A stretch of DNA of 64,000 bases, taken from positions 1 through 64,000 of the IMG/VR virus record IMGVR_UViG_3300036832_001118. The stretch is one strand, 5' to 3'. The notes beneath the pieces were generated by a model. That model did not search any database, was not told the origin of the DNA, and was given only the letters and a program-made list of their open reading frames with translations. The position numbers and the translations under genes are program-made. Of the stretch, positions 1 to 64,000 are shown in pieces (positions within the stretch are counted from its first letter, which is position 1; each line of letters begins with the position of its first letter). The DNA is from a virus.

Positions 1-51
1 GCTGAAAGTCTACTGTCCCCAAACCCTATTCGCAATTCACCATTACTGCCA

Positions 52-81
52 TTGAAACCATTAGCTTATTTTCCCTAAAAT
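52..81 (+). promoter_or_regulatory. Sigma70-like promoter
   Basis: TTGAAA at 52-57 and TAAAAT at 76-81 are separated by 18 bases, each matching the sigma70 consensus at 5 of 6 positions. Transcription would start near base 88, inside an inverted repeat, and would read into the 56-residue gene at 156. A weaker alternative pair is TTGTAT (100-105) and TATAAG (124-129). The call rests on sequence match and position only. Confidence 0.5.
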
Positions 82-83
82 AA

Positions 84-113
84 TTGTCCCCTAAGGGCTT
101 GTATTGGGGACAA
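84..113. promoter_or_regulatory. Operator-like inverted repeat
   Basis: TTGTCCCC at 84-91 and GGGGACAA at 106-113 form perfect 8-base arms around a 14-base spacer, just downstream of the -10 box at 76-81. A further half-site, TGTCCCC, lies at 14-20 upstream of the -35 box. The placement over the expected start of transcription fits a repressor operator. The binding protein is not evident in the window. Confidence 0.45.
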
Positions 114-155
114 GGGTATGCCATATAAGGGTCATCGAACTGTGAGGACAAGACC

Positions 156-326
156 ATGTTTGTATCACCGCAATGGAAAGAAGTTTTCGGTGTGTTCACT
201 GCCCGCAATGGGCAATGGGCGCTTGTGTCTACCCATGGCAATCTAGCCGAGGCTATGCGCGAGCGGGATTATACGGCCCGCGAGCTAGACCAGCAGGTAG
301 CTATCTTCCGTAAGGCTATTCACTAA
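156..326 (+). CDS. Small hypothetical protein (56 aa)
   Basis: A 56-residue reading frame starts with ATG at 156, seven bases after GAGGA (144-148), and follows the promoter at 52-81. The product is soluble and mixed alpha/beta, beginning MFVSPQWKEV and ending in a charged helix with RERDYTARELDQQ. I do not recognise a family. Its position as first gene after an operator-like repeat suggests an early or regulated gene. The clear ribosome binding site is the best support that it is real. Confidence 0.5.
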   Translation: MFVSPQWKEVFGVFTARNGQWALVSTHGNLAEAMRERDYTARELDQQVAIFRKAIH

Positions 327-365
327 GCCTTTAAAGGGCGGAGGGAGGCCATCTAAGGGAGGTAC

Positions 366-384
366 CCTGGTAAACGTTTCCAGG
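366..384. other. Hairpin in the 327-516 intergenic region
   Basis: CCTGG (366-370) pairs with CCAGG (380-384) around a loop containing AAACGTTT. No run of T follows, so it is not a typical terminator. The rest of 327-516 holds G/C-rich clusters and the direct repeats listed separately, and I see no gene in it. Confidence 0.25.
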
Positions 385-463
385 GGCCCCAGTCGAGACG
401 GCCCCGAAATGCGAAGCTCTCCAATGTATATCTGCCGCCACCTTTTTCCCCTAATAGGCGAAC

Positions 464-507
464 GGGTCCCATATTTCGCTCCTTAATACGCAATGGGTCC
501 CATATTT
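464..507 (+). repeat. Pair of 13-bp direct repeats before the recombinase gene
   Basis: GGGTCCCATATTT occurs at 464-476 and again at 495-507, 31 bases apart start to start. The second copy ends one base before the GAGGA ribosome binding site of the recombinase gene (start 517). The spacing is about three helical turns, so a protein could bind both on one face. They may be autoregulatory or recombination sites of the recombinase; this is an inference. Confidence 0.45.
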
Positions 508-516
508 GAGGATGTT

Positions 517-1104
517 ATGCGTGCAGTTCTCTACTTACGCGTCAGTACGAAGGATCAGGACACCGACAATCAGGAGCGGGAGCTTCGGGTTGCGGCGGCT
601 CGATTGGGTCATGAGATCATTAATATTTACCGGGATCATGGGATCAGCGGTGCCAAGGGTCGAGACAGGCGGCCTGGGTTTGACCAACTGCACCGGGACG
701 CCAGCCGCGGGAAATTCGACCTCGTCATGGCCTGGTCGGTGGATCGGCTGGGCCGCAGCGTACAGGACCTTGTATCCTTCTTAGTTCATCTTCATTCCAC
801 GCGCACTGGGCTTTATTTGCATCAGCAGGGGCTGGACACGACGACGCCTGCGGGCCGGGCGATGTTTCAGATGCTGGGTGTATTTGCTGAGTTTGAGCGT
901 GAGATCATACGTGAGCGGGTGAATGCGGGGATGGCGCGGGCGCGGGCGAGTGGCACGCGCTCTGGCAAGGCGATAGGTCGGCCTGGGGTTCACATTGAGA
1001 CGGTTGACGCCATTCGGGCGGCGCGGGGGACTGGCACGATTCGGGAGCTGGCGTTGAGGTTTAACATCAGCAAGAGCGCGGTGGCGCGGGTGTTGGCGGA
1101 TTAG
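517..1104 (+). CDS. Serine site-specific recombinase (resolvase/invertase family)
   Basis: This 195-residue protein is a small serine recombinase, which cuts and rejoins DNA through a serine attached to the 5' phosphate. The N-terminal catalytic domain shows YLRVST with nucleophile Ser10, the DRLGRS motif at about 76-81, and FEREIIRERV at about 126-135. A short helix-turn-helix ends the protein (about 172-193). The length matches resolvases and Hin/Gin invertases, not the large serine integrases. I start it at the ATG at 517, with GAGGA at 508-512; an upstream in-frame ATG at 493 lies within the direct repeat and has no good binding site. It could resolve multimers of a plasmid-like phage, or invert or excise DNA. 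No inverted target genes are visible here. Confidence 0.9.
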   Translation: MRAVLYLRVSTKDQDTDNQERELRVAAARLGHEIINIYRDHGISGAKGRDRRPGFDQLHRDASRGKFDLVMAWSVDRLGRSVQDLVSFLVHLHSTRTGLYLHQQGLDTTTPAGRAMFQMLGVFAEFEREIIRERVNAGMARARASGTRSGKAIGRPGVHIETVDAIRAARGTGTIRELALRFNISKSAVARVLAD

Positions 1105-1304
1105 GTTTCCAGCGCCCGCACGCGATGGTCGATGCGTTCGAGCTGGCGCGACAGGGCGCGGACTTCATCAGTGAGGCCGCCGACTGTTGCATCGAGTCGG
1201 CGGACCATGGCGGTTGTGACGCTCATTTGGTCTTCGACGGCGCCGAGGCGTTCGATGACGCGATCGAGTTGCTGGGCGATAAAGGCGAGGTCGATGTCGG
1301 CCAT
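1101..1304 (-). CDS. Small coiled-coil protein (67 aa)
   Basis: This is one of only two convincing reverse-strand genes. The product begins MADIDLAFIAQQLDRV and is almost entirely heptad-like helix, with repeated L/V/I spacing through RRLDATVGGLTDEVRAL, so it is probably a dimeric coiled coil. Proteins of this type are frequent in Rhizobiales genomes and their phages, with no known function that I can name. Its stop overlaps the recombinase stop by four bases in a tail-to-tail arrangement. The reading frame extends further upstream, but that part is Arg/Pro-rich, unlike a real N-terminus. Confidence 0.6.
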   Translation of the reverse strand: MADIDLAFIAQQLDRVIERLGAVEDQMSVTTAMVRRLDATVGGLTDEVRALSRQLERIDHRVRALET

Positions 1305-1351
1305 ACGGCAGGTTGTAGGGGTGGGCCTTCTTCTGTCAAGATGGACTTGAC

Positions 1352-1441
1352 ATGGCCAGGCATTACGACGCGCGCGGTGACCTCGACTCCGACGATGAGA
1401 TGGTTCTGGTGAGGCAGGCTCAAGAGAAGCTCGATAGATGA
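1352..1441 (+). CDS. Possible 29-aa miniprotein
   Basis: A short frame, MARHYDARGDLDSDDEMVLV and nine more residues, starts at ATG 1352 and ends in TGA overlapping the next gene's ATG (ATGA at 1438-1441). The overlap is the main reason for listing it, because neighbouring genes use the same coupling. It has no recognisable domain and a weak binding site, so it may be chance. Confidence 0.3.
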   Translation: MARHYDARGDLDSDDEMVLVRQAQEKLDR

Positions 1442-1686
1442 CCGGAAACATCATGGAACTGAGCGAGTACAGGAAGAAGCGGCCCCAGCAGGAGAAGCAC
1501 TATGCGAGGGCCATGACCGTTCAGCATTTGATCGATGTCCTCGGCTTCTGCGATAGGAGGGCCAAGGTGTACGTCAGGAACAGTTGGATGGTGGGCGTGG
1601 TGGAGATCCAGGAGTACAGCGAGGGCGTTCAGGGCCTGCCGACGGTCCTGCTTCAGTTGAACCAGGAGGAGCTGCCGCGGCAATGA
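1438..1686 (+). CDS. Hypothetical protein (82 aa)
   Basis: The protein is charged at the N-terminus (MELSEYRKKRPQQEKHYARA) and then forms a compact alpha/beta segment with RAKVYVRNSWMVGVVEIQEY. No family recognised. It starts at 1438 by ATGA coupling, or at the in-frame ATG at 1453. It ends by ATGA overlap with the membrane protein that follows, so the two are translated together. Confidence 0.55.
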   Translation: MTGNIMELSEYRKKRPQQEKHYARAMTVQHLIDVLGFCDRRAKVYVRNSWMVGVVEIQEYSEGVQGLPTVLLQLNQEELPRQ

Positions 1687-1883
1687 TCGCGCTGGCATAT
1701 CTTGATGTCGGCCTTGTCTTGTTCGCCTTGACCTTGGTCAGGCCATCTGCGCAAGCCGTGCGCCGCATCAGGGAGCTGGATCAATCATTCGCAGTGGTCT
1801 ACGTCGCGGCAATGGTCGGGGCCAGCCTGTGGCCGTTGGTGCTGGTTGGATTGCTTCTCGGGTGGAGACGGGATGAGCAATGA
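1683..1883 (+). CDS. Two-helix membrane protein (66 aa)
   Basis: Two hydrophobic segments, ALAYLDVGLVLFALTLV (about 3-19) and VVYVAAMVGASLWPLVLVGL (about 38-58), flank a short Arg-rich loop, and the tail ends WRRDEQ. It is therefore a small inner-membrane hairpin protein. It overlaps both neighbours by ATGA. Far from the lysis genes, a holin role is not indicated; function unknown. Confidence 0.55.
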   Translation: MIALAYLDVGLVLFALTLVRPSAQAVRRIRELDQSFAVVYVAAMVGASLWPLVLVGLLLGWRRDEQ

Positions 1884-2053
1884 GCAGCCCGTGGCCTTGG
1901 CATATTCCGCAAGTGCCGACCGTGACAACGGGCGGCACAAGTCCTTATGAAATGCAGATAGCCTGTCACTTTGTTTGGCGCGCAGTTATTTACGCTGAGC
2001 CACACCCGCAGTTTCACGTGGAACGCTGGGTGGTAAGGACCTTAAAGCCTTAA
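1880..2053 (+). CDS. Hypothetical protein (57 aa)
   Basis: The frame starts with ATG at 1880, overlapping the previous stop by ATGA, and runs to TAA at 2051-2053. The product begins MSSPWPWHIPQVPTVTTGG and contains a central region rich in His, Trp and Val (HFVWRAVIYAEPHPQFHVER). No family recognised. It is the last gene before the terminator at 2088. Confidence 0.45.
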   Translation: MSSPWPWHIPQVPTVTTGGTSPYEMQIACHFVWRAVIYAEPHPQFHVERWVVRTLKP

Positions 2054-2087
2054 ATAGCGAGGGACTGGTCACCTTCGCAGCCGCGCG

Positions 2088-2112
2088 GGCTCCCTCTGTG
2101 GGGGCCTTTTTT
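2088..2112 (+). terminator. Rho-independent terminator
   Basis: GGCTCCC (2088-2094) and GGGGGCC (2100-2106) form a seven-pair stem with one G-T pair and loop TCTGT, followed by six T (2107-2112). It closes the small-gene unit ending at 2053, and the next gene starts at 2135. Confidence 0.75.
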
Positions 2113-2134
2113 GTTTCCACAGAGGAGTGCAGCA

Positions 2135-2425
2135 ATGCGCCGGATGGCATGGTTGATCTTTGCAGCAGCGATGTTTGCGTCTGCGCCGCTATCGTTGTCC
2201 TCGCCACCCTCATGGTCTTCGTGGCTACCCTCGGTGACGGCGAGCACGGCTGACGCTGCGGTGGTGTGGCGGCACCGACGCGTGGACCGGCGCGGCTATT
2301 ACGGCGGCAGCTATTACGCCCACCCGGACGGCCTCGGCGGCTATCCCTACAGCGCCAGCCACTACGCCTATCGGCATGTGTGGGCGCCGCCGGGCTGGGG
2401 CTGGCATCGCGGTTGGCGCTGGTGA
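2135..2425 (+). CDS. Secreted Tyr/Gly/Trp-rich small protein
   Basis: The 96-residue product begins MRRMAWLIFAAAMFASAPLS, a clear Sec signal peptide with a probable cut after the ADA near residue 49 or earlier. The mature part is rich in Tyr, Gly, His and Trp (RRGYYGGSYYAHPDGLGGY, then PPGWGWHRGWRW at the end). Small exported proteins of this kind are common in Bradyrhizobium and relatives. It starts at 2135 with GAGGAG upstream. It may be a host-derived cargo gene acting at the envelope; its role is unknown. Confidence 0.6.
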   Translation: MRRMAWLIFAAAMFASAPLSLSSPPSWSSWLPSVTASTADAAVVWRHRRVDRRGYYGGSYYAHPDGLGGYPYSASHYAYRHVWAPPGWGWHRGWRW

Positions 2426-2430
2426 CGGCG

Positions 2431-2583
2431 ATGGACCGGGCTGTGGAGGGGTTGCTGGAGGAACTTTTGCAGGAGCTGGGTCAGCTGCGCTCTGAGATGG
2501 AGGCGTTGCGTCAGGACGTGCACACGATTCTGGAGCACATGCCGATGCAGATGATTCCGGACCGGGATAGCGAGGTGCAATGA
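2431..2583 (+). CDS. Small helical protein (50 aa)
   Basis: The product is one long amphipathic helix (MDRAVEGLLEELLQELGQL, SEMEALRQDVHTILEHM), likely a coiled coil. ATG at 2431 is used here; an in-frame GTG at 2422 overlaps the previous stop as GTGA and may be the true start (53 residues). It overlaps the next gene by ATGA. Function unknown. Confidence 0.5.
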   Translation: MDRAVEGLLEELLQELGQLRSEMEALRQDVHTILEHMPMQMIPDRDSEVQ

Positions 2584-2810
2584 GTCTGCGCGAGGACGAG
2601 GTCGGCCAGGCGGCGCGCGCGCTTGGGGCTTGGATGCGATCACAGGAGTTCGACTGGCGCGATATTTCGTTATTGTGTCAGGCGATGGTGGGTTTTTCGA
2701 CGGCGAATTTGAGTGCCAACAAGGCGGAATTTGAGATCAACCTGACGCGGCTCAAGCGCGACGTCGACAATTCGGCGCGGCGGGCGTGGAAGGATCGGGG
2801 CGTGGCGTAG
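2580..2810 (+). CDS. Hypothetical helical protein (76 aa)
   Basis: The ATG at 2580 overlaps the previous stop. The protein is mostly helical and acidic at first (MSLREDEVGQAARALGAWM), then basic toward the end (LTRLKRDVDNSARRAWKDRG). No family recognised. It lies in a chain of small coupled genes. Confidence 0.5.
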   Translation: MSLREDEVGQAARALGAWMRSQEFDWRDISLLCQAMVGFSTANLSANKAEFEINLTRLKRDVDNSARRAWKDRGVA

Positions 2811-2812
2811 CG

Positions 2813-2998
2813 ATGTTGCACGTGCTGGCCATTTTGGCGACGACCTATGTGCCGATCTGCACGGTGGATTCCCCGCTGGGTAGCCACTGTGTGATTGACG
2901 GCAACGTCTGGCAGTATCGCTGCATTGCGGCTGCGCACAAGCAGTTTGTCTGCGATCGACGGCTTAAGCGTCCAACCAAACACGTTATTCCAACCTAG
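2813..2998 (+). CDS. Small possibly exported protein (61 aa)
   Basis: The N-terminus MLHVLAILATTYVPIC is hydrophobic enough for a weak signal peptide or anchor. Four Cys (positions about 16, 35, 46 and 56) could form two disulfides if exported. It starts three bases after the previous stop with little binding-site signal. No family recognised. Confidence 0.4.
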   Translation: MLHVLAILATTYVPICTVDSPLGSHCVIDGNVWQYRCIAAAHKQFVCDRRLKRPTKHVIPT

Positions 2999-3007
2999 GG
3001 GGCTCAC

Positions 3008-3499
3008 ATGGGGACGGAAAAACACGGGGAATCTCGCCGCAGTGGTTGGTCGGCGGAATACGGCATTTGGTGGGCAATGCTACAGCGCTGCCATGATCCT
3101 AATTATAAAAACTTCCGAAATTACGGTGGCCGCGGGATCGAAGTCTGCGAGCGCTGGCGCTACGGTGAAAACGGCAAGCATCCCGTGGTTTGTTTCATCG
3201 AGGACATGGGACGGCGTCCCTCGCCGCAATATTCCATCGAACGGATCAACAACTTACTTGGCTATTCGCCCAGCAACTGCCGTTGGGCCACGCGCAAAGA
3301 ACAAGCGAACAATCGACGCTATCGAACAAACACGACCGGCTATCCAGGAGCGCAGCCTTGTCGGGGGAAGTTCAAGGCTCAACTGCATGTCGGAGGCAGG
3401 GTTGTGCATCTAGGTGTGTTTGACACTGCGCAACAGGCTTCAGCCGCATGGTTACAGGCTAAAGCCGCAACTCAGGAGAAAAACCATGTGCGATTATAG
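3008..3499 (+). CDS. HNH-type homing endonuclease-like protein with AP2-like C-terminus
   Basis: The core of this 163-residue protein has the pattern of free-standing phage endonucleases: [51 protein letters not shown] and RKEQANNRR. Residues about 115-160 resemble an AP2 DNA-binding domain ([20 protein letters not shown], then [13 protein letters not shown]). A second gene at 32893 has the same core with a different N-terminal domain. Such proteins cut DNA at specific sites and promote their own spread; no intron or split gene is evident here. The stop overlaps the start of the next gene. Active-site residues cannot be confirmed by eye. Confidence 0.75.
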
Positions 3500-3914
3500 C
3501 CTGCGCCATCTCGCCTCGCGTCCGGCCAAGGTCGATGACAAGCTGGTGGTGAGCAAGTTCCACAATTCGATTTCTATTGGTTTCGTCGATGCCGCTGCCG
3601 CCTATGAAAAGATCAACGAGGTGGTGTGCGTGCTGCCCGGCACCGAGTTGGCGTTTGGCGACAACATCACCCAGGCCGCCAGCGGCCACCCCGGCTATGG
3701 CGACAAGGAGCACGCCCACAACACCGCGCGCTTCCGCCAGATCAACCTGGAGAATCCACATACCCATCACGACGCCCTTGAACTCCCCAGCGGGGCAATG
3801 ATCCTGCTGCATAGCCTCAAGCCCGGCCAGACCGCCACCGTGCTGCAGCTTCCCGCCACGCCCAAGACGGCGGAGGAGGCCGAGGCGCAGGCGCGGCTGG
3901 AGGTTGTGGCCTAG
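3486..3914 (+). CDS. Conserved hypothetical protein (MCDYSL family, 142 aa)
   Basis: The product begins [20 protein letters not shown], an N-terminus I recall from small hypothetical proteins of Rhizobiales and their phages. A His-rich central stretch ([15 protein letters not shown]) could bind metal. The C-terminus is an Ala/Glu-rich helix. The start at 3486 has AGGAG seven bases upstream and lies within the end of the endonuclease gene, as if that gene was inserted upstream. Function unknown. Confidence 0.65.
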
Positions 3915-4067
3915 GTGGACCTGCGCGCGTTCGTGCTCTGGAACGGGATTGAGTGGGTGCCCAACGTGATGCTGCGGCCGCATTGGTGGTGGCCGCGGCG
4001 TTACTGGGCGGTCCGGCGCGCGCGCTTAGCGGCGGCGTACATGAATTGGAAGAAGGTACGGCCGTAG
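3915..4067 (+). CDS. Possible Trp/Arg-rich miniprotein (50 aa)
   Basis: A GTG directly after the previous stop opens a 50-codon frame rich in Trp and Arg (VDLRAFVLWNGIEWVPNVM, RPHWWWPRRYW). It ends eight bases before the tailspike gene. There is no clear binding site, so translation would rely on coupling. Low confidence. Confidence 0.3.
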   Translation: MDLRAFVLWNGIEWVPNVMLRPHWWWPRRYWAVRRARLAAAYMNWKKVRP

Positions 4068-4074
4068 GTCAACG

Positions 4075-6393
4075 ATGGCGAACGGGGACACGTCCAGCCA
4101 GATTGCCCGTTTACAGCAGCAGATAATGGTTTTGCAGCAGCAAATAATGTCGCCGCCTGCTGTTGCGATGTTACGGGCGCAGGTTCGAGCGCTGCAGGAT
4201 CGGATGGGTCCGACGATTGTCGGCCCGCCGGGGCCGATGGGTTCGGCGGGACCGGTTGGTGGTCCTGGGGCGATAGGTCCGACTGGGCCTGCGGGTGTGG
4301 CTGGTGGCGCCGGGACGCCGGGTTTAGGCGGGCTTGCGGGGCCGCAAGGGTTGCAAGGTCTGCAAGGGTTGCAAGGTCTGACAGGGGCCACTGGCGCGAC
4401 TGGAGCAGCTGGGAGTGGCGGCGGTGGCTCCGTCGCCTGGTCATTCAACGCCATGTTCGGCGGCGTCGGTGACGGTGCCACCAACAACGCGACGGCTTGG
4501 AACAATTTTGCCAGCGCGGCACGTTCGGCCAGTGCTGCGGGCAAGGCGGTGGTGCTGGAGTTGACGCCCGGTACTTACAACTACAATCACGCGCAGTGCC
4601 AGAGTTTTTTGCAGAACATCAAGAACCTGCACATCATTGGTCACGGTGCCGTCATTCAGAACACCTATGATCGGAATGTCAGCGGCGCCAACGCAGCTTA
4701 CGAGTGGCCGTGGGGACCGGCGTGTCAACCGCTGTGGAATGCATCTGCGGTTAACCAGGGGTTTTTGATTCAAACGACGACGCCGGTTACCAATACCGTC
4801 ACCCTGATCACCGCGACCGACAGCGCCAATTTTGCCGTTGGCCAGTGGATCATGTTGGCCAGTCTCGACATTCAGTACTATGGCTGGCCGCCGAACTGCG
4901 ATTTGTTCGAGTATGCCAAGATCACCGCGATCAACTCTGGCACCGGGGTCATCACGCTAGATCGTAACATTTTAAACGTGCACCGCTCGGACTTCCCCGA
5001 CGGCAACAATCCCAACCCCTGTGGTCGCGCCCGCATCTGGCAACTGAATACGTCTGGATGGTCAATCGGGACAATTACTTGGGACCTCGACCATATCTAT
5101 CAGGGGCTGACGGTGAACCCGGCGCCCAATTCTGGCTCGGTCTATCAGATCTTTACTGGGCGCCAGATCAAGACCATTGACTGGACCGGGGTCGGGCCTT
5201 CGGAGAGCGTGGCTTTCAACGTCGAGCATCACAGCCCGCGCTTCACCACCCAGGCCGAGTCGGACAAATTGGTGCGCAGCATCAGCTACAACGCGATGGA
5301 CTACACCTGCGGCCAGCGTTTGGCGTTTCAATCGTCGAGCATCGACATGGTGACGATACGTGACTCCTACATCACTGGCTCGCTGACGCCAGGTAATGTC
5401 AAGCATATCGTTGTCGATAATTGTGTCACTGACTATATCGCGTCAGTATCGACGCAAGGCATGGGACGGTCGCGCACGGTCAGGAACTCGCGCATATTTG
5501 GCGCTGGGACTATCAACTACAATATCAATGACGCCGGGACGATGCTGACGGTCGATGCAACAAATGTCACGTATGCCAACGGAACTTTTAAGATCTTGAA
5601 GTCTTCCAACATGCACCAATCGTGGAATTGCGTCATCGGCCAAGTGATCTATTTAGGCGCCAACACCGATATATACAACGCTTATTTGTTTGCCGATATT
5701 GGTGTTGGATATGTTGCTGCCTTGCGCGAGGATGCAACGTACCTCTACATCGACACCACCCTTCCATTCACGACGCTGCCGAGCTGGTTCTTCAAAGTTG
5801 GAATCGTGCGCGAGGGCGCCATTCGCTTCGAGAATTGCACCGGCTGCGATGCGGCGGACCTGGCCTCGGAGGCGGCCAGGCGCGGGAAAAATCCTCGCGA
5901 ATATTTTCGCTACCGGTTTATGGGCAAGTTTGCCCAGGGTGGTGGTTGGTTGTATCACAAAGGCCTTCTCACCAGCTTGAAGTGCAACGTTCGGCAAGTG
6001 TCGCCGGCAGCGGGCACCACCTTAAAGATCAACGCTAACGTCTTTGATCAAGCAACTCTGGCGATGACTGGTACAGTTGAGTTTGATTTTAACTGTAACA
6101 TTGTTGGTGAGCGAATCATCACGCAAGCTGTATATACCGGCAAGCAGACCGGCGACGCTATCACATTGAATGGTACGCAGTCCTTCATCCCAGTCGGTCA
6201 AATCTGGGATGGTCAGTCGCAGTGGTATTTTATCAATCTTGCTCCCAGCTCGTATGCGTTCTATCAGCTGCCGATCGTGGATTTGGAGTTTGAATTTGAT
6301 CTAGGTAAGATCAGCACCGTCAGTTATCCGCAGTACGGTGACCCGGCGGCTGGCACCAATCTGATCGCGGCTCCGACGGGGCAATTACCATGA
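4075..6393 (+). CDS. Tailspike-like protein with collagen-like stem and beta-helix domain
   Basis: The 772-residue protein has three parts. Residues 1-42 form a Gln-rich coiled coil (ARLQQQIMVLQQQIM). Residues 45-113 are Gly-X-Y collagen-like triplets (GPPGPMGSAGPVGGPG), which form a trimeric stem. From about 120 a pectate-lyase-3-like right-handed beta-helix begins with FNAMFGGVGDGATNNATAWN, typical of phage tailspikes that bind or cleave polysaccharide. Catalytic residues cannot be assigned by eye. It is placed before the large terminase, away from the other tail genes, so it may be a late-acquired receptor-binding or capsid-decorating fibre. It ends by ATGA overlap. Confidence 0.75.
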   Translation: MANGDTSSQIARLQQQIMVLQQQIMSPPAVAMLRAQVRALQDRMGPTIVGPPGPMGSAGPVGGPGAIGPTGPAGVAGGAGTPGLGGLAGPQGLQGLQGLQGLTGATGATGAAGSGGGGSVAWSFNAMFGGVGDGATNNATAWNNFASAARSASAAGKAVVLELTPGTYNYNHAQCQSFLQNIKNLHIIGHGAVIQNTYDRNVSGANAAYEWPWGPACQPLWNASAVNQGFLIQTTTPVTNTVTLITATDSANFAVGQWIMLASLDIQYYGWPPNCDLFEYAKITAINSGTGVITLDRNILNVHRSDFPDGNNPNPCGRARIWQLNTSGWSIGTITWDLDHIYQGLTVNPAPNSGSVYQIFTGRQIKTIDWTGVGPSESVAFNVEHHSPRFTTQAESDKLVRSISYNAMDYTCGQRLAFQSSSIDMVTIRDSYITGSLTPGNVKHIVVDNCVTDYIASVSTQGMGRSRTVRNSRIFGAGTINYNINDAGTMLTVDATNVTYANGTFKILKSSNMHQSWNCVIGQVIYLGANTDIYNAYLFADIGVGYVAALREDATYLYIDTTLPFTTLPSWFFKVGIVREGAIRFENCTGCDAADLASEAARRGKNPREYFRYRFMGKFAQGGGWLYHKGLLTSLKCNVRQVSPAAGTTLKINANVFDQATLAMTGTVEFDFNCNIVGERIITQAVYTGKQTGDAITLNGTQSFIPVGQIWDGQSQWYFINLAPSSYAFYQLPIVDLEFEFDLGKISTVSYPQYGDPAAGTNLIAAPTGQLP
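4345..4380 (+). repeat. 18-bp tandem duplication in the collagen-like stem
   Basis: An 18-base unit beginning CAAGGGTTGCAA is repeated exactly at 4345-4362 and 4363-4380 and encodes QGLQGL twice. The unit is in frame, so slippage would lengthen or shorten the stem by two triplets. Confidence 0.8.
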
Positions 6394-6683
6394 GCAATGT
6401 CGAGGACGAGCGCACTCGACCGCTATGTGACGGAGCCGTAACGATGTTGGTTATAGATTGGCTTGACGGCAACTGTCCGGTACAGGCTGAGGGCACCGTT
6501 GATGGACGACCGTTCTATTTCCGTGCCAGATGGCAGCATTGGAGCTTTGACGTTGATGACGTCACCTTCCGCGAAGCAAGGTGGGGCGATAGCCCATTCG
6601 CTGCTGGATGGATGCCCCACGACGCGGCGCGAAACATCATTGAACGATGCGCCGAGGAATACTCTAGCGAGCACAAAGGATAA
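6390..6683 (+). CDS. Hypothetical protein (97 aa)
   Basis: The protein has a beta-rich middle (CPVQAEGTVDGRPFYFRARW, then WSFDVDDVTFREARWG) and a C-terminal helix (DAARNIIERCAEEYSSE). I do not recognise a family. It overlaps the tailspike stop by ATGA and precedes the large terminase by eight bases, where many phages keep the small terminase, but it shows no helix-turn-helix and I do not call it one. Confidence 0.6.
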   Translation: MSNVEDERTRPLCDGAVTMLVIDWLDGNCPVQAEGTVDGRPFYFRARWQHWSFDVDDVTFREARWGDSPFAAGWMPHDAARNIIERCAEEYSSEHKG

Positions 6684-6691
6684 AAACTCTA

Positions 6692-8173
6692 ATGCACGGC
6701 ACGCAGCTGCCGCAGGAGTTGACACCCGAGGACCTGAAGCTCATTGCGACTGCGTCGGAAGCCCGCTCCGCGATCGAGGCGCGGGAGAAGTTCTACGCCT
6801 TCCGCCGTTACATGCGCCCGGACATGAAGTGGAATTGGTGGACCCAGGTGGTGTGCCTGGAGTTGCAGCAGTTCTACAACGACATGATGGCGGGCAAGCG
6901 ACCGAAGATGGCGCTGATGGCGCCGCCGCAGCACGGCAAGAGTTGGGCGGCGCAGGACTTCATGGCTTGGGTGGCGGGCGCCAACCCGGACCTGAAGATC
7001 ATCTTTGCCAGCTATTCGGATGATCTCGGCATCACCTCCAATGCCAACCTGCAGCGACTGATCAAGGCGGACAAGTATCGGCGCGCGTTCCCGCAAACGC
7101 GCATCGATGTGCAAGGCTGGGCCTGTAATCAGAGTTTGATTGAATTTGTTGAGAAGCGCGGTAGTTTCCGGAACACCACGGTCGACGGCCCGATCAACGG
7201 CATGGAATTGCATCTCGGCGTGATTGATGATCCGCACAAGGGTCGCGCCGAGGCGATGAGCAAGGCGGTGCGCGAGAAGACCTGGAGCTGGTTTGTTGAT
7301 GATTTTGGTGCCCGCTTTGCCGCCAATTCCGGCATGCTGATTTTGATGACCAGGTGGCATGTTGATGATTTGTTAGGTCGCTATTTGGAGAAGTTTCCGC
7401 AGACTAAGATTGTGCGCTTCCCGGCCATCGCCGAGGATGACGAGTATTGTAATCCGAGCGAGCCCAACACCCCGACCCGTAAACGCGGCGCGGCGCTGTT
7501 TCCGGCGGTGAAGCCACTCAAGTTCTTGCTCGAACGCAAGACCCTGATGACCGAGACGTCATGGGAGTCGGAGTATCAACAACATCCAATTGTTGTTGGT
7601 GGCGGCATCTTCCCGATCGACAAGCTCACCACCTTGGGCATCTTTGATCGCAACGAGGTGAAACAGACGGTGCGCTACTGGGATAAAGCCGGGACCGAGG
7701 GCGGCGAGGGCGCCTATACGGCCGGTGTGCTGATGCATGCGATGAAGAACAAGAGTTACGTTATTGCCCATGTGGTGCGCGGGCGCTGGGGCGCGCTCGA
7801 GCGCGAGGACCAGATCCGCGCCTGGGCCAAGATCGATCGCGACAACTGGGGCTGGGGCTACGAGGTTTACGTCGAGCAGGAGCCGGGCTCCGGCGGCAAG
7901 GAAAGTGCTGAGGCCACCATCCGCGAGCTGCGCGGGTTTAGGGTCTTTGCTGACCGGGTCACCGGCAAGAAGGAGATCAGGGCCGAGCCGTTCGCCGCGC
8001 AAGTGCAGGGCGGCAACGTGCGATTACTTGCCGGTACCTGGCAGGGCGACCTGCTGGCCGAGCTCGAGGCCTTTCCCAACGGCAAATACAAGGATCAGGT
8101 CGATGCCTGCTCCGGCGCCTTCGCCAAGCTGACGGGTGATGGCTACTACAATATCGACGCGCTAGCGAGCTAA
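6692..8173 (+). CDS. terL: Terminase large subunit
   Basis: This 493-residue motor packages phage DNA into the prohead and cuts it. The ATPase domain carries Walker A APPQHGKSW (K83), Walker B VIDD at about 177-180 with acidic D179/D180, and an RWH coupling segment (TRWHVDDLLGRY). The RNase-H-like nuclease domain starts at RYWDKAGTEGG (D331) and continues with VYVEQEPGSGG and DQVDACSGAF, which supply the usual acidic metal ligands. The length is normal for the terminase-6 type. No small subunit is recognisable next to it. The start at 6692 has AAAGGA upstream. Confidence 0.92.
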   Translation: MHGTQLPQELTPEDLKLIATASEARSAIEAREKFYAFRRYMRPDMKWNWWTQVVCLELQQFYNDMMAGKRPKMALMAPPQHGKSWAAQDFMAWVAGANPDLKIIFASYSDDLGITSNANLQRLIKADKYRRAFPQTRIDVQGWACNQSLIEFVEKRGSFRNTTVDGPINGMELHLGVIDDPHKGRAEAMSKAVREKTWSWFVDDFGARFAANSGMLILMTRWHVDDLLGRYLEKFPQTKIVRFPAIAEDDEYCNPSEPNTPTRKRGAALFPAVKPLKFLLERKTLMTETSWESEYQQHPIVVGGGIFPIDKLTTLGIFDRNEVKQTVRYWDKAGTEGGEGAYTAGVLMHAMKNKSYVIAHVVRGRWGALEREDQIRAWAKIDRDNWGWGYEVYVEQEPGSGGKESAEATIRELRGFRVFADRVTGKKEIRAEPFAAQVQGGNVRLLAGTWQGDLLAELEAFPNGKYKDQVDACSGAFAKLTGDGYYNIDALAS

Positions 8174-8194
8174 ACAAACAAATAGGAGCAACCG

Positions 8195-8386
8195 ATGGCG
8201 GTCGGCGAGGAACTCAGTGAAGCGGCCAAGCATCAATTGAATGCAGTCAAGGATGCGGCGCAGGCGCTCAAGGATGCGCTCGATCGTGCGGCGCATACCT
8301 CGCCCGCAGATGTGGTGGATAAGGCGCACCAGAGCGTCAATGACTTGATTGATTGGGTCAAGCAAAAGACTGGCAGGCAGACGTAG
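8195..8386 (+). CDS. Small helical protein (63 aa)
   Basis: The product is fully helical and amphipathic (EELSEAAKHQLNAVKDAAQ, ALKDALDRAAH), resembling small stress- or membrane-associated helical proteins. It begins at ATG 8195 with AGGAG in the preceding bases. Function unknown. Confidence 0.6.
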   Translation: MAVGEELSEAAKHQLNAVKDAAQALKDALDRAAHTSPADVVDKAHQSVNDLIDWVKQKTGRQT

Positions 8387-8398
8387 CGACAGACAGCG

Positions 8399-8794
8399 AT
8401 GCCTTTTGAGCCGTTGCCCACAGTCCCTAGTGGCAGGCAGGCTCTGACGTGCGGCAGCATCTCCTACAAGCGCAATAGCCGCAGCCGAAATAAAAAATCG
8501 CCGCCGCGCCTGATCATCTGCCTGCCCGCTATGGTCAATAACGGCACCATCAAGAAGCACGACCGGGTCGGGTTATTGATCGGCACCAGTGGCGATACGG
8601 GCAAGGCGCGCCTGGTCAAGAGCAACGGTGGTGCGGCCCTGGCGCACACGCTGCGTGGCGGCGCCATCTTGCTGCGCTTCGGTTACGTCCCGATGTTGGG
8701 GTTGGACTCGGCCGAGCGCGAAGAGCTGGACTTCCGTGTCAATGGCGAGGGCTTCGAGTTTGATCTGCCGACATGGTTCAGGGGAAAGGTGTGA
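8399..8794 (+). CDS. Hypothetical protein (131 aa)
   Basis: A basic N-terminal segment (SISYKRNSRSRNKKSPPR) is followed by a beta-rich domain (KKHDRVGLLIGTSGDTGKAR, then GGAILLRFGYVPMLGL) and an acidic end (DFRVNGEGFEFDLPTW). The basic stretch suggests nucleic-acid contact. No family recognised. It sits between the terminase and the accessory genes. Confidence 0.6.
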   Translation: MPFEPLPTVPSGRQALTCGSISYKRNSRSRNKKSPPRLIICLPAMVNNGTIKKHDRVGLLIGTSGDTGKARLVKSNGGAALAHTLRGGAILLRFGYVPMLGLDSAEREELDFRVNGEGFEFDLPTWFRGKV

Positions 8795-8797
8795 TAA

Positions 8798-9025
8798 ATG
8801 ACCGATTTTCCCAAACTGATCCGCATCGTGCGCGCGCCCGACGGGAAAAACCGCGCCTACATCGGCGACCAGCAGCTGTGGTTTATCAACTATCGTGAAG
8901 AGTACGGGCGGTCCGGCCATACCGTCATCCTGACCATCCCGGCCGAGCACATCGCATTCGAGAAACATGAGCGACGAGATCCTCACACTGACACTGGCGG
9001 GCGGCAAGCCGTTCGTGGTGCGTAA
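8798..9025 (+). CDS. Hypothetical protein (75 aa), paralogue of the gene at 60574
   Basis: The product begins MTDFPKLIRIVRAPDGKNR and contains the motif REEYGRSGHTVILTIPAEHI. The 65-residue protein at 60574 has the same pattern (AEEHTRDGHTITLTFPAELV), so the phage carries two copies of this small beta-rich fold. The C-terminal 20 residues overlap the next gene in another frame and are probably not conserved. Confidence 0.5.
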   Translation: MTDFPKLIRIVRAPDGKNRAYIGDQQLWFINYREEYGRSGHTVILTIPAEHIAFEKHERRDPHTDTGGRQAVRGA

Positions 9026-9155
9026 GTTCAACATCATCGCGGCGCACGAGCCGGTCGAAGGTGAGACCCACGCTGGCGGTAAGACGAAGGTTTACCTGTC
9101 GAGCGGGGTGACGATCTTCGTGCGCGAGCCGCCGGACTTTGTGGTGCAGCCCTGA
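8967..9155 (+). CDS. Hypothetical protein (62 aa)
   Basis: A beta-rich product, MSDEILTLTLAGGKPFVVRK followed by TKVYLSSGVTIFVREPPDF. It overlaps the previous gene by 59 bases, which is unusually long here, so one of the two ends may be misjudged. Its stop overlaps the next ATG (TGATG). No family recognised, though the start is typical of small phage structural or accessory proteins. Confidence 0.5.
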   Translation: MSDEILTLTLAGGKPFVVRKFNIIAAHEPVEGETHAGGKTKVYLSSGVTIFVREPPDFVVQP

Positions 9156-9349
9156 TGCCTAACGACGGTGGCTTCCACCCCAACGGCTACATCCTGCAGG
9201 CGCGCACACCACGCCAGACCAACCTGTGGGGCCCGTTCAAGACCGCCGACGAGGCCGCACACTGGGCCACAACAAATATCTCATCGGGCGCAGGACAATG
9301 GGTCATCCGCCCGTTGTGGGACCCGAAAATGGCTCAGGCCGACGCCTGA
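9155..9349 (+). CDS. Hypothetical protein (64 aa)
   Basis: The sequence NGYILQARTPRQTNLWGPFK, then TADEAAHWATTN, suggests a small alpha/beta fold seen in SPOR-like or phage accessory proteins, but this is weak. It is coupled to both neighbours by TGATG and TGAATG junctions. Confidence 0.5.
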   Translation: MPNDGGFHPNGYILQARTPRQTNLWGPFKTADEAAHWATTNISSGAGQWVIRPLWDPKMAQADA

Positions 9350-9562
9350 ATGCGTCGGCAGCGCAGGTTGCTGTTGGCGGTGGCGATCCTGCAGCAGCCG
9401 TGGTTCATCTGGCACGGCGCCGTGTGTCTGCCGCCGGTGCGGCCGCTCTATGCCTATGGCATCGTCTACCCCAACCAGATGACCGGGCAGACGTTCTGCT
9501 ATGCCACCATCAACTTGGGAAGGCGATCTGTAGCCCATGGCAATCCCCACGGACGGCGTTGA
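9350..9562 (+). CDS. Hypothetical protein (70 aa)
   Basis: It begins MRRQRRLLLAVAILQQPWFI, a basic and hydrophobic start that could be a short signal or anchor, followed by CLPPVRPLYAYGIVYPNQMT. The last nine codons overlap the next gene. No family recognised, and the Arg-rich end suggests the true product may be shorter. Confidence 0.4.
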   Translation: MRRQRRLLLAVAILQQPWFIWHGAVCLPPVRPLYAYGIVYPNQMTGQTFCYATINLGRRSVAHGNPHGRR

Positions 9563-9962
9563 GATTGTCCCACGGCTGTGGATTGGATCGAACAAGACTT
9601 GCGACGCGCTGCGGCAGCAAATCAACTTTGTCTGCATCAACGTCGACCAGCAATCGCATACGGTTGACCAGCGCTGCAATTTCATCCCGATTTGCGGCGC
9701 AAACGGGTTCGTTGACTATGACGCGTTGACCCGCATCGAGCGGCGGCTGTTTGCGCAATGGCCGAGTAACGGCAGCGCATTGATCCACGGTATTCAAGGG
9801 CTCACTTACTCGCCGCTGGCGATGGCCCTGTACCTACAGGCGCGTTATTCGATCAGCCTGCAGCAGGCCTACGCGTGGGTGCTGGCCAAGCAGCCGCAAG
9901 CACAGGACCTAAGCCGCCTGGCGGCGCCGGTCGCCACCAACACCGCCTGGGCGGGTGGTTAG
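9537..9962 (+). CDS. Dual-specificity-phosphatase-like protein lacking the catalytic Cys and Arg
   Basis: The 141-residue product follows the dual-specificity phosphatase pattern. EIVPRLWIGSNKTCDALRQ matches the family's opening strand and turn, INFVCINVDQ the next strand, and SPLAMALYLQARYSISLQQA, then YAWVLAKQPQ, the helices after the active-site loop. The loop itself should read HCxxGxxRS. Here residues 84-92 read HGIQGLTYS, so catalytic Cys is Gly85 and the phosphate-binding Arg is Tyr91, with His84, Gly88 and Ser92 kept. It should be unable to catalyse, like the eukaryotic pseudophosphatase STYX, where Cys is also Gly. It may bind a phosphorylated partner. The fold is inferred by pattern, not by search. 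Confidence 0.6.
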   Translation: MAIPTDGVEIVPRLWIGSNKTCDALRQQINFVCINVDQQSHTVDQRCNFIPICGANGFVDYDALTRIERRLFAQWPSNGSALIHGIQGLTYSPLAMALYLQARYSISLQQAYAWVLAKQPQAQDLSRLAAPVATNTAWAGG

Positions 9963-9974
9963 GGAGAACCCAAA

Positions 9975-10223
9975 ATGAGCCTCATCACCGCGCTGGTCTA
10001 TATCATCATCACGCTGATCGTGGTCGGCGTGATCTTCTGGGCGATACAGACCCTGCTGCCATTGATCCCGCTGCCGGAGCCGTTCCGCCGGGTCATCTAC
10101 GTATTGTTAGTGGTGATTATGGTTATCATCGTTCTTTACGTCATTCTGCAACTTTTGGGTTTTGCGGGCAGCGTGCGCATCGGCCGCATCGGCCTCACCT
10201 ATATGCTGACGGTGGTGACATGA
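9975..10223 (+). CDS. Two-helix membrane protein (82 aa)
   Basis: Two long hydrophobic helices, LVYIIITLIVVGVIFWAIQT (about 6-25) and VIYVLLVVIMVIIVLYVILQ (about 40-59), are joined by LLPLIPLPEPFRR. Small proteins with this layout are widespread in proteobacteria and phages. It starts at ATG 9975 with GGAGA upstream and is coupled to the next gene by ATGA. It could act at the inner membrane; a holin role is possible but the lysis genes lie elsewhere. Confidence 0.6.
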   Translation: MSLITALVYIIITLIVVGVIFWAIQTLLPLIPLPEPFRRVIYVLLVVIMVIIVLYVILQLLGFAGSVRIGRIGLTYMLTVVT

Positions 10224-10351
10224 CCTGCCGCCGCTGCCGCGGCATCGGCTTTCGCTATATCGGCCTCGGCCGCGTGCACTGGATCAAATGGCGCAACGTG
10301 CTGGTCTATCGACCTTGCCTGTTCTGTCAGACGCTGAGGAGATCGACATGA
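10220..10351 (+). CDS. Zinc-ribbon-like miniprotein (43 aa)
   Basis: The product has two Cys pairs, MTCRRCRGIGF near the start and CLFCQT near the end, giving a four-Cys metal site like one DnaJ-type zinc knuckle. It overlaps both neighbours by ATGA, which strongly suggests that it is translated. Likely a small zinc-binding protein that contacts DNA, RNA or protein. Confidence 0.5.
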   Translation: MTCRRCRGIGFRYIGLGRVHWIKWRNVLVYRPCLFCQTLRRST

Positions 10352-10518
10352 AGTTTTTGTTGCTCGCGGCGACGGTGCTCGCCCTGATACTCAACGCAAC
10401 TCCGGCCGCAGCCGGCAAAAGCAAGGTTCAATGCCGCGATTCCAAGACCGGCGCCTATGTGTCCGCAGCCTACGCCAAGAAATATCCCGGCCTAACCGTG
10501 TGTGAGACCAAGAAATGA
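10348..10518 (+). CDS. Small exported protein (56 aa)
   Basis: MKFLLLAATVLALILNATPA, then AAG, is a standard Sec signal peptide with a cut after AAA near residue 22. The mature 34 residues hold two Cys (CRDSKTGAYVSAAYAKKYPG, then LTVCETKK) that could form one disulfide. It lies in the coupled small-gene chain. A periplasmic or secreted role is likely; function unknown. Confidence 0.55.
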   Translation: MKFLLLAATVLALILNATPAAAGKSKVQCRDSKTGAYVSAAYAKKYPGLTVCETKK

Positions 10519-10721
10519 CGCCAGACGACGCCAAGACCAAGTGGTGCCCGTTCACTCGGCTACAGGCGAGTGGCAATACCGTGCTCGACAATCGCGGTGG
10601 CGGTACCAGTGGCACGACGCCGCCGCTTAACTACAACTGCATCGCCGATGGCTGTATGTGCTGGCGCTGGTTTGGCGCGACAGACGGGTACTGCGGACTG
10701 GGCGGACAGACACAAAACTAA
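10515..10721 (+). CDS. Cys-rich small phage protein (68 aa)
   Basis: The pattern KWCPF, CIADGCMCWRWF and GYCGLGG is one I recall from small proteins of many tailed phages, often written as KWCPFxR...CIxSxCMxWRW...GYCGLAG. The spaced Cys suggest a metal site. It is ATGA-coupled to the previous gene. The family has no established function that I can name. Confidence 0.6.
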   Translation: MTPDDAKTKWCPFTRLQASGNTVLDNRGGGTSGTTPPLNYNCIADGCMCWRWFGATDGYCGLGGQTQN

Positions 10722-10742
10722 TGCGAGACAAAGGAGCCTGAC

Positions 10743-11060
10743 ATGCCACGACCCGTGCGAGTAGCAACCGAGGACGGCAAAGAGTACATCGTCAATACCG
10801 CCAACATCGTCAGCGTCGAGCTGATGCCCGGCGAGCCGGGTGAGCCGGCGGTGGAGGCACAGGAGGAGGTGGCGGACGATCCCGGCGAGGAGCCGTCAGC
10901 GACTAATCCGACTGGCCGCGCGCCCAAGCTCGGCCGTCCCAAGGTCGAGGCTAAGGACGCGGTACCCGGCACGCCCGACAAAGCCGTGATCAAGCTGGTC
11001 AACGGCGACACGTTGGAAGTCGTGCAGGACGGGCGCTATCTGCAGGACCTGATGGCGTAA
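10743..11060 (+). CDS. Hypothetical acidic protein (105 aa)
   Basis: Two beta-rich ends (RVATEDGKEYIVNTANIVSV and IKLVNGDTLEVVQDGRY) resemble each other and flank a disordered acidic Pro/Glu region. The resemblance suggests two copies of one small strand-turn-strand unit. It directly precedes the portal gene by four bases, starts with AAAGGAG upstream, and may be a head accessory protein. Confidence 0.55.
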   Translation: MPRPVRVATEDGKEYIVNTANIVSVELMPGEPGEPAVEAQEEVADDPGEEPSATNPTGRAPKLGRPKVEAKDAVPGTPDKAVIKLVNGDTLEVVQDGRYLQDLMA

Positions 11061-11064
11061 TCGA

Positions 11065-12561
11065 ATGGCTGAAGTTGTTGCTGGACCTCAGTCCTGGTTC
11101 GATAGCTTCAGTAATTTTCTTGCCGGATTCGGACTGTTTGGTCGCGACAAGTCGGTCAGCCAACAATACTACCTCAATCTGCTTACTCCGCAACAGCTGG
11201 AAGCCGCCTATCGCGGCGACTGGCTGGCGCGCAAGATCGTCGAGGTGCCGGCGTTCGATTGCACTCGCGCCTGGCGCAGCTGGGTGGCGGAGCAGGATCA
11301 GATCGAGCAGCTGGAGCGCACCGAGCAGGAGTTCGGGCTGCAGCACAAACTGCTCTCGGGACTGACCAAGGCGCGGCTGTACGGCGGCGCCGCGTTGATC
11401 GTCGGCGTCGACCAGGGCGACTGGGGCGACGAACTCGACGTCGACAGGGTCGGCAAGGGCGATCTTAAGTTTGTGCATGTGGTCGATCGCTGGCACCTCG
11501 CCGCCGGCCCGCTGGTGCGCGACGTCACCAATGCCTATTTTGGTCAGCCCGCCTGGTACATGCGCGCCAACGTGCCATTGCCGCCGCAGATCGGCGGCGT
11601 TGAGCAACTTGAGGCGGCGATGAAGGGCCTGCCGCCAGGCTCGGTGATCTACATCCATCCCAGCCGCATCGTCCGCCTGATCGGTTGCGACTATCCGTCG
11701 ATGGATCACGCGCCCGATCCGTGGGGCGACAGCGTGCTGCAGATCGTCGACAACGCGGTGAAAAACGCGGGCCTGGTCGCCTCCTCGGTGTCCGCCGCGA
11801 TCGGCGAACTCAAGTTCGATATCATTAAGATCAAAGGCCTCTCGGCGATGATGGAGACCACCGAGGGCGCCAAGAAACTGGTCGACCGCTTCTCCAACGC
11901 CAACGCGGCAAAGTCGGTGGTCAATTCGGTGATGCTCGACAAAGAGGAGGAATGGGAGCGGCGCGAGCTGCGCCTCACCAACATGGACCGGGTGCTGATG
12001 AGTTACCTGACCATCGCCTGCGGTGCCGCTGATATTCCCGCCACGCGTCTGCTCGGGCGCTCGCCCGAAGGCCTGGATGCGACCGGGGATTCGGATACGA
12101 GAAATTATTACGATCGATTGGCCGCGGATCAGACCGTGCGGCTGACACCGGCGATGGCGCGGCTCGATGACATTCTCATCCGCCATACCTTCGGCAGCCG
12201 CGACCCCGACATCCATTATCACTGGGACAGCCTGTGGCAGATGGACGACAAGGAAAAGGCTGACATCAACCTCAAAATAGCGCAGGCGCACAATTTCGAT
12301 GTGCAGGCGGGTATCTTGCCGCCCGCAGTGTTGAAGAAAGCACGCGAGAACTTCCTGATCGAGAATCCATTTATGTATCCCGGCATCGAAGGGGCGATCG
12401 AGGAATTCGACGACGACAACCAATTCGGCGAGATGGTGCACGAGGCGGCGGTCGCCGGCCTGCAGCGCGAGATCGATCCGCCGATGCCCGGCGAGCCCGG
12501 CGGCCCGCCACTGCCAGCCCCACGCCCCGGAGGCGGCGGAGGCGGCAATGGCCCAGGCTGA
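11065..12561 (+). CDS. Portal protein (DUF1073 type)
   Basis: At 498 residues this is the length of a DUF1073-type portal, the dodecameric ring through which DNA enters and leaves the head. Typical features are the early DWLARKIVEVPAFDCTRAWR, the ARLYGGAALIVGVDQGDW segment, VDRWHLAAGP, and PATRLLGRSPEGLDATGDSD with the later IHYHWDSLWQMDDKEKADIN. The C-terminus is Gly/Pro-rich. It is followed by a MuF-like gene and a protease/scaffold, the normal order. Automatic annotation may label this family 'anti-CBASS Acb1-like' from the N-terminal domain name; size and context favour portal. Confidence 0.85.
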   Translation: MAEVVAGPQSWFDSFSNFLAGFGLFGRDKSVSQQYYLNLLTPQQLEAAYRGDWLARKIVEVPAFDCTRAWRSWVAEQDQIEQLERTEQEFGLQHKLLSGLTKARLYGGAALIVGVDQGDWGDELDVDRVGKGDLKFVHVVDRWHLAAGPLVRDVTNAYFGQPAWYMRANVPLPPQIGGVEQLEAAMKGLPPGSVIYIHPSRIVRLIGCDYPSMDHAPDPWGDSVLQIVDNAVKNAGLVASSVSAAIGELKFDIIKIKGLSAMMETTEGAKKLVDRFSNANAAKSVVNSVMLDKEEEWERRELRLTNMDRVLMSYLTIACGAADIPATRLLGRSPEGLDATGDSDTRNYYDRLAADQTVRLTPAMARLDDILIRHTFGSRDPDIHYHWDSLWQMDDKEKADINLKIAQAHNFDVQAGILPPAVLKKARENFLIENPFMYPGIEGAIEEFDDDNQFGEMVHEAAVAGLQREIDPPMPGEPGGPPLPAPRPGGGGGGNGPG

Positions 12562-12718
12562 CCGCGAACAATACGACTATCGGCCGACCGTCGATGAACG
12601 GTTTGCCAACATCGACTTGCTGCTGAATGCCCTGCAACGGGAACACGGCGAGCCACGCTATGACATCCCGCCGCAACTCGTCACGCACCATAAGAGGAAG
12701 CTGTGGGAGCAGCCATGA
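12548..12718 (+). CDS. Small protein between portal and head genes (56 aa)
   Basis: The frame begins at ATG 12548 inside the end of the portal gene and stops at 12716-12718, overlapping the next ATG. The product is charged (REQYDYRPTVDERFANIDLL) and ends in a basic helix (THHKRKLWEQP). No family recognised; the two junctions support translation. Confidence 0.5.
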   Translation: MAQADREQYDYRPTVDERFANIDLLLNALQREHGEPRYDIPPQLVTHHKRKLWEQP

Positions 12719-13053
12719 CGATCAATATGCTGGAAGTACGCGCGCGCAAGGAGTTGGAAAAGGGCATCAAGGAGCTTGCCACCACGCATTACGATCACAA
12801 TCTCTACGCCGCCAAAACGCGCGATGCCATCGTTAGGGATATCGCCGTCATCCGCGATGAGCTGATCGACCGCTATCACACCAGCCTGCCTGCGGTGGCG
12901 CTCTATGTCGGCGAGTACGGACGCACCCTGAAGGTCAAATTCGTGATCCCGAACCTGCTCAAGGGCCCCGGCTGCGTCGGTTGGATGAAAGAGCCGGAAG
13001 GCGGCGGCATCGCCGAGTTGCGCATTGAGAACATCAACGGCCCTCGTAATTGA
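12715..13053 (+). CDS. Hypothetical head-region protein (112 aa)
   Basis: The N-terminal half is helical and charged (LEVRARKELEKGIKELATTH) and the second half beta-rich (PAVALYVGEYGRTLKVKFVI). The ATG at 12715 gives ATGA coupling; an in-frame ATG lies at 12703. No family recognised. Its place between portal and MuF suggests a role in head assembly. Confidence 0.55.
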   Translation: MTINMLEVRARKELEKGIKELATTHYDHNLYAAKTRDAIVRDIAVIRDELIDRYHTSLPAVALYVGEYGRTLKVKFVIPNLLKGPGCVGWMKEPEGGGIAELRIENINGPRN

Positions 13054-13909
13054 TGCGCAGTCGTCGCGCGATCCAACGGGAACCGGCAGACTGCGTGCGT
13101 CCTTCCGTGCCGAAGCTAAACTGAGGCTGCGCCAATTGCGTGCGCAAATGCGCACCGCCCTGATGGACCAGGATGTGCTCGGGCTCAACCAGGGCACGAT
13201 CATGGGTTTCCATCCCGCCGACGTGCGGCTCAATGCGTTTCACGCGTGGCTCGCTTATATGGCCGGTCATTACCTGGCCGGGTCTTGGCCAGGCCGCTTT
13301 ATCGGCCTCGCGTGGGAGTCAGGACGCCAGGCTGCTGCAAGAGAGGTCTATCGCGGTAGCGTCCCCCCGCCTCCCGACGGTAACCCACAGCACCTGGCGC
13401 AACTGGCTAAACAGGAACTCGCGGGCATCATCGCCGCGACGGTGCAACAAGTCAGCCGCGCGGCGAATAGCGTCCTGCAACTGCGGCTCAAGCCCGCGCG
13501 GGCGTGGCGCGTTCTCGCTGCCGCGTTCGACAAGGTTGCACTCAATCGCCTGATGGCGATGTGCAACGTGCTGATCATTGCGGCCTTCAATCAGGCCAAG
13601 ATCGAGACCTACCGCAATGTTGGGTTCTCCCAAGTCGGCATCATTCCGGAGACGCAAGAGGAGCCCCCCGCAAAGAAGGGGCAGTCACTCCTCACCGGTG
13701 TGCTGAAAACGGCCGGCGCATTAGCGCTCATCAAGTCGGCGCTGCCGCAACAACAGCAACTCGCTGGCGTGCAGACCGCAAACGACGAGCGCGTCTGCGA
13801 CAAGTGCGACAAGATCGCCGCCGACTCGCCCTATACGCTGGACTACGCGGCCACCCTGATCCCCGTGCATCCCAACTGCCGCTGCAGCGTCTACGCCTGG
13901 CGCGGCTAG
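13025..13909 (+). CDS. MuF-like minor head protein
   Basis: The 294-residue protein starts at TTG 13025, within the previous gene, and has a helical N-terminal half (FRAEAKLRLRQLRAQMRTAL, then FHAWLAYMAGHYL). The C-terminus ends with RVCDKCDKIAADSPYTLDYA followed by PVHPNCRCSVYAW, the Cys/His pattern of MuF-type minor head proteins, which are ejected with or bound to the portal. A second protein at 19681 has the same C-terminal pattern. The TTG start is a choice; the next in-frame ATG would cut into the conserved helices. Confidence 0.7.
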   Translation: MRTSTALVIDAQSSRDPTGTGRLRASFRAEAKLRLRQLRAQMRTALMDQDVLGLNQGTIMGFHPADVRLNAFHAWLAYMAGHYLAGSWPGRFIGLAWESGRQAAAREVYRGSVPPPPDGNPQHLAQLAKQELAGIIAATVQQVSRAANSVLQLRLKPARAWRVLAAAFDKVALNRLMAMCNVLIIAAFNQAKIETYRNVGFSQVGIIPETQEEPPAKKGQSLLTGVLKTAGALALIKSALPQQQQLAGVQTANDERVCDKCDKIAADSPYTLDYAATLIPVHPNCRCSVYAWRG

Positions 13910-13918
13910 GAACAATCC

Positions 13919-15646
13919 ATGCCCCTTACCAAGAAGGGTCGCAAGATCAAAGCGGCATTTGTCGAACAGTACGGCGAGGAAAAAGGCGAGCAGGTTTTCT
14001 ATGCCAGCAAGAATGCAGGCACGATCTCCGGTGTCGATGTTGGCTGGACGCCTGCGTCGCGTGCCGCTGCGGTCAAGACAAAGCAATCAGACTCGTCGGA
14101 AGAGACCCCCGGCTCGAAGAAGGGGCCGAATGTCAGCACCGATCCGTATCGCGCGCCGCAGCGGCGCGCGGCGCCATCGGCACCCATCGGCACAACAAAC
14201 ACAGGTCCGAGCAATGCGCCCGCCCCTCCACCGGGTCAGCATCTCGGCGTTGCAGAACTTCCGAAACGGAAAAAGAAGCCAAGCTTGAAGCGCGATCCTG
14301 AAACCTACGCGGAAGAGATCGCCGACAAGCGACGCAGGAAAATTCAAGCGCGCGACCCATTCGGGCGGGAAGCCGGAACCTATGAGGAAGAGGACAGCAT
14401 GTCTGATCTGTTTGAAACGGTCGGCGACGCTGCCTATTCACAGCACCTGTCGATGCGCGACACCATCGAGTTGGATCGCAAATACCGCGTCGATCACACG
14501 CGCGATGGGGTGCTCAAAGCGATGCCACGCATCGCTCGCACCGGCATTCAGATTTATGGCGGTGATGAGGTCGGGCGACCGGAAAAGGATCTGGTTCGTG
14601 TGTTGCGCCCCGCCGACGCGGTATTTGCGACCGACGCGGTGCATACCTACACGCATCTGCCGGTCACGCTCGATCATCCCGGCGAGTTGGTCACCACACA
14701 GAACTGGCGCAAATACGCGGTTGGCGATACCGGCGGAGAATTTGAGCGCGATCAAGACGGGAATGTCCTCTTCGCGCGTGTGCCGATGATGCTGCGCGAC
14801 GCCGCCGCGATCCAAGCATTCAAAGACGGTCAGAACCAGCTCAGCGTCGGCTACGAGTGCGACCTCGTCTGGACGCCGGGAATCACTGATGACGGCGACG
14901 AGTATGACGCCGTTCAATCAAATATTCGGGCCAATCACCTCGCCGTCGTCACCAATGCGCGCGGTGGTGAACAGTTGAAGATTGGTGACGATGGCCAAAG
15001 AGGAGACTCCGCCATGAATTTAAAGAACGTCACGGTCGACGGGATCGAGTGCCAGATGACTGACACTGCCGCCGCGCTCGTGCAGAAGACGCTTAAGACC
15101 CTCAGCGACAGCTACGACAAGCTCAGCGACGAGTTCGATGCCTTCAAGAAGAAAAAGGATAAGGACGACGAAGACTGCAAAGACTCGATGAAGAAGTCGG
15201 AGGACGCCCTCAAGGCCAAGGATGCCGAGATCGCGGTGCTCAACAAGAAGGTGGCCGATGCCGAGTGGACGCCGGAGCGGATCGAGGACGAGATCGGTAA
15301 GCGCCTGGACGTGATTGATAAGGCGCGCACGTTCCTCGGCGATAAGCTCAACACCAAGAGCAAGTCGCTCAACGACATTCGCAAGCAGGTCGTTGATGCC
15401 CACATGGGCGATGCGGCCAAGGATTGGGACCCGGTCAAGATCGAGGCCGGCTTTGCCGCCATCACCAAGGACGCCAAGCGTGCCCAGGCTCCCAGCAATC
15501 AATTTGCTGATGCGGTTCGCGCGTTCGCGCAGCCAATGCACCCGGTCAACTTAGGCGATGCCCAAGCAGTCAAAGAGGCTGCTTACAACGAGTACGTGAA
15601 AGACGCCGAGCAGGCGTGGAAGCGTCTCGGCCAGGGCGCGCAGTAA
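13919..15646 (+). CDS. Prohead protease/scaffold fusion (DUF2213 type)
   Basis: The 575-residue protein has three parts. Residues 1-40 (PLTKKGRKIKAAFVEQYGEE) resemble a small stand-alone phage/bacterial domain, followed by a Pro/Arg-rich linker. Residues about 160-365 are the DUF2213-type protease: GVLKAMPRIARTGIQIYGGD, THLPVTLDHPGELVT with a probable active-site His, and LSVGYECDLV with a probable active-site Ser. Residues 366-575 are an acidic, Lys/Asp-rich coiled-coil scaffold (DAFKKKKDKDDEDCKDSMKK). The protease would cleave the scaffold during capsid maturation. Internal starts at 14399 and 15014 may yield shorter products. Confidence 0.8.
   Translation: MPLTKKGRKIKAAFVEQYGEEKGEQVFYASKNAGTISGVDVGWTPASRAAAVKTKQSDSSEETPGSKKGPNVSTDPYRAPQRRAAPSAPIGTTNTGPSNAPAPPPGQHLGVAELPKRKKKPSLKRDPETYAEEIADKRRRKIQARDPFGREAGTYEEEDSMSDLFETVGDAAYSQHLSMRDTIELDRKYRVDHTRDGVLKAMPRIARTGIQIYGGDEVGRPEKDLVRVLRPADAVFATDAVHTYTHLPVTLDHPGELVTTQNWRKYAVGDTGGEFERDQDGNVLFARVPMMLRDAAAIQAFKDGQNQLSVGYECDLVWTPGITDDGDEYDAVQSNIRANHLAVVTNARGGEQLKIGDDGQRGDSAMNLKNVTVDGIECQMTDTAAALVQKTLKTLSDSYDKLSDEFDAFKKKKDKDDEDCKDSMKKSEDALKAKDAEIAVLNKKVADAEWTPERIEDEIGKRLDVIDKARTFLGDKLNTKSKSLNDIRKQVVDAHMGDAAKDWDPVKIEAGFAAITKDAKRAQAPSNQFADAVRAFAQPMHPVNLGDAQAVKEAAYNEYVKDAEQAWKRLGQGAQ
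15001..15016 (+). promoter_or_regulatory. Internal ribosome binding site and start for free scaffold
   Basis: AGGAG at 15001-15005 stands eight bases before an in-frame ATG at 15014, exactly where the protease part ends and the coiled-coil scaffold begins. Translation from here would give a 210-residue scaffold (15014-15646), as with lambda Nu3 inside gene C. A similar site with GAGGAAGAGGA (14384-14394) precedes ATG 14399 at the start of the protease domain. Confidence 0.5.
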
Positions 15647-15677
15647 GGGCCAAGAGAGATCTGAAGGAGTTTAAACC

Positions 15678-16535
15678 ATGACGACTGTACTCCAGACTAC
15701 CTACCGGCCGCAGATCGCGCCCTTTCTGTTGGGCCTGATCATCGACGAGAACGACGCGGAAACCATCACCAAGGTTTGCAACACGGCGGCGGGCATTCCT
15801 TTCGGCGTCGCCGTCAGCCAGGATACCGTCGACAAGAACTGCATCCTTGGCGGGTCGAAGTTCATCGGCCTGACCCAGCGCGATAAGGCGCTGGCGCTGG
15901 CAGCGGTCGATCCACTCGCGGCCATCGACACGCCCAACCCGCTCGATGCCTACGGTCAGTGGACCAACGTGTCGATCATCACGCGCGGCCGCATTGCCGT
16001 GCGCGCGGGCGCCAACGTGGCGGCGTGGGACCCGTTGTTCTACGACCTCACCACGGGGCTGCTTACGAACTTGGTCACGGGCGCTGCGGCGTCGGGCTCG
16101 ATCACGTTCTCCAGCCAGCCGCTTGATGGCCAGACGGTGACCATCCAGGGCACTGCGGTCACGTTCAAGGCGAGTGGTGCCACCGGCCTCCAGGTCAATA
16201 TCGGTCCGACCTTGGGCGACACGCTCGTTGCGCTCGCGGCGTTCCTGAACGGGTCGGCCGACGCTAACCTCGTGTTGATGAAGTATGCGGCCGATCCTCC
16301 GTCGCCGGGCGGCTCAGGACAGGGCAGTGGTGCCAACAGGTTACTGGTTGGCGTCAAAGCCGTGGGCGTGGCCGGCAATGCCTACACGCTTGCCACCAAC
16401 GTGCCGGGGGCAACTGTGTCAGGCGCCACCCTCTCGGGGGGCACAGCAGCGGCCACCGCCATCCCTAGCGGCCGTTGGTACACCAGCGCGCTCGCTGGCC
16501 AACTCGCCGTCGCTTCGCTCGGCATCCAGTACTGA
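15678..16535 (+). CDS. Capsid cement/decoration protein with inserted beta domain
   Basis: The 285-residue product lies between the scaffold and the capsid gene, the normal place for a cement protein. Residues 1-130 and 262-285 form the core (GRIAVRAGANVAAWDPLFYD, then IPSGRWYTSALAGQLAVASL), as in DUF2190-like or gp24-like cement proteins. Residues about 136-258 are an extra domain set in the loop between these parts: ASGSITFSSQPLDGQTVTIQ, then ADANLVLMKY and AGNAYTLATN. The same domain is inserted in the tail sheath at 30908. Binding site AAGGAG precedes the ATG. Confidence 0.7.
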   Translation: MTTVLQTTYRPQIAPFLLGLIIDENDAETITKVCNTAAGIPFGVAVSQDTVDKNCILGGSKFIGLTQRDKALALAAVDPLAAIDTPNPLDAYGQWTNVSIITRGRIAVRAGANVAAWDPLFYDLTTGLLTNLVTGAAASGSITFSSQPLDGQTVTIQGTAVTFKASGATGLQVNIGPTLGDTLVALAAFLNGSADANLVLMKYAADPPSPGGSGQGSGANRLLVGVKAVGVAGNAYTLATNVPGATVSGATLSGGTAAATAIPSGRWYTSALAGQLAVASLGIQY

Positions 16536-16564
16536 TCCTGGATTAGGTCAAGGAGAACACAACT

Positions 16565-17518
16565 ATGCCCAATAACATGTTTTCGGATGCCGGCCAGCAG
16601 CAGGCGATGGGCTTTCTGATTGCTCAGACCGCCTACATCGAGCCGCAAGTCTATCGCGTGAAGTACCCCGCATTGAACTATGCGGAGTTCGTGCCGGTCA
16701 ATTCAGCGCTCCCGGAGTATACCAAGTCGGTCACCTTCTTCTCGGTCGACATGTACGGGCGCGCCGACTGGCTCAACATGCAGTCGCGTGACGTGCCACT
16801 CGCCGACATCACCCGCGGCAAGGGTGAGGCCGCGATCGAGACGGCGGGCATCGGCTATCGCTACAATCTGGAGGAGCTTGGTCAGGCACAAATGCTGCCG
16901 GGAACCAATCTCACGACAGAGCGGGCGACGGCCGCGCGGCGCGCCGCCGAAGAGAAGATTCATAATGTTTGTATGTACGGCGATTCAGTCAAGAATTGGC
17001 TCGGTCTAACAAACCATACCGCGCCAACCGTGATCACCGCGCCGCGCACCTGGGTCGCTGATATGGCACAAACGACGCCAGCTATCAGTCAGATCCTGCA
17101 GGATGTCAATGGTGCCCTCACCAACATCTGGCAGGCGACGTTGACTGTGGAGATGGCTGATACGGTGCTGTTGCCGATCTCGGCGATGTCCTTCTTGGCG
17201 ATCACGCAGCTGCCCAACACGACAATGAACCTGCTGCAGTGGCTCAAGATGAACAATATGTATACGCAGCAGACCGGGCGGCCCATCACGATCCAGGCCG
17301 TGCGCGGGCTTGACACTGCGGGTGCCAGCGGTAACGGACGCATGATTGCCTACCGGCGCGATCCGGAAGCGCTCCAGGTGCCGATTCCGATGCCGTACCG
17401 GTTCTTCCCGGTCTGGCAGACAGGGCCGTTCGTATTCGACATTCCCGGCGCCTTTCGCATGGGCGGCCTGCAATGGCGTCTGCCCGCGACAGCCCGGTAT
17501 ATCGACGGCATCTGCTGA
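16565..17518 (+). CDS. Major capsid protein (DUF2184 type)
   Basis: The 317-residue protein matches the DUF2184-type HK97-fold capsids: ALPEYTKSVTFFSVDMYGRA, the ERATAARRAAEEKIHNVCMY spine-helix segment, NVCMYGDSVKNWLGLTNH, and the ending AFRMGGLQWRLPATARYIDG. Length is normal. A strong AAGGAG precedes ATG 16565, and a terminator follows at 17550, as expected for the most abundant virion protein. There is no sign of an N-terminal delta domain, which agrees with a separate scaffold. Confidence 0.85.
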   Translation: MPNNMFSDAGQQQAMGFLIAQTAYIEPQVYRVKYPALNYAEFVPVNSALPEYTKSVTFFSVDMYGRADWLNMQSRDVPLADITRGKGEAAIETAGIGYRYNLEELGQAQMLPGTNLTTERATAARRAAEEKIHNVCMYGDSVKNWLGLTNHTAPTVITAPRTWVADMAQTTPAISQILQDVNGALTNIWQATLTVEMADTVLLPISAMSFLAITQLPNTTMNLLQWLKMNNMYTQQTGRPITIQAVRGLDTAGASGNGRMIAYRRDPEALQVPIPMPYRFFPVWQTGPFVFDIPGAFRMGGLQWRLPATARYIDGIC

Positions 17519-17549
17519 TCAACTCAGCCAACATCAACCGCTAACCGCA

Positions 17550-17570
17550 CCCGCCGCTGGCGGGTTTTTT
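17550..17570 (+). terminator. Rho-independent terminator after the capsid gene
   Basis: CCCGCC (17550-17555) and GGCGGG (17559-17564) form a perfect six-pair stem with loop GCT, followed by six T (17565-17570). Confidence 0.85.
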
Positions 17571-17595
17571 GTTGCCATCAACACAAGGAGGACGC

Positions 17596-17937
17596 ATGCC
17601 AGGTCACATTGGCGTTCCGCTCGAGGATTGGCGGGAACGTGCGCGTAAGTCGTGGTCGAATGTGATTGCCTACAATAGCCACCCCGTACAGAGCCACATC
17701 ATCTTCGATAAAGACGGATATGGCCAGATGATCCGCGCTGGAGAGCGGCGCGAGATCGCAATGCTCGATGAGGACATTGTCTCGTTGCGCGAACAGCGGC
17801 GACCGGGTCGGCAAAAAACAGACGCCGAGGGCATAATGTTCACCTGCCCACAGCATCCCGTCGTGATCGAGGATGTCCCGGCGCTGCCGGCCGCCAACGC
17901 TGCTGCGGCCGAAGAGGCGCGTCAGCAGATCAAATAA
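17596..17937 (+). CDS. Hypothetical head-tail region protein (113 aa)
   Basis: The gene has a strong AAGGAGG before ATG 17596 and is first in the unit after the capsid terminator. The protein has an amphipathic start (GVPLEDWRERARKSWSNVIA), a middle with IMFTCPQHPVVIEDVP, and an Ala/Glu-rich tail. I do not recognise a family. Its place suggests a head-tail joining or capsid accessory role. Confidence 0.6.
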   Translation: MPGHIGVPLEDWRERARKSWSNVIAYNSHPVQSHIIFDKDGYGQMIRAGERREIAMLDEDIVSLREQRRPGRQKTDAEGIMFTCPQHPVVIEDVPALPAANAAAAEEARQQIK

Positions 17938-17943
17938 AGCCCC

Positions 17944-18384
17944 ATGGTCGCGACCTCACAGGACGTTATCGCCTTCAAAGCGCTGTTCCCGGCGTTGGCC
18001 AAATTTGGCGATGCCGATATTAGCGGTGCCTTTGGCTTGGCCGACGTGATGACGGATGCGAACGCCTGGAGCAATCCCACCACCTATCGCTACGCACGCT
18101 TCCTCTGGACTGCCAACCAGTTGGTGATCATGGCCATCCTGGGACAGACCACCCTAGGCTTGGCGTCGAGCATGAGTAGCAGCGTTGGCCTGACGCCCGC
18201 AGGTCTAGGATTTCTGCGCGACGTCAGGTTTGGCGAGCGTTCCGTGTCGTTCGAACAGTACAGGCTGTTCAATCAGACCGCTATGAACTCCGGGCCAATC
18301 GATGCGGCGCTTGGCTACACGATCTATGGCCTTGAGTACCAAGGCCTGCGCAATCGCGAGTTTCCCGCGGTGCTGGTCGTATGA
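17944..18384 (+). CDS. Head-tail connector protein (DUF4054-like)
   Basis: The 146-residue product fits the DUF4054-like connector pattern: VIAFKALFPALAKFGDADIS, helices through YRYARFLWTANQLVIMAILG, and the glycine-rich end. Such proteins dock under the portal as adaptor rings. Position after the capsid and before the neck genes agrees. The stop overlaps the next start by ATGA. Confidence 0.6.
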   Translation: MVATSQDVIAFKALFPALAKFGDADISGAFGLADVMTDANAWSNPTTYRYARFLWTANQLVIMAILGQTTLGLASSMSSSVGLTPAGLGFLRDVRFGERSVSFEQYRLFNQTAMNSGPIDAALGYTIYGLEYQGLRNREFPAVLVV

Positions 18385-18806
18385 GCACCTGGCGCGGCTT
18401 CGAAAGATTAGTTGATGCATATGACGACCTGTACTTTGGCGAGCCGATCGAATTGCACCCGATGCTATCCGAGGACGAAACCATCGGCACGCCGCAACCC
18501 GATCCCAGCCGGTCGGTGCTCTACTGCATCGGTGTTTATGTGACGCCGGGCTCACGGGCGACGGGTGAGAGTGGCACCATCGCTTCCGGGGTGGCGCGCA
18601 GCGAAGCTGGCATCCTGACGGCGGCCGAGTGGGTGAGCATCACCGAGGACCAACTCGGCGATCCCGCCAAGTGGGGACCGGCGGTTAGCAACTACGACCG
18701 CGTCTACCTGCCCGAACGCGGCACCTGGCACAACATCAACGCAATCACGCCGTCAGCAACCGGACGGTTCAATGTCAATTTGACGAGAGTGCAAGAACCG
18801 ACATGA
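18381..18806 (+). CDS. Hypothetical neck/head completion protein (141 aa)
   Basis: The product is beta-rich with SVLYCIGVYVTPGSRATGES and RVYLPERGTWHNINAITPSA. The ending (TWHNINAI..., then RFNVNLTRVQEP) resembles stopper-type proteins of phage necks, but I make this call from position only. ATGA overlaps on both sides show translational coupling to the connector and the next neck gene. Confidence 0.5.
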   Translation: MSTWRGFERLVDAYDDLYFGEPIELHPMLSEDETIGTPQPDPSRSVLYCIGVYVTPGSRATGESGTIASGVARSEAGILTAAEWVSITEDQLGDPAKWGPAVSNYDRVYLPERGTWHNINAITPSATGRFNVNLTRVQEPT

Positions 18807-19678
18807 GCCTGCTGCGCGCCGTCATTCGCACGACGGCGGTCGGGGCACTTCGGGATCAAACCTGGGCGCAGGAGCGTGTTGCTGATAGCTCGATGATGCC
18901 GATCGCGCAGGCAGTCTACGGCGGTCCGGCGAAGCCATATATCATGGTATATACCGACAGAGACGACATCAGTCCGGTGCAGGCCAAGGCAGAACTGTAC
19001 AACGGGCAAAACCGGCTGCTGCAGTTGACTATCGAAATCGGGGTTGCCAGTGCCGTTCGCGATCCCACCGGTAAGCTCAATATTCAAATTGCCAACACCG
19101 ACGAAGGTATGGAGCTGGCCTGCGATATCGTGCAGGCGCAAGCGCTGGCGGCATTAATCGGCAACCCGCAGAGCATGTGGGGCGACGTGTTCAAGCAACT
19201 GACCCGCAAGGTGCACCGGGTGTTGACGGTGCGCGGCGGCCAGTCCGGGCAGGGCGTCAAGTATTCGGCGCGTCGCGTCATCATCGCGCTATCGACCATC
19301 TTTGACGCCGTGCCCGGCGAGGTGCTGGACACCAACCACCCGATCAACAAGTTTATCGCCATGGCGAACTCAAACCCATTTCTGCATGTTCAGGATACCG
19401 CAGCGGTGATCCAACCCTTGCTCGCTAACATCAATGCGCCGAGTTGGCGCCAGGCGCAGGCCTTCCTCGGGCTTGATACCGAGGCAGCAAAGATCATCAA
19501 TCCTGATGGCACCCCATTGCCGGTGCCGCTCTTTGAGACGCCGCCGTATGATCCGTTCCCGGCGCCCGGAACGCCGGATGAATATGTGCCGGCGACGCAA
19601 GACATCACGCTGATGGACGACGACAATCCCGAGCAAGAGTGGGATCCGCTCGTGCCGCAGTATCACGATTACGACTGA
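18803..19678 (+). CDS. Hypothetical neck/tail completion protein (291 aa)
   Basis: The N-terminal 150 residues are alpha/beta (PIAQAVYGGPAKPYIMVYTD, then NRLLQLTIEIGVASAVRD), like tail-terminator folds that close the tail top. The C-terminus is acidic and Pro-rich (DDDNPEQEWDPLVPQYHDY). The gene lies between connector-type proteins and a second MuF-like protein. Function is inferred from position; no direct match recognised. Confidence 0.5.
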   Translation: MSLLRAVIRTTAVGALRDQTWAQERVADSSMMPIAQAVYGGPAKPYIMVYTDRDDISPVQAKAELYNGQNRLLQLTIEIGVASAVRDPTGKLNIQIANTDEGMELACDIVQAQALAALIGNPQSMWGDVFKQLTRKVHRVLTVRGGQSGQGVKYSARRVIIALSTIFDAVPGEVLDTNHPINKFIAMANSNPFLHVQDTAAVIQPLLANINAPSWRQAQAFLGLDTEAAKIINPDGTPLPVPLFETPPYDPFPAPGTPDEYVPATQDITLMDDDNPEQEWDPLVPQYHDYD

Positions 19679-19680
19679 CC

Positions 19681-20328
19681 GTGATCCACGTTCTGATCCA
19701 AACCGATGATCTTTTGAACTGGGCCGGTTACTTCGGCGAGTTGCCGAAAAAGACACCCGAGGTTCTCGCCCGCGTGCTCAATAATGTCGGCGACGAAGTG
19801 CTGCAAACATCGATTGAGTACTTTGCCGAGAGTACCGGGCTCGACGCCATCGACGTGCGGCCGCAGCTGGAAGTGACCGAGGCCACTCCCAGCAATCTGC
19901 GCTGGGTGATGGATGCCAGCGCCATCGTCCTAAAAGAGTCTCCCAACTGGGAGCGGCCGTGGGACAAGCCCGGTGATAACACGTTCAGCCAGCAGCAACT
20001 GCTGCAAATCGTCACCAGTGGCGACCGTCAGGTCTGTCCGGTGTGCCTAGATGCAGCTGCAAATTCCCCGTACACCGTCGACGACATCAACAAACTGGCG
20101 GCAAAGTGGAAAGACAGAGATTTCCCGGTGCCCATCGGCGGTGAGGCGCGCACCAACCTGATCCATCCCTATTGCCGCTGCCGCACCGTGCCCTGGATTC
20201 AATCGCGACAGCTGAATGTGCAGTTCGCCACCACGCCGCCGACGCCGCCGGTGGTGTTGACTGCGCGTCAGTTAGGTCAGGCCATCGTTACAGAACTCGG
20301 CGCAACATTGAGAGTGAAGGTGCCGTAA
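19681..20328 (+). CDS. Second protein with MuF-type C-terminal motif (215 aa)
   Basis: Starting at GTG 19681, two bases after the previous stop, the protein has a helical first half (LLNWAGYFGELPKKTPEVLA) and then CPVCLDAAANSPYTVDDINK and LIHPYCRCRTVPW. This Cys pair, the SPYT turn and HPxCRC are the same signature as in the MuF-like protein at 13025. The first half resembles a minor tail/head joining protein. It may be a neck protein that has borrowed the MuF end. The stop overlaps the next ATG. Confidence 0.55.
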   Translation: MIHVLIQTDDLLNWAGYFGELPKKTPEVLARVLNNVGDEVLQTSIEYFAESTGLDAIDVRPQLEVTEATPSNLRWVMDASAIVLKESPNWERPWDKPGDNTFSQQQLLQIVTSGDRQVCPVCLDAAANSPYTVDDINKLAAKWKDRDFPVPIGGEARTNLIHPYCRCRTVPWIQSRQLNVQFATTPPTPPVVLTARQLGQAIVTELGATLRVKVP

Positions 20329-21089
20329 TGCTCAATCACTGGGAACAGATCTGGTATCACATCGCCGAGCTGCAGCGGCAGACCGGAAGCTCCGATCGCT
20401 TCGGCACGGTCAAGGAAGTGCAGGGCGACAGGATTAGAGTCAGCTATGGCATCAAACCGGACGGCAGCGAATTAATTAGTGGTTGGCTCTCCACTTCGGA
20501 TCAGCGCGGCGGCAATCGCGAGCGACACAACTACGAGAAGGGTCAGAACGTCCGCGTCAGCGCCATTGCTGGCAGCTTCCGCAATGGCAGCGTGAGCCAC
20601 TGGGCAGAAAGCGACTCATTTCCCGCGCCGGATCATGCCGATGACGTGAATGGCCATAGTGGCCAGACCGGCAAGGCGGCCTTCGCCTTCAACAAGGCTG
20701 GCGGGCAACAGCAAGGCGGCGGCGGTGGTCAGGGCGGCGGTGGAGGCGGCGGGCAGGGCGGCGGCCAGGAAGACTACGGCGAGATGATGATCTTCAAGCA
20801 GGCCGGCCAAAATCCGCAGCATCAGGATCAGACCGGCGATTGGCAGCAGGGTGGTGGCCAGCAACAACAAGGTCAACAGAAACAGAAGCCGGAAGCGGCA
20901 CAGAAGCTCCGGCTGGCCGAGAAGGGCTTCATTACCGGCCGCGTCGGCACGAATGTACGCTTTGCCGCGCACGAGCAAGGCGCGATGCTCCAGTACCAGG
21001 ATTTTACGATTTTCGTCGATAAGGGTGGTTGCTGGGCATCGAAACCGATCCAGATCAAGAAGTGTCAGATCCCGAAAGACGACAACTAA
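20328..21089 (+). CDS. Baseplate spike protein, gpV-like
   Basis: The 253-residue protein opens with an OB-fold typical of gpV/gp45 spike proteins: RFGTVKEVQGDRIRVSYGIK and GWLSTSDQRGGNRERHNYEK, then GQNVRVSAIAGSFRNGSVSH. The middle is a Gly/Gln-rich linker with runs of G and Q (about 120-190). The C-terminus (LAEKGFITGRVGTNVRFAAH, then YQDFTIFVDKG) would form the beta-helical spike. It starts the P2-order baseplate block V-W-J-I. The TAATG junction couples it to the previous gene. Confidence 0.75.
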   Translation: MLNHWEQIWYHIAELQRQTGSSDRFGTVKEVQGDRIRVSYGIKPDGSELISGWLSTSDQRGGNRERHNYEKGQNVRVSAIAGSFRNGSVSHWAESDSFPAPDHADDVNGHSGQTGKAAFAFNKAGGQQQGGGGGQGGGGGGGQGGGQEDYGEMMIFKQAGQNPQHQDQTGDWQQGGGQQQQGQQKQKPEAAQKLRLAEKGFITGRVGTNVRFAAHEQGAMLQYQDFTIFVDKGGCWASKPIQIKKCQIPKDDN

Positions 21090-21169
21090 TACTGTTCGGA
21101 GCCCACACGCCCCCCCACCCCACTCCGGGCAGTGTAGGTCCCCGCCGTCATCCACGGCCCCCAACCCCT

Positions 21170-21185
21170 GGCGGCGGGGGCCGCC
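21170..21185. other. GC hairpin before the gene at 21211
   Basis: GGCGGC (21170-21175) and GCCGCC (21180-21185) form a perfect stem with loop GGGG in a 121-base gap. No T tract follows on either strand, so it is not a typical terminator. It lies 13 bases before the AAGGAG site and may slow ribosomes or RNase. Confidence 0.35.
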
Positions 21186-21210
21186 CCAGCTAACAACAAG
21201 GAGTTGCTCC

Positions 21211-21459
21211 ATGCCTATCTCCCCACAGGAGGCGCGGCGTCGCGCCAAAGAGCAAGCCGCAACTAAAGCACCGGTGCAGACCTACATCATTATCGACGAG
21301 CATTTTCGTCCTAACGCGCACGGGCTCGGCGGTGTCAAGCCGTTCGTGAAGAACGGCAAGCAGTGTTTGGTGCTGACCGAACAGCAAGCCAGATACTGGC
21401 TTGATGCTGGCGCGATCGCGCCCGAGCAGCCCCCGGCAGAGCAGCCCCCGGCAGAATAA
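21211..21459 (+). CDS. Hypothetical protein (82 aa)
   Basis: The product has a helical start (MPISPQEARRRAKEQAATKA), a strand region (VQTYIIIDEHFRPNAHGLGG) and a helix with LTEQQARYWLDAGAI. It ends with tandem EQPPA units encoded by an exact 15-base duplication (21424-21453). The stop overlaps the next ATG. Placed between V and W, it may be a baseplate or assembly protein. Confidence 0.55.
   Translation: MPISPQEARRRAKEQAATKAPVQTYIIIDEHFRPNAHGLGGVKPFVKNGKQCLVLTEQQARYWLDAGAIAPEQPPAEQPPAE
21424..21453 (+). repeat. 15-bp tandem duplication
   Basis: GAGCAGCCCCCGGCA is repeated exactly at 21424-21438 and 21439-21453, in frame, doubling EQPPA at the end of the 82-residue protein. Confidence 0.8.
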
Positions 21460-22034
21460 TGGCTGGCAATACCGTCTCCGCCGTCCTCGACGACATTTAC
21501 TCGCAGACCCAATTCTTCAACGAAGTAAATGCTGTCTGGCCAGATTTGTGGAAGCAGCGGGCGTTTGTCTCGCCCGCACGCAATGGTATGGACCGCAGAA
21601 CCGGCAAACTGCTGCAAGGCTGGGATCATGTGCAGCAGTCGATGGAAATCATTTTCGAGACGCCGTTCCATGAGCGCGTGCTGCGTCGCTGGGTCGGCAG
21701 CTTCGTGCCGCGGCTGCTAGGCGAAGAAATCATCTATCGCATCATCACACGGTTCTGGTGGGCGATCGCTGAGGCGCTGGACCTGTGGGAACCGAACTAT
21801 CGCGTCAAGCGCGTCTATTTCATGGGTAACGCGACAACAACCAATCCGGCGTCGCAGCCGAATCCAGCGCTGCCCGATTTGGTTCGGCAGGGTCAAGTGA
21901 TCTTCCGCAACGAAGGTGTTTATCGGCCCCGCGCCCATCTCGGCGACTTCTCGCCGGAGACCCTTCGTTATTTCGGCGCAATCAGCCAGGGCGGCGGGGT
22001 CTGGGACATCGTCCCGGTTGGGAATAATGGTTGA
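21459..22034 (+). CDS. Baseplate protein W / gp25-like
   Basis: The 191-residue protein carries the gp25 signature: DRRTGKLLQGWDHVQQSMEI, IIFETPFHERVLRRWVGSFV and PRLLGE. These wedge proteins sit at the baseplate edge and trigger sheath polymerisation. An additional C-terminus (VKRVYFMGNATTTNP onward) extends past the usual length of about 110-130. It starts by TAATG coupling and overlaps the J gene by eight bases. Confidence 0.8.
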   Translation: MAGNTVSAVLDDIYSQTQFFNEVNAVWPDLWKQRAFVSPARNGMDRRTGKLLQGWDHVQQSMEIIFETPFHERVLRRWVGSFVPRLLGEEIIYRIITRFWWAIAEALDLWEPNYRVKRVYFMGNATTTNPASQPNPALPDLVRQGQVIFRNEGVYRPRAHLGDFSPETLRYFGAISQGGGVWDIVPVGNNG

Positions 22035-23100
22035 AAACCTCGTTACCACAACGCCGAGCCGGTTCTCGGTTATCCGGCCTGAGTTGTTGCCGACCATGCA
22101 GGTGTTGGAGTCGATCGGCACCGAGGACATCCTCACGCGACGCATGCAGCAATTGCTGATCATTTGGAACCAGCACGACCCGCCCAACGCCGCGCAGTAC
22201 GATGTTCAGGGCCTTGAGTTCGATCCGATCAAGATCAATCAAGAACTGAACACCTACTTCGAGCTGATGGTGCGAGATCGGGTCAATCAGGCCTGCCGCG
22301 CCGTGACCTTAGCGTTTGCCGTAGGCAGCGATCTCGAGGCCATTGCCAGTCGCTACCCCTACGGCGTGCCGCGCATTCAGTACGATGTCAGCGGCAATCT
22401 GCTGACACCAGATCAGATCGCCGCCGGGGCAACCGTAGTCAGCAGCGAAACCGATGCGGTCTATCGCGAACGCATCTGGCTCAGCCCGAGCATGCTGTCG
22501 CTGACTGGGCCAGGGCAGGGTACCTATGAGAGTTACAAGTTCTGGGCGCTGAGTGCGCCGCAGTTTGCCGGTCAGTCGCTGTTACGCGATGCCAGTTGCT
22601 TCACCAAAGCCGGAACCGGCAACGTCTACATTCCGATCATGGCGGATTCGTTTGCTCCGGTTAGTACACTTGATCCGGTAACCAAGAACGTTTACACGAC
22701 GATCTTCAACAACAATCCAATCCCGAGTAAGGATCAGGTTTCGGCTGTCTATCAATACATTACCGCCGCGGATGTGGCGCGCAAGGGATTGACCGATGTG
22801 GTCAACGTGCTCGCGCCGAAGATGATCAGCACCAACATCAACGCTAGGGTATGGCTATTCCCCGGCGTCGATAAGGCCAGCACCATGCTGGCGACGATGC
22901 AGAGCGTCAATCAATTGGTTGCCGCGATCCGTTGGCTCGGCGCCGACCTGACCATGATGAGTTTGGAAGGCGCCTTTGCCCAGAACACCGGGGTGTACAA
23001 CGTGCAGATCACATCGCCGACCGGCGACATTACGGTCGACAACAGCGGCTGTGTGAACGTGGTGTCGTCGACCCTGACCTACATGGGCGTCGCCGAGTAA
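22027..23100 (+). CDS. Baseplate protein J-like
   Basis: The 357-residue product follows W, as J does in P2. The helical N-terminus (TFELMVRDRVNQACRAVTLA region, then AVGSDLEAIASRYPYGVPRI) and the later VYRERIWLSPSMLSLTGPGQ are characteristic of gpJ/gp6 wedge proteins. The final domain (YNVQITSPTGDITVDNSGCV) is usual too. The start at 22027 lies inside the end of W. Confidence 0.8.
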   Translation: MVENLVTTTPSRFSVIRPELLPTMQVLESIGTEDILTRRMQQLLIIWNQHDPPNAAQYDVQGLEFDPIKINQELNTYFELMVRDRVNQACRAVTLAFAVGSDLEAIASRYPYGVPRIQYDVSGNLLTPDQIAAGATVVSSETDAVYRERIWLSPSMLSLTGPGQGTYESYKFWALSAPQFAGQSLLRDASCFTKAGTGNVYIPIMADSFAPVSTLDPVTKNVYTTIFNNNPIPSKDQVSAVYQYITAADVARKGLTDVVNVLAPKMISTNINARVWLFPGVDKASTMLATMQSVNQLVAAIRWLGADLTMMSLEGAFAQNTGVYNVQITSPTGDITVDNSGCVNVVSSTLTYMGVAE

Positions 23101-23103
23101 GCC

Positions 23104-25671
23104 GTGGCCATTATCACCGTCACCAATGCGGCGACATTAGCCGGTACGGGTACTGTTGGTGTCGGCGGTACAGCGTTCATTACCAATGGCCTGCAGGTCT
23201 GGTACAAGTTCGAAGACACAACAACAACTGATAGTTCTGGTCAGAACAATACTGGCACAGTGACCGGATCGCCGCTGCCTACCTTGGGTGCGGGCAAGGT
23301 TGGTCAAGGCGTGGTGTTTAGCGGCGGCAGTGGTGCGGTATCCATACCGCCCACGGCGGTGTCAATACCCACGTCGACCTCGTCATTCTCCATCATGGCC
23401 TGGGTGAAAACCACCGGCGGGGACGGCACCCCCATCTTCGGCGGCCGCAAATCTGGCGGCAGTGGCATTCTTGACCTCGTCGTTGGCTACAACGGCGCCG
23501 ATAACTCAGGCACCGGCGCGCCCTCGATCATCATGCAGGGCGACAACGGTCTGGGCCAGACCCATATCAATGGTTCCAGTGCCATCAACAACGGGGCGTT
23601 TCATCACGTCGCCACCGTATTTGACGGCAGCGGTGGCGCTGGCAACCAAACGCTGAAACTCTATGTCGACGGCGTGCAGGTCGGCTCAACTGCGACCGCG
23701 CCCATCACCTCTGGCATTACCTTTGACGCCGCGGGCGCGAATGTCGGCCGCGAGAATGCCCAAGGCTGGAGCCTCACCGGCACCGTTGATGACTTCCGCT
23801 TTTACAATCGCGCTTTATCTGCGACCGAAATCAACACCATTGCCAGTCTCGGTGAAGCGGTATCGGTCGGCATACCGTTGGTCTTGCGCGCGGCGGCGCG
23901 GGCACCGTTGGTCGGCGCGGGGAACGTCAATTCGCGTCTCGCAAGCACATTCAACCTAAGCGCACCGTTGTCCGGTGTGGGCCAGCTTAATTCGCTTCTG
24001 GGGCGATCATCTACGCTGCAGGCCCCTCTGCTGGGTGCTGGCAATTTGCTGGCGACGATCGGTCTACCGGCGCAGCCAGGCAAGCTCATTCCGATCAGCG
24101 CCGTCTTCAGCGAAGGCCTGATCGATCCGGATACGGGTCAACCCTACGGCACCTGGCACGGGCGCGGCCGGATGGGTGTGACCTTCGGGCGGCTGATGGG
24201 GATCTTCGCCCAGTTTGCGGGCGAGGGCGGATGCGCGGTTACCACGACTTGGCTGCAGGCCGACTATATCTGGCCCGGTATTGTCGAGGATGCCGGCGAG
24301 CAAGTGTTATACCGCCAGGCGGCGGGGCTGGAGAAGTCACTCGCCACCGTTGATGCTTATCGGTTGACCCAGACCTACGCCGAGCTGATTCGAGATCAGT
24401 GGGATCCTTACCGGATCAGCTCAACCAATCTCCCCTATTTGGCTTGGGCGATGGGGGTCAACCTGTGGGAGGACAGCTGGTCGGAAGAGTTTAAACGTTG
24501 GTGGGTCGCCAACCAGTGGACCAAGAAATACGAGCGCGGCAGCGCACTCGGGCTCAAGGACTTCGTTAACACGGTCAACGCCTCTCCGGGGATGCACGCC
24601 GAGATTGTGAACTTGGTGGTGCCGCCAGCGTGCTTCTATCCGGGCAAGGCGCTGACCGATGCTGAGCGGGCCGCTTATGTGGCGCGCTTTCCGCAATTGC
24701 GCCTCTATCCATACGCGCCGCGCCCGCAGTTGCCCTATCTCGGTTATCTCGGCGGCTACTCGCTGACTAAGGGTGGTCAAAAGATATTCGTCAAGAACGG
24801 TCACTTCCTCGGTCCGCTGCTCAAGTACTACCCGACCAACTACAACGCGGGTGGTCTCTACCTGCGTTCAGCCTCGCTGTACGAGCCGAGGACCGGCGTG
24901 GAGACCCAGTTGACCGTGCGCACCATCACGGCCGCGTCGCAGCCGGGACAGAAGGAAATCACCTACGACGAGATATCGCTGTCCTCTATTCCCGGCAATC
25001 TGTTCTATCCGGGAAACAACAACAAACAGTATCTGCTGGCAAGGCATCCGACCACGCAGAGGCTCAAGCACGCCGTTGTGCTGGGGCGACTACCCTATAC
25101 GCCAAGCCGTCTGGTGCGAATTCCGCGTGACGGGACACTGGATCGCACACAATACCAAGCACTATTCACTACCATTGGTACTGGCCTCGATCCGATCAAG
25201 GTGCGGCCGGAACAGGTCTATCAGATACATCCGATGCGACAGCTGGAATGGTACTGCGGCATGCCTCTGCGCCGCACCTACCTGACCAAAACGAATGCTT
25301 GGCAATTCCTTTACGAGCGTTGGTATCTGTTCGATCCGACGCGGCTTCCCGATAACCGCAAGGCCGCCACCTACATGGGGCGCGCTCGGTTCGGTATCCA
25401 TAAATATACGGCCGAGGCCGATATCCAGGCGTGGTTTACCTGGCCGAAGTTCTATGCGCGGGCCAATGGCTATTACGGCAAGGGGCGATTTTTCCCGCCC
25501 AAAAACACCAAACTGATTGATCAAATCAGGCGCGCAGTAACCGCCTCGATGGCGGCGCGCGACACTGTGCTGATCGACACAGGCATCAAGCGCACAATTC
25601 AAATCCGCGATCTGACGGTGCTCGATGGTCGATTCTCCATCGGCCAATATGTCACCGACAGGACCGCTTGA
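23104..25671 (+). CDS. LamG lectin domain fused to a tail protein I-like domain
   Basis: The gene starts at GTG 23104 and encodes 855 residues. Residues about 33-249 are a LamG/concanavalin-type jelly roll (WYKFEDTTTTDSSGQNNTG, SSFSIMAWVKTTGG, TLKLYVDGVQVGS, GTVDDFRFYNRALSATEINT). Residues about 255-325 hold three or four repeats of the LxGxGxLNxxL type. From about 400 the protein resembles P2 gpI, a baseplate protein (YRLTQTYAELIRDQWDPYRI, NLPYLAWAMGVNLWEDSW, WTKKYERGSALGLKDFVN). A beta-rich C-terminus follows. The lectin part probably binds sugar. The gene order after J supports the I call. Confidence 0.7.
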   Translation: MAIITVTNAATLAGTGTVGVGGTAFITNGLQVWYKFEDTTTTDSSGQNNTGTVTGSPLPTLGAGKVGQGVVFSGGSGAVSIPPTAVSIPTSTSSFSIMAWVKTTGGDGTPIFGGRKSGGSGILDLVVGYNGADNSGTGAPSIIMQGDNGLGQTHINGSSAINNGAFHHVATVFDGSGGAGNQTLKLYVDGVQVGSTATAPITSGITFDAAGANVGRENAQGWSLTGTVDDFRFYNRALSATEINTIASLGEAVSVGIPLVLRAAARAPLVGAGNVNSRLASTFNLSAPLSGVGQLNSLLGRSSTLQAPLLGAGNLLATIGLPAQPGKLIPISAVFSEGLIDPDTGQPYGTWHGRGRMGVTFGRLMGIFAQFAGEGGCAVTTTWLQADYIWPGIVEDAGEQVLYRQAAGLEKSLATVDAYRLTQTYAELIRDQWDPYRISSTNLPYLAWAMGVNLWEDSWSEEFKRWWVANQWTKKYERGSALGLKDFVNTVNASPGMHAEIVNLVVPPACFYPGKALTDAERAAYVARFPQLRLYPYAPRPQLPYLGYLGGYSLTKGGQKIFVKNGHFLGPLLKYYPTNYNAGGLYLRSASLYEPRTGVETQLTVRTITAASQPGQKEITYDEISLSSIPGNLFYPGNNNKQYLLARHPTTQRLKHAVVLGRLPYTPSRLVRIPRDGTLDRTQYQALFTTIGTGLDPIKVRPEQVYQIHPMRQLEWYCGMPLRRTYLTKTNAWQFLYERWYLFDPTRLPDNRKAATYMGRARFGIHKYTAEADIQAWFTWPKFYARANGYYGKGRFFPPKNTKLIDQIRRAVTASMAARDTVLIDTGIKRTIQIRDLTVLDGRFSIGQYVTDRTA

Positions 25672-25681
25672 GGAGTCAACG

Positions 25682-28267
25682 ATGGCCGAAAAAGAAGTCT
25701 TGTTTGAAGACAATATGGAGACCCAGGCGCAGGACTTTAACAACCTGCAAGACTGGATCGGCAAGTCGATTGACGACGTCGTTGTTGACGCGATCGATGC
25801 CGGCAATGCCTACACGGGTTTGGGCATATCCAAGGCGGCGGCTACCCAGGTGACCATTGCGCCGGGTAGGTTGTACTGGGGCGGTGCCGTCTACATCATG
25901 GAAGACCCGGTTACGATCGACTTTCAAACAGTTGCCGGTGGAATGCCGGTGACGCAGAAGCGGCAAATCGCCATCGTCGCGTGGGGCAGCACGATCACGA
26001 CCGATGTCCAGCCGCGCAACTTCGTTGTCGACGCAGACACCGGGCAGGCGCAGCCCGAGAGCGTGGCGATGACCAGCATTCGGACCTGCAACGTTGGCCC
26101 GATCCCCGGCGTTGAAGCGCCCAGTCCTAACTATCCGGCTGTGCCCGCCACCAACTTGCTGATTGGCTACGTGCTGATGGACCCGTCTGGCGTGGTGTCC
26201 ATTCAGCAGACGAGTTCAACGCAGCTTACGAATTTGACGACCCTGGGCAATGCGGTCGGCGGACTGATGGCGTGGCAGGGTATTGTTAATGGGCAGATTT
26301 CTACTCTACAGACCAGCTTGGCGGCATTGGCTGCCAGCCTGGCGAACTATGTCACCCTCGACATGTTCAGCAAGCTAACAGATCTCGTGAATCAGATATG
26401 GCAGATCGTCAACAAGCCAGCCACTTATGTGCTCGACAGCATTGATAACTTCTTCGATTTATCTCAGTCCGCAGTAGGCACTAATGTCGACGGACCATAC
26501 GCTGCCAATGTGGCGGAGGGCATTCGCTTTGTTTCGAATGGTAACTGGACCGGAAAGTTGGTGTTGTTGAATAATACTGAGCCAGCAATTCAAGCCTGGG
26601 ATACGTTCATTCTGCCGAAACCCTCGGGCATGCGCGTGCGCATGGACTGCAGTTTTCAGGGCCTTGATTGGGTCGCGGAACGTATTCTTGGGCATCCGTA
26701 TTGGACCTACTCACCGCGCAAACTGGCCTGGGCACGTGAGCGGTTTCGTTGCGGCGTGCCGTTCTTGCCGTGCCCATCTCCAACGGTGTTTGCTTGGACC
26801 GGCACGCTCGATCCAGTCTACTGCAATTTGCGCTTTGATGCAGGCGACACATGGCCGGGTATACCGTGCAACCAGCTGGTTAAGTATCCGGATGATGACT
26901 GGGATTTCCCGCGCTACATCCCGAACCGTAATTTCTATTACTGGGAAGACGCTGTCGATGTGTTTTACTGGAGCAAGGTGAGCGCCAGTCTACACTATAA
27001 CCACAATCACTACGGCCAATCATTTCTCAATTCTCAAGACGGCTGGCTTGGCGGAATTACCGTGTTCAGCATGGTGCCGAATTATTTTCAGCCACTGACC
27101 CTATTGATCTATCGCTGCGACGATCAGGGAGTGCCGGATCATCAGCAATGCATCGCTCAACTCGATCTTGATGCTGCCGGGGTGCAGGCTTGTTACAGCA
27201 ACCCGATACAATTGGGTGATTTGGTCGCTCCCGCTCAATTGACGTTTGAACTTCAACAAGCGTTACAGGCTGGCTATAGGCCTGGCGATTTTATTGGGTA
27301 TACGAGCGATGAAGGTGTAAGGGCCTATATGAGTTTTGGTTTTGTCGTGGTTCCGGGTAATTTCGTAAATAATGCGCAAGTCTGGAACATTTATTTTCCA
27401 GGTTTCCCGGTCTTTGCCTATCCGGTGCGACTGACGTTCTCGCCAGTATATCTCGAAGCTGGCAAGCGTTATTCGTTTCATCTAGGCAGCCAATCCGATC
27501 ATCAGTTCGCAGTCTCCATTGACCCGTCCTGCTACTCAGTGCATCACGGCGATTTCTGGGAGTACGATGGCTCTGCTTGGTTCCGGGTTGTGACGGGTGG
27601 GCCACGGACGCTGCGCTTCATGCTGCATTATCTGGTCTGGGGACAGTATGGGCAGAACACGCCGACCGGGCAGCTGCGCTACGATGTGGAGATGCAGCCG
27701 CTGTCTCTAACCGGCGGCATCCAATCGGCCGACATTCTGGCTGAGCATATCATTCCAGCAGCCACGGACCTGAGCTATGCGCTGTTTCTCAACAATAAGT
27801 GGCAGCCGTTCGATTCCAACCCGAATAACCCGACGCCGCTTAATTCTTCGGTACAACTGGCACGCTTGAAGATCGTCTTCACCGGCACGACCGATTTGAT
27901 GCCTGGTGTTAGCCTGACCAACAGCCAAGTAAAGCTGACAGGTACGACGCAGAACCAGTTCTATCACATCTCGACCAACATCTCGCGCGGCTCGCCGACC
28001 GGTACTGGCCTTCAGGTCATTACCAGCTCGACCAATTTCGTGCCGGCCCATCATACGCTGAGCTGCTTCATCCACACGACGGCGCGACAGACGCCGACGA
28101 CAGTCAGCCCCCCTGTGGTGCTGAGCGACGGAGTCACCACTCAGCACGTCTGGCAGTTTACGACGGGGGTCACCTCTGTCAGCAACTATCAGGTGGAATT
28201 GTCGGGCGGCACTGATGGTACCGGCGACAACTTTGTGGTCAACCAACGATCGGCCTACGGTAAATAA
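25682..28267 (+). CDS. Large tail fibre or baseplate-associated protein (861 aa)
   Basis: The gene starts at ATG 25682 with GAGGAG upstream. The N-terminus (METQAQDFNNLQDWIGKSID) and the following beta-rich domain (VTIAPGRLYWGGAVYIMEDP) look like the baseplate-attaching part of a tail fibre. A coiled coil around residues 200-245 (NGQISTLQTSLAALAASLAN) is followed by several beta-rich domains with many Trp and Tyr. It follows gpI, where P2 has its fibre gene H. I do not recognise a catalytic domain. Confidence 0.6.
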   Translation: MAEKEVLFEDNMETQAQDFNNLQDWIGKSIDDVVVDAIDAGNAYTGLGISKAAATQVTIAPGRLYWGGAVYIMEDPVTIDFQTVAGGMPVTQKRQIAIVAWGSTITTDVQPRNFVVDADTGQAQPESVAMTSIRTCNVGPIPGVEAPSPNYPAVPATNLLIGYVLMDPSGVVSIQQTSSTQLTNLTTLGNAVGGLMAWQGIVNGQISTLQTSLAALAASLANYVTLDMFSKLTDLVNQIWQIVNKPATYVLDSIDNFFDLSQSAVGTNVDGPYAANVAEGIRFVSNGNWTGKLVLLNNTEPAIQAWDTFILPKPSGMRVRMDCSFQGLDWVAERILGHPYWTYSPRKLAWARERFRCGVPFLPCPSPTVFAWTGTLDPVYCNLRFDAGDTWPGIPCNQLVKYPDDDWDFPRYIPNRNFYYWEDAVDVFYWSKVSASLHYNHNHYGQSFLNSQDGWLGGITVFSMVPNYFQPLTLLIYRCDDQGVPDHQQCIAQLDLDAAGVQACYSNPIQLGDLVAPAQLTFELQQALQAGYRPGDFIGYTSDEGVRAYMSFGFVVVPGNFVNNAQVWNIYFPGFPVFAYPVRLTFSPVYLEAGKRYSFHLGSQSDHQFAVSIDPSCYSVHHGDFWEYDGSAWFRVVTGGPRTLRFMLHYLVWGQYGQNTPTGQLRYDVEMQPLSLTGGIQSADILAEHIIPAATDLSYALFLNNKWQPFDSNPNNPTPLNSSVQLARLKIVFTGTTDLMPGVSLTNSQVKLTGTTQNQFYHISTNISRGSPTGTGLQVITSSTNFVPAHHTLSCFIHTTARQTPTTVSPPVVLSDGVTTQHVWQFTTGVTSVSNYQVELSGGTDGTGDNFVVNQRSAYGK

Positions 28268-28278
28268 GGAGAGAAGTT

Positions 28279-28464
28279 ATGGCGGAACAGTATTATAGCG
28301 TTCGACCAAAGACGGTTTTCCAAGCCAATGACGTGATTTTCTATCCGGGGCGCGGCGACTACATCGTTGCGGAGAGTGTTTATAACGGTAAGACCGATGA
28401 TGGCCAGGCCAATTTTATGGACCTGTGCGAGTCGGCAACGCCGGTTAACGCTCCGGGCAGTTAG
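28279..28464 (+). CDS. Small protein of the tail fibre region (61 aa)
   Basis: The product begins MAEQYYSVRPKTVFQANDVI and contains YPGRGDYIVAESVYNGKTDD. A strong AAGGAGAG precedes the ATG. No family recognised; it may be a fibre chaperone or a small baseplate part. Only one base separates it from the next gene. Confidence 0.55.
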   Translation: MAEQYYSVRPKTVFQANDVIFYPGRGDYIVAESVYNGKTDDGQANFMDLCESATPVNAPGS

Positions 28465-28465
28465 A

Positions 28466-29827
28466 ATGGGTCAGATAATAGACCCCAACTCACTGCTGCT
28501 TAAGACCGATCAGCAGCCAGCGAATGTCGCTTTCTTCAACAATCTGATTAGCCAGATGTGTTTTGCCATCAACGGCGTTGGCACTCGCATGGATGGCTAC
28601 GATGCTGCTGAGCAGAACTTGGTCAATCTGGGACTGGCCAACATCAATTCCACGCTGGGTCCCTTCCTCAGCACCCTGCAGCAGGCAGCGCAGTTAGGGT
28701 TCCTGGTGGCGGAGGCGGATGGTGTTACGGCCTCGCTGACTCTGGGGCAGCCATTCGAGCTTGTGCTGACCAGCAATGGCGCCAGCCTGTTCACCCCGAC
28801 CACATGGCTGATGGCCATGGACGTGACCGACAATACCAACTGGGGCGTGCTCCAGCTGGTGAGTTGGGTGCAGGAGGACTTGAACCTCTCCACCACCTGC
28901 ATCTACGCCAGCAAGACCAAGGCATCTGCTTCGTGGCAAGTGTGCTGCGGCAGTGGCGTGCTCAATGCCATGGTCAACGATCTGCAGGCTGCCAACACTG
29001 CGGCGACCAATGCGCAGAACGCGGCCAGCAGCGCGCAGACCAACGCCAATTACGTGCAGAGCGTTGCCACCACAATATCGACGTCTGGCAACGTCATCTC
29101 GGTCGCGGGCAAGGCCGGCACCGTGACGCTGGTCGAGGGTGACATTGCCAACCTGACCTCGGACTTGGCAGCGCGGCCGACCAGCACCTACGTTAACAAT
29201 GCCGTGGCTGGGCTGCAGCCGCGCAGCGCCAACCTCGATCAATTGTCGAGCAGCGCCCTGACCGCGTTCGGCTTCGCGCTGTTCAGCGCCGCTAATTCCG
29301 CCGCCGCCATGACGACACTGGGTGCGGCAGGGTTGATCAGTCCTAGCTTCAGCGGTGTGCCCAAGGCCCCAACCCAGGCACCGGGAGATAACTCAACCAA
29401 CATCAGCACGACGGCATTCGTTGCGGCAGCGCTTACAACAGCGCTGGCCAGTTATCAGACGACAGCTGGCTTGGCTACCGCAGTCGCTGGGTTGACCATT
29501 AACTCGAATCAGATAGCCGCCGCCTTCAATGACCAGACCGCCACCAGCTACACCTTTGCGGCGAGCGACGTTGGTAAGCAGATCACCCTAACCAACAGCG
29601 CCGCCATAACTGCCACCCTACCGAACAACTTGCCCAAGGGCTGGAACTGCTTGGTGTGGCAGGGCGGCGCCGGGCAGGTGACGTTCACAGCTGGCAGCGG
29701 TGCCACGCTAGTCAACCGCCAGAGCAAGACCAAGACCGCCGGGCAGTACGCGATGGTCAGCTTGATGGTGATGAGCAATAGCATTGGCACCAGCGCGGTG
29801 TACGCGCTTGGCGGGGATGCAGCCTGA
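28466..29827 (+). CDS. Tail fibre protein (453 aa)
   Basis: The N-terminus has LKTDQQPANVAFFNNLISQM, followed by a long Ala/Asn-rich coiled coil (AANTAATNAQNAASSAQTNA, residues about 175-200). Residues about 280-370 include the repeat typical of tail fibres (FSGVPKAPTQAPGDNSTNIS, TTAFVAAAL), where FxGxPxAPT...S..IATTAFV is common. The C-terminus (AGQVTFTAGSGATLVNRQ) is a beta domain often found at fibre ends. It probably forms a trimeric receptor-binding fibre. The next gene overlaps its stop. Confidence 0.75.
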   Translation: MGQIIDPNSLLLKTDQQPANVAFFNNLISQMCFAINGVGTRMDGYDAAEQNLVNLGLANINSTLGPFLSTLQQAAQLGFLVAEADGVTASLTLGQPFELVLTSNGASLFTPTTWLMAMDVTDNTNWGVLQLVSWVQEDLNLSTTCIYASKTKASASWQVCCGSGVLNAMVNDLQAANTAATNAQNAASSAQTNANYVQSVATTISTSGNVISVAGKAGTVTLVEGDIANLTSDLAARPTSTYVNNAVAGLQPRSANLDQLSSSALTAFGFALFSAANSAAAMTTLGAAGLISPSFSGVPKAPTQAPGDNSTNISTTAFVAAALTTALASYQTTAGLATAVAGLTINSNQIAAAFNDQTATSYTFAASDVGKQITLTNSAAITATLPNNLPKGWNCLVWQGGAGQVTFTAGSGATLVNRQSKTKTAGQYAMVSLMVMSNSIGTSAVYALGGDAA

Positions 29828-30531
29828 TGCTGATGGTGCCAAGCACGCGCGGGTTCGTCGGCGCTGTACCGCTGCCGCCCTCAGCGCTTGACCCAAATTT
29901 TAGCGTGCCGGCGATAACGCTGAGCAACAACAACTTGACCGCCATCGGCAACTCGACGACCAGCTCCGGCTCGGTGCTCGGTACCCAAGGGGCGGCCAGC
30001 GGCAAGCGCTACTTCGAGGCAACCTTCGATATCCTGGCCACTACTCCAAATGGGCTGGGGTCATTCGTCGGCGTGGTCAACACCTACTTCACGCGCCTAG
30101 CATATCCGGCAGGACTGAACCTGACTTTTATGTATCCCGGCACCGACAGTTATAGCTGGGGCTTCGGCCAATACCAGGGAAATTACATGGCCCAGCTGAT
30201 TGGCGGAACTCCAAGTGGTACAGCGTTTTCTGGGAGTAATGGTGCCGTCGCGATGGTCGCCGTCGACCTCGACGCGGGTCATCTTTGGTTCGGCATGAAT
30301 GGAGCCTGGTGTCAGGGTAGTCCGCTTGGAACAGTCGATTTTAGCATTCCTCCAGGGGGATCGTTAGGGGGAGCGTTGTGGCCCGCGGTCTTTGTGACCG
30401 CGAACCCGAACTTTACCCAGGTCACCTTCAACCCTGGCTACGGGCCGTTCCAATACGGGCCGCCCAGCGGCTTCATAGCCTGGGGCGCGGGCGACGGCAC
30501 CGGGGCATTTGTTAGCACAAGTCCCCGTTAA
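29827..30531 (+). CDS. SPRY-domain tail protein (234 aa)
   Basis: Most of the protein is a B30.2/SPRY-like beta sandwich: PAITLSNNNLTAIGNSTT, GKRYFEATFDI, SYSWGFGQYQGNY, VAVDLDAGHLWFGMNGAW and SGFIAWGAG. The same order of motifs ends the protein at 44772 (LSNNNLTA, GKLYFEVHQD, VYSWGMM, IYFGVNGSW, LSGFSAWG), so the two are paralogues. In phages such domains are thought to bind receptors. It overlaps the fibre gene stop and may be its partner. Confidence 0.65.
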   Translation: MLMVPSTRGFVGAVPLPPSALDPNFSVPAITLSNNNLTAIGNSTTSSGSVLGTQGAASGKRYFEATFDILATTPNGLGSFVGVVNTYFTRLAYPAGLNLTFMYPGTDSYSWGFGQYQGNYMAQLIGGTPSGTAFSGSNGAVAMVAVDLDAGHLWFGMNGAWCQGSPLGTVDFSIPPGGSLGGALWPAVFVTANPNFTQVTFNPGYGPFQYGPPSGFIAWGAGDGTGAFVSTSPR

Positions 30532-30564
30532 TGATGTCCGCAATGAAACATCACAGGATAGAAA

Positions 30565-30801
30565 ATGCCCATCCAAATCAACAACCAAACACTTGAGCTG
30601 GATGGCATCCAAAGCATCCTCGTCAGCGACATTCAGCCCGACACCGACACCGACTACTTTGTCCGCATTCTCACCTTCTTTAGCGATCCAATATCCACAA
30701 CCAATCGCGCGCCGTTGTTAACACTGAAACTCTATGGCGGAAGCCAGTCCACCAACGACAAGTCTGAATTAGAAATCCAAACTCCGTCTCTGGAGTTTTA
30801 G
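30565..30801 (+). CDS. Small beta-rich protein (78 aa)
   Basis: The product begins MPIQINNQTLELDGIQSILV and ends ELEIQTPSLEF, all strand-like. ATG 30565 has a weak GGATAG upstream. It is the last gene before the terminator at 30852. No family recognised. Confidence 0.5.
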   Translation: MPIQINNQTLELDGIQSILVSDIQPDTDTDYFVRILTFFSDPISTTNRAPLLTLKLYGGSQSTNDKSELEIQTPSLEF

Positions 30802-30851
30802 TTCACCGAGCCTCCCTGGACCTGGATCCCTATCCCTCACAGGTCCCACCT

Positions 30852-30880
30852 GGCCGGCAGCTCGCGCTGTCGGCCTTTTT
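30852..30880 (+). terminator. Rho-independent terminator before the sheath gene
   Basis: GGCCGGCAGC (30852-30861) pairs over ten positions (one G-T) with GCTGTCGGCC (30866-30875) around loop TCGC, followed by TTTTTGTTTT. It is the strongest terminator in the window. Confidence 0.9.
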
Positions 30881-30907
30881 GTTTTCCTGCACCGAAGGAG
30901 CAGCAAC

Positions 30908-32803
30908 ATGTCTCAGCCCTATTTCGGCCTACAGTTTATCCAACTCGACGACCAGCCGATTCCGGTGCTGGGTGCCAATATGGATGTGATTGGAATTATT
31001 GGACCGTGCAGCACGGCCGATAATACCGTGTTTCCCCTCAACACCCCCGTCCTCGTCTACTCGAACGATACCGATACCCTACAATCGCTTGGGAGTGACG
31101 GATACATCCAAGATGCCATCAACGGCATCAATGCGCAGTTGGCTGACTTCCAGGTCGCGGCGCAACTCGTGATCGTCGTCACGCCGTATGGAACGGCCGC
31201 GGACCTCAACATCAAGACGCAGCAGACGATTGCCAACATCATGGGCAACAGCGTCATGCGCACTGGTGTGTGGGCATTCACTAACGCGGCCAATATGCTG
31301 TACTGCACGCCGCGCCTGATCATCGCCCCCGGCTATACTGGTCAGATGGCCAACAGTTTGAACACGCTGTTCGTCAACACGGTTGGTATCGGCTACGTCC
31401 CCTATGGGACCTATCAGATCCAGTTCGCGCCGGGTGTGGGCGAACTCAATGGAGCGACGTTGGTTCTTCCCACCGCGCATGCGGTGGCGGAGGCGGATGG
31501 CTCGATCCATGAGCAGGATATCTTCATTGATAGCTGGGGGGCCTGGTTCACATCGGCGCCGACCGCAACCATTGTGACGCCCGACGGGCCGCCGGTCGTG
31601 GCGCAGCGTGCTTCGGGCAGCATGATCTTCAATCAGAACCCCGGCATCGGTTCGACCATCACGCTCGGCGGAACGACCGTGACGTTTGTCTCCGGCACGC
31701 CGACCGGCAATCAGGTGCAGATCGGCGCCAACCTGTCGATCACGCTGAACAATTTGCTGACGATGCTCAACGCCAGCGCCGACACCAACATCAGGATCTG
31801 TCAGCCGTATACGCTGAGCACCAACCAGCTGTTGTTCATCGCGACTGCCGCGGGGGCAGCCGGCAACGGCTTCACGCTTTCCGGGACGGTCACTGGGCTC
31901 TCGATCTCTGGGCCACACCTGACGGGCGGTCAAGATGCAATGGCCTCGGTCCGGTGCACGATGACGGCGACGGTCGCGCTCGGTGCCAACCCGGTCTGCG
32001 CAGCGCTCGGCGGCGGCGTGCTCGATAATCTGATCGGGCAAGCGATTGTTGAGAGTGCCGGCACCTCGCAAATCCAGGACGAGAACTGGCGCACCACGAT
32101 GAACAATCAAAGGGTCATTGCGGTCAGCGGTGGGGTGAAGATCCAGGATCCCGTGTCAGGCAACATCATCGTGGTGCCGCGAGCTGGTCGTGAGGCTGGC
32201 CTTGCTGTGGCACGTGACTTTGCCACCGGCGCGCCGTTCCACTCCTGGGCCAACCAGCCCATCCAGGGCATCGTCGGGCCCGCCCGCACGGTCGAGTTCT
32301 CACTGACTGATCCGGCCTGTGAGGGGCAGCAACTGCTTGCCGCCAATATCGGCATCATCGCCCGCGGTTTGATTGGTGTGGAAACGGCGGTCAGTTCCGG
32401 CGGGTTCATCTCGATCACGTTGGACAACACAGGGGATGATCCTCTGTGGCAAATGATTAACGTAAAACGCGGCAGAGACTTCATTCACCTCAGTCTCATG
32501 CCAGTGTTGCGGACCTACCTCGGGCGCTCCAATATTGATCGGCAGACGGTAACTAATGTTATCACCACGATCAATGACTTCCTGTTCACCCTGAAGGCGC
32601 GCCAGCAAATCATCGACGGCAAGGCGTCATTCAACGGCAGCTTCAACACCGCAGGCGAAATCCGGCTCGGTCACCTGACCGTTGGGTTCTCCGCCGAAGA
32701 AGCGCCGGTGCTCAAACTGATCACGACCATGTCGTCTCGGTACAAACCTGCGATAGATCAAATGGTCGCACAGCTAGAGCAACAGCTAAATATCTCGGCC
32801 TAA
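30908..32803 (+). CDS. Tail sheath protein
   Basis: The 631-residue protein is a contractile sheath subunit. Typical features are the N-terminal GIIGPCSTADNTVFPLNTPV with VLVYSNDTDTLQSLGSDG, IVVVTPYG-like strands, and the conserved C-terminal part WQMINVKRGRDFIHLSLMPV, LRTYLGRSNIDRQTVTNVIT and FNTAGEIRLGHLTVGFSAEE. Residues about 235-342 are an extra beta domain (GSMIFNQNPGIGSTITLGGT, then SADTNIRICQPYTLSTNQLL and AGAAGNGFTLSG) which is also inserted in the cement protein at 15678. GAAGGAG precedes the ATG. Confidence 0.88.
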   Translation: MSQPYFGLQFIQLDDQPIPVLGANMDVIGIIGPCSTADNTVFPLNTPVLVYSNDTDTLQSLGSDGYIQDAINGINAQLADFQVAAQLVIVVTPYGTAADLNIKTQQTIANIMGNSVMRTGVWAFTNAANMLYCTPRLIIAPGYTGQMANSLNTLFVNTVGIGYVPYGTYQIQFAPGVGELNGATLVLPTAHAVAEADGSIHEQDIFIDSWGAWFTSAPTATIVTPDGPPVVAQRASGSMIFNQNPGIGSTITLGGTTVTFVSGTPTGNQVQIGANLSITLNNLLTMLNASADTNIRICQPYTLSTNQLLFIATAAGAAGNGFTLSGTVTGLSISGPHLTGGQDAMASVRCTMTATVALGANPVCAALGGGVLDNLIGQAIVESAGTSQIQDENWRTTMNNQRVIAVSGGVKIQDPVSGNIIVVPRAGREAGLAVARDFATGAPFHSWANQPIQGIVGPARTVEFSLTDPACEGQQLLAANIGIIARGLIGVETAVSSGGFISITLDNTGDDPLWQMINVKRGRDFIHLSLMPVLRTYLGRSNIDRQTVTNVITTINDFLFTLKARQQIIDGKASFNGSFNTAGEIRLGHLTVGFSAEEAPVLKLITTMSSRYKPAIDQMVAQLEQQLNISA

Positions 32804-32844
32804 ATCCGAAGGAAGTCGGAAGTACTGGCATAAAAATCTGATAT

Positions 32845-32884
32845 CCGCTATGGTGGTGCCTGCCACTCGGCATCATCATAGCGG
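32845..32884 (+). promoter_or_regulatory. Long RNA hairpin upstream of the endonuclease gene
   Basis: Sixteen bases from 32845 to 32860 (CCGCTATGGTGGTGCC) pair with 32869-32884 (GGCATCATCATAGCGG), using two G-U pairs, around an eight-base loop. The right arm contains the first GG of the ribosome binding site GGAGGG (32883-32888), and the GTG start is at 32893. No T tract follows. It therefore looks like a translational control hairpin. Confidence 0.65.
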
Positions 32885-32892
32885 AGGGAAAC

Positions 32893-33402
32893 GTGAGCCA
32901 TATCATAGGCTTAATAGGAGAGCGCTTCGGGCGTCTATTGGTCATTGCCAGGGGCCCAAGCACTAAAGTTAACGGTTTTGCTTGTTGGGCTTGTCAGTGC
33001 GATTGCGGCAAGGTCACGGTCGTTAGCGGCATTAACCTACGGAATGGTCAGACCCGCTCCTGTGGATGTCTTAGGAAAGAAATGCTTGACGCCGGATTAC
33101 ATGTCACTCACGGGAATCGTCGCGGCCGTAAATCAACGCCAGAATATCAAACTTGGCTTGAGATGATGCGCCGTTGTTACAATCCGAACTTCATTGGTTT
33201 CAAAGATTACGGGGGTCGAGGTATTCGAGTTTGCAGAAAGTGGCGCCGGTCATTTGAGGCGTTTCTTGCTGATGTAGATAGGCGCCCGTCGCCTGAATAC
33301 TCGATAGATCGTATCAACAACAACGGAAATTACGAGCCCGGCAACGTGCGTTGGGCTACGCGTAAAGAACAAGCAAACAATAGACGACCGCGGACAAAGT
33401 AA
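32893..33402 (+). CDS. HNH-type homing endonuclease-like protein with N-terminal zinc ribbon
   Basis: The 169-residue product starts at GTG 32893. Residues 1-60 hold a zinc-ribbon-like domain (GERFGRLLVIARGP, WACQCDCGK, TRSCGCLRKE). The core ([62 protein letters not shown]) matches the protein at 3008, which instead has an AP2-like C-terminal domain. The gene sits alone between sheath and tube with its own hairpin and terminator, as expected of a mobile insertion. Cleavage activity is inferred from the family. Confidence 0.75.
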   Translation: MSHIIGLIGERFGRLLVIARGPSTKVNGFACWACQCDCGKVTVVSGINLRNGQTRSCGCLRKEMLDAGLHVTHGNRRGRKSTPEYQTWLEMMRRCYNPNFIGFKDYGGRGIRVCRKWRRSFEAFLADVDRRPSPEYSIDRINNNGNYEPGNVRWATRKEQANNRRPRTK

Positions 33403-33451
33403 CGCGGCGGCGACGAAGTTCGCCTGAATCAACCAAACACACCGTTTCCGA

Positions 33452-33477
33452 AACCCGGCCTTCGCGCCGGGTTTTTT
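33452..33477 (+). terminator. Rho-independent terminator
   Basis: AACCCGGC (33452-33459) and GCCGGGTT (33466-33473) form a perfect eight-pair stem with loop CTTCGC, followed by T through 33477. It separates the endonuclease gene from the tail tube gene. Confidence 0.88.
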
Positions 33478-33528
33478 GTTGCCCGGAACACACTTCAAGC
33501 GGCCATACAAGAGCAGGAGTACTTCAAG

Positions 33529-34119
33529 ATGGCTAACCCAGTTTGGACTTTGGAAGATGCGAACATGTTCTGCGGTGTCGGTCCCACCGACAACACGGCC
33601 AGCAACCATCTGGTGCTGACCGAAGTAAAGCTCCCTGGCCTCGACATGCAGTACGTCGACCATCGCGCTGGTGGCGCGCCGATTGCGATCGAAGTCAGCA
33701 CAGTGATCGCCCGGCTTGAGTGCACGTTCGTCTGCGTCGGGCTGCAGGATCAGATCATCAAGCTGATAGGCAGTTGGAACAACACCATGAACTGGTTCTG
33801 GATCTATGGTGTGATCCGCGACCAAGGTAATGGCACGGCAGCTCAGGCGGCCGCGGCGATCAAAGGTCAGCTTGGCCGTGCCGATCCGCAGAACTATCGA
33901 CGTGGCGATCTAATGCACACGAACTACGCCATTCGCGGCATTACGCACTACGAATTCAACATCGCGGGCGCGAATGTGGTGCTCTGGGATTATATGTCCA
34001 ACACCAGGATCATTGGCGACGTCGATCAGAACCGGGTCATCAATACCTTCCTCAACACCGCGGCAGTGACAGCGGCCCCGGCGATCTCGACCGTGTTCCC
34101 ATTCCAGCCGGGTGAATAA
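33529..34119 (+). CDS. Major tail tube protein
   Basis: The 196-residue product follows the sheath as FII does in P2. The N-terminus (NMFCGVGPTDNTASNHLVLT, then EVKLPGLDMQYVDHRAGGAP) is the standard start of P2/Mu-type tube proteins, and HTNYAIRGITHYEFNIAGAN, then VVLWDYMSNTRIIG, is the usual C-terminal half. Tubes of stacked hexamers conduct DNA and are driven through the envelope by sheath contraction. Stop and next start are adjacent. Confidence 0.88.
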   Translation: MANPVWTLEDANMFCGVGPTDNTASNHLVLTEVKLPGLDMQYVDHRAGGAPIAIEVSTVIARLECTFVCVGLQDQIIKLIGSWNNTMNWFWIYGVIRDQGNGTAAQAAAAIKGQLGRADPQNYRRGDLMHTNYAIRGITHYEFNIAGANVVLWDYMSNTRIIGDVDQNRVINTFLNTAAVTAAPAISTVFPFQPGE

Positions 34120-34653
34120 ATGAAAGCGTGGGCTATGCGCAACGACGGCACGTTCGTCGTTGAACTCTACACGCCGCTCAAGCATCAAAATCGGGAGATC
34201 GAATACATCGTCATTCAAGCTCCGCGCTACGAGCATTCCATCCGTTGGAACCGCGGTGAGATCCCATCAGGCTTTGCCCTGTTGGCGGAACTCACCAACT
34301 TGCCAGAGCGATTGCTGCGTCAGGTGACCAATCCAGATATCGACCGCATCACCTTTGCGCTGTTCGCGCAGGCGAAGTTCGCGCAGACGGACGTGTTTGA
34401 GGGCAAGATCCCGCTCGCCACGCCGGATGAGCAGCTACCCGAAGACATGGAAACGCCAATAGTCGATCAGGTTGATCCGCGCTTCCCGCACGTTGAAGGA
34501 CCGATCAAACGCTTCCCAGCCCCGCCGGTCACACAAGTTCCCGGCGCGGCGCCACAACCCGGAGCAGCACCTGCGTCGCCAGCACCCGCAGCGCCAGCAG
34601 AGAATTTCGATCTTGGCTTTAGCGGGCCAGAAGCGATGAAGGCGGTTAGCTAA
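34120..34653 (+). CDS. Tail assembly chaperone-like protein (gpE position)
   Basis: The gene lies between tube and tape measure, where tail assembly chaperones are found. The first 110 residues (VVELYTPLKHQNREIEYIVI, then LLAELTNLPERLLRQVTNPD) fit the fold, with a short LPxxLLxxLxxxD motif typical of gpE-like proteins. The remaining 65 residues are Pro/Ala-rich (GAAPQPGAAPASPAPAAPAE). Most such genes use a -1 frameshift to make a longer product; here the tail is already part of the same frame and the tape measure begins at the next base. Confidence 0.65.
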   Translation: MKAWAMRNDGTFVVELYTPLKHQNREIEYIVIQAPRYEHSIRWNRGEIPSGFALLAELTNLPERLLRQVTNPDIDRITFALFAQAKFAQTDVFEGKIPLATPDEQLPEDMETPIVDQVDPRFPHVEGPIKRFPAPPVTQVPGAAPQPGAAPASPAPAAPAENFDLGFSGPEAMKAVS

Positions 34654-37600
34654 ATGGACGACATCCTCGCCAGCGCTCAAGTTGTTTTGGAAGGCGTTGA
34701 CAAAGTCAGTCCTGCTGCGACCTCGAGTATAGACGCGCTCAAACGGCTCGCCGCGACTGGCGCTGATGTACAACGGCAGCTGATCAATGCCGCACAGAAC
34801 CATCAGCAAACGCTGCAAGTCCTTAATAAAATTTATGCGCAGAACCAGCAGGCGGCACAAGCCGCGGGTACGGGAGCGACCCAAGCCGCCAATGCAGCAT
34901 CTCAGGCGGTTCAGAAGCATACGCAAACGGTCCAACAAGTACCTCCCGCACTTAATGCGGCGGGACGTGCCGCCAATCAGCTGCAGAAACAACTGACGGA
35001 TGCGTTCTCGGTCTATGCGATTGAGGAGTTCATTCGCAAGTCTTACATGGCTTTCACCAGCCAAGAATTGGCGATGCGTAGAGTTCAACTCGCCGCTGGC
35101 GGCACGACAGAGGAGATCAACAAGGTACACCGGGGACTGCACGATATAGCCACCGAAACTAACCAAGCGACCGAGAATATGGCCAAGGCGTTTCGCGACT
35201 TTCAGGCCCGATCCGGGCTGGGCTATGGTGAGGCAGTAAAGGCGTTTAGGGCCGTGGCTGATGCCGCTGATTTGGCTGGCGTCCACGTTGACGCGATGTC
35301 GCGCGTTGCCACGGCGGCGATGGCGCAGTTGAACATCAACGACAAGGAATTGTCGCAGCTCATGGGAGCTTTTGGCAAAGCCTTCGCCGGAATGGGCAGT
35401 GAAGCTTTGCATGTCATGCCGAATATCATTGCCTTGATGCAGCGGCTTCATATCACCGGAAAGGATGCGCTTGAAGGAGTTGCTGCTGCTATCCAGGCTA
35501 CAGGCAAGCTACAGGGCTCAGCTGAGGGGGCCGCGCGCGGGTATCAGGCCATCGTCGACCTGGCGTCTCGTCCAGATACTAGGCTGGGTTATGTACTTCA
35601 AGACAAAGTTCAAGCCGTTGCGGATCATATTGGCGACACTACCGATTTATACGCGGCTGCCCTTGAGAAGATGCGAGAGGAATGGAAGAAGACTGGCGGC
35701 AATTTTCGCAGCGAGATGATGCAATTGAATTTAATGTTTGAGGGCAACCAAGACGCAATACAAACGGCCCGAGCTGCCATGAAGTTATCCGATGAGGAAT
35801 TTAAAAAATACATTCAAGACTTGAAGGAAAAAATGGCGACAGAAAAAGAAGCCGCAAAGCTACATGAAGAGACCATGAGAGGAGCAATCGACGGAACGCG
35901 TAAGCTCATTGGCGCCTGGAATGATTTGGAACTTTCGATCGGCGGGCTCCTGGATAAGCTGGGCGCAACCGACAGTCTGAATAGTACCGTCACTGATTTG
36001 AAGAAGCTCACGGAATTGCTTGAGTGGCTAGATAAGTTCATGAAAGAGCATATGAGTATGGGAGGGCTCGGCGGTGTAACAAGTGGATTTGGTCTCGGGA
36101 CGCGGTTTCGCGAGCATATTTTAAGTCTTCCTCCCGCCTTCAGCATGGGCACCCCGGCGCCGCCGAGAATGCAATCTGGCGGCGTTGTCACTGAACCAAC
36201 CGTCGCAATGATCGGCGAGGCTGGGCCCGAAGCGGTCGTGCCGCTCGGCGGTGGTGGCGCTGATATGCGTGGCGCTGACGGCGGCACTCAAGCCGAGCGT
36301 GAGGCGGCCGAGATGTGGGGACGTCTGCATGGTCTGGCCGGAGCGCGCCACAAGCACGTCGATCTGAAGGGCCAACTCAGCCAAGAGGAATTGGACAAGA
36401 TCCTGCAAGCTGAGGGAGGTGGCGGCCCTGGTGGTGGCGGCCGTGACACCGGGTGGGGACCGGGGAGTGGACGCGGGGGAACCAGAGGGGACGGCACCTC
36501 TCGTGGTGACGGCAGAACTGACGACAATAGAACTTCCGATGTGAAGCCGCCTCCAGCGGCAGCGCCACTGCCAACGCAAGGCGCGGCTGGCATCCCTGGG
36601 TTACCCGGCAGCCCATCCGGTCCAGCGCTGACGCCTGAAGAGCGCAAAGCGGCGGGGGCGCCGAGCGGTGGAACAGGAGGAGAATTTCAAGCCGGTGGAA
36701 AGTACTCAAAATCACAGCAGGCGGCCATCAATGCCGTTGTAAATGAATGGCGCAAGGCTGGAATGTCTGATGTTGGCATTGCAGGTGTTCTTGCCAACAT
36801 TCGTGAGGAATCTACATTTGATCCAACTTTGCGACATCCCGATCAGCCAAAATACGGCGGTGAAGCGCATTTTGCGCATGGCTTGTATCAGGAAGGCGGC
36901 GCTGAATGGAATAACTACGTAAGTTGGATGCAGCGGAATTATCCAAAAGGCGATTGGCGTGATCCGAAATTGCAAAGTGAATTTGCTGCTAAGAATTTGC
37001 GCGAAGGGATAGGCGACGCGCGTTATAAGGCAGTTTGGGAAAGGATGAAAAATGCCAAGACGCCAGCGGAAGCAGCAGCGGCTTATGTTGAAGGTTATTT
37101 GAAACCTGCCGCAAAATATCGAGAAAAACGCGTTCGTGAGTTCAGGGCCGGTGGCGCTCCCGGTTTAGAGACATATGGAACCGGAACTGGTGGCCCCGCT
37201 GAGATAGCGCGACCCGACTTGCCGCCGATAGGTCAGGTCGCCGGGCTGCCGGGTGGGCCGTCTGGTCCGAGCCTGACGCCGGAACAAAGGAAAGCGGCTG
37301 CGACTGGTGGCGGTGGGGGCGGCGGCGAGGGTGGTGGCAGTGTGATCTCTCCATTCCCAGGCGCTCATGGGTTTGGAATCGGGTCTAGCAATGTTTATGG
37401 AGCAGGCAGAAGCGGAGGGCGCCGAGCGCATTCAGGTAATGATCTTCATGCCGGTGATAGTCCGGGGTCGACTCCGAATGGCACGCCTGTAGTGTCAATG
37501 ACTGGTGGTACGGTTCTCTACAACGGCAGGAATTCGGGATATGGAGCAAATATTGTCATCAGGGGCGATGACGGCATTATTCGTAGATACGCAGTTCATG

Positions 37601-38733
37601 GAAGTACTGCGGATCTAAAGCCGGGAGCGCATGTTGATCAGGGGCAGTTCATTGGTCGCATTGGGGAGAACCATCTCCATTACGAGGAAATTCCGCCTAC
37701 CAGAAATGGTAGGGACAATCCAGTCTATCATGAATTTGAGAGAAATGCGAGGACCAATACATTTACCAACACAGCAAACCAAAGAGGAACCGTTGATCCT
37801 TCTGGCCCCCACGGATCATTGCAGAACATAGGCAAGAAAAAAGAGCAGGTCGACCAAGCAACCGGCCCGACGAAGCCTGGCGGCAAGGGCACCAAGCTCT
37901 TCATTCATGGAATGAATTATGAGCGCTTTGGTGACGCCAGCAAGATACAAGATGAGATCGAAGCGGATGTGCGGCGTCAAGCAGCGGCCGAGGGTTACGA
38001 CAACGTAGAGTTTGTTCGCGGCAGCAATAACCAGCAAAAAATTGCTGAGGCCGATGCGCGTCTGAAGAAAGGGGGTATCACGAAGGTTGATGGCTTCTCG
38101 CAGGGTGGCTACATTATCAATAATCACCTGCGAAAGAGATATCCAAAAATTGCTATGACGGATTATGGTGCCACAAAAAGTGGCGCTGATCCTAATTTCC
38201 CTGGCGTCAAACATATGCAGTTGCCGAAGGCGGCGGCTGATAGAGCTGTCGAAGAGCGTAAGGCGCGCGAGGCCAAGGCGGCACCAGCGCCTGCTGTCCG
38301 CAGCGCTGAAGTTGAGCGCGGTGAGGCAGCTGGCCTACAGGCGCGCCTCGCCCAGGCTGACAAGGAAGCGGCGGCAGCTAAGCCCAAGAAGGAAGCGGCA
38401 GGACCGCCGCTAGCATTGAAGACGGCTAAGGCGATGGCCGAGGGCGGCATCGTCACGCGACCGACCGATGCGCTCGTTGGCGAGGCGGGTCCCGAGGCGA
38501 TCATTCCGCTGGACGGTGGCGGCTCAAGTAGTTTGGACATTGACAGTTTGCTCCGGCAACACGCCGAGTTGCAGGCACATATGAACCAAAATCCGATCGA
38601 GGTGCCGATGGCTGAGCCGCATCGCATGGGGGGCGGTCGCCAACCGTTCGGTCGCATGATTGAGATGTCGCGACGTAAGACCGAAGCGCGCCGCACGGCA
38701 CATGAAGTGCCGCTCGATACAGGGCCGATGTAA
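34654..38733 (+). CDS. Tape measure protein 1 with lysozyme, M23 peptidase and esterase-like domains
   Basis: The 1359-residue protein sets tail length and is delivered with the DNA. Residues 1-480 are long helices. The motif GEAGPEAVVPL and its repeat near the end (GEAGPEAIIPL) are tape-measure hallmarks. Residues about 684-831 resemble phage tail lysozyme (GVLANIREESTFDP with probable catalytic Glu). Residues about 896-1020 are an M23 metallopeptidase with zinc ligands His926 and Asp930 (HSGND) and HLH at 1007-1009, plus His982. Residues about 1078-1200 look like an alpha/beta hydrolase: TKLFIHGMN and GFSQGG with nucleophile Ser1149. These would open peptidoglycan, and possibly an ester bond, during entry. 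A paralogue follows at 38733. Confidence 0.85.
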   Translation: MDDILASAQVVLEGVDKVSPAATSSIDALKRLAATGADVQRQLINAAQNHQQTLQVLNKIYAQNQQAAQAAGTGATQAANAASQAVQKHTQTVQQVPPALNAAGRAANQLQKQLTDAFSVYAIEEFIRKSYMAFTSQELAMRRVQLAAGGTTEEINKVHRGLHDIATETNQATENMAKAFRDFQARSGLGYGEAVKAFRAVADAADLAGVHVDAMSRVATAAMAQLNINDKELSQLMGAFGKAFAGMGSEALHVMPNIIALMQRLHITGKDALEGVAAAIQATGKLQGSAEGAARGYQAIVDLASRPDTRLGYVLQDKVQAVADHIGDTTDLYAAALEKMREEWKKTGGNFRSEMMQLNLMFEGNQDAIQTARAAMKLSDEEFKKYIQDLKEKMATEKEAAKLHEETMRGAIDGTRKLIGAWNDLELSIGGLLDKLGATDSLNSTVTDLKKLTELLEWLDKFMKEHMSMGGLGGVTSGFGLGTRFREHILSLPPAFSMGTPAPPRMQSGGVVTEPTVAMIGEAGPEAVVPLGGGGADMRGADGGTQAEREAAEMWGRLHGLAGARHKHVDLKGQLSQEELDKILQAEGGGGPGGGGRDTGWGPGSGRGGTRGDGTSRGDGRTDDNRTSDVKPPPAAAPLPTQGAAGIPGLPGSPSGPALTPEERKAAGAPSGGTGGEFQAGGKYSKSQQAAINAVVNEWRKAGMSDVGIAGVLANIREESTFDPTLRHPDQPKYGGEAHFAHGLYQEGGAEWNNYVSWMQRNYPKGDWRDPKLQSEFAAKNLREGIGDARYKAVWERMKNAKTPAEAAAAYVEGYLKPAAKYREKRVREFRAGGAPGLETYGTGTGGPAEIARPDLPPIGQVAGLPGGPSGPSLTPEQRKAAATGGGGGGGEGGGSVISPFPGAHGFGIGSSNVYGAGRSGGRRAHSGNDLHAGDSPGSTPNGTPVVSMTGGTVLYNGRNSGYGANIVIRGDDGIIRRYAVHGSTADLKPGAHVDQGQFIGRIGENHLHYEEIPPTRNGRDNPVYHEFERNARTNTFTNTANQRGTVDPSGPHGSLQNIGKKKEQVDQATGPTKPGGKGTKLFIHGMNYERFGDASKIQDEIEADVRRQAAAEGYDNVEFVRGSNNQQKIAEADARLKKGGITKVDGFSQGGYIINNHLRKRYPKIAMTDYGATKSGADPNFPGVKHMQLPKAAADRAVEERKAREAKAAPAPAVRSAEVERGEAAGLQARLAQADKEAAAAKPKKEAAGPPLALKTAKAMAEGGIVTRPTDALVGEAGPEAIIPLDGGGSSSLDIDSLLRQHAELQAHMNQNPIEVPMAEPHRMGGGRQPFGRMIEMSRRKTEARRTAHEVPLDTGPM
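35017..35060 (+). repeat. 44-bp tract shared with the second tape measure (copy 1)
   Basis: This stretch, encoding AIEEFIRKSYMAFT, is identical base for base to 39096-39139 in the second tape measure, while flanking codons differ. It points to recent gene conversion or recombination between the two genes. Confidence 0.9.
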
Positions 38734-41700
38734 TGGATGAAGTTGTCGGCAGCGCCAAGGTTGTTCTGGAGGGTATCGATAAGATTAGCCCTGCCGTAAC
38801 AACCAGTATCGATACACTTAAAAAGTGGGCGGCAAGTGGCGCCGATGTGCAACGGCAGTTGATCCAGGCTGCGCAGAAGCATCAACAAACACTGCAAGTG
38901 CTTAACCAGATCTACGCACAGAACCAACAAGCCGCACAAGCTGCAGGCGGCGCAACGACACAAGCGTTCAATGCAGGAACGCAGGCGGCTCAGCAATTAA
39001 CGCAGGCGGTTCAGAAAGTGCCGCCCTCACTTATTAATATCGGACAGGCCGGCGCCGTCTTACAAAAACAAGTCGCCGGCTATTTCTCGATCTACGCGAT
39101 TGAGGAGTTCATTCGCAAGTCTTACATGGCTTTCACCAGTCATGAAGAACATATGCGGCGAATTCAACTCGCCTTTGGCGGTACCACAGAGGAGATCAAA
39201 AAACTACATGGTGAACTGAGTAGCCTGGCGGCAGCGGTCGGGTCAACAACAGAGAAGATGACTGACGACCTCCGTGCGTTTATGGCCGGTTCAGGACTTG
39301 GACGCGGCGAGGCACTGGAGGCGTTCAAGGGTATTGCCATGGCGGCCGACGAGGCCGGCATTCACGTGCAGGATATGTCACGCATTGCCACAATGGCAAT
39401 GGCACAGCTGCAAATTAGCACGCGAGAGATGCCCCAGTTAATGGGGTCAATGGGTAAGGCTTTCGCTGAAATGGGCGCTGCGGCCGCGCGCGTCCTGCCG
39501 AATATCATCACTTTGATGCAGCAGATCGGCCTTACAGGCAAAGCCAATCTGCAAGCCGCCTTGGCCATCGCCGAGGTCAGCACAAAAGCTACCGGCGACG
39601 CAGAGATTTCTTGGCGTAATCTGCAGACCATATTGCAGCAAATGGGCGATCCCGAAAGCAAATTGAATCGTCAGGCGGCGGATAGGTTCGACGCTTTCAA
39701 ACAGAATATTGGCGATACCATCGATGCATACATGATTGCCGTTGATTGGACGCGGGATGTTATGAAGCGGCATCCCGACATCCGCAGCGTAAACGCTGAA
39801 ATGGATTGGATGTTTGGCCATAATGTGCAGCTGCAGGAACAGTTAAAACACGATGCGGCAGTCGAGCGGGATGAGTTATATAAAACATTACGGGCCCAGA
39901 AGGATGCGCTCGGTAATGTCAAGGAGATCGATGAGGCGCATCAAAAGTTTGTAAAGGGCTCAATAGATGGAACGCGTCGGCTCTCGCAAGCTTTGATCGA
40001 CGTGGCAGTATCGGCCGGTGGATTTCTTGATTCGATTGGCATGACTGATACTTTGCATAGCACTGTTACCGACCTGCAACATCTCAAAGAACTCATTGAA
40101 TGGTTTCAAGGGAAGAGTAAGGAGGGCGAAGACAAGGGCGGCGTTCCGAACGATGCTTCAGAGTACAGGGACATGCTGCGCCGCCGAATACACCCACCGG
40201 CTAAGCCAGAAATCAAGCCACATCAATCTGGTGGCGTTGTTAGTGAGCCGACCTTGGCAATGATCGGTGAGGCTGGGCCGGAAGCCGTGGTCCCGCTGAC
40301 ACGCGGCTTTGATATGCGCGGCGCCTCGGGCGGTACGCAGGCCGAGCGGGACGCCGGGACAATGTGGGCTCGCTTGCATGGTCTGGCACTAACGCGGACC
40401 AAGCATATCGATCTGCACGGGAAGCTGACGCAGGAAACCATCGACAAGCTGATGGGTGGCGGGGGCAGCTCTGGCGGAGGTGGCGCCAGCGGGGATTCCA
40501 GCGGGGCGAGCGGGACACCGACGGGGACAAGCAGCACGACGGGTGACAGCAAATCAACTGGCGATAGCAAGGCTGATACAGGCGGTACGCAACCGGCCCC
40601 GCCTGGGGCAGAGGGAACATTCCGACCTGTTTATAAACTAGGGGGTGCTGATCTCAGCGACGCCGTCGTCAATACGATTGCCGGCGAAGCTTACACCAAC
40701 AATCAAGAGAGCGTCGATGCTGTCATCAATAATATGCTGAATCGCGTCGGATCGAAAGGCTGGGGGCCATCCGGCGACATGCAACAGGTAGCACGCGCGC
40801 GCGGTCAATATGCTGGCTATCGTAAGGCCAATGCTAAAGAAGCTGAATTTATTCGTAACAGAATCAAAGCCATCGCGTCCGGTGGGGTTAAAGACAACAC
40901 TGGTGGATCAAACGAATATCGAGCAGGTTCCTACCGCGGGCCTTGGTATCAACATCATCGCGACGCACCAGTAGTTGGTGGCAATCGATTTGGCTTTAAT
41001 CCAAAAGTTTCAAATGGACCTTACGCTCCTTATCCAACCAAGATGATGGCCAAGGGCGGAATTGTTACGAAGCCTACGCTGGCGACGATCGGCGAGAATG
41101 GGCCAGAGGCCGTGGTGCCGCTCCAGGAGGTGGGTACAAAGGGGCAACAACAGCAGTTTTGGGGAATGCCGAGTGAGGGTGGAAAGGAGGGAGAAGCGGA
41201 TTTAGATCCAGTACGTGCATTAGCGTTCGAGAATGAAAAAATTTTAGGACAGCCTGGGCGTCATCGTGCTTCGCAGTGGCACGAGTGGTTGAAGCAAAAT
41301 CCCTATGGCCGTGGGGTAAGTGAGGGAGAAGCTATAGGTACCAATCCATTTGGGGTTCGACAAAAGGAGTATTTGAAACAGCTAGAACGTACAATGGAGG
41401 TACAGGGAGATAACCCTGATCTCGATAAGAGAGTCTTGGAAGATTTAGGCCCTCGTCCATCGCAAGCCAGCCTCACTGGTGGCGGCGGCTCTAGTGGTGG
41501 TGCCGGTGCCAGCATGAACTTCGGTGGTGGCTTTGGCGGCGGCGAAACATCTGCACCGGAAGGCTACACGCCGAGCGTGGCCAACATACATCCAAACGCT
41601 CATGGATTTCTTAACGCGATTGCTAGCACAGAGACAGACTTCAGCGAAAGAGAGGCTTACTCCGACGCGACTAACGTCAAGAGCTACGGCGGCAACACGT

Positions 41701-42233
41701 CGATGTACGATTACGGCTACTATCAGATGGCTCAGCGTGACATCGACTATGCTGTCAAAACTCTGCACATGTCTCCGGAGATAGCTCAGCATTTGACTGG
41801 TGGGCCTGATCATAAGAGTACGCTCGATCAGCAGACTGCTTCCGTTAATGAATATTTGCAGCGGCGTTATCCAGACGCTTATAGAAATCTAGTGGAGCGC
41901 GGTGACTATGAAGGCATGCGCCAGGCCACGAGGCATGGCAAAAGCTGGGTTTGGTTTGGCCTGAAAGACAAACCCAAGCAAGCTTTGACTGAGTACAACA
42001 AGGTCGCGCAGCCGCAGACCACGGCAGTGACGCCGCTGCCCAAGTCGCGACCGGCATCGGCGCAGGCAAGCGCACAGACCCACTTCAACAACAACCCGAT
42101 TCAGGTGCCGGTCGCCCCGGCCAAGCTTGGGGCACACCGCCAATCGTTTGCGCGCAGCGCTGGTTGGGCGCAGCGCAAGGCGCATGCCCGCAGCGCTCGA
42201 CAGGAAGCCACGGTTCATACCGGGGAGATGTAA
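38733..42233 (+). CDS. Tape measure protein 2 with two wall-hydrolase domains
   Basis: The start overlaps the stop of the first tape measure (TAATG). The 1166-residue protein repeats the layout of its neighbour: the first 460 residues align throughout (VLEGIDKISPAVTTSIDTLK against VLEGVDKVSPAATSSIDALK). After the GEAGPEAVVPL motif comes a SleB-like cell-wall hydrolase domain (VVNTIAGEAYTNNQESVDAV, with probable catalytic Glu652, then NNMLNRVG). Near residue 955-1080 a lysozyme-like domain has FLNAIASTETDF (probable Glu967) and YDYGYYQMAQRDIDYAVK. It lacks the M23 and esterase-like parts of tape measure 1. Confidence 0.8.
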   Translation: MDEVVGSAKVVLEGIDKISPAVTTSIDTLKKWAASGADVQRQLIQAAQKHQQTLQVLNQIYAQNQQAAQAAGGATTQAFNAGTQAAQQLTQAVQKVPPSLINIGQAGAVLQKQVAGYFSIYAIEEFIRKSYMAFTSHEEHMRRIQLAFGGTTEEIKKLHGELSSLAAAVGSTTEKMTDDLRAFMAGSGLGRGEALEAFKGIAMAADEAGIHVQDMSRIATMAMAQLQISTREMPQLMGSMGKAFAEMGAAAARVLPNIITLMQQIGLTGKANLQAALAIAEVSTKATGDAEISWRNLQTILQQMGDPESKLNRQAADRFDAFKQNIGDTIDAYMIAVDWTRDVMKRHPDIRSVNAEMDWMFGHNVQLQEQLKHDAAVERDELYKTLRAQKDALGNVKEIDEAHQKFVKGSIDGTRRLSQALIDVAVSAGGFLDSIGMTDTLHSTVTDLQHLKELIEWFQGKSKEGEDKGGVPNDASEYRDMLRRRIHPPAKPEIKPHQSGGVVSEPTLAMIGEAGPEAVVPLTRGFDMRGASGGTQAERDAGTMWARLHGLALTRTKHIDLHGKLTQETIDKLMGGGGSSGGGGASGDSSGASGTPTGTSSTTGDSKSTGDSKADTGGTQPAPPGAEGTFRPVYKLGGADLSDAVVNTIAGEAYTNNQESVDAVINNMLNRVGSKGWGPSGDMQQVARARGQYAGYRKANAKEAEFIRNRIKAIASGGVKDNTGGSNEYRAGSYRGPWYQHHRDAPVVGGNRFGFNPKVSNGPYAPYPTKMMAKGGIVTKPTLATIGENGPEAVVPLQEVGTKGQQQQFWGMPSEGGKEGEADLDPVRALAFENEKILGQPGRHRASQWHEWLKQNPYGRGVSEGEAIGTNPFGVRQKEYLKQLERTMEVQGDNPDLDKRVLEDLGPRPSQASLTGGGGSSGGAGASMNFGGGFGGGETSAPEGYTPSVANIHPNAHGFLNAIASTETDFSEREAYSDATNVKSYGGNTSMYDYGYYQMAQRDIDYAVKTLHMSPEIAQHLTGGPDHKSTLDQQTASVNEYLQRRYPDAYRNLVERGDYEGMRQATRHGKSWVWFGLKDKPKQALTEYNKVAQPQTTAVTPLPKSRPASAQASAQTHFNNNPIQVPVAPAKLGAHRQSFARSAGWAQRKAHARSARQEATVHTGEM
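39096..39139 (+). repeat. 44-bp tract shared with the first tape measure (copy 2)
   Basis: Identical to 35017-35060. See that entry. Confidence 0.9.
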
Positions 42234-42881
42234 ATGGCCGTTCCACCCTTCACCGTCCCTCTTCCGAACGTCATCGGTGTCAAGAACCCGCCGGTTACCC
42301 CGCCCGTAGAGAACACTTTCAAAATCCGGCCTTATTACGAGGCTTATGCTAGCGGTCAAACGAGCAAGTATCCCTATGCGAGCTGGCTGCAGAACGGAGC
42401 CAGCCTGTATGCGCCGACGACAGATAGCGGCATCAACAATGTTCTATACGCGTGGGGGCCGATCCAATTTATTGTTGTTGGATTGAACACGCATGAGCTG
42501 GACCACGATACGGAAACGGATTGGGCGCAGAAGGAAATTGTAAACGCGGCGATCTACAGGGAGTGGGTAGGAGAAAACGATGAGCAACTCTACGTGCGCG
42601 GGCGCATATTCCCTTATCGTATCCAGGGCATGACACAGCTCGAAGCATTCGAGTTGCAACGGCGCGGCGGCATTGTCAACCAACTCATCCGCGGTGATGG
42701 CTTGATCATGGGCTGGTTTGCCTGTCAGAAACTCGTGCGCGGTCATACGTTCCTGTCTGCGGAAGGCGTCGGCCAGCAGATCGCTTTCGAGACCGTGCTG
42801 GTGCGTTGTCCTGTGCCCGCTGCTGACAATCGCTATTCCAGTCTTTGGGGCACCATGATCAATCCGCAGGGACTAGGCTGA
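42234..42881 (+). CDS. Tail protein U-like
   Basis: The 215-residue product follows the tape measure, the place of gpU in P2. Features that fit are WGPIQFIVVGLNTHELDHDT near the middle, VRGRIFPYRIQGMTQLEAFE, LIRGDGLIMGWFACQKLVRG, and GVGQQIAFETVLVRC. gpU proteins finish the tail. The gene starts directly after the TAA of the second tape measure. Confidence 0.7.
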   Translation: MAVPPFTVPLPNVIGVKNPPVTPPVENTFKIRPYYEAYASGQTSKYPYASWLQNGASLYAPTTDSGINNVLYAWGPIQFIVVGLNTHELDHDTETDWAQKEIVNAAIYREWVGENDEQLYVRGRIFPYRIQGMTQLEAFELQRRGGIVNQLIRGDGLIMGWFACQKLVRGHTFLSAEGVGQQIAFETVLVRCPVPAADNRYSSLWGTMINPQGLG

Positions 42882-42903
42882 TGGGCAAGCGTAGGTATGC
42901 CGC

Positions 42904-43173
42904 ATGGTGACCGGTTTCGAATTAGTCCAGGTGACGACAGACTACGTCACCGCAGATCTGATTATTTGGAAGCGCTATAAGCGCAAAGCGCCGGGTATGG
43001 TCGAGCTGATGCTGGACGCCAATCCGCAGTTGGCCTTCGTGCACCGGACCACGCCGTTCATTCCGCCGGGCACTTATCTGCGTGTGCCGATCGATCCTGG
43101 AATGATCCTTGGGCGTATCGCGCCGCTGCCCACGGATTCCTTGTGGACTGACAGGGCGGGTAGTACGCTGTGA
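42904..43173 (+). CDS. Tail protein X-like
   Basis: The 89-residue product has the gpX/LysM-like pattern: LVQVTTDYVTADLIIWKRYK, then PGMVELMLDANPQLA and IPPGTYLRVPID. Such proteins act in tail assembly and have a LysM-type fold, without needing to bind wall. It starts at ATG 42904, with a GTG at 42907 as alternative, and overlaps the gpD gene by GTGA. Confidence 0.7.
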   Translation: MVTGFELVQVTTDYVTADLIIWKRYKRKAPGMVELMLDANPQLAFVHRTTPFIPPGTYLRVPIDPGMILGRIAPLPTDSLWTDRAGSTL

Positions 43174-44753
43174 GCAACGGCGGCATCCCGCTGCCATCGT
43201 TGCCGCCTGATCCGATCCTTGTTGGACAGCCCTTCCCGCTGCAAGGCTTGCCGCAAGCGCCGTTCGGTTCGCCAATTCTTGATACGCGACCGGGACCGCC
43301 GCAACTGCTCAACAGTGCCAGCGGCGGCGTAAACACCAGGTACACCACGGACATTTTTTCCGGGACGGACAACAATGGCAATCCGCTTCCACCGCCGCCG
43401 AACCCGTTTATCGGCTCGCCAATTCAAACTAATCGGCTGCAGGCTTTCTGCACGGTGATAGTCGCCGGAGTCGATATCACGGATAAGCTCAATCCCTATC
43501 TCATCTCGCTGCGGATAGTAGATGCCAAGGTTCCAACCGCAGAAATCGAAATCGATGACCGTGACGCACGGCTGCCGATCCCGCCATATAACGCGGATGT
43601 CAGCATCTACATTGGCTGGGTGGCTGAGGCTACCTACGTGAATTTCAAAGGTGTGATTGTGGACCTCGAATACAGCGACGCGCGCCAGGGCGGCCGACAC
43701 ATGACGGTGCACTGCCGGGCTGACAGCCTGAATACCAAGATGAAGGAACCAGGTTCCGATAATGTAGGCGATGGCCCCCCACCGGGCGAGAACGTCGGCA
43801 AGACAATTCCTGTCAACGAATGGCTACAGTCCGCGGCGAAGGCGGCCGGGACGATAGTGAGTTTTGCACCCGATGCGCTGGCGAAGGCGCAGAAACTTTT
43901 GAAGGATCATCATGACCGCAACAATGAAAGCATGCAGCAATTGGTGGAGCGTGAGGCCAAGGCGGCGGGCCTCACCACGCAATATTTTCGTGGTGGGGTC
44001 AAACTCTTCGGGATCAACGACGCGCAGGGAAGTGTCATCGCCCAGGTCGGTTACAATCTGATCAGTCTACGCGTGCGACCCTACTCGGCCCGTGGCAGCT
44101 GGAGCGACAGCAGACAACACTGGTTCGATACCAAGCTGGGCCAGTGGAAGCGAATGAAGATCCCCATCAGCACCGGCAGCGCGCAATTCGACAGTGCGAT
44201 TGGTGCGGTTGCAGGCTTCCTGTTGCCGAAACCGGCGCCAGACGAGGCGTCAGCGCAAGCCGATCGCGACGGGGGATCTAATCAGGTTGGCTTCGGTTAT
44301 GGGCACGGTCGTATCTGTATCAATGGTGAGCCATCGGCACAATTCTTGTGTGCGGTAACGGTGATCGGAGTACGCTCCGGTGTGGATGGCCGTTACAAGG
44401 CTTGGGACGCGGTCGAGCATATCTATTCCCGTCAAGGCTACGTCACTTGGCTCGATGTTATTACGGATGCGGACGGCAGCCCCGGCAGCAACGTGCTGGA
44501 AGGTCACATCGCGGCGGCTGAGTTGGGTGCGAAGTTGGCGCTAGCCTACGCAAAACAGGGCGTTAGCGCTATCGTGCCGCTTCCCAGCCCAACGCAGCTA
44601 AACCAACAAGTTCCCGCAGGAGAGCCGATCGATTCGGGTACCGCGTCGTCTCTCTTGCCAAACCTCTCACCCCCTCCGCCTGTGCCGAATGCGCCGATCC
44701 CACTTGATCCATTGGGGTCATTGGGGAGTCAACCCTTGGGAGGGTCTTTGTGA
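43170..44753 (+). CDS. Tail protein D-like (gp27-like hub)
   Basis: The 527-residue protein begins at GTG 43170. From about residue 95 it fits the gpD family (ITDKLNPYLISLRIVDAKVP, TAEIEIDDRDARLPIPPYNA, VHCRADSLNTKM, then LLKDHHDRNNESMQQLVERE). gpD forms the hub that holds the spike. A Pro-rich N-terminal extension and a Pro-rich end (LLPNLSPPPPVPNAPIPL) are unusual. It closes the P2-order tail block. Confidence 0.72.
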   Translation: MSNGGIPLPSLPPDPILVGQPFPLQGLPQAPFGSPILDTRPGPPQLLNSASGGVNTRYTTDIFSGTDNNGNPLPPPPNPFIGSPIQTNRLQAFCTVIVAGVDITDKLNPYLISLRIVDAKVPTAEIEIDDRDARLPIPPYNADVSIYIGWVAEATYVNFKGVIVDLEYSDARQGGRHMTVHCRADSLNTKMKEPGSDNVGDGPPPGENVGKTIPVNEWLQSAAKAAGTIVSFAPDALAKAQKLLKDHHDRNNESMQQLVEREAKAAGLTTQYFRGGVKLFGINDAQGSVIAQVGYNLISLRVRPYSARGSWSDSRQHWFDTKLGQWKRMKIPISTGSAQFDSAIGAVAGFLLPKPAPDEASAQADRDGGSNQVGFGYGHGRICINGEPSAQFLCAVTVIGVRSGVDGRYKAWDAVEHIYSRQGYVTWLDVITDADGSPGSNVLEGHIAAAELGAKLALAYAKQGVSAIVPLPSPTQLNQQVPAGEPIDSGTASSLLPNLSPPPPVPNAPIPLDPLGSLGSQPLGGSL

Positions 44754-44771
44754 AGCATTTGGGGTCATGAT

Positions 44772-46271
44772 GTGTCCAACCGTCGCCTCGCGCACACATA
44801 CACACTCCAGGCTGAGTTCGACGGCCAAGGCGTTCTAGTCGCCGATCCCTATCCGCTTTATCCGCGTGCCTTTTTGTGGGCCCATCTCGATGACGGGATT
44901 ATGGAGTCCGTCACGACCAATTGGGGCAACGAAGGCATCTACATGGAAGGCGTCGGCCCGTCGTTGGTCGGGCGCGCCGTTCCCGGTCTCGGTCCGCTGC
45001 AGCAGATCAACCTTGGCGGTGCGCTGCAGTTCGACGCTGACGGCAATCTCGCTTACGATCCGACTAACGTTGAACATCAAATCGCGGCGCTGACCGCGCA
45101 GCTGACGACGTTGCAGCAACAGTTTGCAGCGTTGAATGATCAGGTCGAGCTTCTTTACGCGACGCTCAAATCGACTGCTTTCAACCCGTATGGCCAAGCC
45201 AGCCTTGCTGGGGCAGGGGCGCTGGCTGCGGCGTTGGCCACGCCATTTTCGCTGGCGGTGCCAGCGATGCAGGCGAACGGTAATCTGCAGGCGGTAATTG
45301 GCTTTCAGCTGCCAATGGCCCCCCGAGCATTCGCCGCCGTTGGCAGCCTCACCGCAGCTGCGCTCAATGCTCTCAATATGCGATCCGCGATGACTGGGGC
45401 GGGCGCAGCCAACGTTGCTTTGATCCAAGTGCCCAGCACCGTCAAGCAACTCGGGTCCCAGTTGTTTGCTGGCGCTGGTGGCGGCGTATCAAAATTGGGC
45501 ATTGGATTGGCGGCGTCAGCCACTTTGGCGGGCGCGAGCAATCTCAATGTCAGCTTGCTCACGGCGTTGGGCAGTTCAACAAGCTTTGCTGGCGCGAGCA
45601 CCTCTGCGGCCAAATTGATACAAGTGCAACGGATCTCGAGGCTTCTCTCTGGCTCTGGTGGTGCTAGCATAGATGTGCAGCTTTACCGATCGGCATTCGA
45701 TCCGGTCCACAAGGGTGCGCAGGTCATTCTGTCGAACAACAACTTAACCGCCACGGTGGCCAGCGCGCCGTATCAGAGCGGATCGGCGATAGGCACAAGC
45801 TCGCGCTCCAACGGCAAGCTGTACTTTGAGGTGCACCAGGATGTGCCGATCACGACCGGCGATATCGCCACCGCCATCGGCGTGGTGACCACGGGCTTTG
45901 ACGTGTCCCTGCAGGTTGGCCAGGACGTCTACAGCTGGGGCATGATGGCGGCAGACAGGAATGGCCGGCATGATAATAACACAGATGGCGGAGGGATTCC
46001 TGCTATTGCGGGCGTCGTCTATACATTTATGGTGGCGATTGATTTCAATTACACCGGCGCCGGCAACAACACCGCGATCTACTTTGGCGTAAACGGGTCA
46101 TGGTCCAATAGTGGCGCGCCGATCTGGAATAACCTGCCGCCCAACACTCTGCTCTACCCGGCGGTGTCGCCGTGGTCCGATGCTGTTGGCAATCCGTCCC
46201 AGCTCACGCTCAATATTGGGACGACCGCGTTCAACTATACTCCGCTGAGCGGCTTCTCCGCTTGGGGCTAA
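44772..46271 (+). CDS. Fibre protein with AGAG-type repeats and a SPRY domain
   Basis: The gene starts at GTG 44772. The first 95 residues (PLYPRAFLWAHLDDGIMESV) are followed by a coiled coil at about 100-135 (AALTAQLTTLQQQFAALNDQ). Residues about 140-310 hold repeats of the ALAGAGxLxAxL type (ASLAGAGALAAAL, ATLAGASNLNVSL, TSFAGASTSAAKL). Residues about 318-499 are a SPRY-like domain paralogous to the protein at 29827. It is likely trimeric and host-binding. Confidence 0.65.
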   Translation: MSNRRLAHTYTLQAEFDGQGVLVADPYPLYPRAFLWAHLDDGIMESVTTNWGNEGIYMEGVGPSLVGRAVPGLGPLQQINLGGALQFDADGNLAYDPTNVEHQIAALTAQLTTLQQQFAALNDQVELLYATLKSTAFNPYGQASLAGAGALAAALATPFSLAVPAMQANGNLQAVIGFQLPMAPRAFAAVGSLTAAALNALNMRSAMTGAGAANVALIQVPSTVKQLGSQLFAGAGGGVSKLGIGLAASATLAGASNLNVSLLTALGSSTSFAGASTSAAKLIQVQRISRLLSGSGGASIDVQLYRSAFDPVHKGAQVILSNNNLTATVASAPYQSGSAIGTSSRSNGKLYFEVHQDVPITTGDIATAIGVVTTGFDVSLQVGQDVYSWGMMAADRNGRHDNNTDGGGIPAIAGVVYTFMVAIDFNYTGAGNNTAIYFGVNGSWSNSGAPIWNNLPPNTLLYPAVSPWSDAVGNPSQLTLNIGTTAFNYTPLSGFSAWG

Positions 46272-46290
46272 TATTAATTAGGATGGGGCA

Positions 46291-47382
46291 ATGCTTACGA
46301 GAGATGTGAAGACTGCGACTACGAGCTATGGTGATCTTGTACATTACGCTGAGCGGGAGGTCGGCGCCAAAGCCTGGGCTTGCTTTTGTCGGTTCGGTGG
46401 CGTCGGCGACAACCTCATCGCTGCTGCCGTCGCCAAGCCGCTCAAGGATCTCGGCTATCTGGTCGAATGCATCAGCCAGGAGCCAAACCACGAGCTGTTC
46501 CTCAACAACCCACACATCGATAAACTGTCGGTCTACCAGCAAGAGGATTGGCCCAAAGATCAACTCGCCTGGTGCCAGTGGTTCGCCAAGCGGAGCAAGG
46601 AGTATGACCGCTTCGCCAATCTGAGCCATACCGTCGAGGTGCGGCATGCGGCATTCCCGGCCATGTCGTCATTTTGGTGGCCAGCACATTATCGCCGTAA
46701 GTTTTTTGCTGGCAGCTATCTGGAAACGGCCTGTGATCTGCTCGATGTTCCCTATACCTTTGATCGGCTGTTCTGGCCGACCGACGCAGAGGTCGAGAAC
46801 GCGCAAGAGACGCGCAACAAGATCGGTACCGGTCCGATCATCGGCTGGTGCTGCAATGGCACGCGCATCGATAAGGTCTATCCACAAGCTCCGCAAACCA
46901 TCGGCCGCCTGATCAAAGAGTTAGATGCGCAAGTCGTGTTGATCGGTCGAGGACCGGGCACGCCGGACTATGCGCTGGCTGAGCAGACCTTCCAAATGGT
47001 CGAAGCGCAGAACGGCAGCAAAGCCGGGCTGCAGCACGTGGGCGGCGACGGCTGGCCGTTGCGGCGGGTGTTGACGTTCACGCAATCGCTCGACCTTATC
47101 ATTGGGCCAGACACCGGGCCGCTCTGGGCGGTCGCGCTCGAGCCCAGCCCGAAAATCGTGCTGCATTCGCACGCGTCAGTCGAGAACATTTGTAAACATT
47201 GGCGCAACACCGTCAGCCTGCATGCTGATCCGCGCCGCGTCGATTGCTGGCCTTGCCACAGGCTCCACGACACCGCGGATACCTGCCGCTTGAACCAATG
47301 GAAGAATGGCGCCGCCTGCATCTCCTACATTCCGGCTGATGCAGTCATCAAGGCGGCGAGACAACTACTGCAATCAACCTGA
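46291..47382 (+). CDS. GT9-like glycosyltransferase
   Basis: The 363-residue product resembles family-9 glycosyltransferases (ADP-heptose:LPS heptosyltransferase type). Supporting features are the N-terminal FCRFGGVGDNLIAAAVAKPL, with DLGYLVE, and the C-terminal DLIIGPDTGPLWAVALEPSP, where the family has xGxDTGxxHxAAA. It could glycosylate fibres or alter host surface sugars. It lies between fibre genes and is last before the terminator at 47411. Confidence 0.75.
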   Translation: MLTRDVKTATTSYGDLVHYAEREVGAKAWACFCRFGGVGDNLIAAAVAKPLKDLGYLVECISQEPNHELFLNNPHIDKLSVYQQEDWPKDQLAWCQWFAKRSKEYDRFANLSHTVEVRHAAFPAMSSFWWPAHYRRKFFAGSYLETACDLLDVPYTFDRLFWPTDAEVENAQETRNKIGTGPIIGWCCNGTRIDKVYPQAPQTIGRLIKELDAQVVLIGRGPGTPDYALAEQTFQMVEAQNGSKAGLQHVGGDGWPLRRVLTFTQSLDLIIGPDTGPLWAVALEPSPKIVLHSHASVENICKHWRNTVSLHADPRRVDCWPCHRLHDTADTCRLNQWKNGAACISYIPADAVIKAARQLLQST

Positions 47383-47410
47383 GCCAACACATTTCATAAC
47401 GGTTCCCTGA

Positions 47411-47432
47411 CCCGCCACTCGGCGGGTTTTTT
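47411..47432 (+). terminator. Rho-independent terminator
   Basis: CCCGCC (47411-47416) pairs with GGCGGG (47421-47426) around loop ACTC, followed by six T (47427-47432). Confidence 0.88.
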
Positions 47433-47451
47433 GTTGTCTGGAGACATGCTC

Positions 47452-47691
47452 ATGCTTGAATTCGATACGCTCGTCGTTCCGCTCGATGCCAACGTGCAAC
47501 AGACGCTGGAAGCCAAGGGGCGCGAAGGCTGGATGCTGGTGCCCGGTACGACGCCGCGCGTGATCTATCAGATCTGCCGTCCAATCCAGACGCAGCCGCT
47601 CGCTGAGAACAAGGGCTTTGGCGTCCTGCGCATTGACGAGTCGCAAATCCACATCGTCGACAAAGACGGGAACAAGGTGGAGCGCCACTGA
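47452..47691 (+). CDS. Small protein, DUF4177-like (79 aa)
   Basis: The motif LEAKGREGWMLVPG is the hallmark of small DUF4177-like proteins, which have unknown roles. ATG 47452 has GGAG eight bases upstream; an upstream ATG at 47446 is too close to it. The protein is first in the unit after the terminator and precedes the methyltransferase by one base. Confidence 0.6.
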   Translation: MLEFDTLVVPLDANVQQTLEAKGREGWMLVPGTTPRVIYQICRPIQTQPLAENKGFGVLRIDESQIHIVDKDGNKVERH

Positions 47692-47692
47692 C

Positions 47693-48379
47693 ATGCACGG
47701 GACCCTGATCCGCGGGATTGACGTGAATGGGCATAGCGTCGGCCCGATCGTCGATATGGACTACAACCCGTTGATCTTCAATCAGCAGAGTATCGACGCC
47801 GCCAAGAACGTGATCTTGACGCCAACAGCCAACATCACGGTCGCAGAGCGCTGGACCAATGAAACCGAATTTATGGTGCAGTATCTCGATCAGCTCAAAC
47901 TCACGCGCGACAGCTGGGTGTTGGACTATGGCTGTGGCGTTGGTCGTCTCGCCAAAGTGATGATCGAGCATTACGGTTGTCAGGTTGTCGGCGTTGATAT
48001 TAGCAAGTCGATGCGCAGTATGGCGCATACCTATGTGCAGAGCGACCGGTTCATGTCCTGCTCGGCGGAGATGTGCGATGCGCTGGCGCCAGACTTCGAT
48101 GTCGCGATTGCGGTTTGGACGCTGCAGCATTGCCGTCGCCCGATCGAGGACATCCAATTTATCTGGCGCAACCTCAATGGCGATGGCCGACTGTTGGTAT
48201 TGAATGAATCATTTCGCTATCTGCCGGTGGTCAACGGCCGCAGTTGCGATTGGGTTGATGATCATCAGGAAGTCTGGGGCGAACTGCGCAGGCTTTTCCA
48301 CCAACATTGGGAACAACCATTCCCGTCTTCACAAGGTCGCTTGGCATTTTACCAGCGGCACGATCAAGCAGAGGAGTAA
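47693..48379 (+). CDS. SAM-dependent methyltransferase
   Basis: The 228-residue protein has motif I WVLDYGCGVGRLAKVMIEHY (residues about 82-101) with the SAM-binding GCGVG, the acidic VVGVDISKSM, and the later AIAVWTLQHC, which are typical of class I methyltransferases. The long N-terminal extension (VGPIVDMDYNPLIFNQQSID) may bind the substrate. With the glycosyltransferase upstream, a sugar or fibre modification is plausible; small molecules or DNA cannot be excluded. Confidence 0.8.
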   Translation: MHGTLIRGIDVNGHSVGPIVDMDYNPLIFNQQSIDAAKNVILTPTANITVAERWTNETEFMVQYLDQLKLTRDSWVLDYGCGVGRLAKVMIEHYGCQVVGVDISKSMRSMAHTYVQSDRFMSCSAEMCDALAPDFDVAIAVWTLQHCRRPIEDIQFIWRNLNGDGRLLVLNESFRYLPVVNGRSCDWVDDHQEVWGELRRLFHQHWEQPFPSSQGRLAFYQRHDQAEE

Positions 48380-48385
48380 AATGCT

Positions 48386-48796
48386 ATGGCGAATATCGGT
48401 TTGTGGGCGCAGAAGAACATGCTTGACTGGGTGCTGTTAGGAGCAGCACCAGCCAAGCCGCCCGGCACCTATGTCGGGCTGAGCCTTGGAGCGCCAACCT
48501 ATCAGACCATGTCGGAGGTGGGTGCTGGCTCTGGTTACAGCCGCATCGGCGCAGCGACGACTTGGTTTACCCCCGCGACTACCGGTGGCGGCGTTGGCAC
48601 GACATGGAACGCGACCGCAGCCACGTTTGGCCCGTTCTCATCCTCGGGGGCGATCAGCGGATTAGTCGTTGTTGACAACGCAACCAGCGCGACCCCCAAC
48701 ATGCTTTGGTACGGCAACTTGGCCACGCCGCGCACCCCGCTGGCGGGTGACTCTCTGGTCCTTGCCAGTAGCGCGCTGGTCATCACCTTGTCCTGA
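48386..48796 (+). CDS. Tail fibre-associated protein (136 aa)
   Basis: The pattern LDWVLLGAAPAKPPGTYVGL, then EVGAGSGYSRIG, is that of small phage virion proteins with ...YVGL...P...EV.G.GY.R. The end (GDSLVLASSALVITLS) also fits this pattern. These proteins are thought to sit on or near fibres. The stop overlaps the next start. Confidence 0.65.
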   Translation: MANIGLWAQKNMLDWVLLGAAPAKPPGTYVGLSLGAPTYQTMSEVGAGSGYSRIGAATTWFTPATTGGGVGTTWNATAATFGPFSSSGAISGLVVVDNATSATPNMLWYGNLATPRTPLAGDSLVLASSALVITLS

Positions 48797-49107
48797 TGGC
48801 GTGGCAACGCGGCGGCTATTGCTGCAGGTGCGGTGACTGCTGCGTCGGGAATCCGTTTCCCGATCCGGATGATCCCAACGCATCGGCGGCGATGAAACTG
48901 CCGCCCGAAGTCAATGGCTATTGCCCGCTGTTTAAGTGGGCAAACCTGCCGGAGGGCCCTGGCTTCTGCAAGGGCCACGCCGGCGCGGTACCGGCGGGAC
49001 GGGAGGACCCATTCTACCTGAATGGCTGCAACGTGTGGCCACAGTCGCCAAGCGAGATTTCTGAGTACAAAAACTGTACCTACTCATTCACCTGGGTTGA
49101 CGACTAG
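48796..49107 (+). CDS. Cys-rich protein (103 aa)
   Basis: The start MAWQRGGYCCRCGDCCVGNP has five Cys in nine residues, and further Cys follow at CPLF, FCKG, GCNV and NCTY. This cluster suggests a metal-binding (zinc or iron-sulfur) protein. It lies between fibre genes, overlapping both neighbours. No family recognised. Confidence 0.6.
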   Translation: MAWQRGGYCCRCGDCCVGNPFPDPDDPNASAAMKLPPEVNGYCPLFKWANLPEGPGFCKGHAGAVPAGREDPFYLNGCNVWPQSPSEISEYKNCTYSFTWVDD

Positions 49108-52100
49108 TGGCAACGAAGACCTGGTACATCCTCAACACAAATGGGGCCAGCCCAAACTTCATGGGCAACCTCCAGGATGGAGGCACCTCTCCGAGTGTAG
49201 CTAATTGCTCCTTCGGCTATGCTCCTGGCAAGCTGGCGATCAATTCCTACTGCAAGTCATTTCTGGGCGCCATCAGCACCAGCAGCACTAGCGGCACGAC
49301 ATCGTACATCAACAGTGCCGCTGGCCCAGGCAAGGGCACCGGCACAAGTACCAGCACGGCCGGTGACAGCTTCGCTACCCCCGTGCCATACTCGGTATCG
49401 TTCGCGGCCGGGACCTGGACCTTCACCTGGAACATGATCGCCAACACTGCCACCCTGACGGGTAGGCTGTGCATGAGGGTGTGGGCCAGCGTTAATCAGG
49501 ACAGCACCAGCGCCAGGGAGCTGACGTCTGGGGCAGTGTTCAGCAATGTGCTGGGCATCTCGACCAGCGGCACGACGCTGACGACATCCTGGTCGGCCCC
49601 TGCCATCACCTTGAACAATGAGTATTTGTTCTTTCAATTAGAGTGGCAGGAGCAGACCAGCACTGGTAGCTCAGTCTCTGACAATGCCTTGTTCCGCCAG
49701 GGCAGCAGCATCGTCAGCGCTTCTGCTGCTGTTGTTGCCAACATCTCTGCGAACCTTGCTGGTGCCGGCGCGCTCACCGCCGACGCGACCATTCTGACTG
49801 TCGCGCTGGGCACGCCGACCGGGCCATCTGGATCGAGCGTCTGGTACAAGTTCGAAGACAGCACGACCACCGACAGCTCGGGCAACAACAACACCGGCAC
49901 ACTGGGCGGTTCGCCACTGCCAGTGCTGGGCACCGGCAAGTTCGGCCAGGGCATGGTGTTCGGCGGCCCCTCTGGCGGAATTGCTGTCCCGTCCGCCGCG
50001 GTTAGCGTTCCGACCGCCACCTCGTCATTCTCGGTCATGGCGTGGGTCAAGACGTCGTTTAATGGCGACGGCCAACCCATATTCGGCGGCCGCACTGGCA
50101 GCAGCACGTCGATCATTGACTTCATGCTCGGTTACAATGGTGTCGACAATGCCGGCACCAACACAGCGTCCATCCTCGTCTGGGCCGACGATGGTTCTGG
50201 CCAGACGCACATCAACGGCACCACGGCCCTCAACGACAATGCGTGGCACCACGTGTGCGTCGTGTTTGATGGCAGCGGTGGCGCCGCGTTATCAGATAAT
50301 TTTAATCGTGCAAATGGCTCGCTCGGTTCCCCCTGGATCAACTCGCCGAGCCTCACTGGGCTCGCCATCGCCAGCAATCAAGTCACGATGGGCAGCGCGG
50401 CCTGGGCGCTGGCGTACTGGGACCCAGCGGTTAACGCCGCCCCCGCCGATCAGTGGGCGTCGGTGGTTTGCTCTGCCGGGACTTTTATGGGTCCGGTGGT
50501 GCGGCATCAGTCCGGTGCATCGTCTGGCTACATGTGCTTCTACAACGGCAATGCCAGCGGCCTGATCTATCTCTACAGTTTTACTGGCGGCACGTTTAAT
50601 TTTCTGAGCAACGCTGTAGGCAGTTGCAACATCGGCGATACGCTGACGCTGCAGGCCGTCGGCTCGACGCTACGGGTGCTCGTTAACGGCGTCTCCACAG
50701 GTACTTTTACCGACACAACCTATTCCAGCGGCCAGCCCGGCATCGCGGCTCAACAAGGCACGCTCGATAATTTCAGTGCGGGTACTACGCAGACACTAAA
50801 ACTCTACGTTGACGGCACCCAGCAGGGTTCGACGACGACGGCGCCGTTGACGTCGGGCATCACGCTCAACAACGCCTATGTCGGCCGCGAGAATGCCCAA
50901 GGCTGGGGCATCACCGGCACCATCGACGACTTCCGGTTCTATCCCAAGGCGCTGACAGTAACCGAGATCGGCACCTTGCTGGTCGGCGTGGCAGGCGCGA
51001 CCACTTGGCAGGGCAGCGCGACCCCAGCAGGTACCGGTGCCCTGACTGTCAATGCCAACTTACTCGCGCAGGCTGCTGCTGTATTAGCTGGCGTTGGTGC
51101 ACAGACTGCTAGTGCATGGCTGTATATGCCAGCATCACTGGCGCCTCTTGCTGGTGTCAGTGCCCTGACTACGACATTGCGGCAGAGCCTGCCTTTCGCC
51201 GCTTCGCCCTTCTCTGGTGTCGGCGCGTTTGCGCCGCTGAATCTGTCGCCGCAACTGGTCAGCAGTGCCAGTTTCAGTGGCGCCGGTCAGGCCAGTTGGC
51301 CGACGATCAATCCGATCAATCAACTGTTGGTAGCTCGGGCAACGTTGGCTGGCGCGAGCAGCGAGTCATCCGCGCTCAACGTCTTGCTTGGTACTACATC
51401 GGCGCTGAGCGGTGCGGGCCAAGCCAACTGGCCGACCACTAATCCCGTCAATCAGCTGCTGGTAGCTTCCAGCTTGCTAGCTGGTGGCAGCGCCTTGGTC
51501 GGCGACGTAACGCGAGTCGTCGGTGCGGGCACCCAGTGGCAGGGCACGGCCCTGTGGGCTGGAGCATCCACGCTCGCTGCGCAAGCAACAGCGATTCTCG
51601 TTGCCTCCTCCAGTCTGGCAGGCAGCGCAGCCCTGACCGTACAAGTTGGTGTCGGGCTCGCCACGACTGCTGCGTTGAGTGGCGCTAGCAGCCAATCGTC
51701 TGCGCTGAGTGTTCTGCTCAGAACCACATCGGCACTGAGTGGTGTCGGCGCTGCTAGTTGGCCAACGATCGATCCTATCGATCAGCTGTTGGCCGCGACC
51801 GCGACGTTGGCCGGTGCCAGCACCTCGGCATCGAGCCTGCTGACGCTGCGGCCGGTCACCGCCACGCTCGCTGGCGCCAGTGCGCAACTCGCCAGCATGA
51901 CGGCGAGGATGCCCAGCGTTGCGGCCTTGGCTGGGGCTGCGACGCTTGCGGGTAGTTTAAGCCAAACTCTCTTGAGCAGTGCGATCTGGGCTGGAGCGGG
52001 CGCGGCTCTCAGCGGCCTGACGCAGCAGCTCTCTGTTAACGTGGCTTCCTTTGCTGCGGTCGGCAATCTTACGGGCGACGCTCCAGTGTTGCGCGCCGCC

Positions 52101-53750
52101 TATGCAACCTTTGCCGGCAGCAGCGCTCTCACCGTCGCTCCGGCGCAATGGCTGACTAGTACTGCCGCATTTGCCGGCGCGGGATCGCTCATAGCCACGC
52201 CGGTCCAATGGCAGGGTATTGCAGCGCTTGCTCCGGGCGCCAGTACCCTCAACGGCGATCTCTTTATTCCTGGCCATAACGCATGGTCGGCGATCCTGAA
52301 CGTCTGGCCAGCGACCGGCACCCTGATCGCTGCCACGACGGCACAGCTTGCGGCAGTTTCGAATCTTGCCGCAGCCTCCACCCTCGCCGGTTCGCTGACG
52401 ACGCGGATGCCGATCAGCGCCGTGGCTACAGGCGCCGGACAACTCAGCGCAACCGCGGCGCAGGCGGTTGCGGCAAAATCGACGCTGGCTGGTGCTGGGC
52501 AATCGGCGGCCACTTCGTCGAGCCTGCAACTGGCTGCAAATGCGAGTGTTTCCGGCGTCGGCGGGCTCACCGGGAATTACTATCAATTACTATCAATTAC
52601 CAGCAGCGTCCTGAACGGCCTCGGTGGTCTCGTCACGACCCCGGCCCAATGGATGCAGACGACCTCCGCGTTGAACGGCGTTGGCGCCCTGGCTGGCGAC
52701 ATCGTCAAGCTCACCGGCGGCCAACTGCGGCCGATCGATGCCGTAGTCTATCTCGGAACGAGTGCGCTGACGGCGCAGACGGCCCAATGGCTGCAAGGCC
52801 TCGTGACATGGTCCGGCGCGGGCGCACTCACCCCACCGTCCGTTTCCGTCATCGAACCTGTGACGCTCTCCCTCGGTGGACAGAGTTCGATGGCCGCGTC
52901 GGCCGCTTTGCGAATGTCCGCGGTCTTCGCGGCGGCTGGCGTCGGTCAGGTCGCGGCTGATCTCGTTCGCTTCACGCCCGGTATACAGCAGGGCTCAGCG
53001 TTGTTGACCGGCGCGTCTTTACTCGTTGCCGCCACCAGCCAGAGTATGGCCGTCAACTTGGCGCTGGCGGGCAATGGGACGCTGACGGGCCTCGGCTCTC
53101 TCAGAATGGCCGCCAGCTCGTTGTGGGCCGGGTCGAGCGTGCTGACGGCGGATCTCGGTCGCCTCGGTCAGGCTACGCAAATCGCGACGGCGCTCGCTGG
53201 GGTTGGTGGGTTCAGCGCCGTTGCCAGTTTGGCGCTACCACTCAAGGCGAGCTTTGGTGCGGCCGGCACGCTGATCGCCGTCGCCCAACAGTTAGCGGCG
53301 CTCGCACCGCAGCCATTGCAGGGCGCTGGTGCGATAAATGCGCGTGCCACCAACCTGATGGCGCTGCAAACGCTGCTCGGCGGCGCCAGCAGTCTGACGG
53401 CTGCGCCCACGCAATTCCAACAGGTCGCCGGCATTCTGGCCGCGGCCGGCTATAGCGCCGCCTACCTCGGTCAGATCCAGCTGCTCAGCCAGCAAATCCT
53501 ATTCGGCACTGGCGTGCTGGGTGCCAACCTGATCCAGACGTCGATCCGGGTTGTCACCGCCACGATCATCGGGCGCCCCAGCGAATCTGGAATCAACGTT
53601 ACCGGGCGCAACCCGAACACCTCCACGGTAACGGGCCAGGACGAGCGTGCCGGGATCAGCGTCACTGGGCGCAAGAGCGCCACCACGGTGACTGGTCAGA
53701 ACCCGCGAACCGGCATCATCGGCCAAGGCGACTTCGTCACTCTGCATTGA
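49107..53750 (+). CDS. Giant adhesin-like tail protein with nested lectin domains and about 40 short repeats
   Basis: The 1547-residue protein starts at GTG 49107. Residues 1-240 are beta-rich. From about 244 a LamG-type domain begins (VWYKFEDSTTTDSSGNNNTG) and is interrupted at about 393 by a second jelly roll of about 165 residues (DNFNRANGSLGSPWINSP), resuming at about 559 (TLKLYVDGTQQGS, GTIDDFRFYPKALT). Residues about 625-1480 contain about 40 units of 16-24 residues with a core LAGAGxLxA. The last 65 residues carry VTGR/VTGQ repeats. The repeats probably form a beta-solenoid stalk. It is the largest gene here and a likely host-range determinant. Confidence 0.75.
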   Translation: MATKTWYILNTNGASPNFMGNLQDGGTSPSVANCSFGYAPGKLAINSYCKSFLGAISTSSTSGTTSYINSAAGPGKGTGTSTSTAGDSFATPVPYSVSFAAGTWTFTWNMIANTATLTGRLCMRVWASVNQDSTSARELTSGAVFSNVLGISTSGTTLTTSWSAPAITLNNEYLFFQLEWQEQTSTGSSVSDNALFRQGSSIVSASAAVVANISANLAGAGALTADATILTVALGTPTGPSGSSVWYKFEDSTTTDSSGNNNTGTLGGSPLPVLGTGKFGQGMVFGGPSGGIAVPSAAVSVPTATSSFSVMAWVKTSFNGDGQPIFGGRTGSSTSIIDFMLGYNGVDNAGTNTASILVWADDGSGQTHINGTTALNDNAWHHVCVVFDGSGGAALSDNFNRANGSLGSPWINSPSLTGLAIASNQVTMGSAAWALAYWDPAVNAAPADQWASVVCSAGTFMGPVVRHQSGASSGYMCFYNGNASGLIYLYSFTGGTFNFLSNAVGSCNIGDTLTLQAVGSTLRVLVNGVSTGTFTDTTYSSGQPGIAAQQGTLDNFSAGTTQTLKLYVDGTQQGSTTTAPLTSGITLNNAYVGRENAQGWGITGTIDDFRFYPKALTVTEIGTLLVGVAGATTWQGSATPAGTGALTVNANLLAQAAAVLAGVGAQTASAWLYMPASLAPLAGVSALTTTLRQSLPFAASPFSGVGAFAPLNLSPQLVSSASFSGAGQASWPTINPINQLLVARATLAGASSESSALNVLLGTTSALSGAGQANWPTTNPVNQLLVASSLLAGGSALVGDVTRVVGAGTQWQGTALWAGASTLAAQATAILVASSSLAGSAALTVQVGVGLATTAALSGASSQSSALSVLLRTTSALSGVGAASWPTIDPIDQLLAATATLAGASTSASSLLTLRPVTATLAGASAQLASMTARMPSVAALAGAATLAGSLSQTLLSSAIWAGAGAALSGLTQQLSVNVASFAAVGNLTGDAPVLRAAYATFAGSSALTVAPAQWLTSTAAFAGAGSLIATPVQWQGIAALAPGASTLNGDLFIPGHNAWSAILNVWPATGTLIAATTAQLAAVSNLAAASTLAGSLTTRMPISAVATGAGQLSATAAQAVAAKSTLAGAGQSAATSSSLQLAANASVSGVGGLTGNYYQLLSITSSVLNGLGGLVTTPAQWMQTTSALNGVGALAGDIVKLTGGQLRPIDAVVYLGTSALTAQTAQWLQGLVTWSGAGALTPPSVSVIEPVTLSLGGQSSMAASAALRMSAVFAAAGVGQVAADLVRFTPGIQQGSALLTGASLLVAATSQSMAVNLALAGNGTLTGLGSLRMAASSLWAGSSVLTADLGRLGQATQIATALAGVGGFSAVASLALPLKASFGAAGTLIAVAQQLAALAPQPLQGAGAINARATNLMALQTLLGGASSLTAAPTQFQQVAGILAAAGYSAAYLGQIQLLSQQILFGTGVLGANLIQTSIRVVTATIIGRPSESGINVTGRNPNTSTVTGQDERAGISVTGRKSATTVTGQNPRTGIIGQGDFVTLH
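51000..53560 (+). repeat. Array of about 40 AGAG-type protein repeats
   Basis: Units such as ATLAGASTSASSLL, AALAGAATLAGSLS and STLAGAGQSAATSS recur throughout residues about 625-1480, with variants starting W, F or L before xG(A/V)(G/S). The DNA is degenerate, so the repeat is a protein-level one and not a recent DNA expansion. Shorter arrays of the same kind lie in the genes at 23104 and 44772. Confidence 0.75.
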
Positions 53751-53763
53751 TCGGAGAGCATCC

Positions 53764-54258
53764 GTGCCCGTCACCTATCACGCCGACATCGATGTCGTGT
53801 CCGGTACCGACTGGACGATTGCCGGCACCCTCTATGACGCCACCGGCAAACTGCTCGACGTCACCAATTGCGCGCTAGCTTGGGTGTTGCTCGATCCGGA
53901 CGGCAATCCAGTTCTGCCGACCGATCTCAACATCACGATCAGTAAGACAGATCCGGTTAATGGTGCCATCCAAATCACCGTGCCGATGCAATACACCTAC
54001 CTGCGGCCAGGCCGTTACACCGATGCACTGCAAGTGACTGAGGGCACTTCGACGGACGTGTTTTGGATGGGGCAACTGCGTTGCGCCGCTAACCCGCTCA
54101 ACGTGTTCAACAACATCGTTGAACAGCCCGTCCCGCCGCCAGCACCCACTTCTTCCTACGAAGAAGCGTTGGTTGTCGTGCCGCAGTGGTGGTGGACGGT
54201 GCCAAATGCAGCCGCGCCCTACTACCCCTACTACCCCTACTACGGGGGTTGGTGGTGA
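53764..54258 (+). CDS. Hypothetical virion protein (164 aa)
   Basis: Residues 1-120 form an immunoglobulin-like beta domain (DWTIAGTLYDATGKLLDVTN, then PVNGAIQITVPMQYTYLRPG) resembling N-terminal parts of baseplate upper proteins. The end is Pro/Tyr/Trp-rich, with YYPYYPYYGGWW encoded by imperfect 12-base repeats. It starts at GTG 53764, after GGAGAG, and overlaps the lysis gene by GTGA. Confidence 0.6.
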   Translation: MPVTYHADIDVVSGTDWTIAGTLYDATGKLLDVTNCALAWVLLDPDGNPVLPTDLNITISKTDPVNGAIQITVPMQYTYLRPGRYTDALQVTEGTSTDVFWMGQLRCAANPLNVFNNIVEQPVPPPAPTSSYEEALVVVPQWWWTVPNAAAPYYPYYPYYGGWW

Positions 54259-54734
54259 CGTCGCCGTGGCCGCACGACGATCAGATTAGCTTGATGCGAT
54301 TCTACGGCCGTCCTGGCCGGGTGGCGATGGGCAACGTGCTGGTGCCCTGGCACATGATCTACAACGAACCACCGCATCCGACGATTCAGCATTTCGCGAT
54401 GCACGTCAAATGCGTGGCCGCGATGAACCGTATCTTGCAGGCCATCTGGGACCACTACGGCCATTCGCAGGAAGCCATCGAAGAAGTAGGCATGAATATC
54501 TGGGGCGGCGCCTACAACCCGCGCAAGATCCGCGGCTCTAACCGCTGGTCGACGCACGCGTTTGGTGCCGCGGTCGATTTCGACCCTGATCATAACGAGA
54601 TGAACTTCTCACCGCATAATCCGCACAAGATGGCGCAGCCGGTGATCGACTGCTTCAAGGCTGAGGGCGCGTTCTGGGGTGGTGATTTCAGGGGCCGAAA
54701 AGATCCCATGCATTTTCAGTTTGCGCACGAATGA
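54255..54734 (+). CDS. M15-type peptidase (L-alanyl-D-glutamate or D-Ala carboxypeptidase-like endolysin)
   Basis: The motif RWSTHAFGAAVDFDPDHN supplies the SxHxxGxAxD zinc signature of M15 peptidases, and KDPMHFQF gives the last His. The 159-residue length matches single-domain peptidase endolysins. It cuts peptide bonds of peptidoglycan. The start is GTG 54255, overlapping the previous stop. Without a signal peptide it needs a holin. Confidence 0.82.
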   Translation: MTSPWPHDDQISLMRFYGRPGRVAMGNVLVPWHMIYNEPPHPTIQHFAMHVKCVAAMNRILQAIWDHYGHSQEAIEEVGMNIWGGAYNPRKIRGSNRWSTHAFGAAVDFDPDHNEMNFSPHNPHKMAQPVIDCFKAEGAFWGGDFRGRKDPMHFQFAHE

Positions 54735-54740
54735 GGTCTC

Positions 54741-55595
54741 ATGCAAGCCAACTACGACAAGTTCATCCGGCGCGTCATCGCCATGTATGAGGGTGGGTAT
54801 TGCAACGATTTTGGCGACCCCGGCGGGCCGACGAAATTTGGCATCACCTGCTATGACCTGGCGCAGCACATGGGACGGAGGATGCAATCAAAAGCCGCCT
54901 GGGCGCCGATCGTGCGTGCCATGTCGTTGCAGACCGCCGAAGAAATCTATGCGAGCAAGTATGCGACTAAGGATCGCTTTAACGAACTGGAGTCGGGCAG
55001 CGACTGTGTGATCCTCGACTACGGGATCAATAGCGGTGTGCTGCGGCCGGTGTGGATTGCACAAAAAATCACTGGCCGCCCGCGCTCCAATATCTTCAAT
55101 GACGATCTGGTCAAAGCGATCAACGACTATTCGGCGCATCGTTTCGTCGAACGTATGTGCGATGAGCGCATGACGTTCCTACGTGGGCTCGCTATCTGGC
55201 CACGCTTTCGTGGCGGCTGGTCAACGCGTGTCGCCGACCTGCGGCGCTATTGTACGAGCCTTGCCAATGACCAGCCGGTCGCGCCCCCAAGGGATGTCGT
55301 CTCCGATCACGTCGCATCTGTGAAGACGGCGCAGCGCGAATACAATCAACTCTATCAGCTGCATCTCGACGTTGATGGGTTTGAGGGGCCCGAGACCAGG
55401 GCCGTCACCCGCCGCTTCCAACAAGAGTATGGGCTCGAGGTCGACGGCATCATCGGTGAGCACACCATGGCCAAACTGGCGGAAGTCGTGCCGCCGGTGC
55501 CGGGCGTGCTTTCGTTGTTCGAGGACGAAGCGCCGGAAGCCATGGCCAAGGGTGTCGAAAACGTTAGCGACATCCATTTGGAGTACGAACATTGA
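54741..55595 (+). CDS. GH108-type muramidase endolysin with peptidoglycan-binding domain
   Basis: Residues 1-175 fit the GH108 family: YEGGYCNDFGDPGGPTKFGI, with catalytic Glu17, and the DYGINSGVLRPVWIAQ segment of PG-binding-3. Residues about 198-250 are a PG-binding-1 domain (YQLHLDVDGFEGPETRAVTR, RFQQEYGLEVDGIIG). The enzyme cuts the glycan chain. It starts with GAGG upstream and follows the M15 peptidase by six bases. Confidence 0.88.
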   Translation: MQANYDKFIRRVIAMYEGGYCNDFGDPGGPTKFGITCYDLAQHMGRRMQSKAAWAPIVRAMSLQTAEEIYASKYATKDRFNELESGSDCVILDYGINSGVLRPVWIAQKITGRPRSNIFNDDLVKAINDYSAHRFVERMCDERMTFLRGLAIWPRFRGGWSTRVADLRRYCTSLANDQPVAPPRDVVSDHVASVKTAQREYNQLYQLHLDVDGFEGPETRAVTRRFQQEYGLEVDGIIGEHTMAKLAEVVPPVPGVLSLFEDEAPEAMAKGVENVSDIHLEYEH

Positions 55596-56377
55596 TCCAC
55601 TATTTCGGCAAGAAGTCTGCGCGCCTTGGCGCCATCCGATTCATGGCGACCTCGTATGTTGACCTGGCGCGGCTGCCGACACCGCCGATCGTGTTCGGCC
55701 ATGTCAACAATAGTTGGCCATTCTTGACTCTCGGAAACGATGCATGCGGAAATTGCGTGTGGGCAGGCGCGGCACACGAGACGCAGATTTTCCGCGCAGC
55801 AACACGCAAGCCATGGCCGCGCTTCACCGACGATAGTGTCGTCAGCGTTTACAGTCAGCAAACCGGCTACGTGCCTGGCGTGCCATCGACCGATGATGGC
55901 ACCGACATGCAGGCGGCGGCGGAGTTTCGTCGCGTCACCGGTATGCCCGATGCGGATGGCGCACTGCATTTCATCAAGGCTTATGCCACCATTCCCATCA
56001 CTAACGATCAGCACATGCTGGACCTGATCGTCAAACTGACCTTTGCTTTTGGCGTGATCGGCTGTGGATTTCGCATGCAACAGGCGCAGGGGACGCAGTT
56101 TGATCAGAAGCAGCCATGGAGCCTGATGCGCGGGTCGCCGATTGTTGGCGGCCACTATGTGCCCGTCGTTGGTCGCAACTCACGGGGCAATCTGGTTGGC
56201 ATCAGCTGGGGCCGCACTACCGCAATCACCCCGGTTTTCATGATGGAGCAGCTGGATGAAATGATCGTCTATCTGAGCCGCGAGTATCTGACGGCCGGAG
56301 GTCACACTCCCGAACTCTTGCAGGAAGCCCAACTCGACGCCGACTTAGCCACACTTTCCATCCCCTCCCATGCATAA
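55592..56377 (+). CDS. Papain-like cysteine-protease-fold protein (261 aa)
   Basis: The sequence MIHYFGKKSARLGAIRF, with later GNDACGNCVWAGAAHETQIF and GGHYVPVVGRNSRGNLVGIS, WGRTTAIT, recalls a family of 230-270-residue proteins from soil bacteria and phages with a GDC/GNC loop and a GGHA motif. Cys55 and the His of GGHY are likely catalytic or catalytic-like. It starts at TTG 55592 (TTGA overlap), or at ATG 55643. It may process wall peptides or a virion protein. Confidence 0.65.
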   Translation: MIHYFGKKSARLGAIRFMATSYVDLARLPTPPIVFGHVNNSWPFLTLGNDACGNCVWAGAAHETQIFRAATRKPWPRFTDDSVVSVYSQQTGYVPGVPSTDDGTDMQAAAEFRRVTGMPDADGALHFIKAYATIPITNDQHMLDLIVKLTFAFGVIGCGFRMQQAQGTQFDQKQPWSLMRGSPIVGGHYVPVVGRNSRGNLVGISWGRTTAITPVFMMEQLDEMIVYLSREYLTAGGHTPELLQEAQLDADLATLSIPSHA

Positions 56378-56388
56378 GGAGAACTAGC

Positions 56389-56784
56389 ATGCTGTCCTAC
56401 CTGAAAGGGGCCGCCGCTGCTATCGCGCTGGCCGCACTGGTCGCGTGTTCGCAGAGCGGCCAAGCGCCCGATGCCACCCTCACGCTGGAGCAAATTCAGA
56501 ACTCCATCAAGGCCACCTGCAACTATGTGCCGACCATCGAGAGTATTGCCTCGCTGGCGGCGACAATCACCAGTACGATCAATCCAGCTGCGGGCGCTGC
56601 CGCTACGGTCGGCGTCGCGGTCGGCTCGGCGCTGGTGGCCGATGTCTGCAAGGCCGTGACGGCACAGCAGGCGATGCTGAAGAGTTCAGCCAAGCCCGGC
56701 GAGCCTCTGAAAGAGCGAACCCTTGACGTCACCGTCAACGGCGTCTCCGTGCATGGTACGTTGGTCCCGGAGAATAAGACATGA
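56389..56784 (+). CDS. Small lipoprotein (131 aa)
   Basis: The signal peptide AAAAIALAALVAC ends in the lipobox LVAC with Cys20, so it is probably anchored to a membrane by lipid. The rest is Ala/Thr-rich and beta at the end (RTLDVTVNGVSVHGTLVPEN). Located among lysis genes, it could be an outer-membrane spanin-like subunit, though it is longer than Rz1. Binding site AAGGAGA precedes ATG 56389. Confidence 0.6.
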   Translation: MLSYLKGAAAAIALAALVACSQSGQAPDATLTLEQIQNSIKATCNYVPTIESIASLAATITSTINPAAGAAATVGVAVGSALVADVCKAVTAQQAMLKSSAKPGEPLKERTLDVTVNGVSVHGTLVPENKT

Positions 56785-57185
56785 CCAGCAACATCCAGGC
56801 GATGGCCGATTACATCCCGGCCGCGTGGCGCGCCTACCAGCACCTCGGCCAGATCCGCGACCTGCAGGCGCGGGCGCTGCCGCACATCCAAGCGCTGATG
56901 GCGATGATGCCACAGGCGCAGGCGCTCTATGCGGAGATCTTCCCGGAGGCGCAGCAGTCGCAGTCGCACCCGCCGGCGCTGACCGGCATCTCGGTCGAGC
57001 AGCTCCAGCAAATGCTCAACCACTACGGCGCCAGCCTGCGCGTAGATGGCAAGTATGGCGACCGCACCCACAAGGCGGTCGAGGCCTATCAGCGCGGACA
57101 CGGGCTGATCGTTGACGGCTGGGCCGGATCGGAAACGTTGAATCACCTGTTCGGCAAGGTGTCGAGCGACGCGGCCAAGCCGTGA
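56781..57185 (+). CDS. Peptidoglycan-binding domain protein (134 aa)
   Basis: Residues about 72-128 are a PG-binding-1 domain: VEQLQQMLNHYGASLRVDGK, then YGDRTHKAVEAYQRGHGLIV and DGWAGSETLNHLF. The first 70 residues are helical (YQHLGQIRDLQARALPHIQA). There is no catalytic part, so it may be a wall-bound accessory to the endolysins. ATGA and GTGA junctions couple it to its neighbours. Confidence 0.75.
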   Translation: MTSNIQAMADYIPAAWRAYQHLGQIRDLQARALPHIQALMAMMPQAQALYAEIFPEAQQSQSHPPALTGISVEQLQQMLNHYGASLRVDGKYGDRTHKAVEAYQRGHGLIVDGWAGSETLNHLFGKVSSDAAKP

Positions 57186-57277
57186 TCAGCAACAACGGCT
57201 GCTTACTGATCTTGAACGTTGCGGTCTGGATAATGGTTGGTCTTCTGCTCTTAATCGGCAGCGCCAAGTACGGATGA
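57182..57277 (+). CDS. Single-pass membrane miniprotein (31 aa)
   Basis: A GTG overlapping the previous stop opens a 31-residue frame that is one transmembrane helix (CLLILNVAVWIMVGLLLLIG) with a short SAKYG tail. Placed before the holin-like gene, it may modulate lysis timing. Small size keeps confidence moderate. Confidence 0.5.
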   Translation: MISNNGCLLILNVAVWIMVGLLLLIGSAKYG

Positions 57278-57283
57278 ACCGCC

Positions 57284-57595
57284 ATGAAACTCAGCCAGGA
57301 TCAACTCTACTCATTCGTGCGTTGGGTCATCACCGGCCTGTGCGGTTGGCTGCTGACCAAGGGCTGGATCAACGATGTGTGGGTCGAGGGCATCATCGGC
57401 GTCGCCCTGGCCATCGCCTCGCTCGGCTGGTCGATGTGGACCCACACCCCAGCGCAACAATTAGAGGCGGTCAAGCGCATCAGCCCAGACATCAAGGTCG
57501 AGGTACCAGAGAAGGTTCTCGACGCGCATCCCTCGATTAAACAATTGGCGGATAGCAACCCAGCCTTCATGCACGTGGTGGGGCGCGATCAATAA
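57284..57595 (+). CDS. Holin-like membrane protein (103 aa)
   Basis: Two hydrophobic helices, SFVRWVITGLCGWLLTKGWI (about 10-29) and VEGIIGVALAIASLGWSMWT (about 34-53), are followed by a soluble Lys/Pro-rich tail (VEVPEKVLDAHPSIKQLADS). Position next to endolysins and a Rz-like gene supports a holin, which would permeabilise the inner membrane. It starts after an ACCGCC gap with weak binding site. Confidence 0.65.
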   Translation: MKLSQDQLYSFVRWVITGLCGWLLTKGWINDVWVEGIIGVALAIASLGWSMWTHTPAQQLEAVKRISPDIKVEVPEKVLDAHPSIKQLADSNPAFMHVVGRDQ

Positions 57596-57605
57596 TGGAA
57601 GACCG

Positions 57606-58010
57606 GTGGCTGATACGAATAACAATGGTCGCACTATACGCCTCCCCAGTCTCGCCACCCTCAGCGTTGTCATCGCGCTGCTGGTACAGCTCGGCGGCGT
57701 CATTGTCTGGGCGACCAACGAGCATAATGCGCGCGTCGTTTTGCAGCAACAAGTGGACGCCCGCATCCGCGATGCTGATGGCCGCCTCGTGCAATTAGAT
57801 ACGCGTCTGGCGCGGCTTGACGAATTCGTGCGCACGCTCAATGACAAGCAGAATGTGGTCAATACCTCGGATGCGGCCCGCTACGACAGTCTCGAAGGGC
57901 ACCTGAAGCGTATGGATGATCGCGTCGACCGCATCGTGCAGGCGCTCGACCAGACATATAATTTGCTCAACGAGCACCTGCGCAACCCAAAAATGCACCG
58001 CCAACCATGA
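57606..58010 (+). CDS. Membrane-anchored coiled-coil protein (Rz/i-spanin-like)
   Basis: The GTG start at 57606 follows GGAAG. A single transmembrane helix near residue 16-36 (LATLSVVIALLVQLGGVIVW) is followed by a long charged coiled coil (QLDTRLARLDEFVRTLNDKQ, LKRMDDRVDRIVQALDQTYN). This is the layout of inner-membrane spanins. The likely partner could be the lipoprotein at 56389. Confidence 0.6.
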   Translation: MADTNNNGRTIRLPSLATLSVVIALLVQLGGVIVWATNEHNARVVLQQQVDARIRDADGRLVQLDTRLARLDEFVRTLNDKQNVVNTSDAARYDSLEGHLKRMDDRVDRIVQALDQTYNLLNEHLRNPKMHRQP

Positions 58011-58034
58011 GACTCAGCTGCCTCGCCCGTAGGG

Positions 58035-58095
58035 CAGTTGATAGGGCTGCTCGCAGCCTACCCCCATCACACGCTGTGGGCAGCCCACCCCTAAT
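58035..58095. other. Hairpin-forming stretch before the hydrolase-like frame
   Basis: Two inverted repeats lie here: GGCTG (58045-58049) with CAGCC (58054-58058), and GTGGGC with GCCCAC around a single A (58076-58088). No T tract follows either. AAAAGGA at 58096-58102 then precedes the hydrolase-like reading frame. Confidence 0.4.
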
Positions 58096-58215
58096 AAAAG
58101 GACGAGAGCGATCGCAATACCATATGTCGCCTGCTTCTTTGGCGCCGGACCGACCGGCATCTGGGCCTGGGGCGGGTTCTTCACGTCGTCCGGTATATGG
58201 CGCACGGCCAACCGC

Positions 58216-58605
58216 TTGCGCGCCATTGGGATCGAGGCGGAATGCTTTCGCTTCAATCAGACGGAGCTTGCCGATGCGCGGCTGACGACCGCGCGCACTG
58301 CACATCGGCCGGTCGGTATGTTGGCCTACTCGCTTGGCAACACCGCGGCGCTGTGGTTGCAACAATACACGACGTGTAATTTGTTGTTTTCGATCGCCGA
58401 CTCGAAGCTGGGGCGTAACACTCCGGTCAATCACATGCACACCAAGCGCTCAGTGCTGTGGCGCGGTCCTGGCGTGCTCAGTGGCGCTGGCGGCGATCTC
58501 GGCTATGACGTGGTGCACGACAGCAACAAGCCGCATCTGCTGATGGATTTCGCGCCCGAGGTTTGGCAGAACGCAATGGCCGAATTCAGCAAACTGATTG
58601 TTTGA
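58216..58605 (+). CDS. Alpha/beta-hydrolase-like protein with unclear start
   Basis: The frame is open from 58045 to 58605, and the residues before 58216 look real: AIAIPYVACFFGAGPTGIWA, then WGGFFTSSGIWRTANRL. Yet no ATG, GTG or TTG lies in that part; the first is TTG 58216 (129 residues). A good binding site (AAAAGGA) lies eight bases before ATC 58111. The body has a nucleophile elbow AYSLGN (Ser about residue 40 of this frame) and a late His in KPHLLMDF. So it may be an esterase/cutinase-like protein with an unusual start, or a frameshifted gene. It is tail-to-tail with the reverse-strand gene. Confidence 0.5.
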   Translation: MRAIGIEAECFRFNQTELADARLTTARTAHRPVGMLAYSLGNTAALWLQQYTTCNLLFSIADSKLGRNTPVNHMHTKRSVLWRGPGVLSGAGGDLGYDVVHDSNKPHLLMDFAPEVWQNAMAEFSKLIV

Positions 58606-58607
58606 CG

Positions 58608-59057
58608 CTATTGCTTCGGCGCGTGACACACCTGCGTGTCCTCTGGGAACCTGCGGCAATGCTCTTCACCCATTTGGATCACGCGTTCGCGACTTTCGTC
58701 TATTGATTCTGGTTGCGGGTCTATGACCGGCGGCGTTCCGGGCGGTCGTGCGTAGGCGGCGAATGGCACGTGCGGAGCATTCAGACTATTGGGCACCGGC
58801 CGCGATATGATCGGCGGGTGACGTTCCCATGGCGGACCGTACAGGGCCCAAGAATAGTCGTCGGGCAGTCGACAATAGGGATCGTAGTCCGCGTCGGGGC
58901 AGAAAAAGTAGTTTCCATCGCGATAGATGTGGCGCGGATACGAATAAACCTCGACCGGCGGCGGTGGTAACCGCGGCAGCGGCACGACCGGAATGCCATC
59001 GGCCAGTGCCAGCGCCGGCGAAAACGCCAGCAAACATGCTAAGATAGACCGTCTCAT
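58608..59057 (-). CDS. Secreted Pro-rich protein (149 aa)
   Basis: The reverse-strand gene starts at 59057 with AAGGAGGG six bases upstream. MRRSILACLLAFSPALALAD is a clear signal peptide with a cut after LALA. The mature part is Pro-rich (PVVPLPRLPPPPVEVYSYPR), with YFFCPDADYDPYCRLPDDYS and a Cys near the end. Small exported proteins of this type are found in Bradyrhizobium-like genomes. It may be a cargo gene expressed from its own promoter. Confidence 0.65.
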   Translation of the reverse strand: MRRSILACLLAFSPALALADGIPVVPLPRLPPPPVEVYSYPRHIYRDGNYFFCPDADYDPYCRLPDDYSWALYGPPWERHPPIISRPVPNSLNAPHVPFAAYARPPGTPPVIDPQPESIDESRERVIQMGEEHCRRFPEDTQVCHAPKQ

Positions 59058-59070
59058 TGAAGCCCTCCTT

Positions 59071-59102
59071 GCCTCGTCCCTTCGGGGGCGAGGCCTTTTT
59101 TT
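59071..59102 (+). terminator. Rho-independent terminator, + strand orientation
   Basis: GCCTCGTCCC (59071-59080) pairs with the GGGGGCGAGGC stretch ending at 59094, followed by a run of seven T (59096-59102). It would stop + strand transcription reading through the reverse gene. It lies just upstream of that gene's binding site, in the gap between the divergent genes. Confidence 0.8.
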
Positions 59103-59117
59103 GTGTTTAAACGCCCC

Positions 59118-59153
59118 GCCCAAAATGGGCAATGCGTGCCGCCCAAAATGGGC
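59118..59153. repeat. Two copies of a 13-bp palindrome
   Basis: GCCCAAAATGGGC occurs at 59118-59130 and 59141-59153, 23 bases apart start to start, each with five-base arms. They lie in the 221-base gap between divergent genes, upstream of the promoter-like elements at 59210. They look like tandem operators for a dimeric regulator. Confidence 0.5.
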
Positions 59154-59209
59154 AAGATGGCCTAAGTTACCATCAGATACAAATTTCTGTGGCGCATGAC
59201 AAGCGCTAC

Positions 59210-59238
59210 TTGACATGGTGCAAGGACAGCGCAACCAT
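59210..59238 (+). promoter_or_regulatory. Possible promoter for the right-end genes
   Basis: TTGACA at 59210-59215 is a perfect -35 element and AACCAT at 59233-59238, after 17 bases, is a poor -10. Transcription would read into the genes from 59279. The tandem palindromes are 57 bases or more upstream. The weak -10 suggests need for activation, or no promoter. Confidence 0.3.
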
Positions 59239-59278
59239 GCTGTGTGAGGATTTAACGCCGCCCCAATGGAGATGTCCG

Positions 59279-59470
59279 ATGGGTCCGCTTAGTGACAGAC
59301 AGCGGCGTGAGGACGTCCAATATGCCCAAGCCCGAGAGCGCATAGAGAAGGGATGGGATGCCATACTGCGACGCGACGCAGACACTGCTGCGGATCTCCT
59401 TGAGCAGGCCGCGCATGACTTGCGCGCTATCAACAAGAAAGTCGTGCCAATTCGGGGCCCGAAAGGGTGA
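59279..59470 (+). CDS. Small helical protein (63 aa)
   Basis: The start ATG 59279 has GGAG seven bases upstream. The product is helical and charged (LSDRQRREDVQYAQARERIE, then DADTAADLLEQAAHDLRAIN) and ends KKVVPIRGPKG. Function unknown; it is the first gene of the right-end chain. Confidence 0.55.
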   Translation: MGPLSDRQRREDVQYAQARERIEKGWDAILRRDADTAADLLEQAAHDLRAINKKVVPIRGPKG

Positions 59471-59503
59471 GGGGGTTGTAACCCAGCGTATGGAGGACGC
59501 ACA

Positions 59504-59839
59504 ATGAGTAGTAATGGTGGGAATGTGCAGGAAGCGGAAGGTCGGATGCGTCAACTGCCGGGTGTCATTGCCGGCATGGAGAAGACGCTGGAGCGGGAGC
59601 TGGGTCGCACTCCAGCGATCGCGCCTGATGCGCCGGAACTGAAGCGCAATACATTCACGGCCCACGAGCCATTGCAAACCATCGCTGATGCTCTCAAGCG
59701 ATTGATTTGGGATGACAATGAAAAACTCGCGCAGATGATCACCTCGCATTTTCAGGCCGAGCAACCCGCATCTATGGCTGCCGCCATCCAGCGGGCCGCT
59801 GATGATTTGAGGAATGAGTACAGCAATTCGCGGCAGTAA
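59504..59839 (+). CDS. Hypothetical helical protein (111 aa)
   Basis: GGAGGA precedes ATG 59504. The protein is helical (MRQLPGVIAGMEKTLERELG, then LQTIADALKRLIWDDNEKLA), acidic and Ala-rich at the end. No family recognised. It is likely an early or regulatory small protein. Confidence 0.55.
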   Translation: MSSNGGNVQEAEGRMRQLPGVIAGMEKTLERELGRTPAIAPDAPELKRNTFTAHEPLQTIADALKRLIWDDNEKLAQMITSHFQAEQPASMAAAIQRAADDLRNEYSNSRQ

Positions 59840-59861
59840 CCAATTCCCCTGTCGCGATGGG

Positions 59862-59910
59862 GCCGCCGCTAGAGGGAGGAAGGGCCTTTGCCTGGCGGCG
59901 GCTCTTTTCT
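59862..59910 (+). terminator. Terminator-like stem-loop
   Basis: GCCGCCGC (59862-59869) pairs perfectly with GCGGCGGC (59895-59902) around a 25-base loop that holds an inner GGC/GCC pair, and TCTTTTCTT follows. The long loop and imperfect T tract make it a moderate terminator, perhaps an attenuator before the gene at 59941. Confidence 0.5.
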
Positions 59911-59940
59911 TGGCCCACTTGGAACCCAAAGGAAAGGCAA

Positions 59941-60222
59941 ATGAAACGCGCTCGCATCCGCGATGAGTTCGGCACCCGCAAAGGCACTAAGCTCGATAAG
60001 TTGGTTTGCTACCTTGTCCCCAAAGCCGACAAGGAGATCAAACTTAAACGACTGGCCAAGATGATCCATCGCAAGGACAAGGTCATCGACCCGGTCAATG
60101 CGACCAGGATGAGCATCAACGGCCTTAACCGTCACATCCAGGAGCGCAACCTCCCTTATAAGCCAGTCACCTACTCTCGCGCCGGCAAAGAGATCACGCT
60201 CCGATTACAGCGCACGACTTGA
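59941..60222 (+). CDS. Basic protein, possible winged-helix DNA binder (93 aa)
   Basis: The protein is strongly basic (MKRARIRDEFGTRKGTKLDK, LKRLAKMIHRKD) and patterned as helix-helix-wing: VNATRMSINGLNRHIQERNL looks like a recognition helix and KPVTYSRAGKEITLRLQRTT like a wing. It may be a small transcription factor or nucleoid-type protein. AAAGG precedes the ATG. Confidence 0.55.
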   Translation: MKRARIRDEFGTRKGTKLDKLVCYLVPKADKEIKLKRLAKMIHRKDKVIDPVNATRMSINGLNRHIQERNLPYKPVTYSRAGKEITLRLQRTT

Positions 60223-60232
60223 GGTGGGGCCC

Positions 60233-60270
60233 GCCGTCGATGGCTTATAGCTACAGAGGCTGTCGACGGC
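60233..60270. other. Intergenic stem-loop
   Basis: GCCGTCGA (60233-60240) pairs with TCGACGGC (60263-60270) around a 22-base loop. No T tract follows. It lies just before the GGAGGGA binding site of the gene at 60290 and could affect its translation. Confidence 0.45.
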
Positions 60271-60289
60271 GATTGCTTTGGAGGGAGCC

Positions 60290-60550
60290 ATGGACGACGA
60301 TCTTGACGACTTCATTAATGCGTGGCTGGCACCTAAGCAGAGAAGGTGGATGCGTATGGCAGATATCATTTCAACGGCAGATAAACTGGCAGAGATTAAG
60401 CGAGAGATCGCCGTGCGCCGCAACGCCTATCCCAAATGGGTCGAGGCCGGTCGCTTGACGCAGCAAAAGTCTGATTACCAATTGCGCGTCATGCAGGCTA
60501 TCCAAGCCGACTATGAGCGCAAGGCGAAAGCGAGCAACACGGAGGAATAA
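60290..60550 (+). CDS. Hypothetical helical protein (86 aa)
   Basis: GGAGGGA precedes ATG 60290. The protein has an acidic start (MDDDLDDFINAWLAPKQRRW) and long charged helices (ADKLAEIKREIAVRRNAYPK, QAIQADYERKAKA). It resembles small phage proteins of unknown role. A second binding site follows for the next gene. Confidence 0.55.
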   Translation: MDDDLDDFINAWLAPKQRRWMRMADIISTADKLAEIKREIAVRRNAYPKWVEAGRLTQQKSDYQLRVMQAIQADYERKAKASNTEE

Positions 60551-60573
60551 AACACCGTGAAGATAACCCCATT

Positions 60574-60771
60574 ATGAGCATGGATATATTGAATAAGTTG
60601 TTGACGGTGCATCGCACAGACGCGCGGCTGGTTTGCGTCATTCGCGCCCTCGGGGAAATCCCGGTGATCCGCTACGCCGAGGAGCACACACGAGACGGCC
60701 ACACTATCACACTGACGTTTCCGGCTGAGCTGGTGGAAGTGTATCTCCCAGTTGATGCAGGCACGCGGTGA
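60574..60771 (+). CDS. Hypothetical protein (65 aa), paralogue of the gene at 8798
   Basis: The motif AEEHTRDGHTITLTFPAELV matches REEYGRSGHTVILTIPAEHI of the protein at 8798. ATG 60574 has no good binding site of its own, but a six-codon frame (GTG at 60557, MKITPL) with GGAGGA upstream ends in TGA overlapping this ATG, so translation may depend on this leader. Confidence 0.5.
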   Translation: MSMDILNKLLTVHRTDARLVCVIRALGEIPVIRYAEEHTRDGHTITLTFPAELVEVYLPVDAGTR

Positions 60772-60858
60772 GTTCCCGTCGGACATCATCCATCGTGGGT
60801 TCGGCGACAGGCCACTGCCGGAACGCAGACCACCACCAATAACCAAGGGAGCGCGACT

Positions 60859-61329
60859 ATGTTACAGCGACGTCAAATGCTAAGCGCGAAGGAACTGCTG
60901 CTACCCAAAAAGGTGGTTGAGGCCCTGATCGCCATCCGCGACGAGCTGCGCGATGGCAAATATCCGCACCGGTCCATCTACAGTGGCGAGACGTGGTCAC
61001 CGATCAGTTACGGTTTCAACCCACAGCTCCCCCCGGACACGGAGGTATACTTCAACATGGTGCACTGGTCCATCCATTCGCGGGAGTATTCGCGGCCGTA
61101 CCGAATCTGCTGCATCGGCGGCCTGGTGGAACAGCGCACCGGATATCGGATGCGTGGTGACTTTGATTTTCAGCAGCACCAACTGTGCTATCCGGGCGGC
61201 ATTCCTGACCGGCAGATTACCGAAAGCCAGGTTCGCCTGTACAACAAAATCACCCCGGACCAAGCGGCCGACGCGATCGACAACTTCCTGTACGAGGGTG
61301 ACCCACAGTGGGGGCGCGTGCTGACATGA
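60859..61329 (+). CDS. Hypothetical protein (156 aa)
   Basis: The protein is rich in His, Tyr and Trp in the middle (VYFNMVHWSIHSREYSRPYR) and has helical ends (KKVVEALIAIRDELRDGKYP, ITPDQAADAIDNFLYEG). No family recognised. AAGGGAG precedes the ATG. ATGA junction with the next small frame. Confidence 0.55.
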   Translation: MLQRRQMLSAKELLLPKKVVEALIAIRDELRDGKYPHRSIYSGETWSPISYGFNPQLPPDTEVYFNMVHWSIHSREYSRPYRICCIGGLVEQRTGYRMRGDFDFQQHQLCYPGGIPDRQITESQVRLYNKITPDQAADAIDNFLYEGDPQWGRVLT

Positions 61330-61406
61330 ATGACCAGTTGACCATCTGGACCGGCTGCATCGGTATCCCGACGAGGACCCTGCCATCTATGAGACTTGGG
61401 GTATGA
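61326..61406 (+). CDS. Possible 26-aa bridging miniprotein
   Basis: A 27-codon frame, MNDQLTIWTGCIGIPTRTLP and six more residues, overlaps both neighbours by ATGA. It may be a translated miniprotein or only a coupling device. Listed because of its two exact overlaps. Confidence 0.25.
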   Translation: MNDQLTIWTGCIGIPTRTLPSMRLGV

Positions 61407-61882
61407 TAACCCTCAAAGACCTGATTGAGTTCGCATCCAAGAACTGTGAGCAGATCTTCAAGGTCACCGGCGAAATCGTCGCCATGTTTCACATGTGCGA
61501 CGCCGACGAAAACAACTTTATCTGGCAGCCGGACATGGCGGACAAAGATGCCATGGCTGCGGCGGCGCGACAGATCATGTGCGAGAAACACATCCAATCC
61601 TACGTATTCATCGACGAGGCCTGGATCTTGGAGATCAAGCGAACCCTGAAACCTGGGGAGGCGGAAGAGATCGAGCGCTTCTGTAACGAGTTTGGTGTAA
61701 GCAACCATCCGGATCGCCGCGAGGTGCTGATGTTCTACGCCGAGAGCAAGAGCGGCGAGCGTCTGCAGGCACATCGCCCCATAGTGCGCCCGGAGCACGG
61801 CAAGCCAAAACTGATGTCGCTGCGATATCCCTGGCAGGGTGGCACGTCGCGCGGACGCCTGGTTGGATTGCTGCAGCCATGA
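61403..61882 (+). CDS. Hypothetical protein (159 aa)
   Basis: The product is alpha/beta (LKDLIEFASKNCEQIFKVTG, EIVAMFHMCDADENNFIWQP, HIQSYVFIDEAWILEIKRTL). The end is basic and Gly-rich. No family recognised. Next gene overlaps by ATGA. Confidence 0.55.
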   Translation: MITLKDLIEFASKNCEQIFKVTGEIVAMFHMCDADENNFIWQPDMADKDAMAAAARQIMCEKHIQSYVFIDEAWILEIKRTLKPGEAEEIERFCNEFGVSNHPDRREVLMFYAESKSGERLQAHRPIVRPEHGKPKLMSLRYPWQGGTSRGRLVGLLQP

Positions 61883-62316
61883 AATGCCGCCGACTGCCGC
61901 CACCGCCACCCAAAGGTTATACCTGGCTGCACCAGCGGTTGCTGCCGATTGCAGCAGTGGAATGGTGGTCGCGCCAAAATATGGCGGCGTTTGATCGCTG
62001 GGGTATTGAAACCGAAGAGCACTGGCGCAACGACCCGAGCTACCACTGGGCCGCGCAGCGCAAGAAGGTCAAGCCCATGAGCATCAAGATCTACGACGAG
62101 GACTGCCCCGGCTGCCGCCCGGCGGCAATGGATCCGGCCACCGGGCAGGTGCTGCCCGACGACCACCCGCTGATGCAACGGATCCTGCGCGCCTGGGGCC
62201 AAACCAGTCGCGCGCAGCGCGCGGCCTGGCACAAGGTCACCTGCCAGAACTCACGCGACCCGCACGACCTGCTGCTATGCCAGCAGTTTCTCAGCGCGAT
62301 CCAACATGGCGGCTGA
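61879..62316 (+). CDS. Hypothetical protein (145 aa)
   Basis: A Pro-rich start (MKCRRLPPPPPKGYTWLHQR), a Trp-rich middle (WWSRQNMAAFDRWGIETEEH), and a C-terminal domain with CPGCRPAAMDPATGQVLPDD. The in-frame ATG at 62078 (MSIKIYDEDCPGCR) could give a 79-residue product with a CxxC motif. No family recognised. Confidence 0.5.
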   Translation: MKCRRLPPPPPKGYTWLHQRLLPIAAVEWWSRQNMAAFDRWGIETEEHWRNDPSYHWAAQRKKVKPMSIKIYDEDCPGCRPAAMDPATGQVLPDDHPLMQRILRAWGQTSRAQRAAWHKVTCQNSRDPHDLLLCQQFLSAIQHGG

Positions 62317-62318
62317 CC

Positions 62319-62540
62319 ATGGTCCCGCCCGCCTATGCCGCCGCGGCGTACCAAGCCGCTGCCATCATGGAGGCGATGATGCGCGCCCATCGCCAACTAT
62401 TGGAGGAGGAAAACGTGTGGCGGATATGGGACTATGCGGGCAGCGAGCCGTTACGTAAATTAAACATTACCCTGGCGCAGGCGCAGTGGGCGTTCCACGA
62501 GGCCAAACGTCGGGTACGGGATAGGCATATTGGGCAGTAA
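62319..62540 (+). CDS. Small helical protein (73 aa)
   Basis: The protein is Ala-rich and helical (AAAAYQAAAIMEAMMRAHRQ, LNITLAQAQWAFHEAKRRVR). I start at ATG 62319 two bases after the previous stop; the frame extends to 62277 inside that gene. Function unknown. Confidence 0.5.
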   Translation: MVPPAYAAAAYQAAAIMEAMMRAHRQLLEEENVWRIWDYAGSEPLRKLNITLAQAQWAFHEAKRRVRDRHIGQ

Positions 62541-62544
62541 TTTC

Positions 62545-62748
62545 ATGGCCATCGTGTATGCCAAGTTCGAGGTCAATATCACGTCCCGCGATGGCTGGAC
62601 CAAGCTGCAGCTGGACGAACTGCGACGCTGCCTAGACCTTGCCACGCGCGCGTACACAACCCCAGAGTATGATGGTGACGTAGAGGTTGAGCTTACCGAA
62701 ACGGCAGGGGACTCGACGACGCAGGCGCAGATCGACGGAGGCGAATGA
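62545..62748 (+). CDS. Hypothetical protein (67 aa)
   Basis: The protein has strand-helix pattern (MAIVYAKFEVNITSRDGWTK, LQLDELRRCLDLATRAYTTP) and an acidic end. ATG 62545 is used; a TTG at 62530 lies upstream. No family recognised. Confidence 0.45.
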   Translation: MAIVYAKFEVNITSRDGWTKLQLDELRRCLDLATRAYTTPEYDGDVEVELTETAGDSTTQAQIDGGE

Positions 62749-62754
62749 CCAGCC

Positions 62755-62838
62755 GTGATCTGCATCTTCATGTTGGGTGCAGTGTCGGGTGTCGTGGGGA
62801 CAATCTGTGTGCTCATGCTGCTGTCTTGGTACGCATAA
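62755..62838 (+). CDS. Possible single-pass membrane miniprotein (27 aa)
   Basis: A GTG-started frame of 27 residues is nearly all hydrophobic (ICIFMLGAVSGVVGTICVLM, then LLSWYA), with a Gly-spaced helix suited to dimerisation. GGAGG lies 13 bases upstream, a poor spacing. The competing ATG frame at 62745 has no membrane character. Low to moderate confidence. Confidence 0.35.
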   Translation: MICIFMLGAVSGVVGTICVLMLLSWYA

Positions 62839-62871
62839 TGGCAGCACGAGATGCCCAGCCGAGGAGACTAA

Positions 62872-63153
62872 ATGATGCGCGACCTTGAAGTAACTGAGGG
62901 ACAAGAGTGGTGGATACAAGAAAAGGGCGCGCAGGCCTACCTATGGCACGGCACCCTGCTCCGGCATATTGAGTTCGATGGCGAGTGTTGGCGGGCTGGT
63001 GGTTGGTACAGCTACGTGGTGCTACCGCGCTTTGGCTGGATCAACGATGTGTGCCTCATCGTTGGCCAGCTGCCGGATGACATGGCGGAAGGACTCCGCA
63101 ACGCCAAAATGGACCCGCGTCACGCGCACCTCAACGAGCTCATGAAACCCTAA
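62872..63153 (+). CDS. Hypothetical protein (93 aa)
   Basis: The product is rich in Trp (EWWIQEKGAQAYLWHGTLLR, WRAGGWYSYVVLPRFGWIND) and ends in a helical, charged tail. GAGGAG precedes the ATG pair at 62872/62875. No family recognised. Confidence 0.55.
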   Translation: MMRDLEVTEGQEWWIQEKGAQAYLWHGTLLRHIEFDGECWRAGGWYSYVVLPRFGWINDVCLIVGQLPDDMAEGLRNAKMDPRHAHLNELMKP

Positions 63154-63174
63154 TTAGGGATCGAGGTAAAACCC

Positions 63175-63303
63175 ATGCTCTACTTAATCGTTTTATTGCT
63201 GCTGTGGGTAGTATGGCTGGAGGTTCGAGTGCGCATCCTTACGCGTGAAGTGTTTGCTTTCGAAAAGGCATACGTTCACAGATTTCCACATGCAGACAAG
63301 TAA
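63175..63303 (+). CDS. Single-pass membrane protein (42 aa)
   Basis: MLYLIVLLLLWVVWLEVRVR is one transmembrane helix followed by a basic and aromatic tail (FAFEKAYVHRFPHADK). GAGG precedes the ATG at a normal distance. Function unknown. Confidence 0.5.
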   Translation: MLYLIVLLLLWVVWLEVRVRILTREVFAFEKAYVHRFPHADK

Positions 63304-63304
63304 G

Positions 63305-63736
63305 ATGATTGACAAATCGACCTGGGGCGAGGGCCCGTGGCAGACCGAGCCCGACGAGCTGGACTGGACCGACGCTGTCACCGGGCTGCGCTGCCGAATT
63401 TTGCGCAACCCGCGCATGGGGATGCTGTGCGGCTACGTCGAGGTGCCACCCGAGCATCCGTTGTTCGGCCGCCATTACGATGGGGTGAATGCGCGCGTTG
63501 AGGTGCACGGCGGGGCGACCTTTGCTGAGGAGGAGGACGGACTATGGTGGATCGGCTTCGATTGCGGCCACACCTGGGACATCGCGCCGGGGATGGATGC
63601 GATGTTGCCGCCGTATGTGCGCGAACGGAACAGAGGGAGACCAGTAGTCTACCGCAGCTTCGACTACGTCCACGACCAGTGCACCGCTTTGGCGTGGCAG
63701 ATACACCAGCTAGCCGAAAAGCCCGAGGCCACGTAA
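63305..63736 (+). CDS. Conserved phage hypothetical protein (143 aa)
   Basis: The pattern GEGPWQTEPDELDWTDAVTG, CRILRNPRMGMLCGYVEVPP, EHPLFGRHYD, VHGGATFAEE and LWWIGFDCGHTWDIAPGMD is one I recall from many phage and bacterial hypothetical proteins, with conserved LCGYV, HPLxG, HGGxT and WWxGFDCxH blocks. No function is established that I can name. The start is ATG 63305; ATG 63290 is an alternative. Confidence 0.65.
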   Translation: MIDKSTWGEGPWQTEPDELDWTDAVTGLRCRILRNPRMGMLCGYVEVPPEHPLFGRHYDGVNARVEVHGGATFAEEEDGLWWIGFDCGHTWDIAPGMDAMLPPYVRERNRGRPVVYRSFDYVHDQCTALAWQIHQLAEKPEAT

Positions 63737-63764
63737 TGTGTCCGGTGCTCAATGAGGAAGCGCA

Positions 63765-63938
63765 ATGCCAAAGAGCAAGAAAAAATTCGGATCCAATTTC
63801 AAAGTACTTGATGCGCACGTCATCCAGCCCGAGGAATACGCGGAGGCGCCGGAGTTGACCGACGAGCAGCTCGCCCAGGCCGATCTGTATGAGGGCGGCA
63901 AGCTGATCCGCCGCGGCAAGCCGCGGTCGCGGCAATGA
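63765..63938 (+). CDS. Small protein resembling the N-terminal part of a BrnA antitoxin (57 aa)
   Basis: The segment EAPELTDEQLAQADLYEGGK, then LIRRGKPRSR, resembles the linker of BrnA-type antitoxins (APELTDExxAxA...GGKxxRRGRP) that leads into their DNA-binding domain. The protein stops there, with no ribbon-helix-helix, and no BrnT toxin gene is seen. It may be an anti-toxin mimic or a chance likeness. GAGGAAG precedes ATG 63765. The last 60 bases of the window hold no recognisable gene. Confidence 0.45.
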   Translation: MPKSKKKFGSNFKVLDAHVIQPEEYAEAPELTDEQLAQADLYEGGKLIRRGKPRSRQ

Positions 63939-64000
63939 TCGTCGCGTCGGCTGGCTCAACACCAATTTCCACCAAAGCGGCATAAAGATCAGAGCGAACT

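Follow-up and report, generated by a model that had tools for sequence, protein, structure and literature searches.

The locus considered here raises the question of what retains a phosphatase-like protein in a tailed phage once the residues needed for catalysis have been replaced. Most of the pseudophosphatases described so far belong to eukaryotes or to a small number of their viruses. The window, meaning the whole 64,000-nucleotide stretch of DNA under analysis, makes up the initial 64 kb of a virus record of 87,760 bases and carries, at positions 9537-9962 of the plus strand, an open reading frame for a 141-residue protein (ATG at 9537, stop codon at 9960-9962) whose codon composition looks coding, with a GC fraction of 0.77 at third and 0.46 at second positions. 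A first-pass annotation made from the sequence alone had proposed a phage-encoded pseudophosphatase of the dual-specificity (DSP) type here; its placement and frame, and the two sequences it quoted, IVPRLWIGS (residues 10-18; 9564-9590) and HGIQGLTYS (residues 84-92; 9786-9812), hold. The surroundings of the gene form the packaging and head module of a tailed phage, in which the terminase gene (6692-8173) is followed by a run of small genes and then by the pseudophosphatase gene, with a small membrane protein gene (9975-10223) and the portal gene (PF06381, 11065-12561) further on, and the DUF2213, cement and major capsid genes after the portal.

Relatives and predicted fold

Taken alone, the window protein matches the Pfam DSPc family (PF00782) below threshold (E=0.065, 13.5 bits against a cut-off of 33.5), and its match in the PDB is DUSP16 (E=0.0034). 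Its link to the DSPs becomes firm through an intact paralogue in a related phage, L004 (2127-2513), which shares 36% identity with the window protein, carries the loop HCGAGVERS and scores above the Pfam cut-off (DSPc E=2.8e-11). This homology chain rejects a chance resemblance to DSPs. The comparison set comprises five distinct proteins including that of the window, two intact and three dead, with L004 and L005 counted once as a single phage seen twice (2 mismatches in 20.8 kb). The closest member, from the IMG/VR phage L001, is 84% identical, occupies the same place in a phage whose terminase is 96% identical to that of the window's phage, and has the loop HCRIGLTYS. L004 encodes a dead copy as well (1220-1654; 43% identical to the window protein, loop HDLTGLGPS), lying one gene away from its intact copy, which is directly upstream of the terminase gene. 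The second intact protein, the single copy of L015 (7971-8363), also reads HCGAGVERS, shares about 34% of its residues with the window protein, and likewise comes from a record above the Pfam cut-off. Against the PDB, the two intact proteins match DUSP2, DUSP16, DUSP10 and VHR with E-values between 3e-9 and 4e-8, and a profile built from the five relatives reaches DUSP16 at 9e-10.

The gene is located between terminase and portal in the window's phage and L001, upstream of the terminase in L004 and downstream of the portal in L015, a varying place inside the head module that is as expected of an accessory gene. Searches with the terminase and with dead-only and intact-only alignments added nothing to these contigs but a single distant terminase; queries with the intact paralogue gave no relatives in isolated phages or plasmids, and two pattern scans of GTDB genomes gave candidate stretches and no relative. 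A match in Rhizobium phage RHph_N2/RHEph18 (28% identity, E=0.6) lies antisense to annotated genes and was dismissed as chance.

The AlphaFold2 model of the window protein (pLDDT 84, pTM 0.81) predicts a DSP fold. In Foldseek searches its best PDB match is DUSP16 (E=2e-7), and the top matches are dual-specificity phosphatases with TM scores of 0.6-0.7; 183 PDB chains were found at E<=0.001, of which the best 50, STYX (2r0b) among them, all belong to the dual-specificity type of Cys-based phosphatases. Model and fold matches of the dead L004 copy lead to the same result. Since the intact paralogues were part of the alignment from which the model was computed, the predicted fold is homology-supported rather than independent. 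The structure prediction that the first-pass annotation had proposed as a check thus returns a phosphatase fold and not an unrelated one, and two further details of that annotation agree with the model and the alignment. The opening IVPRLWIGS, said to fit the family, forms the N-terminal strands of the model, and its PRLWxG core is invariant in all five sequences; the segment after the loop forms two DSP-like helices at residues 93-124 (9813-9908; DSSP of the model), overlapping the stretch aligned to Pfam DSPc (residues 77-120).

Catalytic residues and selection

The window protein lacks the Cys and Arg of the HCX5R signature. Residue 85, Cys in both intact proteins, is Gly in the window protein, Asp in the dead copy of L004 and still Cys in L001, while residue 91, Arg in both intact proteins, is Tyr in the window protein and L001 and Pro in the dead L004 copy. 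The loss extends beyond the signature loop. The residue that serves as general acid in DUSP10 and DUSP2 corresponds in the alignments to position 55 or 56 (codons 9699-9704), where both intact paralogues have Asp-Asp, the window protein and L001 have Ala-Asn and the dead L004 copy has Ala-Asp; because both positions are replaced in the window protein, its general-acid Asp, expected about 30 residues before the Cys position, is gone whichever of the two is the true equivalent. The original description, in which the two catalytic residues and no others are lost, therefore has to be widened, as the acid is replaced too and the 84%-identical L001 protein retains its Cys. As for whether relatives keep Cys and Arg, the two intact proteins have both, L001 has the Cys only, and the dead L004 copy has neither. 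In a tree of the five sequences, the three dead proteins split from the two intact ones with 100% bootstrap. Because L001 still has the Cys, the simplest order of loss, drawn from these five sequences, would place the loss of Arg and Asp before that of Cys, the latter on at least two occasions.

What has been kept is equally well defined. In all five sequences, PRLWxG, C22, C33, H41, C47, H84, G88, S92 and P93 are unchanged, in line with the observation that the His, Gly and Ser of the loop stay in register. The cluster C22/C33/H41/C47 (9600-9677, first to last codon), which is common to intact and dead relatives and confined to one region of the sequence, could form a structural metal site.

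Selection was estimated from the one usable pair, the window gene and its L001 counterpart, which differ by 34 synonymous and 33 non-synonymous changes. The resulting dN/dS of 0.25 (bootstrap 95% interval 0.14-0.43) lies below all 2000 of 2000 neutral simulations, so the codon-level test suggested by the first-pass annotation indicates purifying selection on the protein for this pair. In comparison with values of 0.07 for the terminase, 0.09 for the portal and 0.18-0.42 for small neighbours, the gene appears constrained like the adjoining accessory genes and unlike the core. Within it, codons 85-87 are the most-changed three-codon stretch between the window and L001, with a chance of 0.0017 for a site chosen beforehand and of 0.20 for such a stretch anywhere in the gene. 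Three of the nine loop residues differ in this pair: conservation of the loop thus holds for H84, G88, L89, T90, Y91 and S92 and fails for residues 85-87. That the most rapidly changing codons should sit here despite purifying selection suggests that the protein is kept and the tip of the phosphate loop is not. Considered together, the reading frame, the relatives, the fold model and the purifying selection identify a DSP-fold gene, and the replacement of catalytic residues, the existence of intact homologues and the constraint on the remainder of the sequence support the designation as a pseudophosphatase.

Possible roles of the dead protein

The explanation we favour, and consider somewhat more likely than not, is that this is a catalytically dead DSP-fold protein of a tailed phage, derived from a duplicate of an active DSP and retained as a protein-binding domain. 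On this view an active phage DSP was duplicated and the duplicate was released from catalysis. Without nucleophile, arginine and general acid, the window protein should neither hydrolyse phosphate esters nor hold phosphate well, and what keeps the dead copy may be a surface that binds a protein partner. Binding other than through the phosphate pocket is preferred because Arg and the general acid are lost and the loop tip changes fast. The likeliest partner may be a target docked by the active copy, which the dead copy would compete for or sequester, or else the active phosphatase itself, with the dead copy as allosteric partner in the manner of MTMR13 for MTMR2; a stand-alone scaffold is a further option. 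A connection between dead and intact copies is favoured by the closeness of their genes in L004. An active partner is present in the same genome in L004/L005, whereas none was found elsewhere in the window's 87.8 kb record, which may be incomplete; the dead copy of the window's phage would accordingly have to work unaided, with a protein of the host or the phage as its target, and, if the record is near complete, a dead copy can persist by itself. A more elaborate and distinctly less probable version posits a two-component phage module, in which an active DSP is accompanied by a dead duplicate that regulates or competes with it; only the dead half would remain in the window's lineage, the Cys/Cys/His/Cys set might bind zinc, and the dead member would be a metal-stabilised binder of a host signalling or defence protein.

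The main competitor, an unlikely one in our assessment, is the sequestration proposed by the first-pass annotation, in which a dead loop of STYX type would still bind and shield a phosphorylated ligand. Retention of the loop His, Gly and Ser and the resemblance of the fold to STYX speak for it. However, a single Gly-to-Cys change reactivates STYX, so its Arg must be present (PMC8622459), whereas the phosphate-gripping Arg is Tyr in the window protein and L001 and Pro in the dead copy of L004, i.e., lost in all three dead proteins; the window protein also lacks the Asp, and residues 85-87 change fastest, so that phosphate binding without catalysis is not supported. The head-module position, which counts against the favoured explanation of a protein-binding domain, would also fit a virion or assembly component, with the DSP fold redeployed in a small head protein of structural or scaffolding function. 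In the window's phage, L001, L004 and L015 alike, the gene sits in or around the terminase-portal region, and in PDB entries DUSP3 and DUSP21 are structural constituents of the microtubule doublets of sperm. The gene is nevertheless missing from more distant relatives whose portal is about 41% identical, and its position shifts inside the module as that of accessory genes does, which makes a structural role rather improbable.

Decay of a functionless gene on its way to being lost after duplication could explain why the Cys position differs in each dead member, why the Arg position varies too and why the loop tip drifts. Such decay is hard to reconcile with a dN/dS of 0.25, with a frame unbroken in all three dead members, some of which are only 43% identical to each other, and with the constancy of C22, C33, H41, C47 and PRLWxG, and it is accordingly given little credence. 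Least plausible, and very improbable, is an enzyme that still works by another route, through a different nucleophile or reaction; the invariance of H84 and of several Cys and His residues could be read in this way, but neither nucleophile, Arg nor general acid is left and the tip of the CX5R loop is not conserved.

Comparison with known systems

Human STYX (PDB 2r0b) shares with the window protein the DSP fold and a Cys-to-Gly change at the same place of HCX5R, and STYX is described as lacking this cysteine only (PMC8622459). The rest of its catalytic site is in place, as its reactivation implies, whereas the phage protein has additionally exchanged Arg for Tyr and Asp for Ala/Asn. MTMR13 is the dead allosteric partner of active MTMR2 (PMC10211241), a dead homologue encoded with an active one, as in L004; that pair belongs to the eukaryotic myotubularin family and its interaction is shown, while the L004 pair is known by gene proximity alone. 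The bracovirus PTP family includes suggested pseudophosphatases, which have been proposed to disrupt host signalling (PMC4553618); they too are virus-encoded, but they belong to the PTP family and to viruses of parasitic wasps rather than to a bacterial virus. The active phage DSPs of L004 and L015 have C22/C33/H41/C47 and the head-module neighbourhood in common with the window protein and differ from it in their intact HCGAGVERS loop, their Asp-Asp pair and their scores above the Pfam DSPc cut-off. Phage DSPs as such are already catalogued in PHROGs (10650 and 32716, both "dual specificity phosphatase"). In the open-access journal literature searched, no paper was found on a pseudophosphatase in a bacterial virus, nor on a dead tailed-phage DSP with a related phage in which the intact paralogue lies close by. 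A single phage lineage contains DSP forms that are intact, half-dead (with the Cys but no Arg) and fully dead, two of them in one genome. On a small scale this natural series records the steps by which catalysis is lost from a DSP, and it puts the role of the dead copy within reach of straightforward deletion and pull-down experiments. The finding also hints that host protein phosphorylation matters to these phages.

Several other features of these phages may be recorded. The window's phage is probably temperate, because its record encodes a tyrosine integrase (PF00589, contig 66486-67607) and a serine recombinase (PF00239, window 493-1104). A HerA-like helicase gene (PF05872, E=1e-188) past the window, near the right end of the contig (82149-83471), possibly represents host DNA or an accessory system. 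In the tail module, two adjacent very long genes (34654-38733 and 38733-42233; 1359 and 1166 aa) whose motifs recall tape-measure proteins are 52% identical across their first ~580 residues, and their sequences indicate a tandem duplication, while a low-GC3 frame at 32893-33402 opens, by eye, like an AP2/HNH-type mobile endonuclease. An HNH endonuclease-like frame, also judged by eye, follows the terminase in L004 (4018-4476) and is missing at the corresponding position in the window. The dead phosphatase gene of L004 is closely preceded by an array of about 1 kb (L029 7612-8654, equivalent to L004 ~128-1204), in which degenerate 36-base units alternate between GTGCTCTC and GGCTCGCTC with variable spacers and which reads as an open LVLSxxxARS repeat frame.
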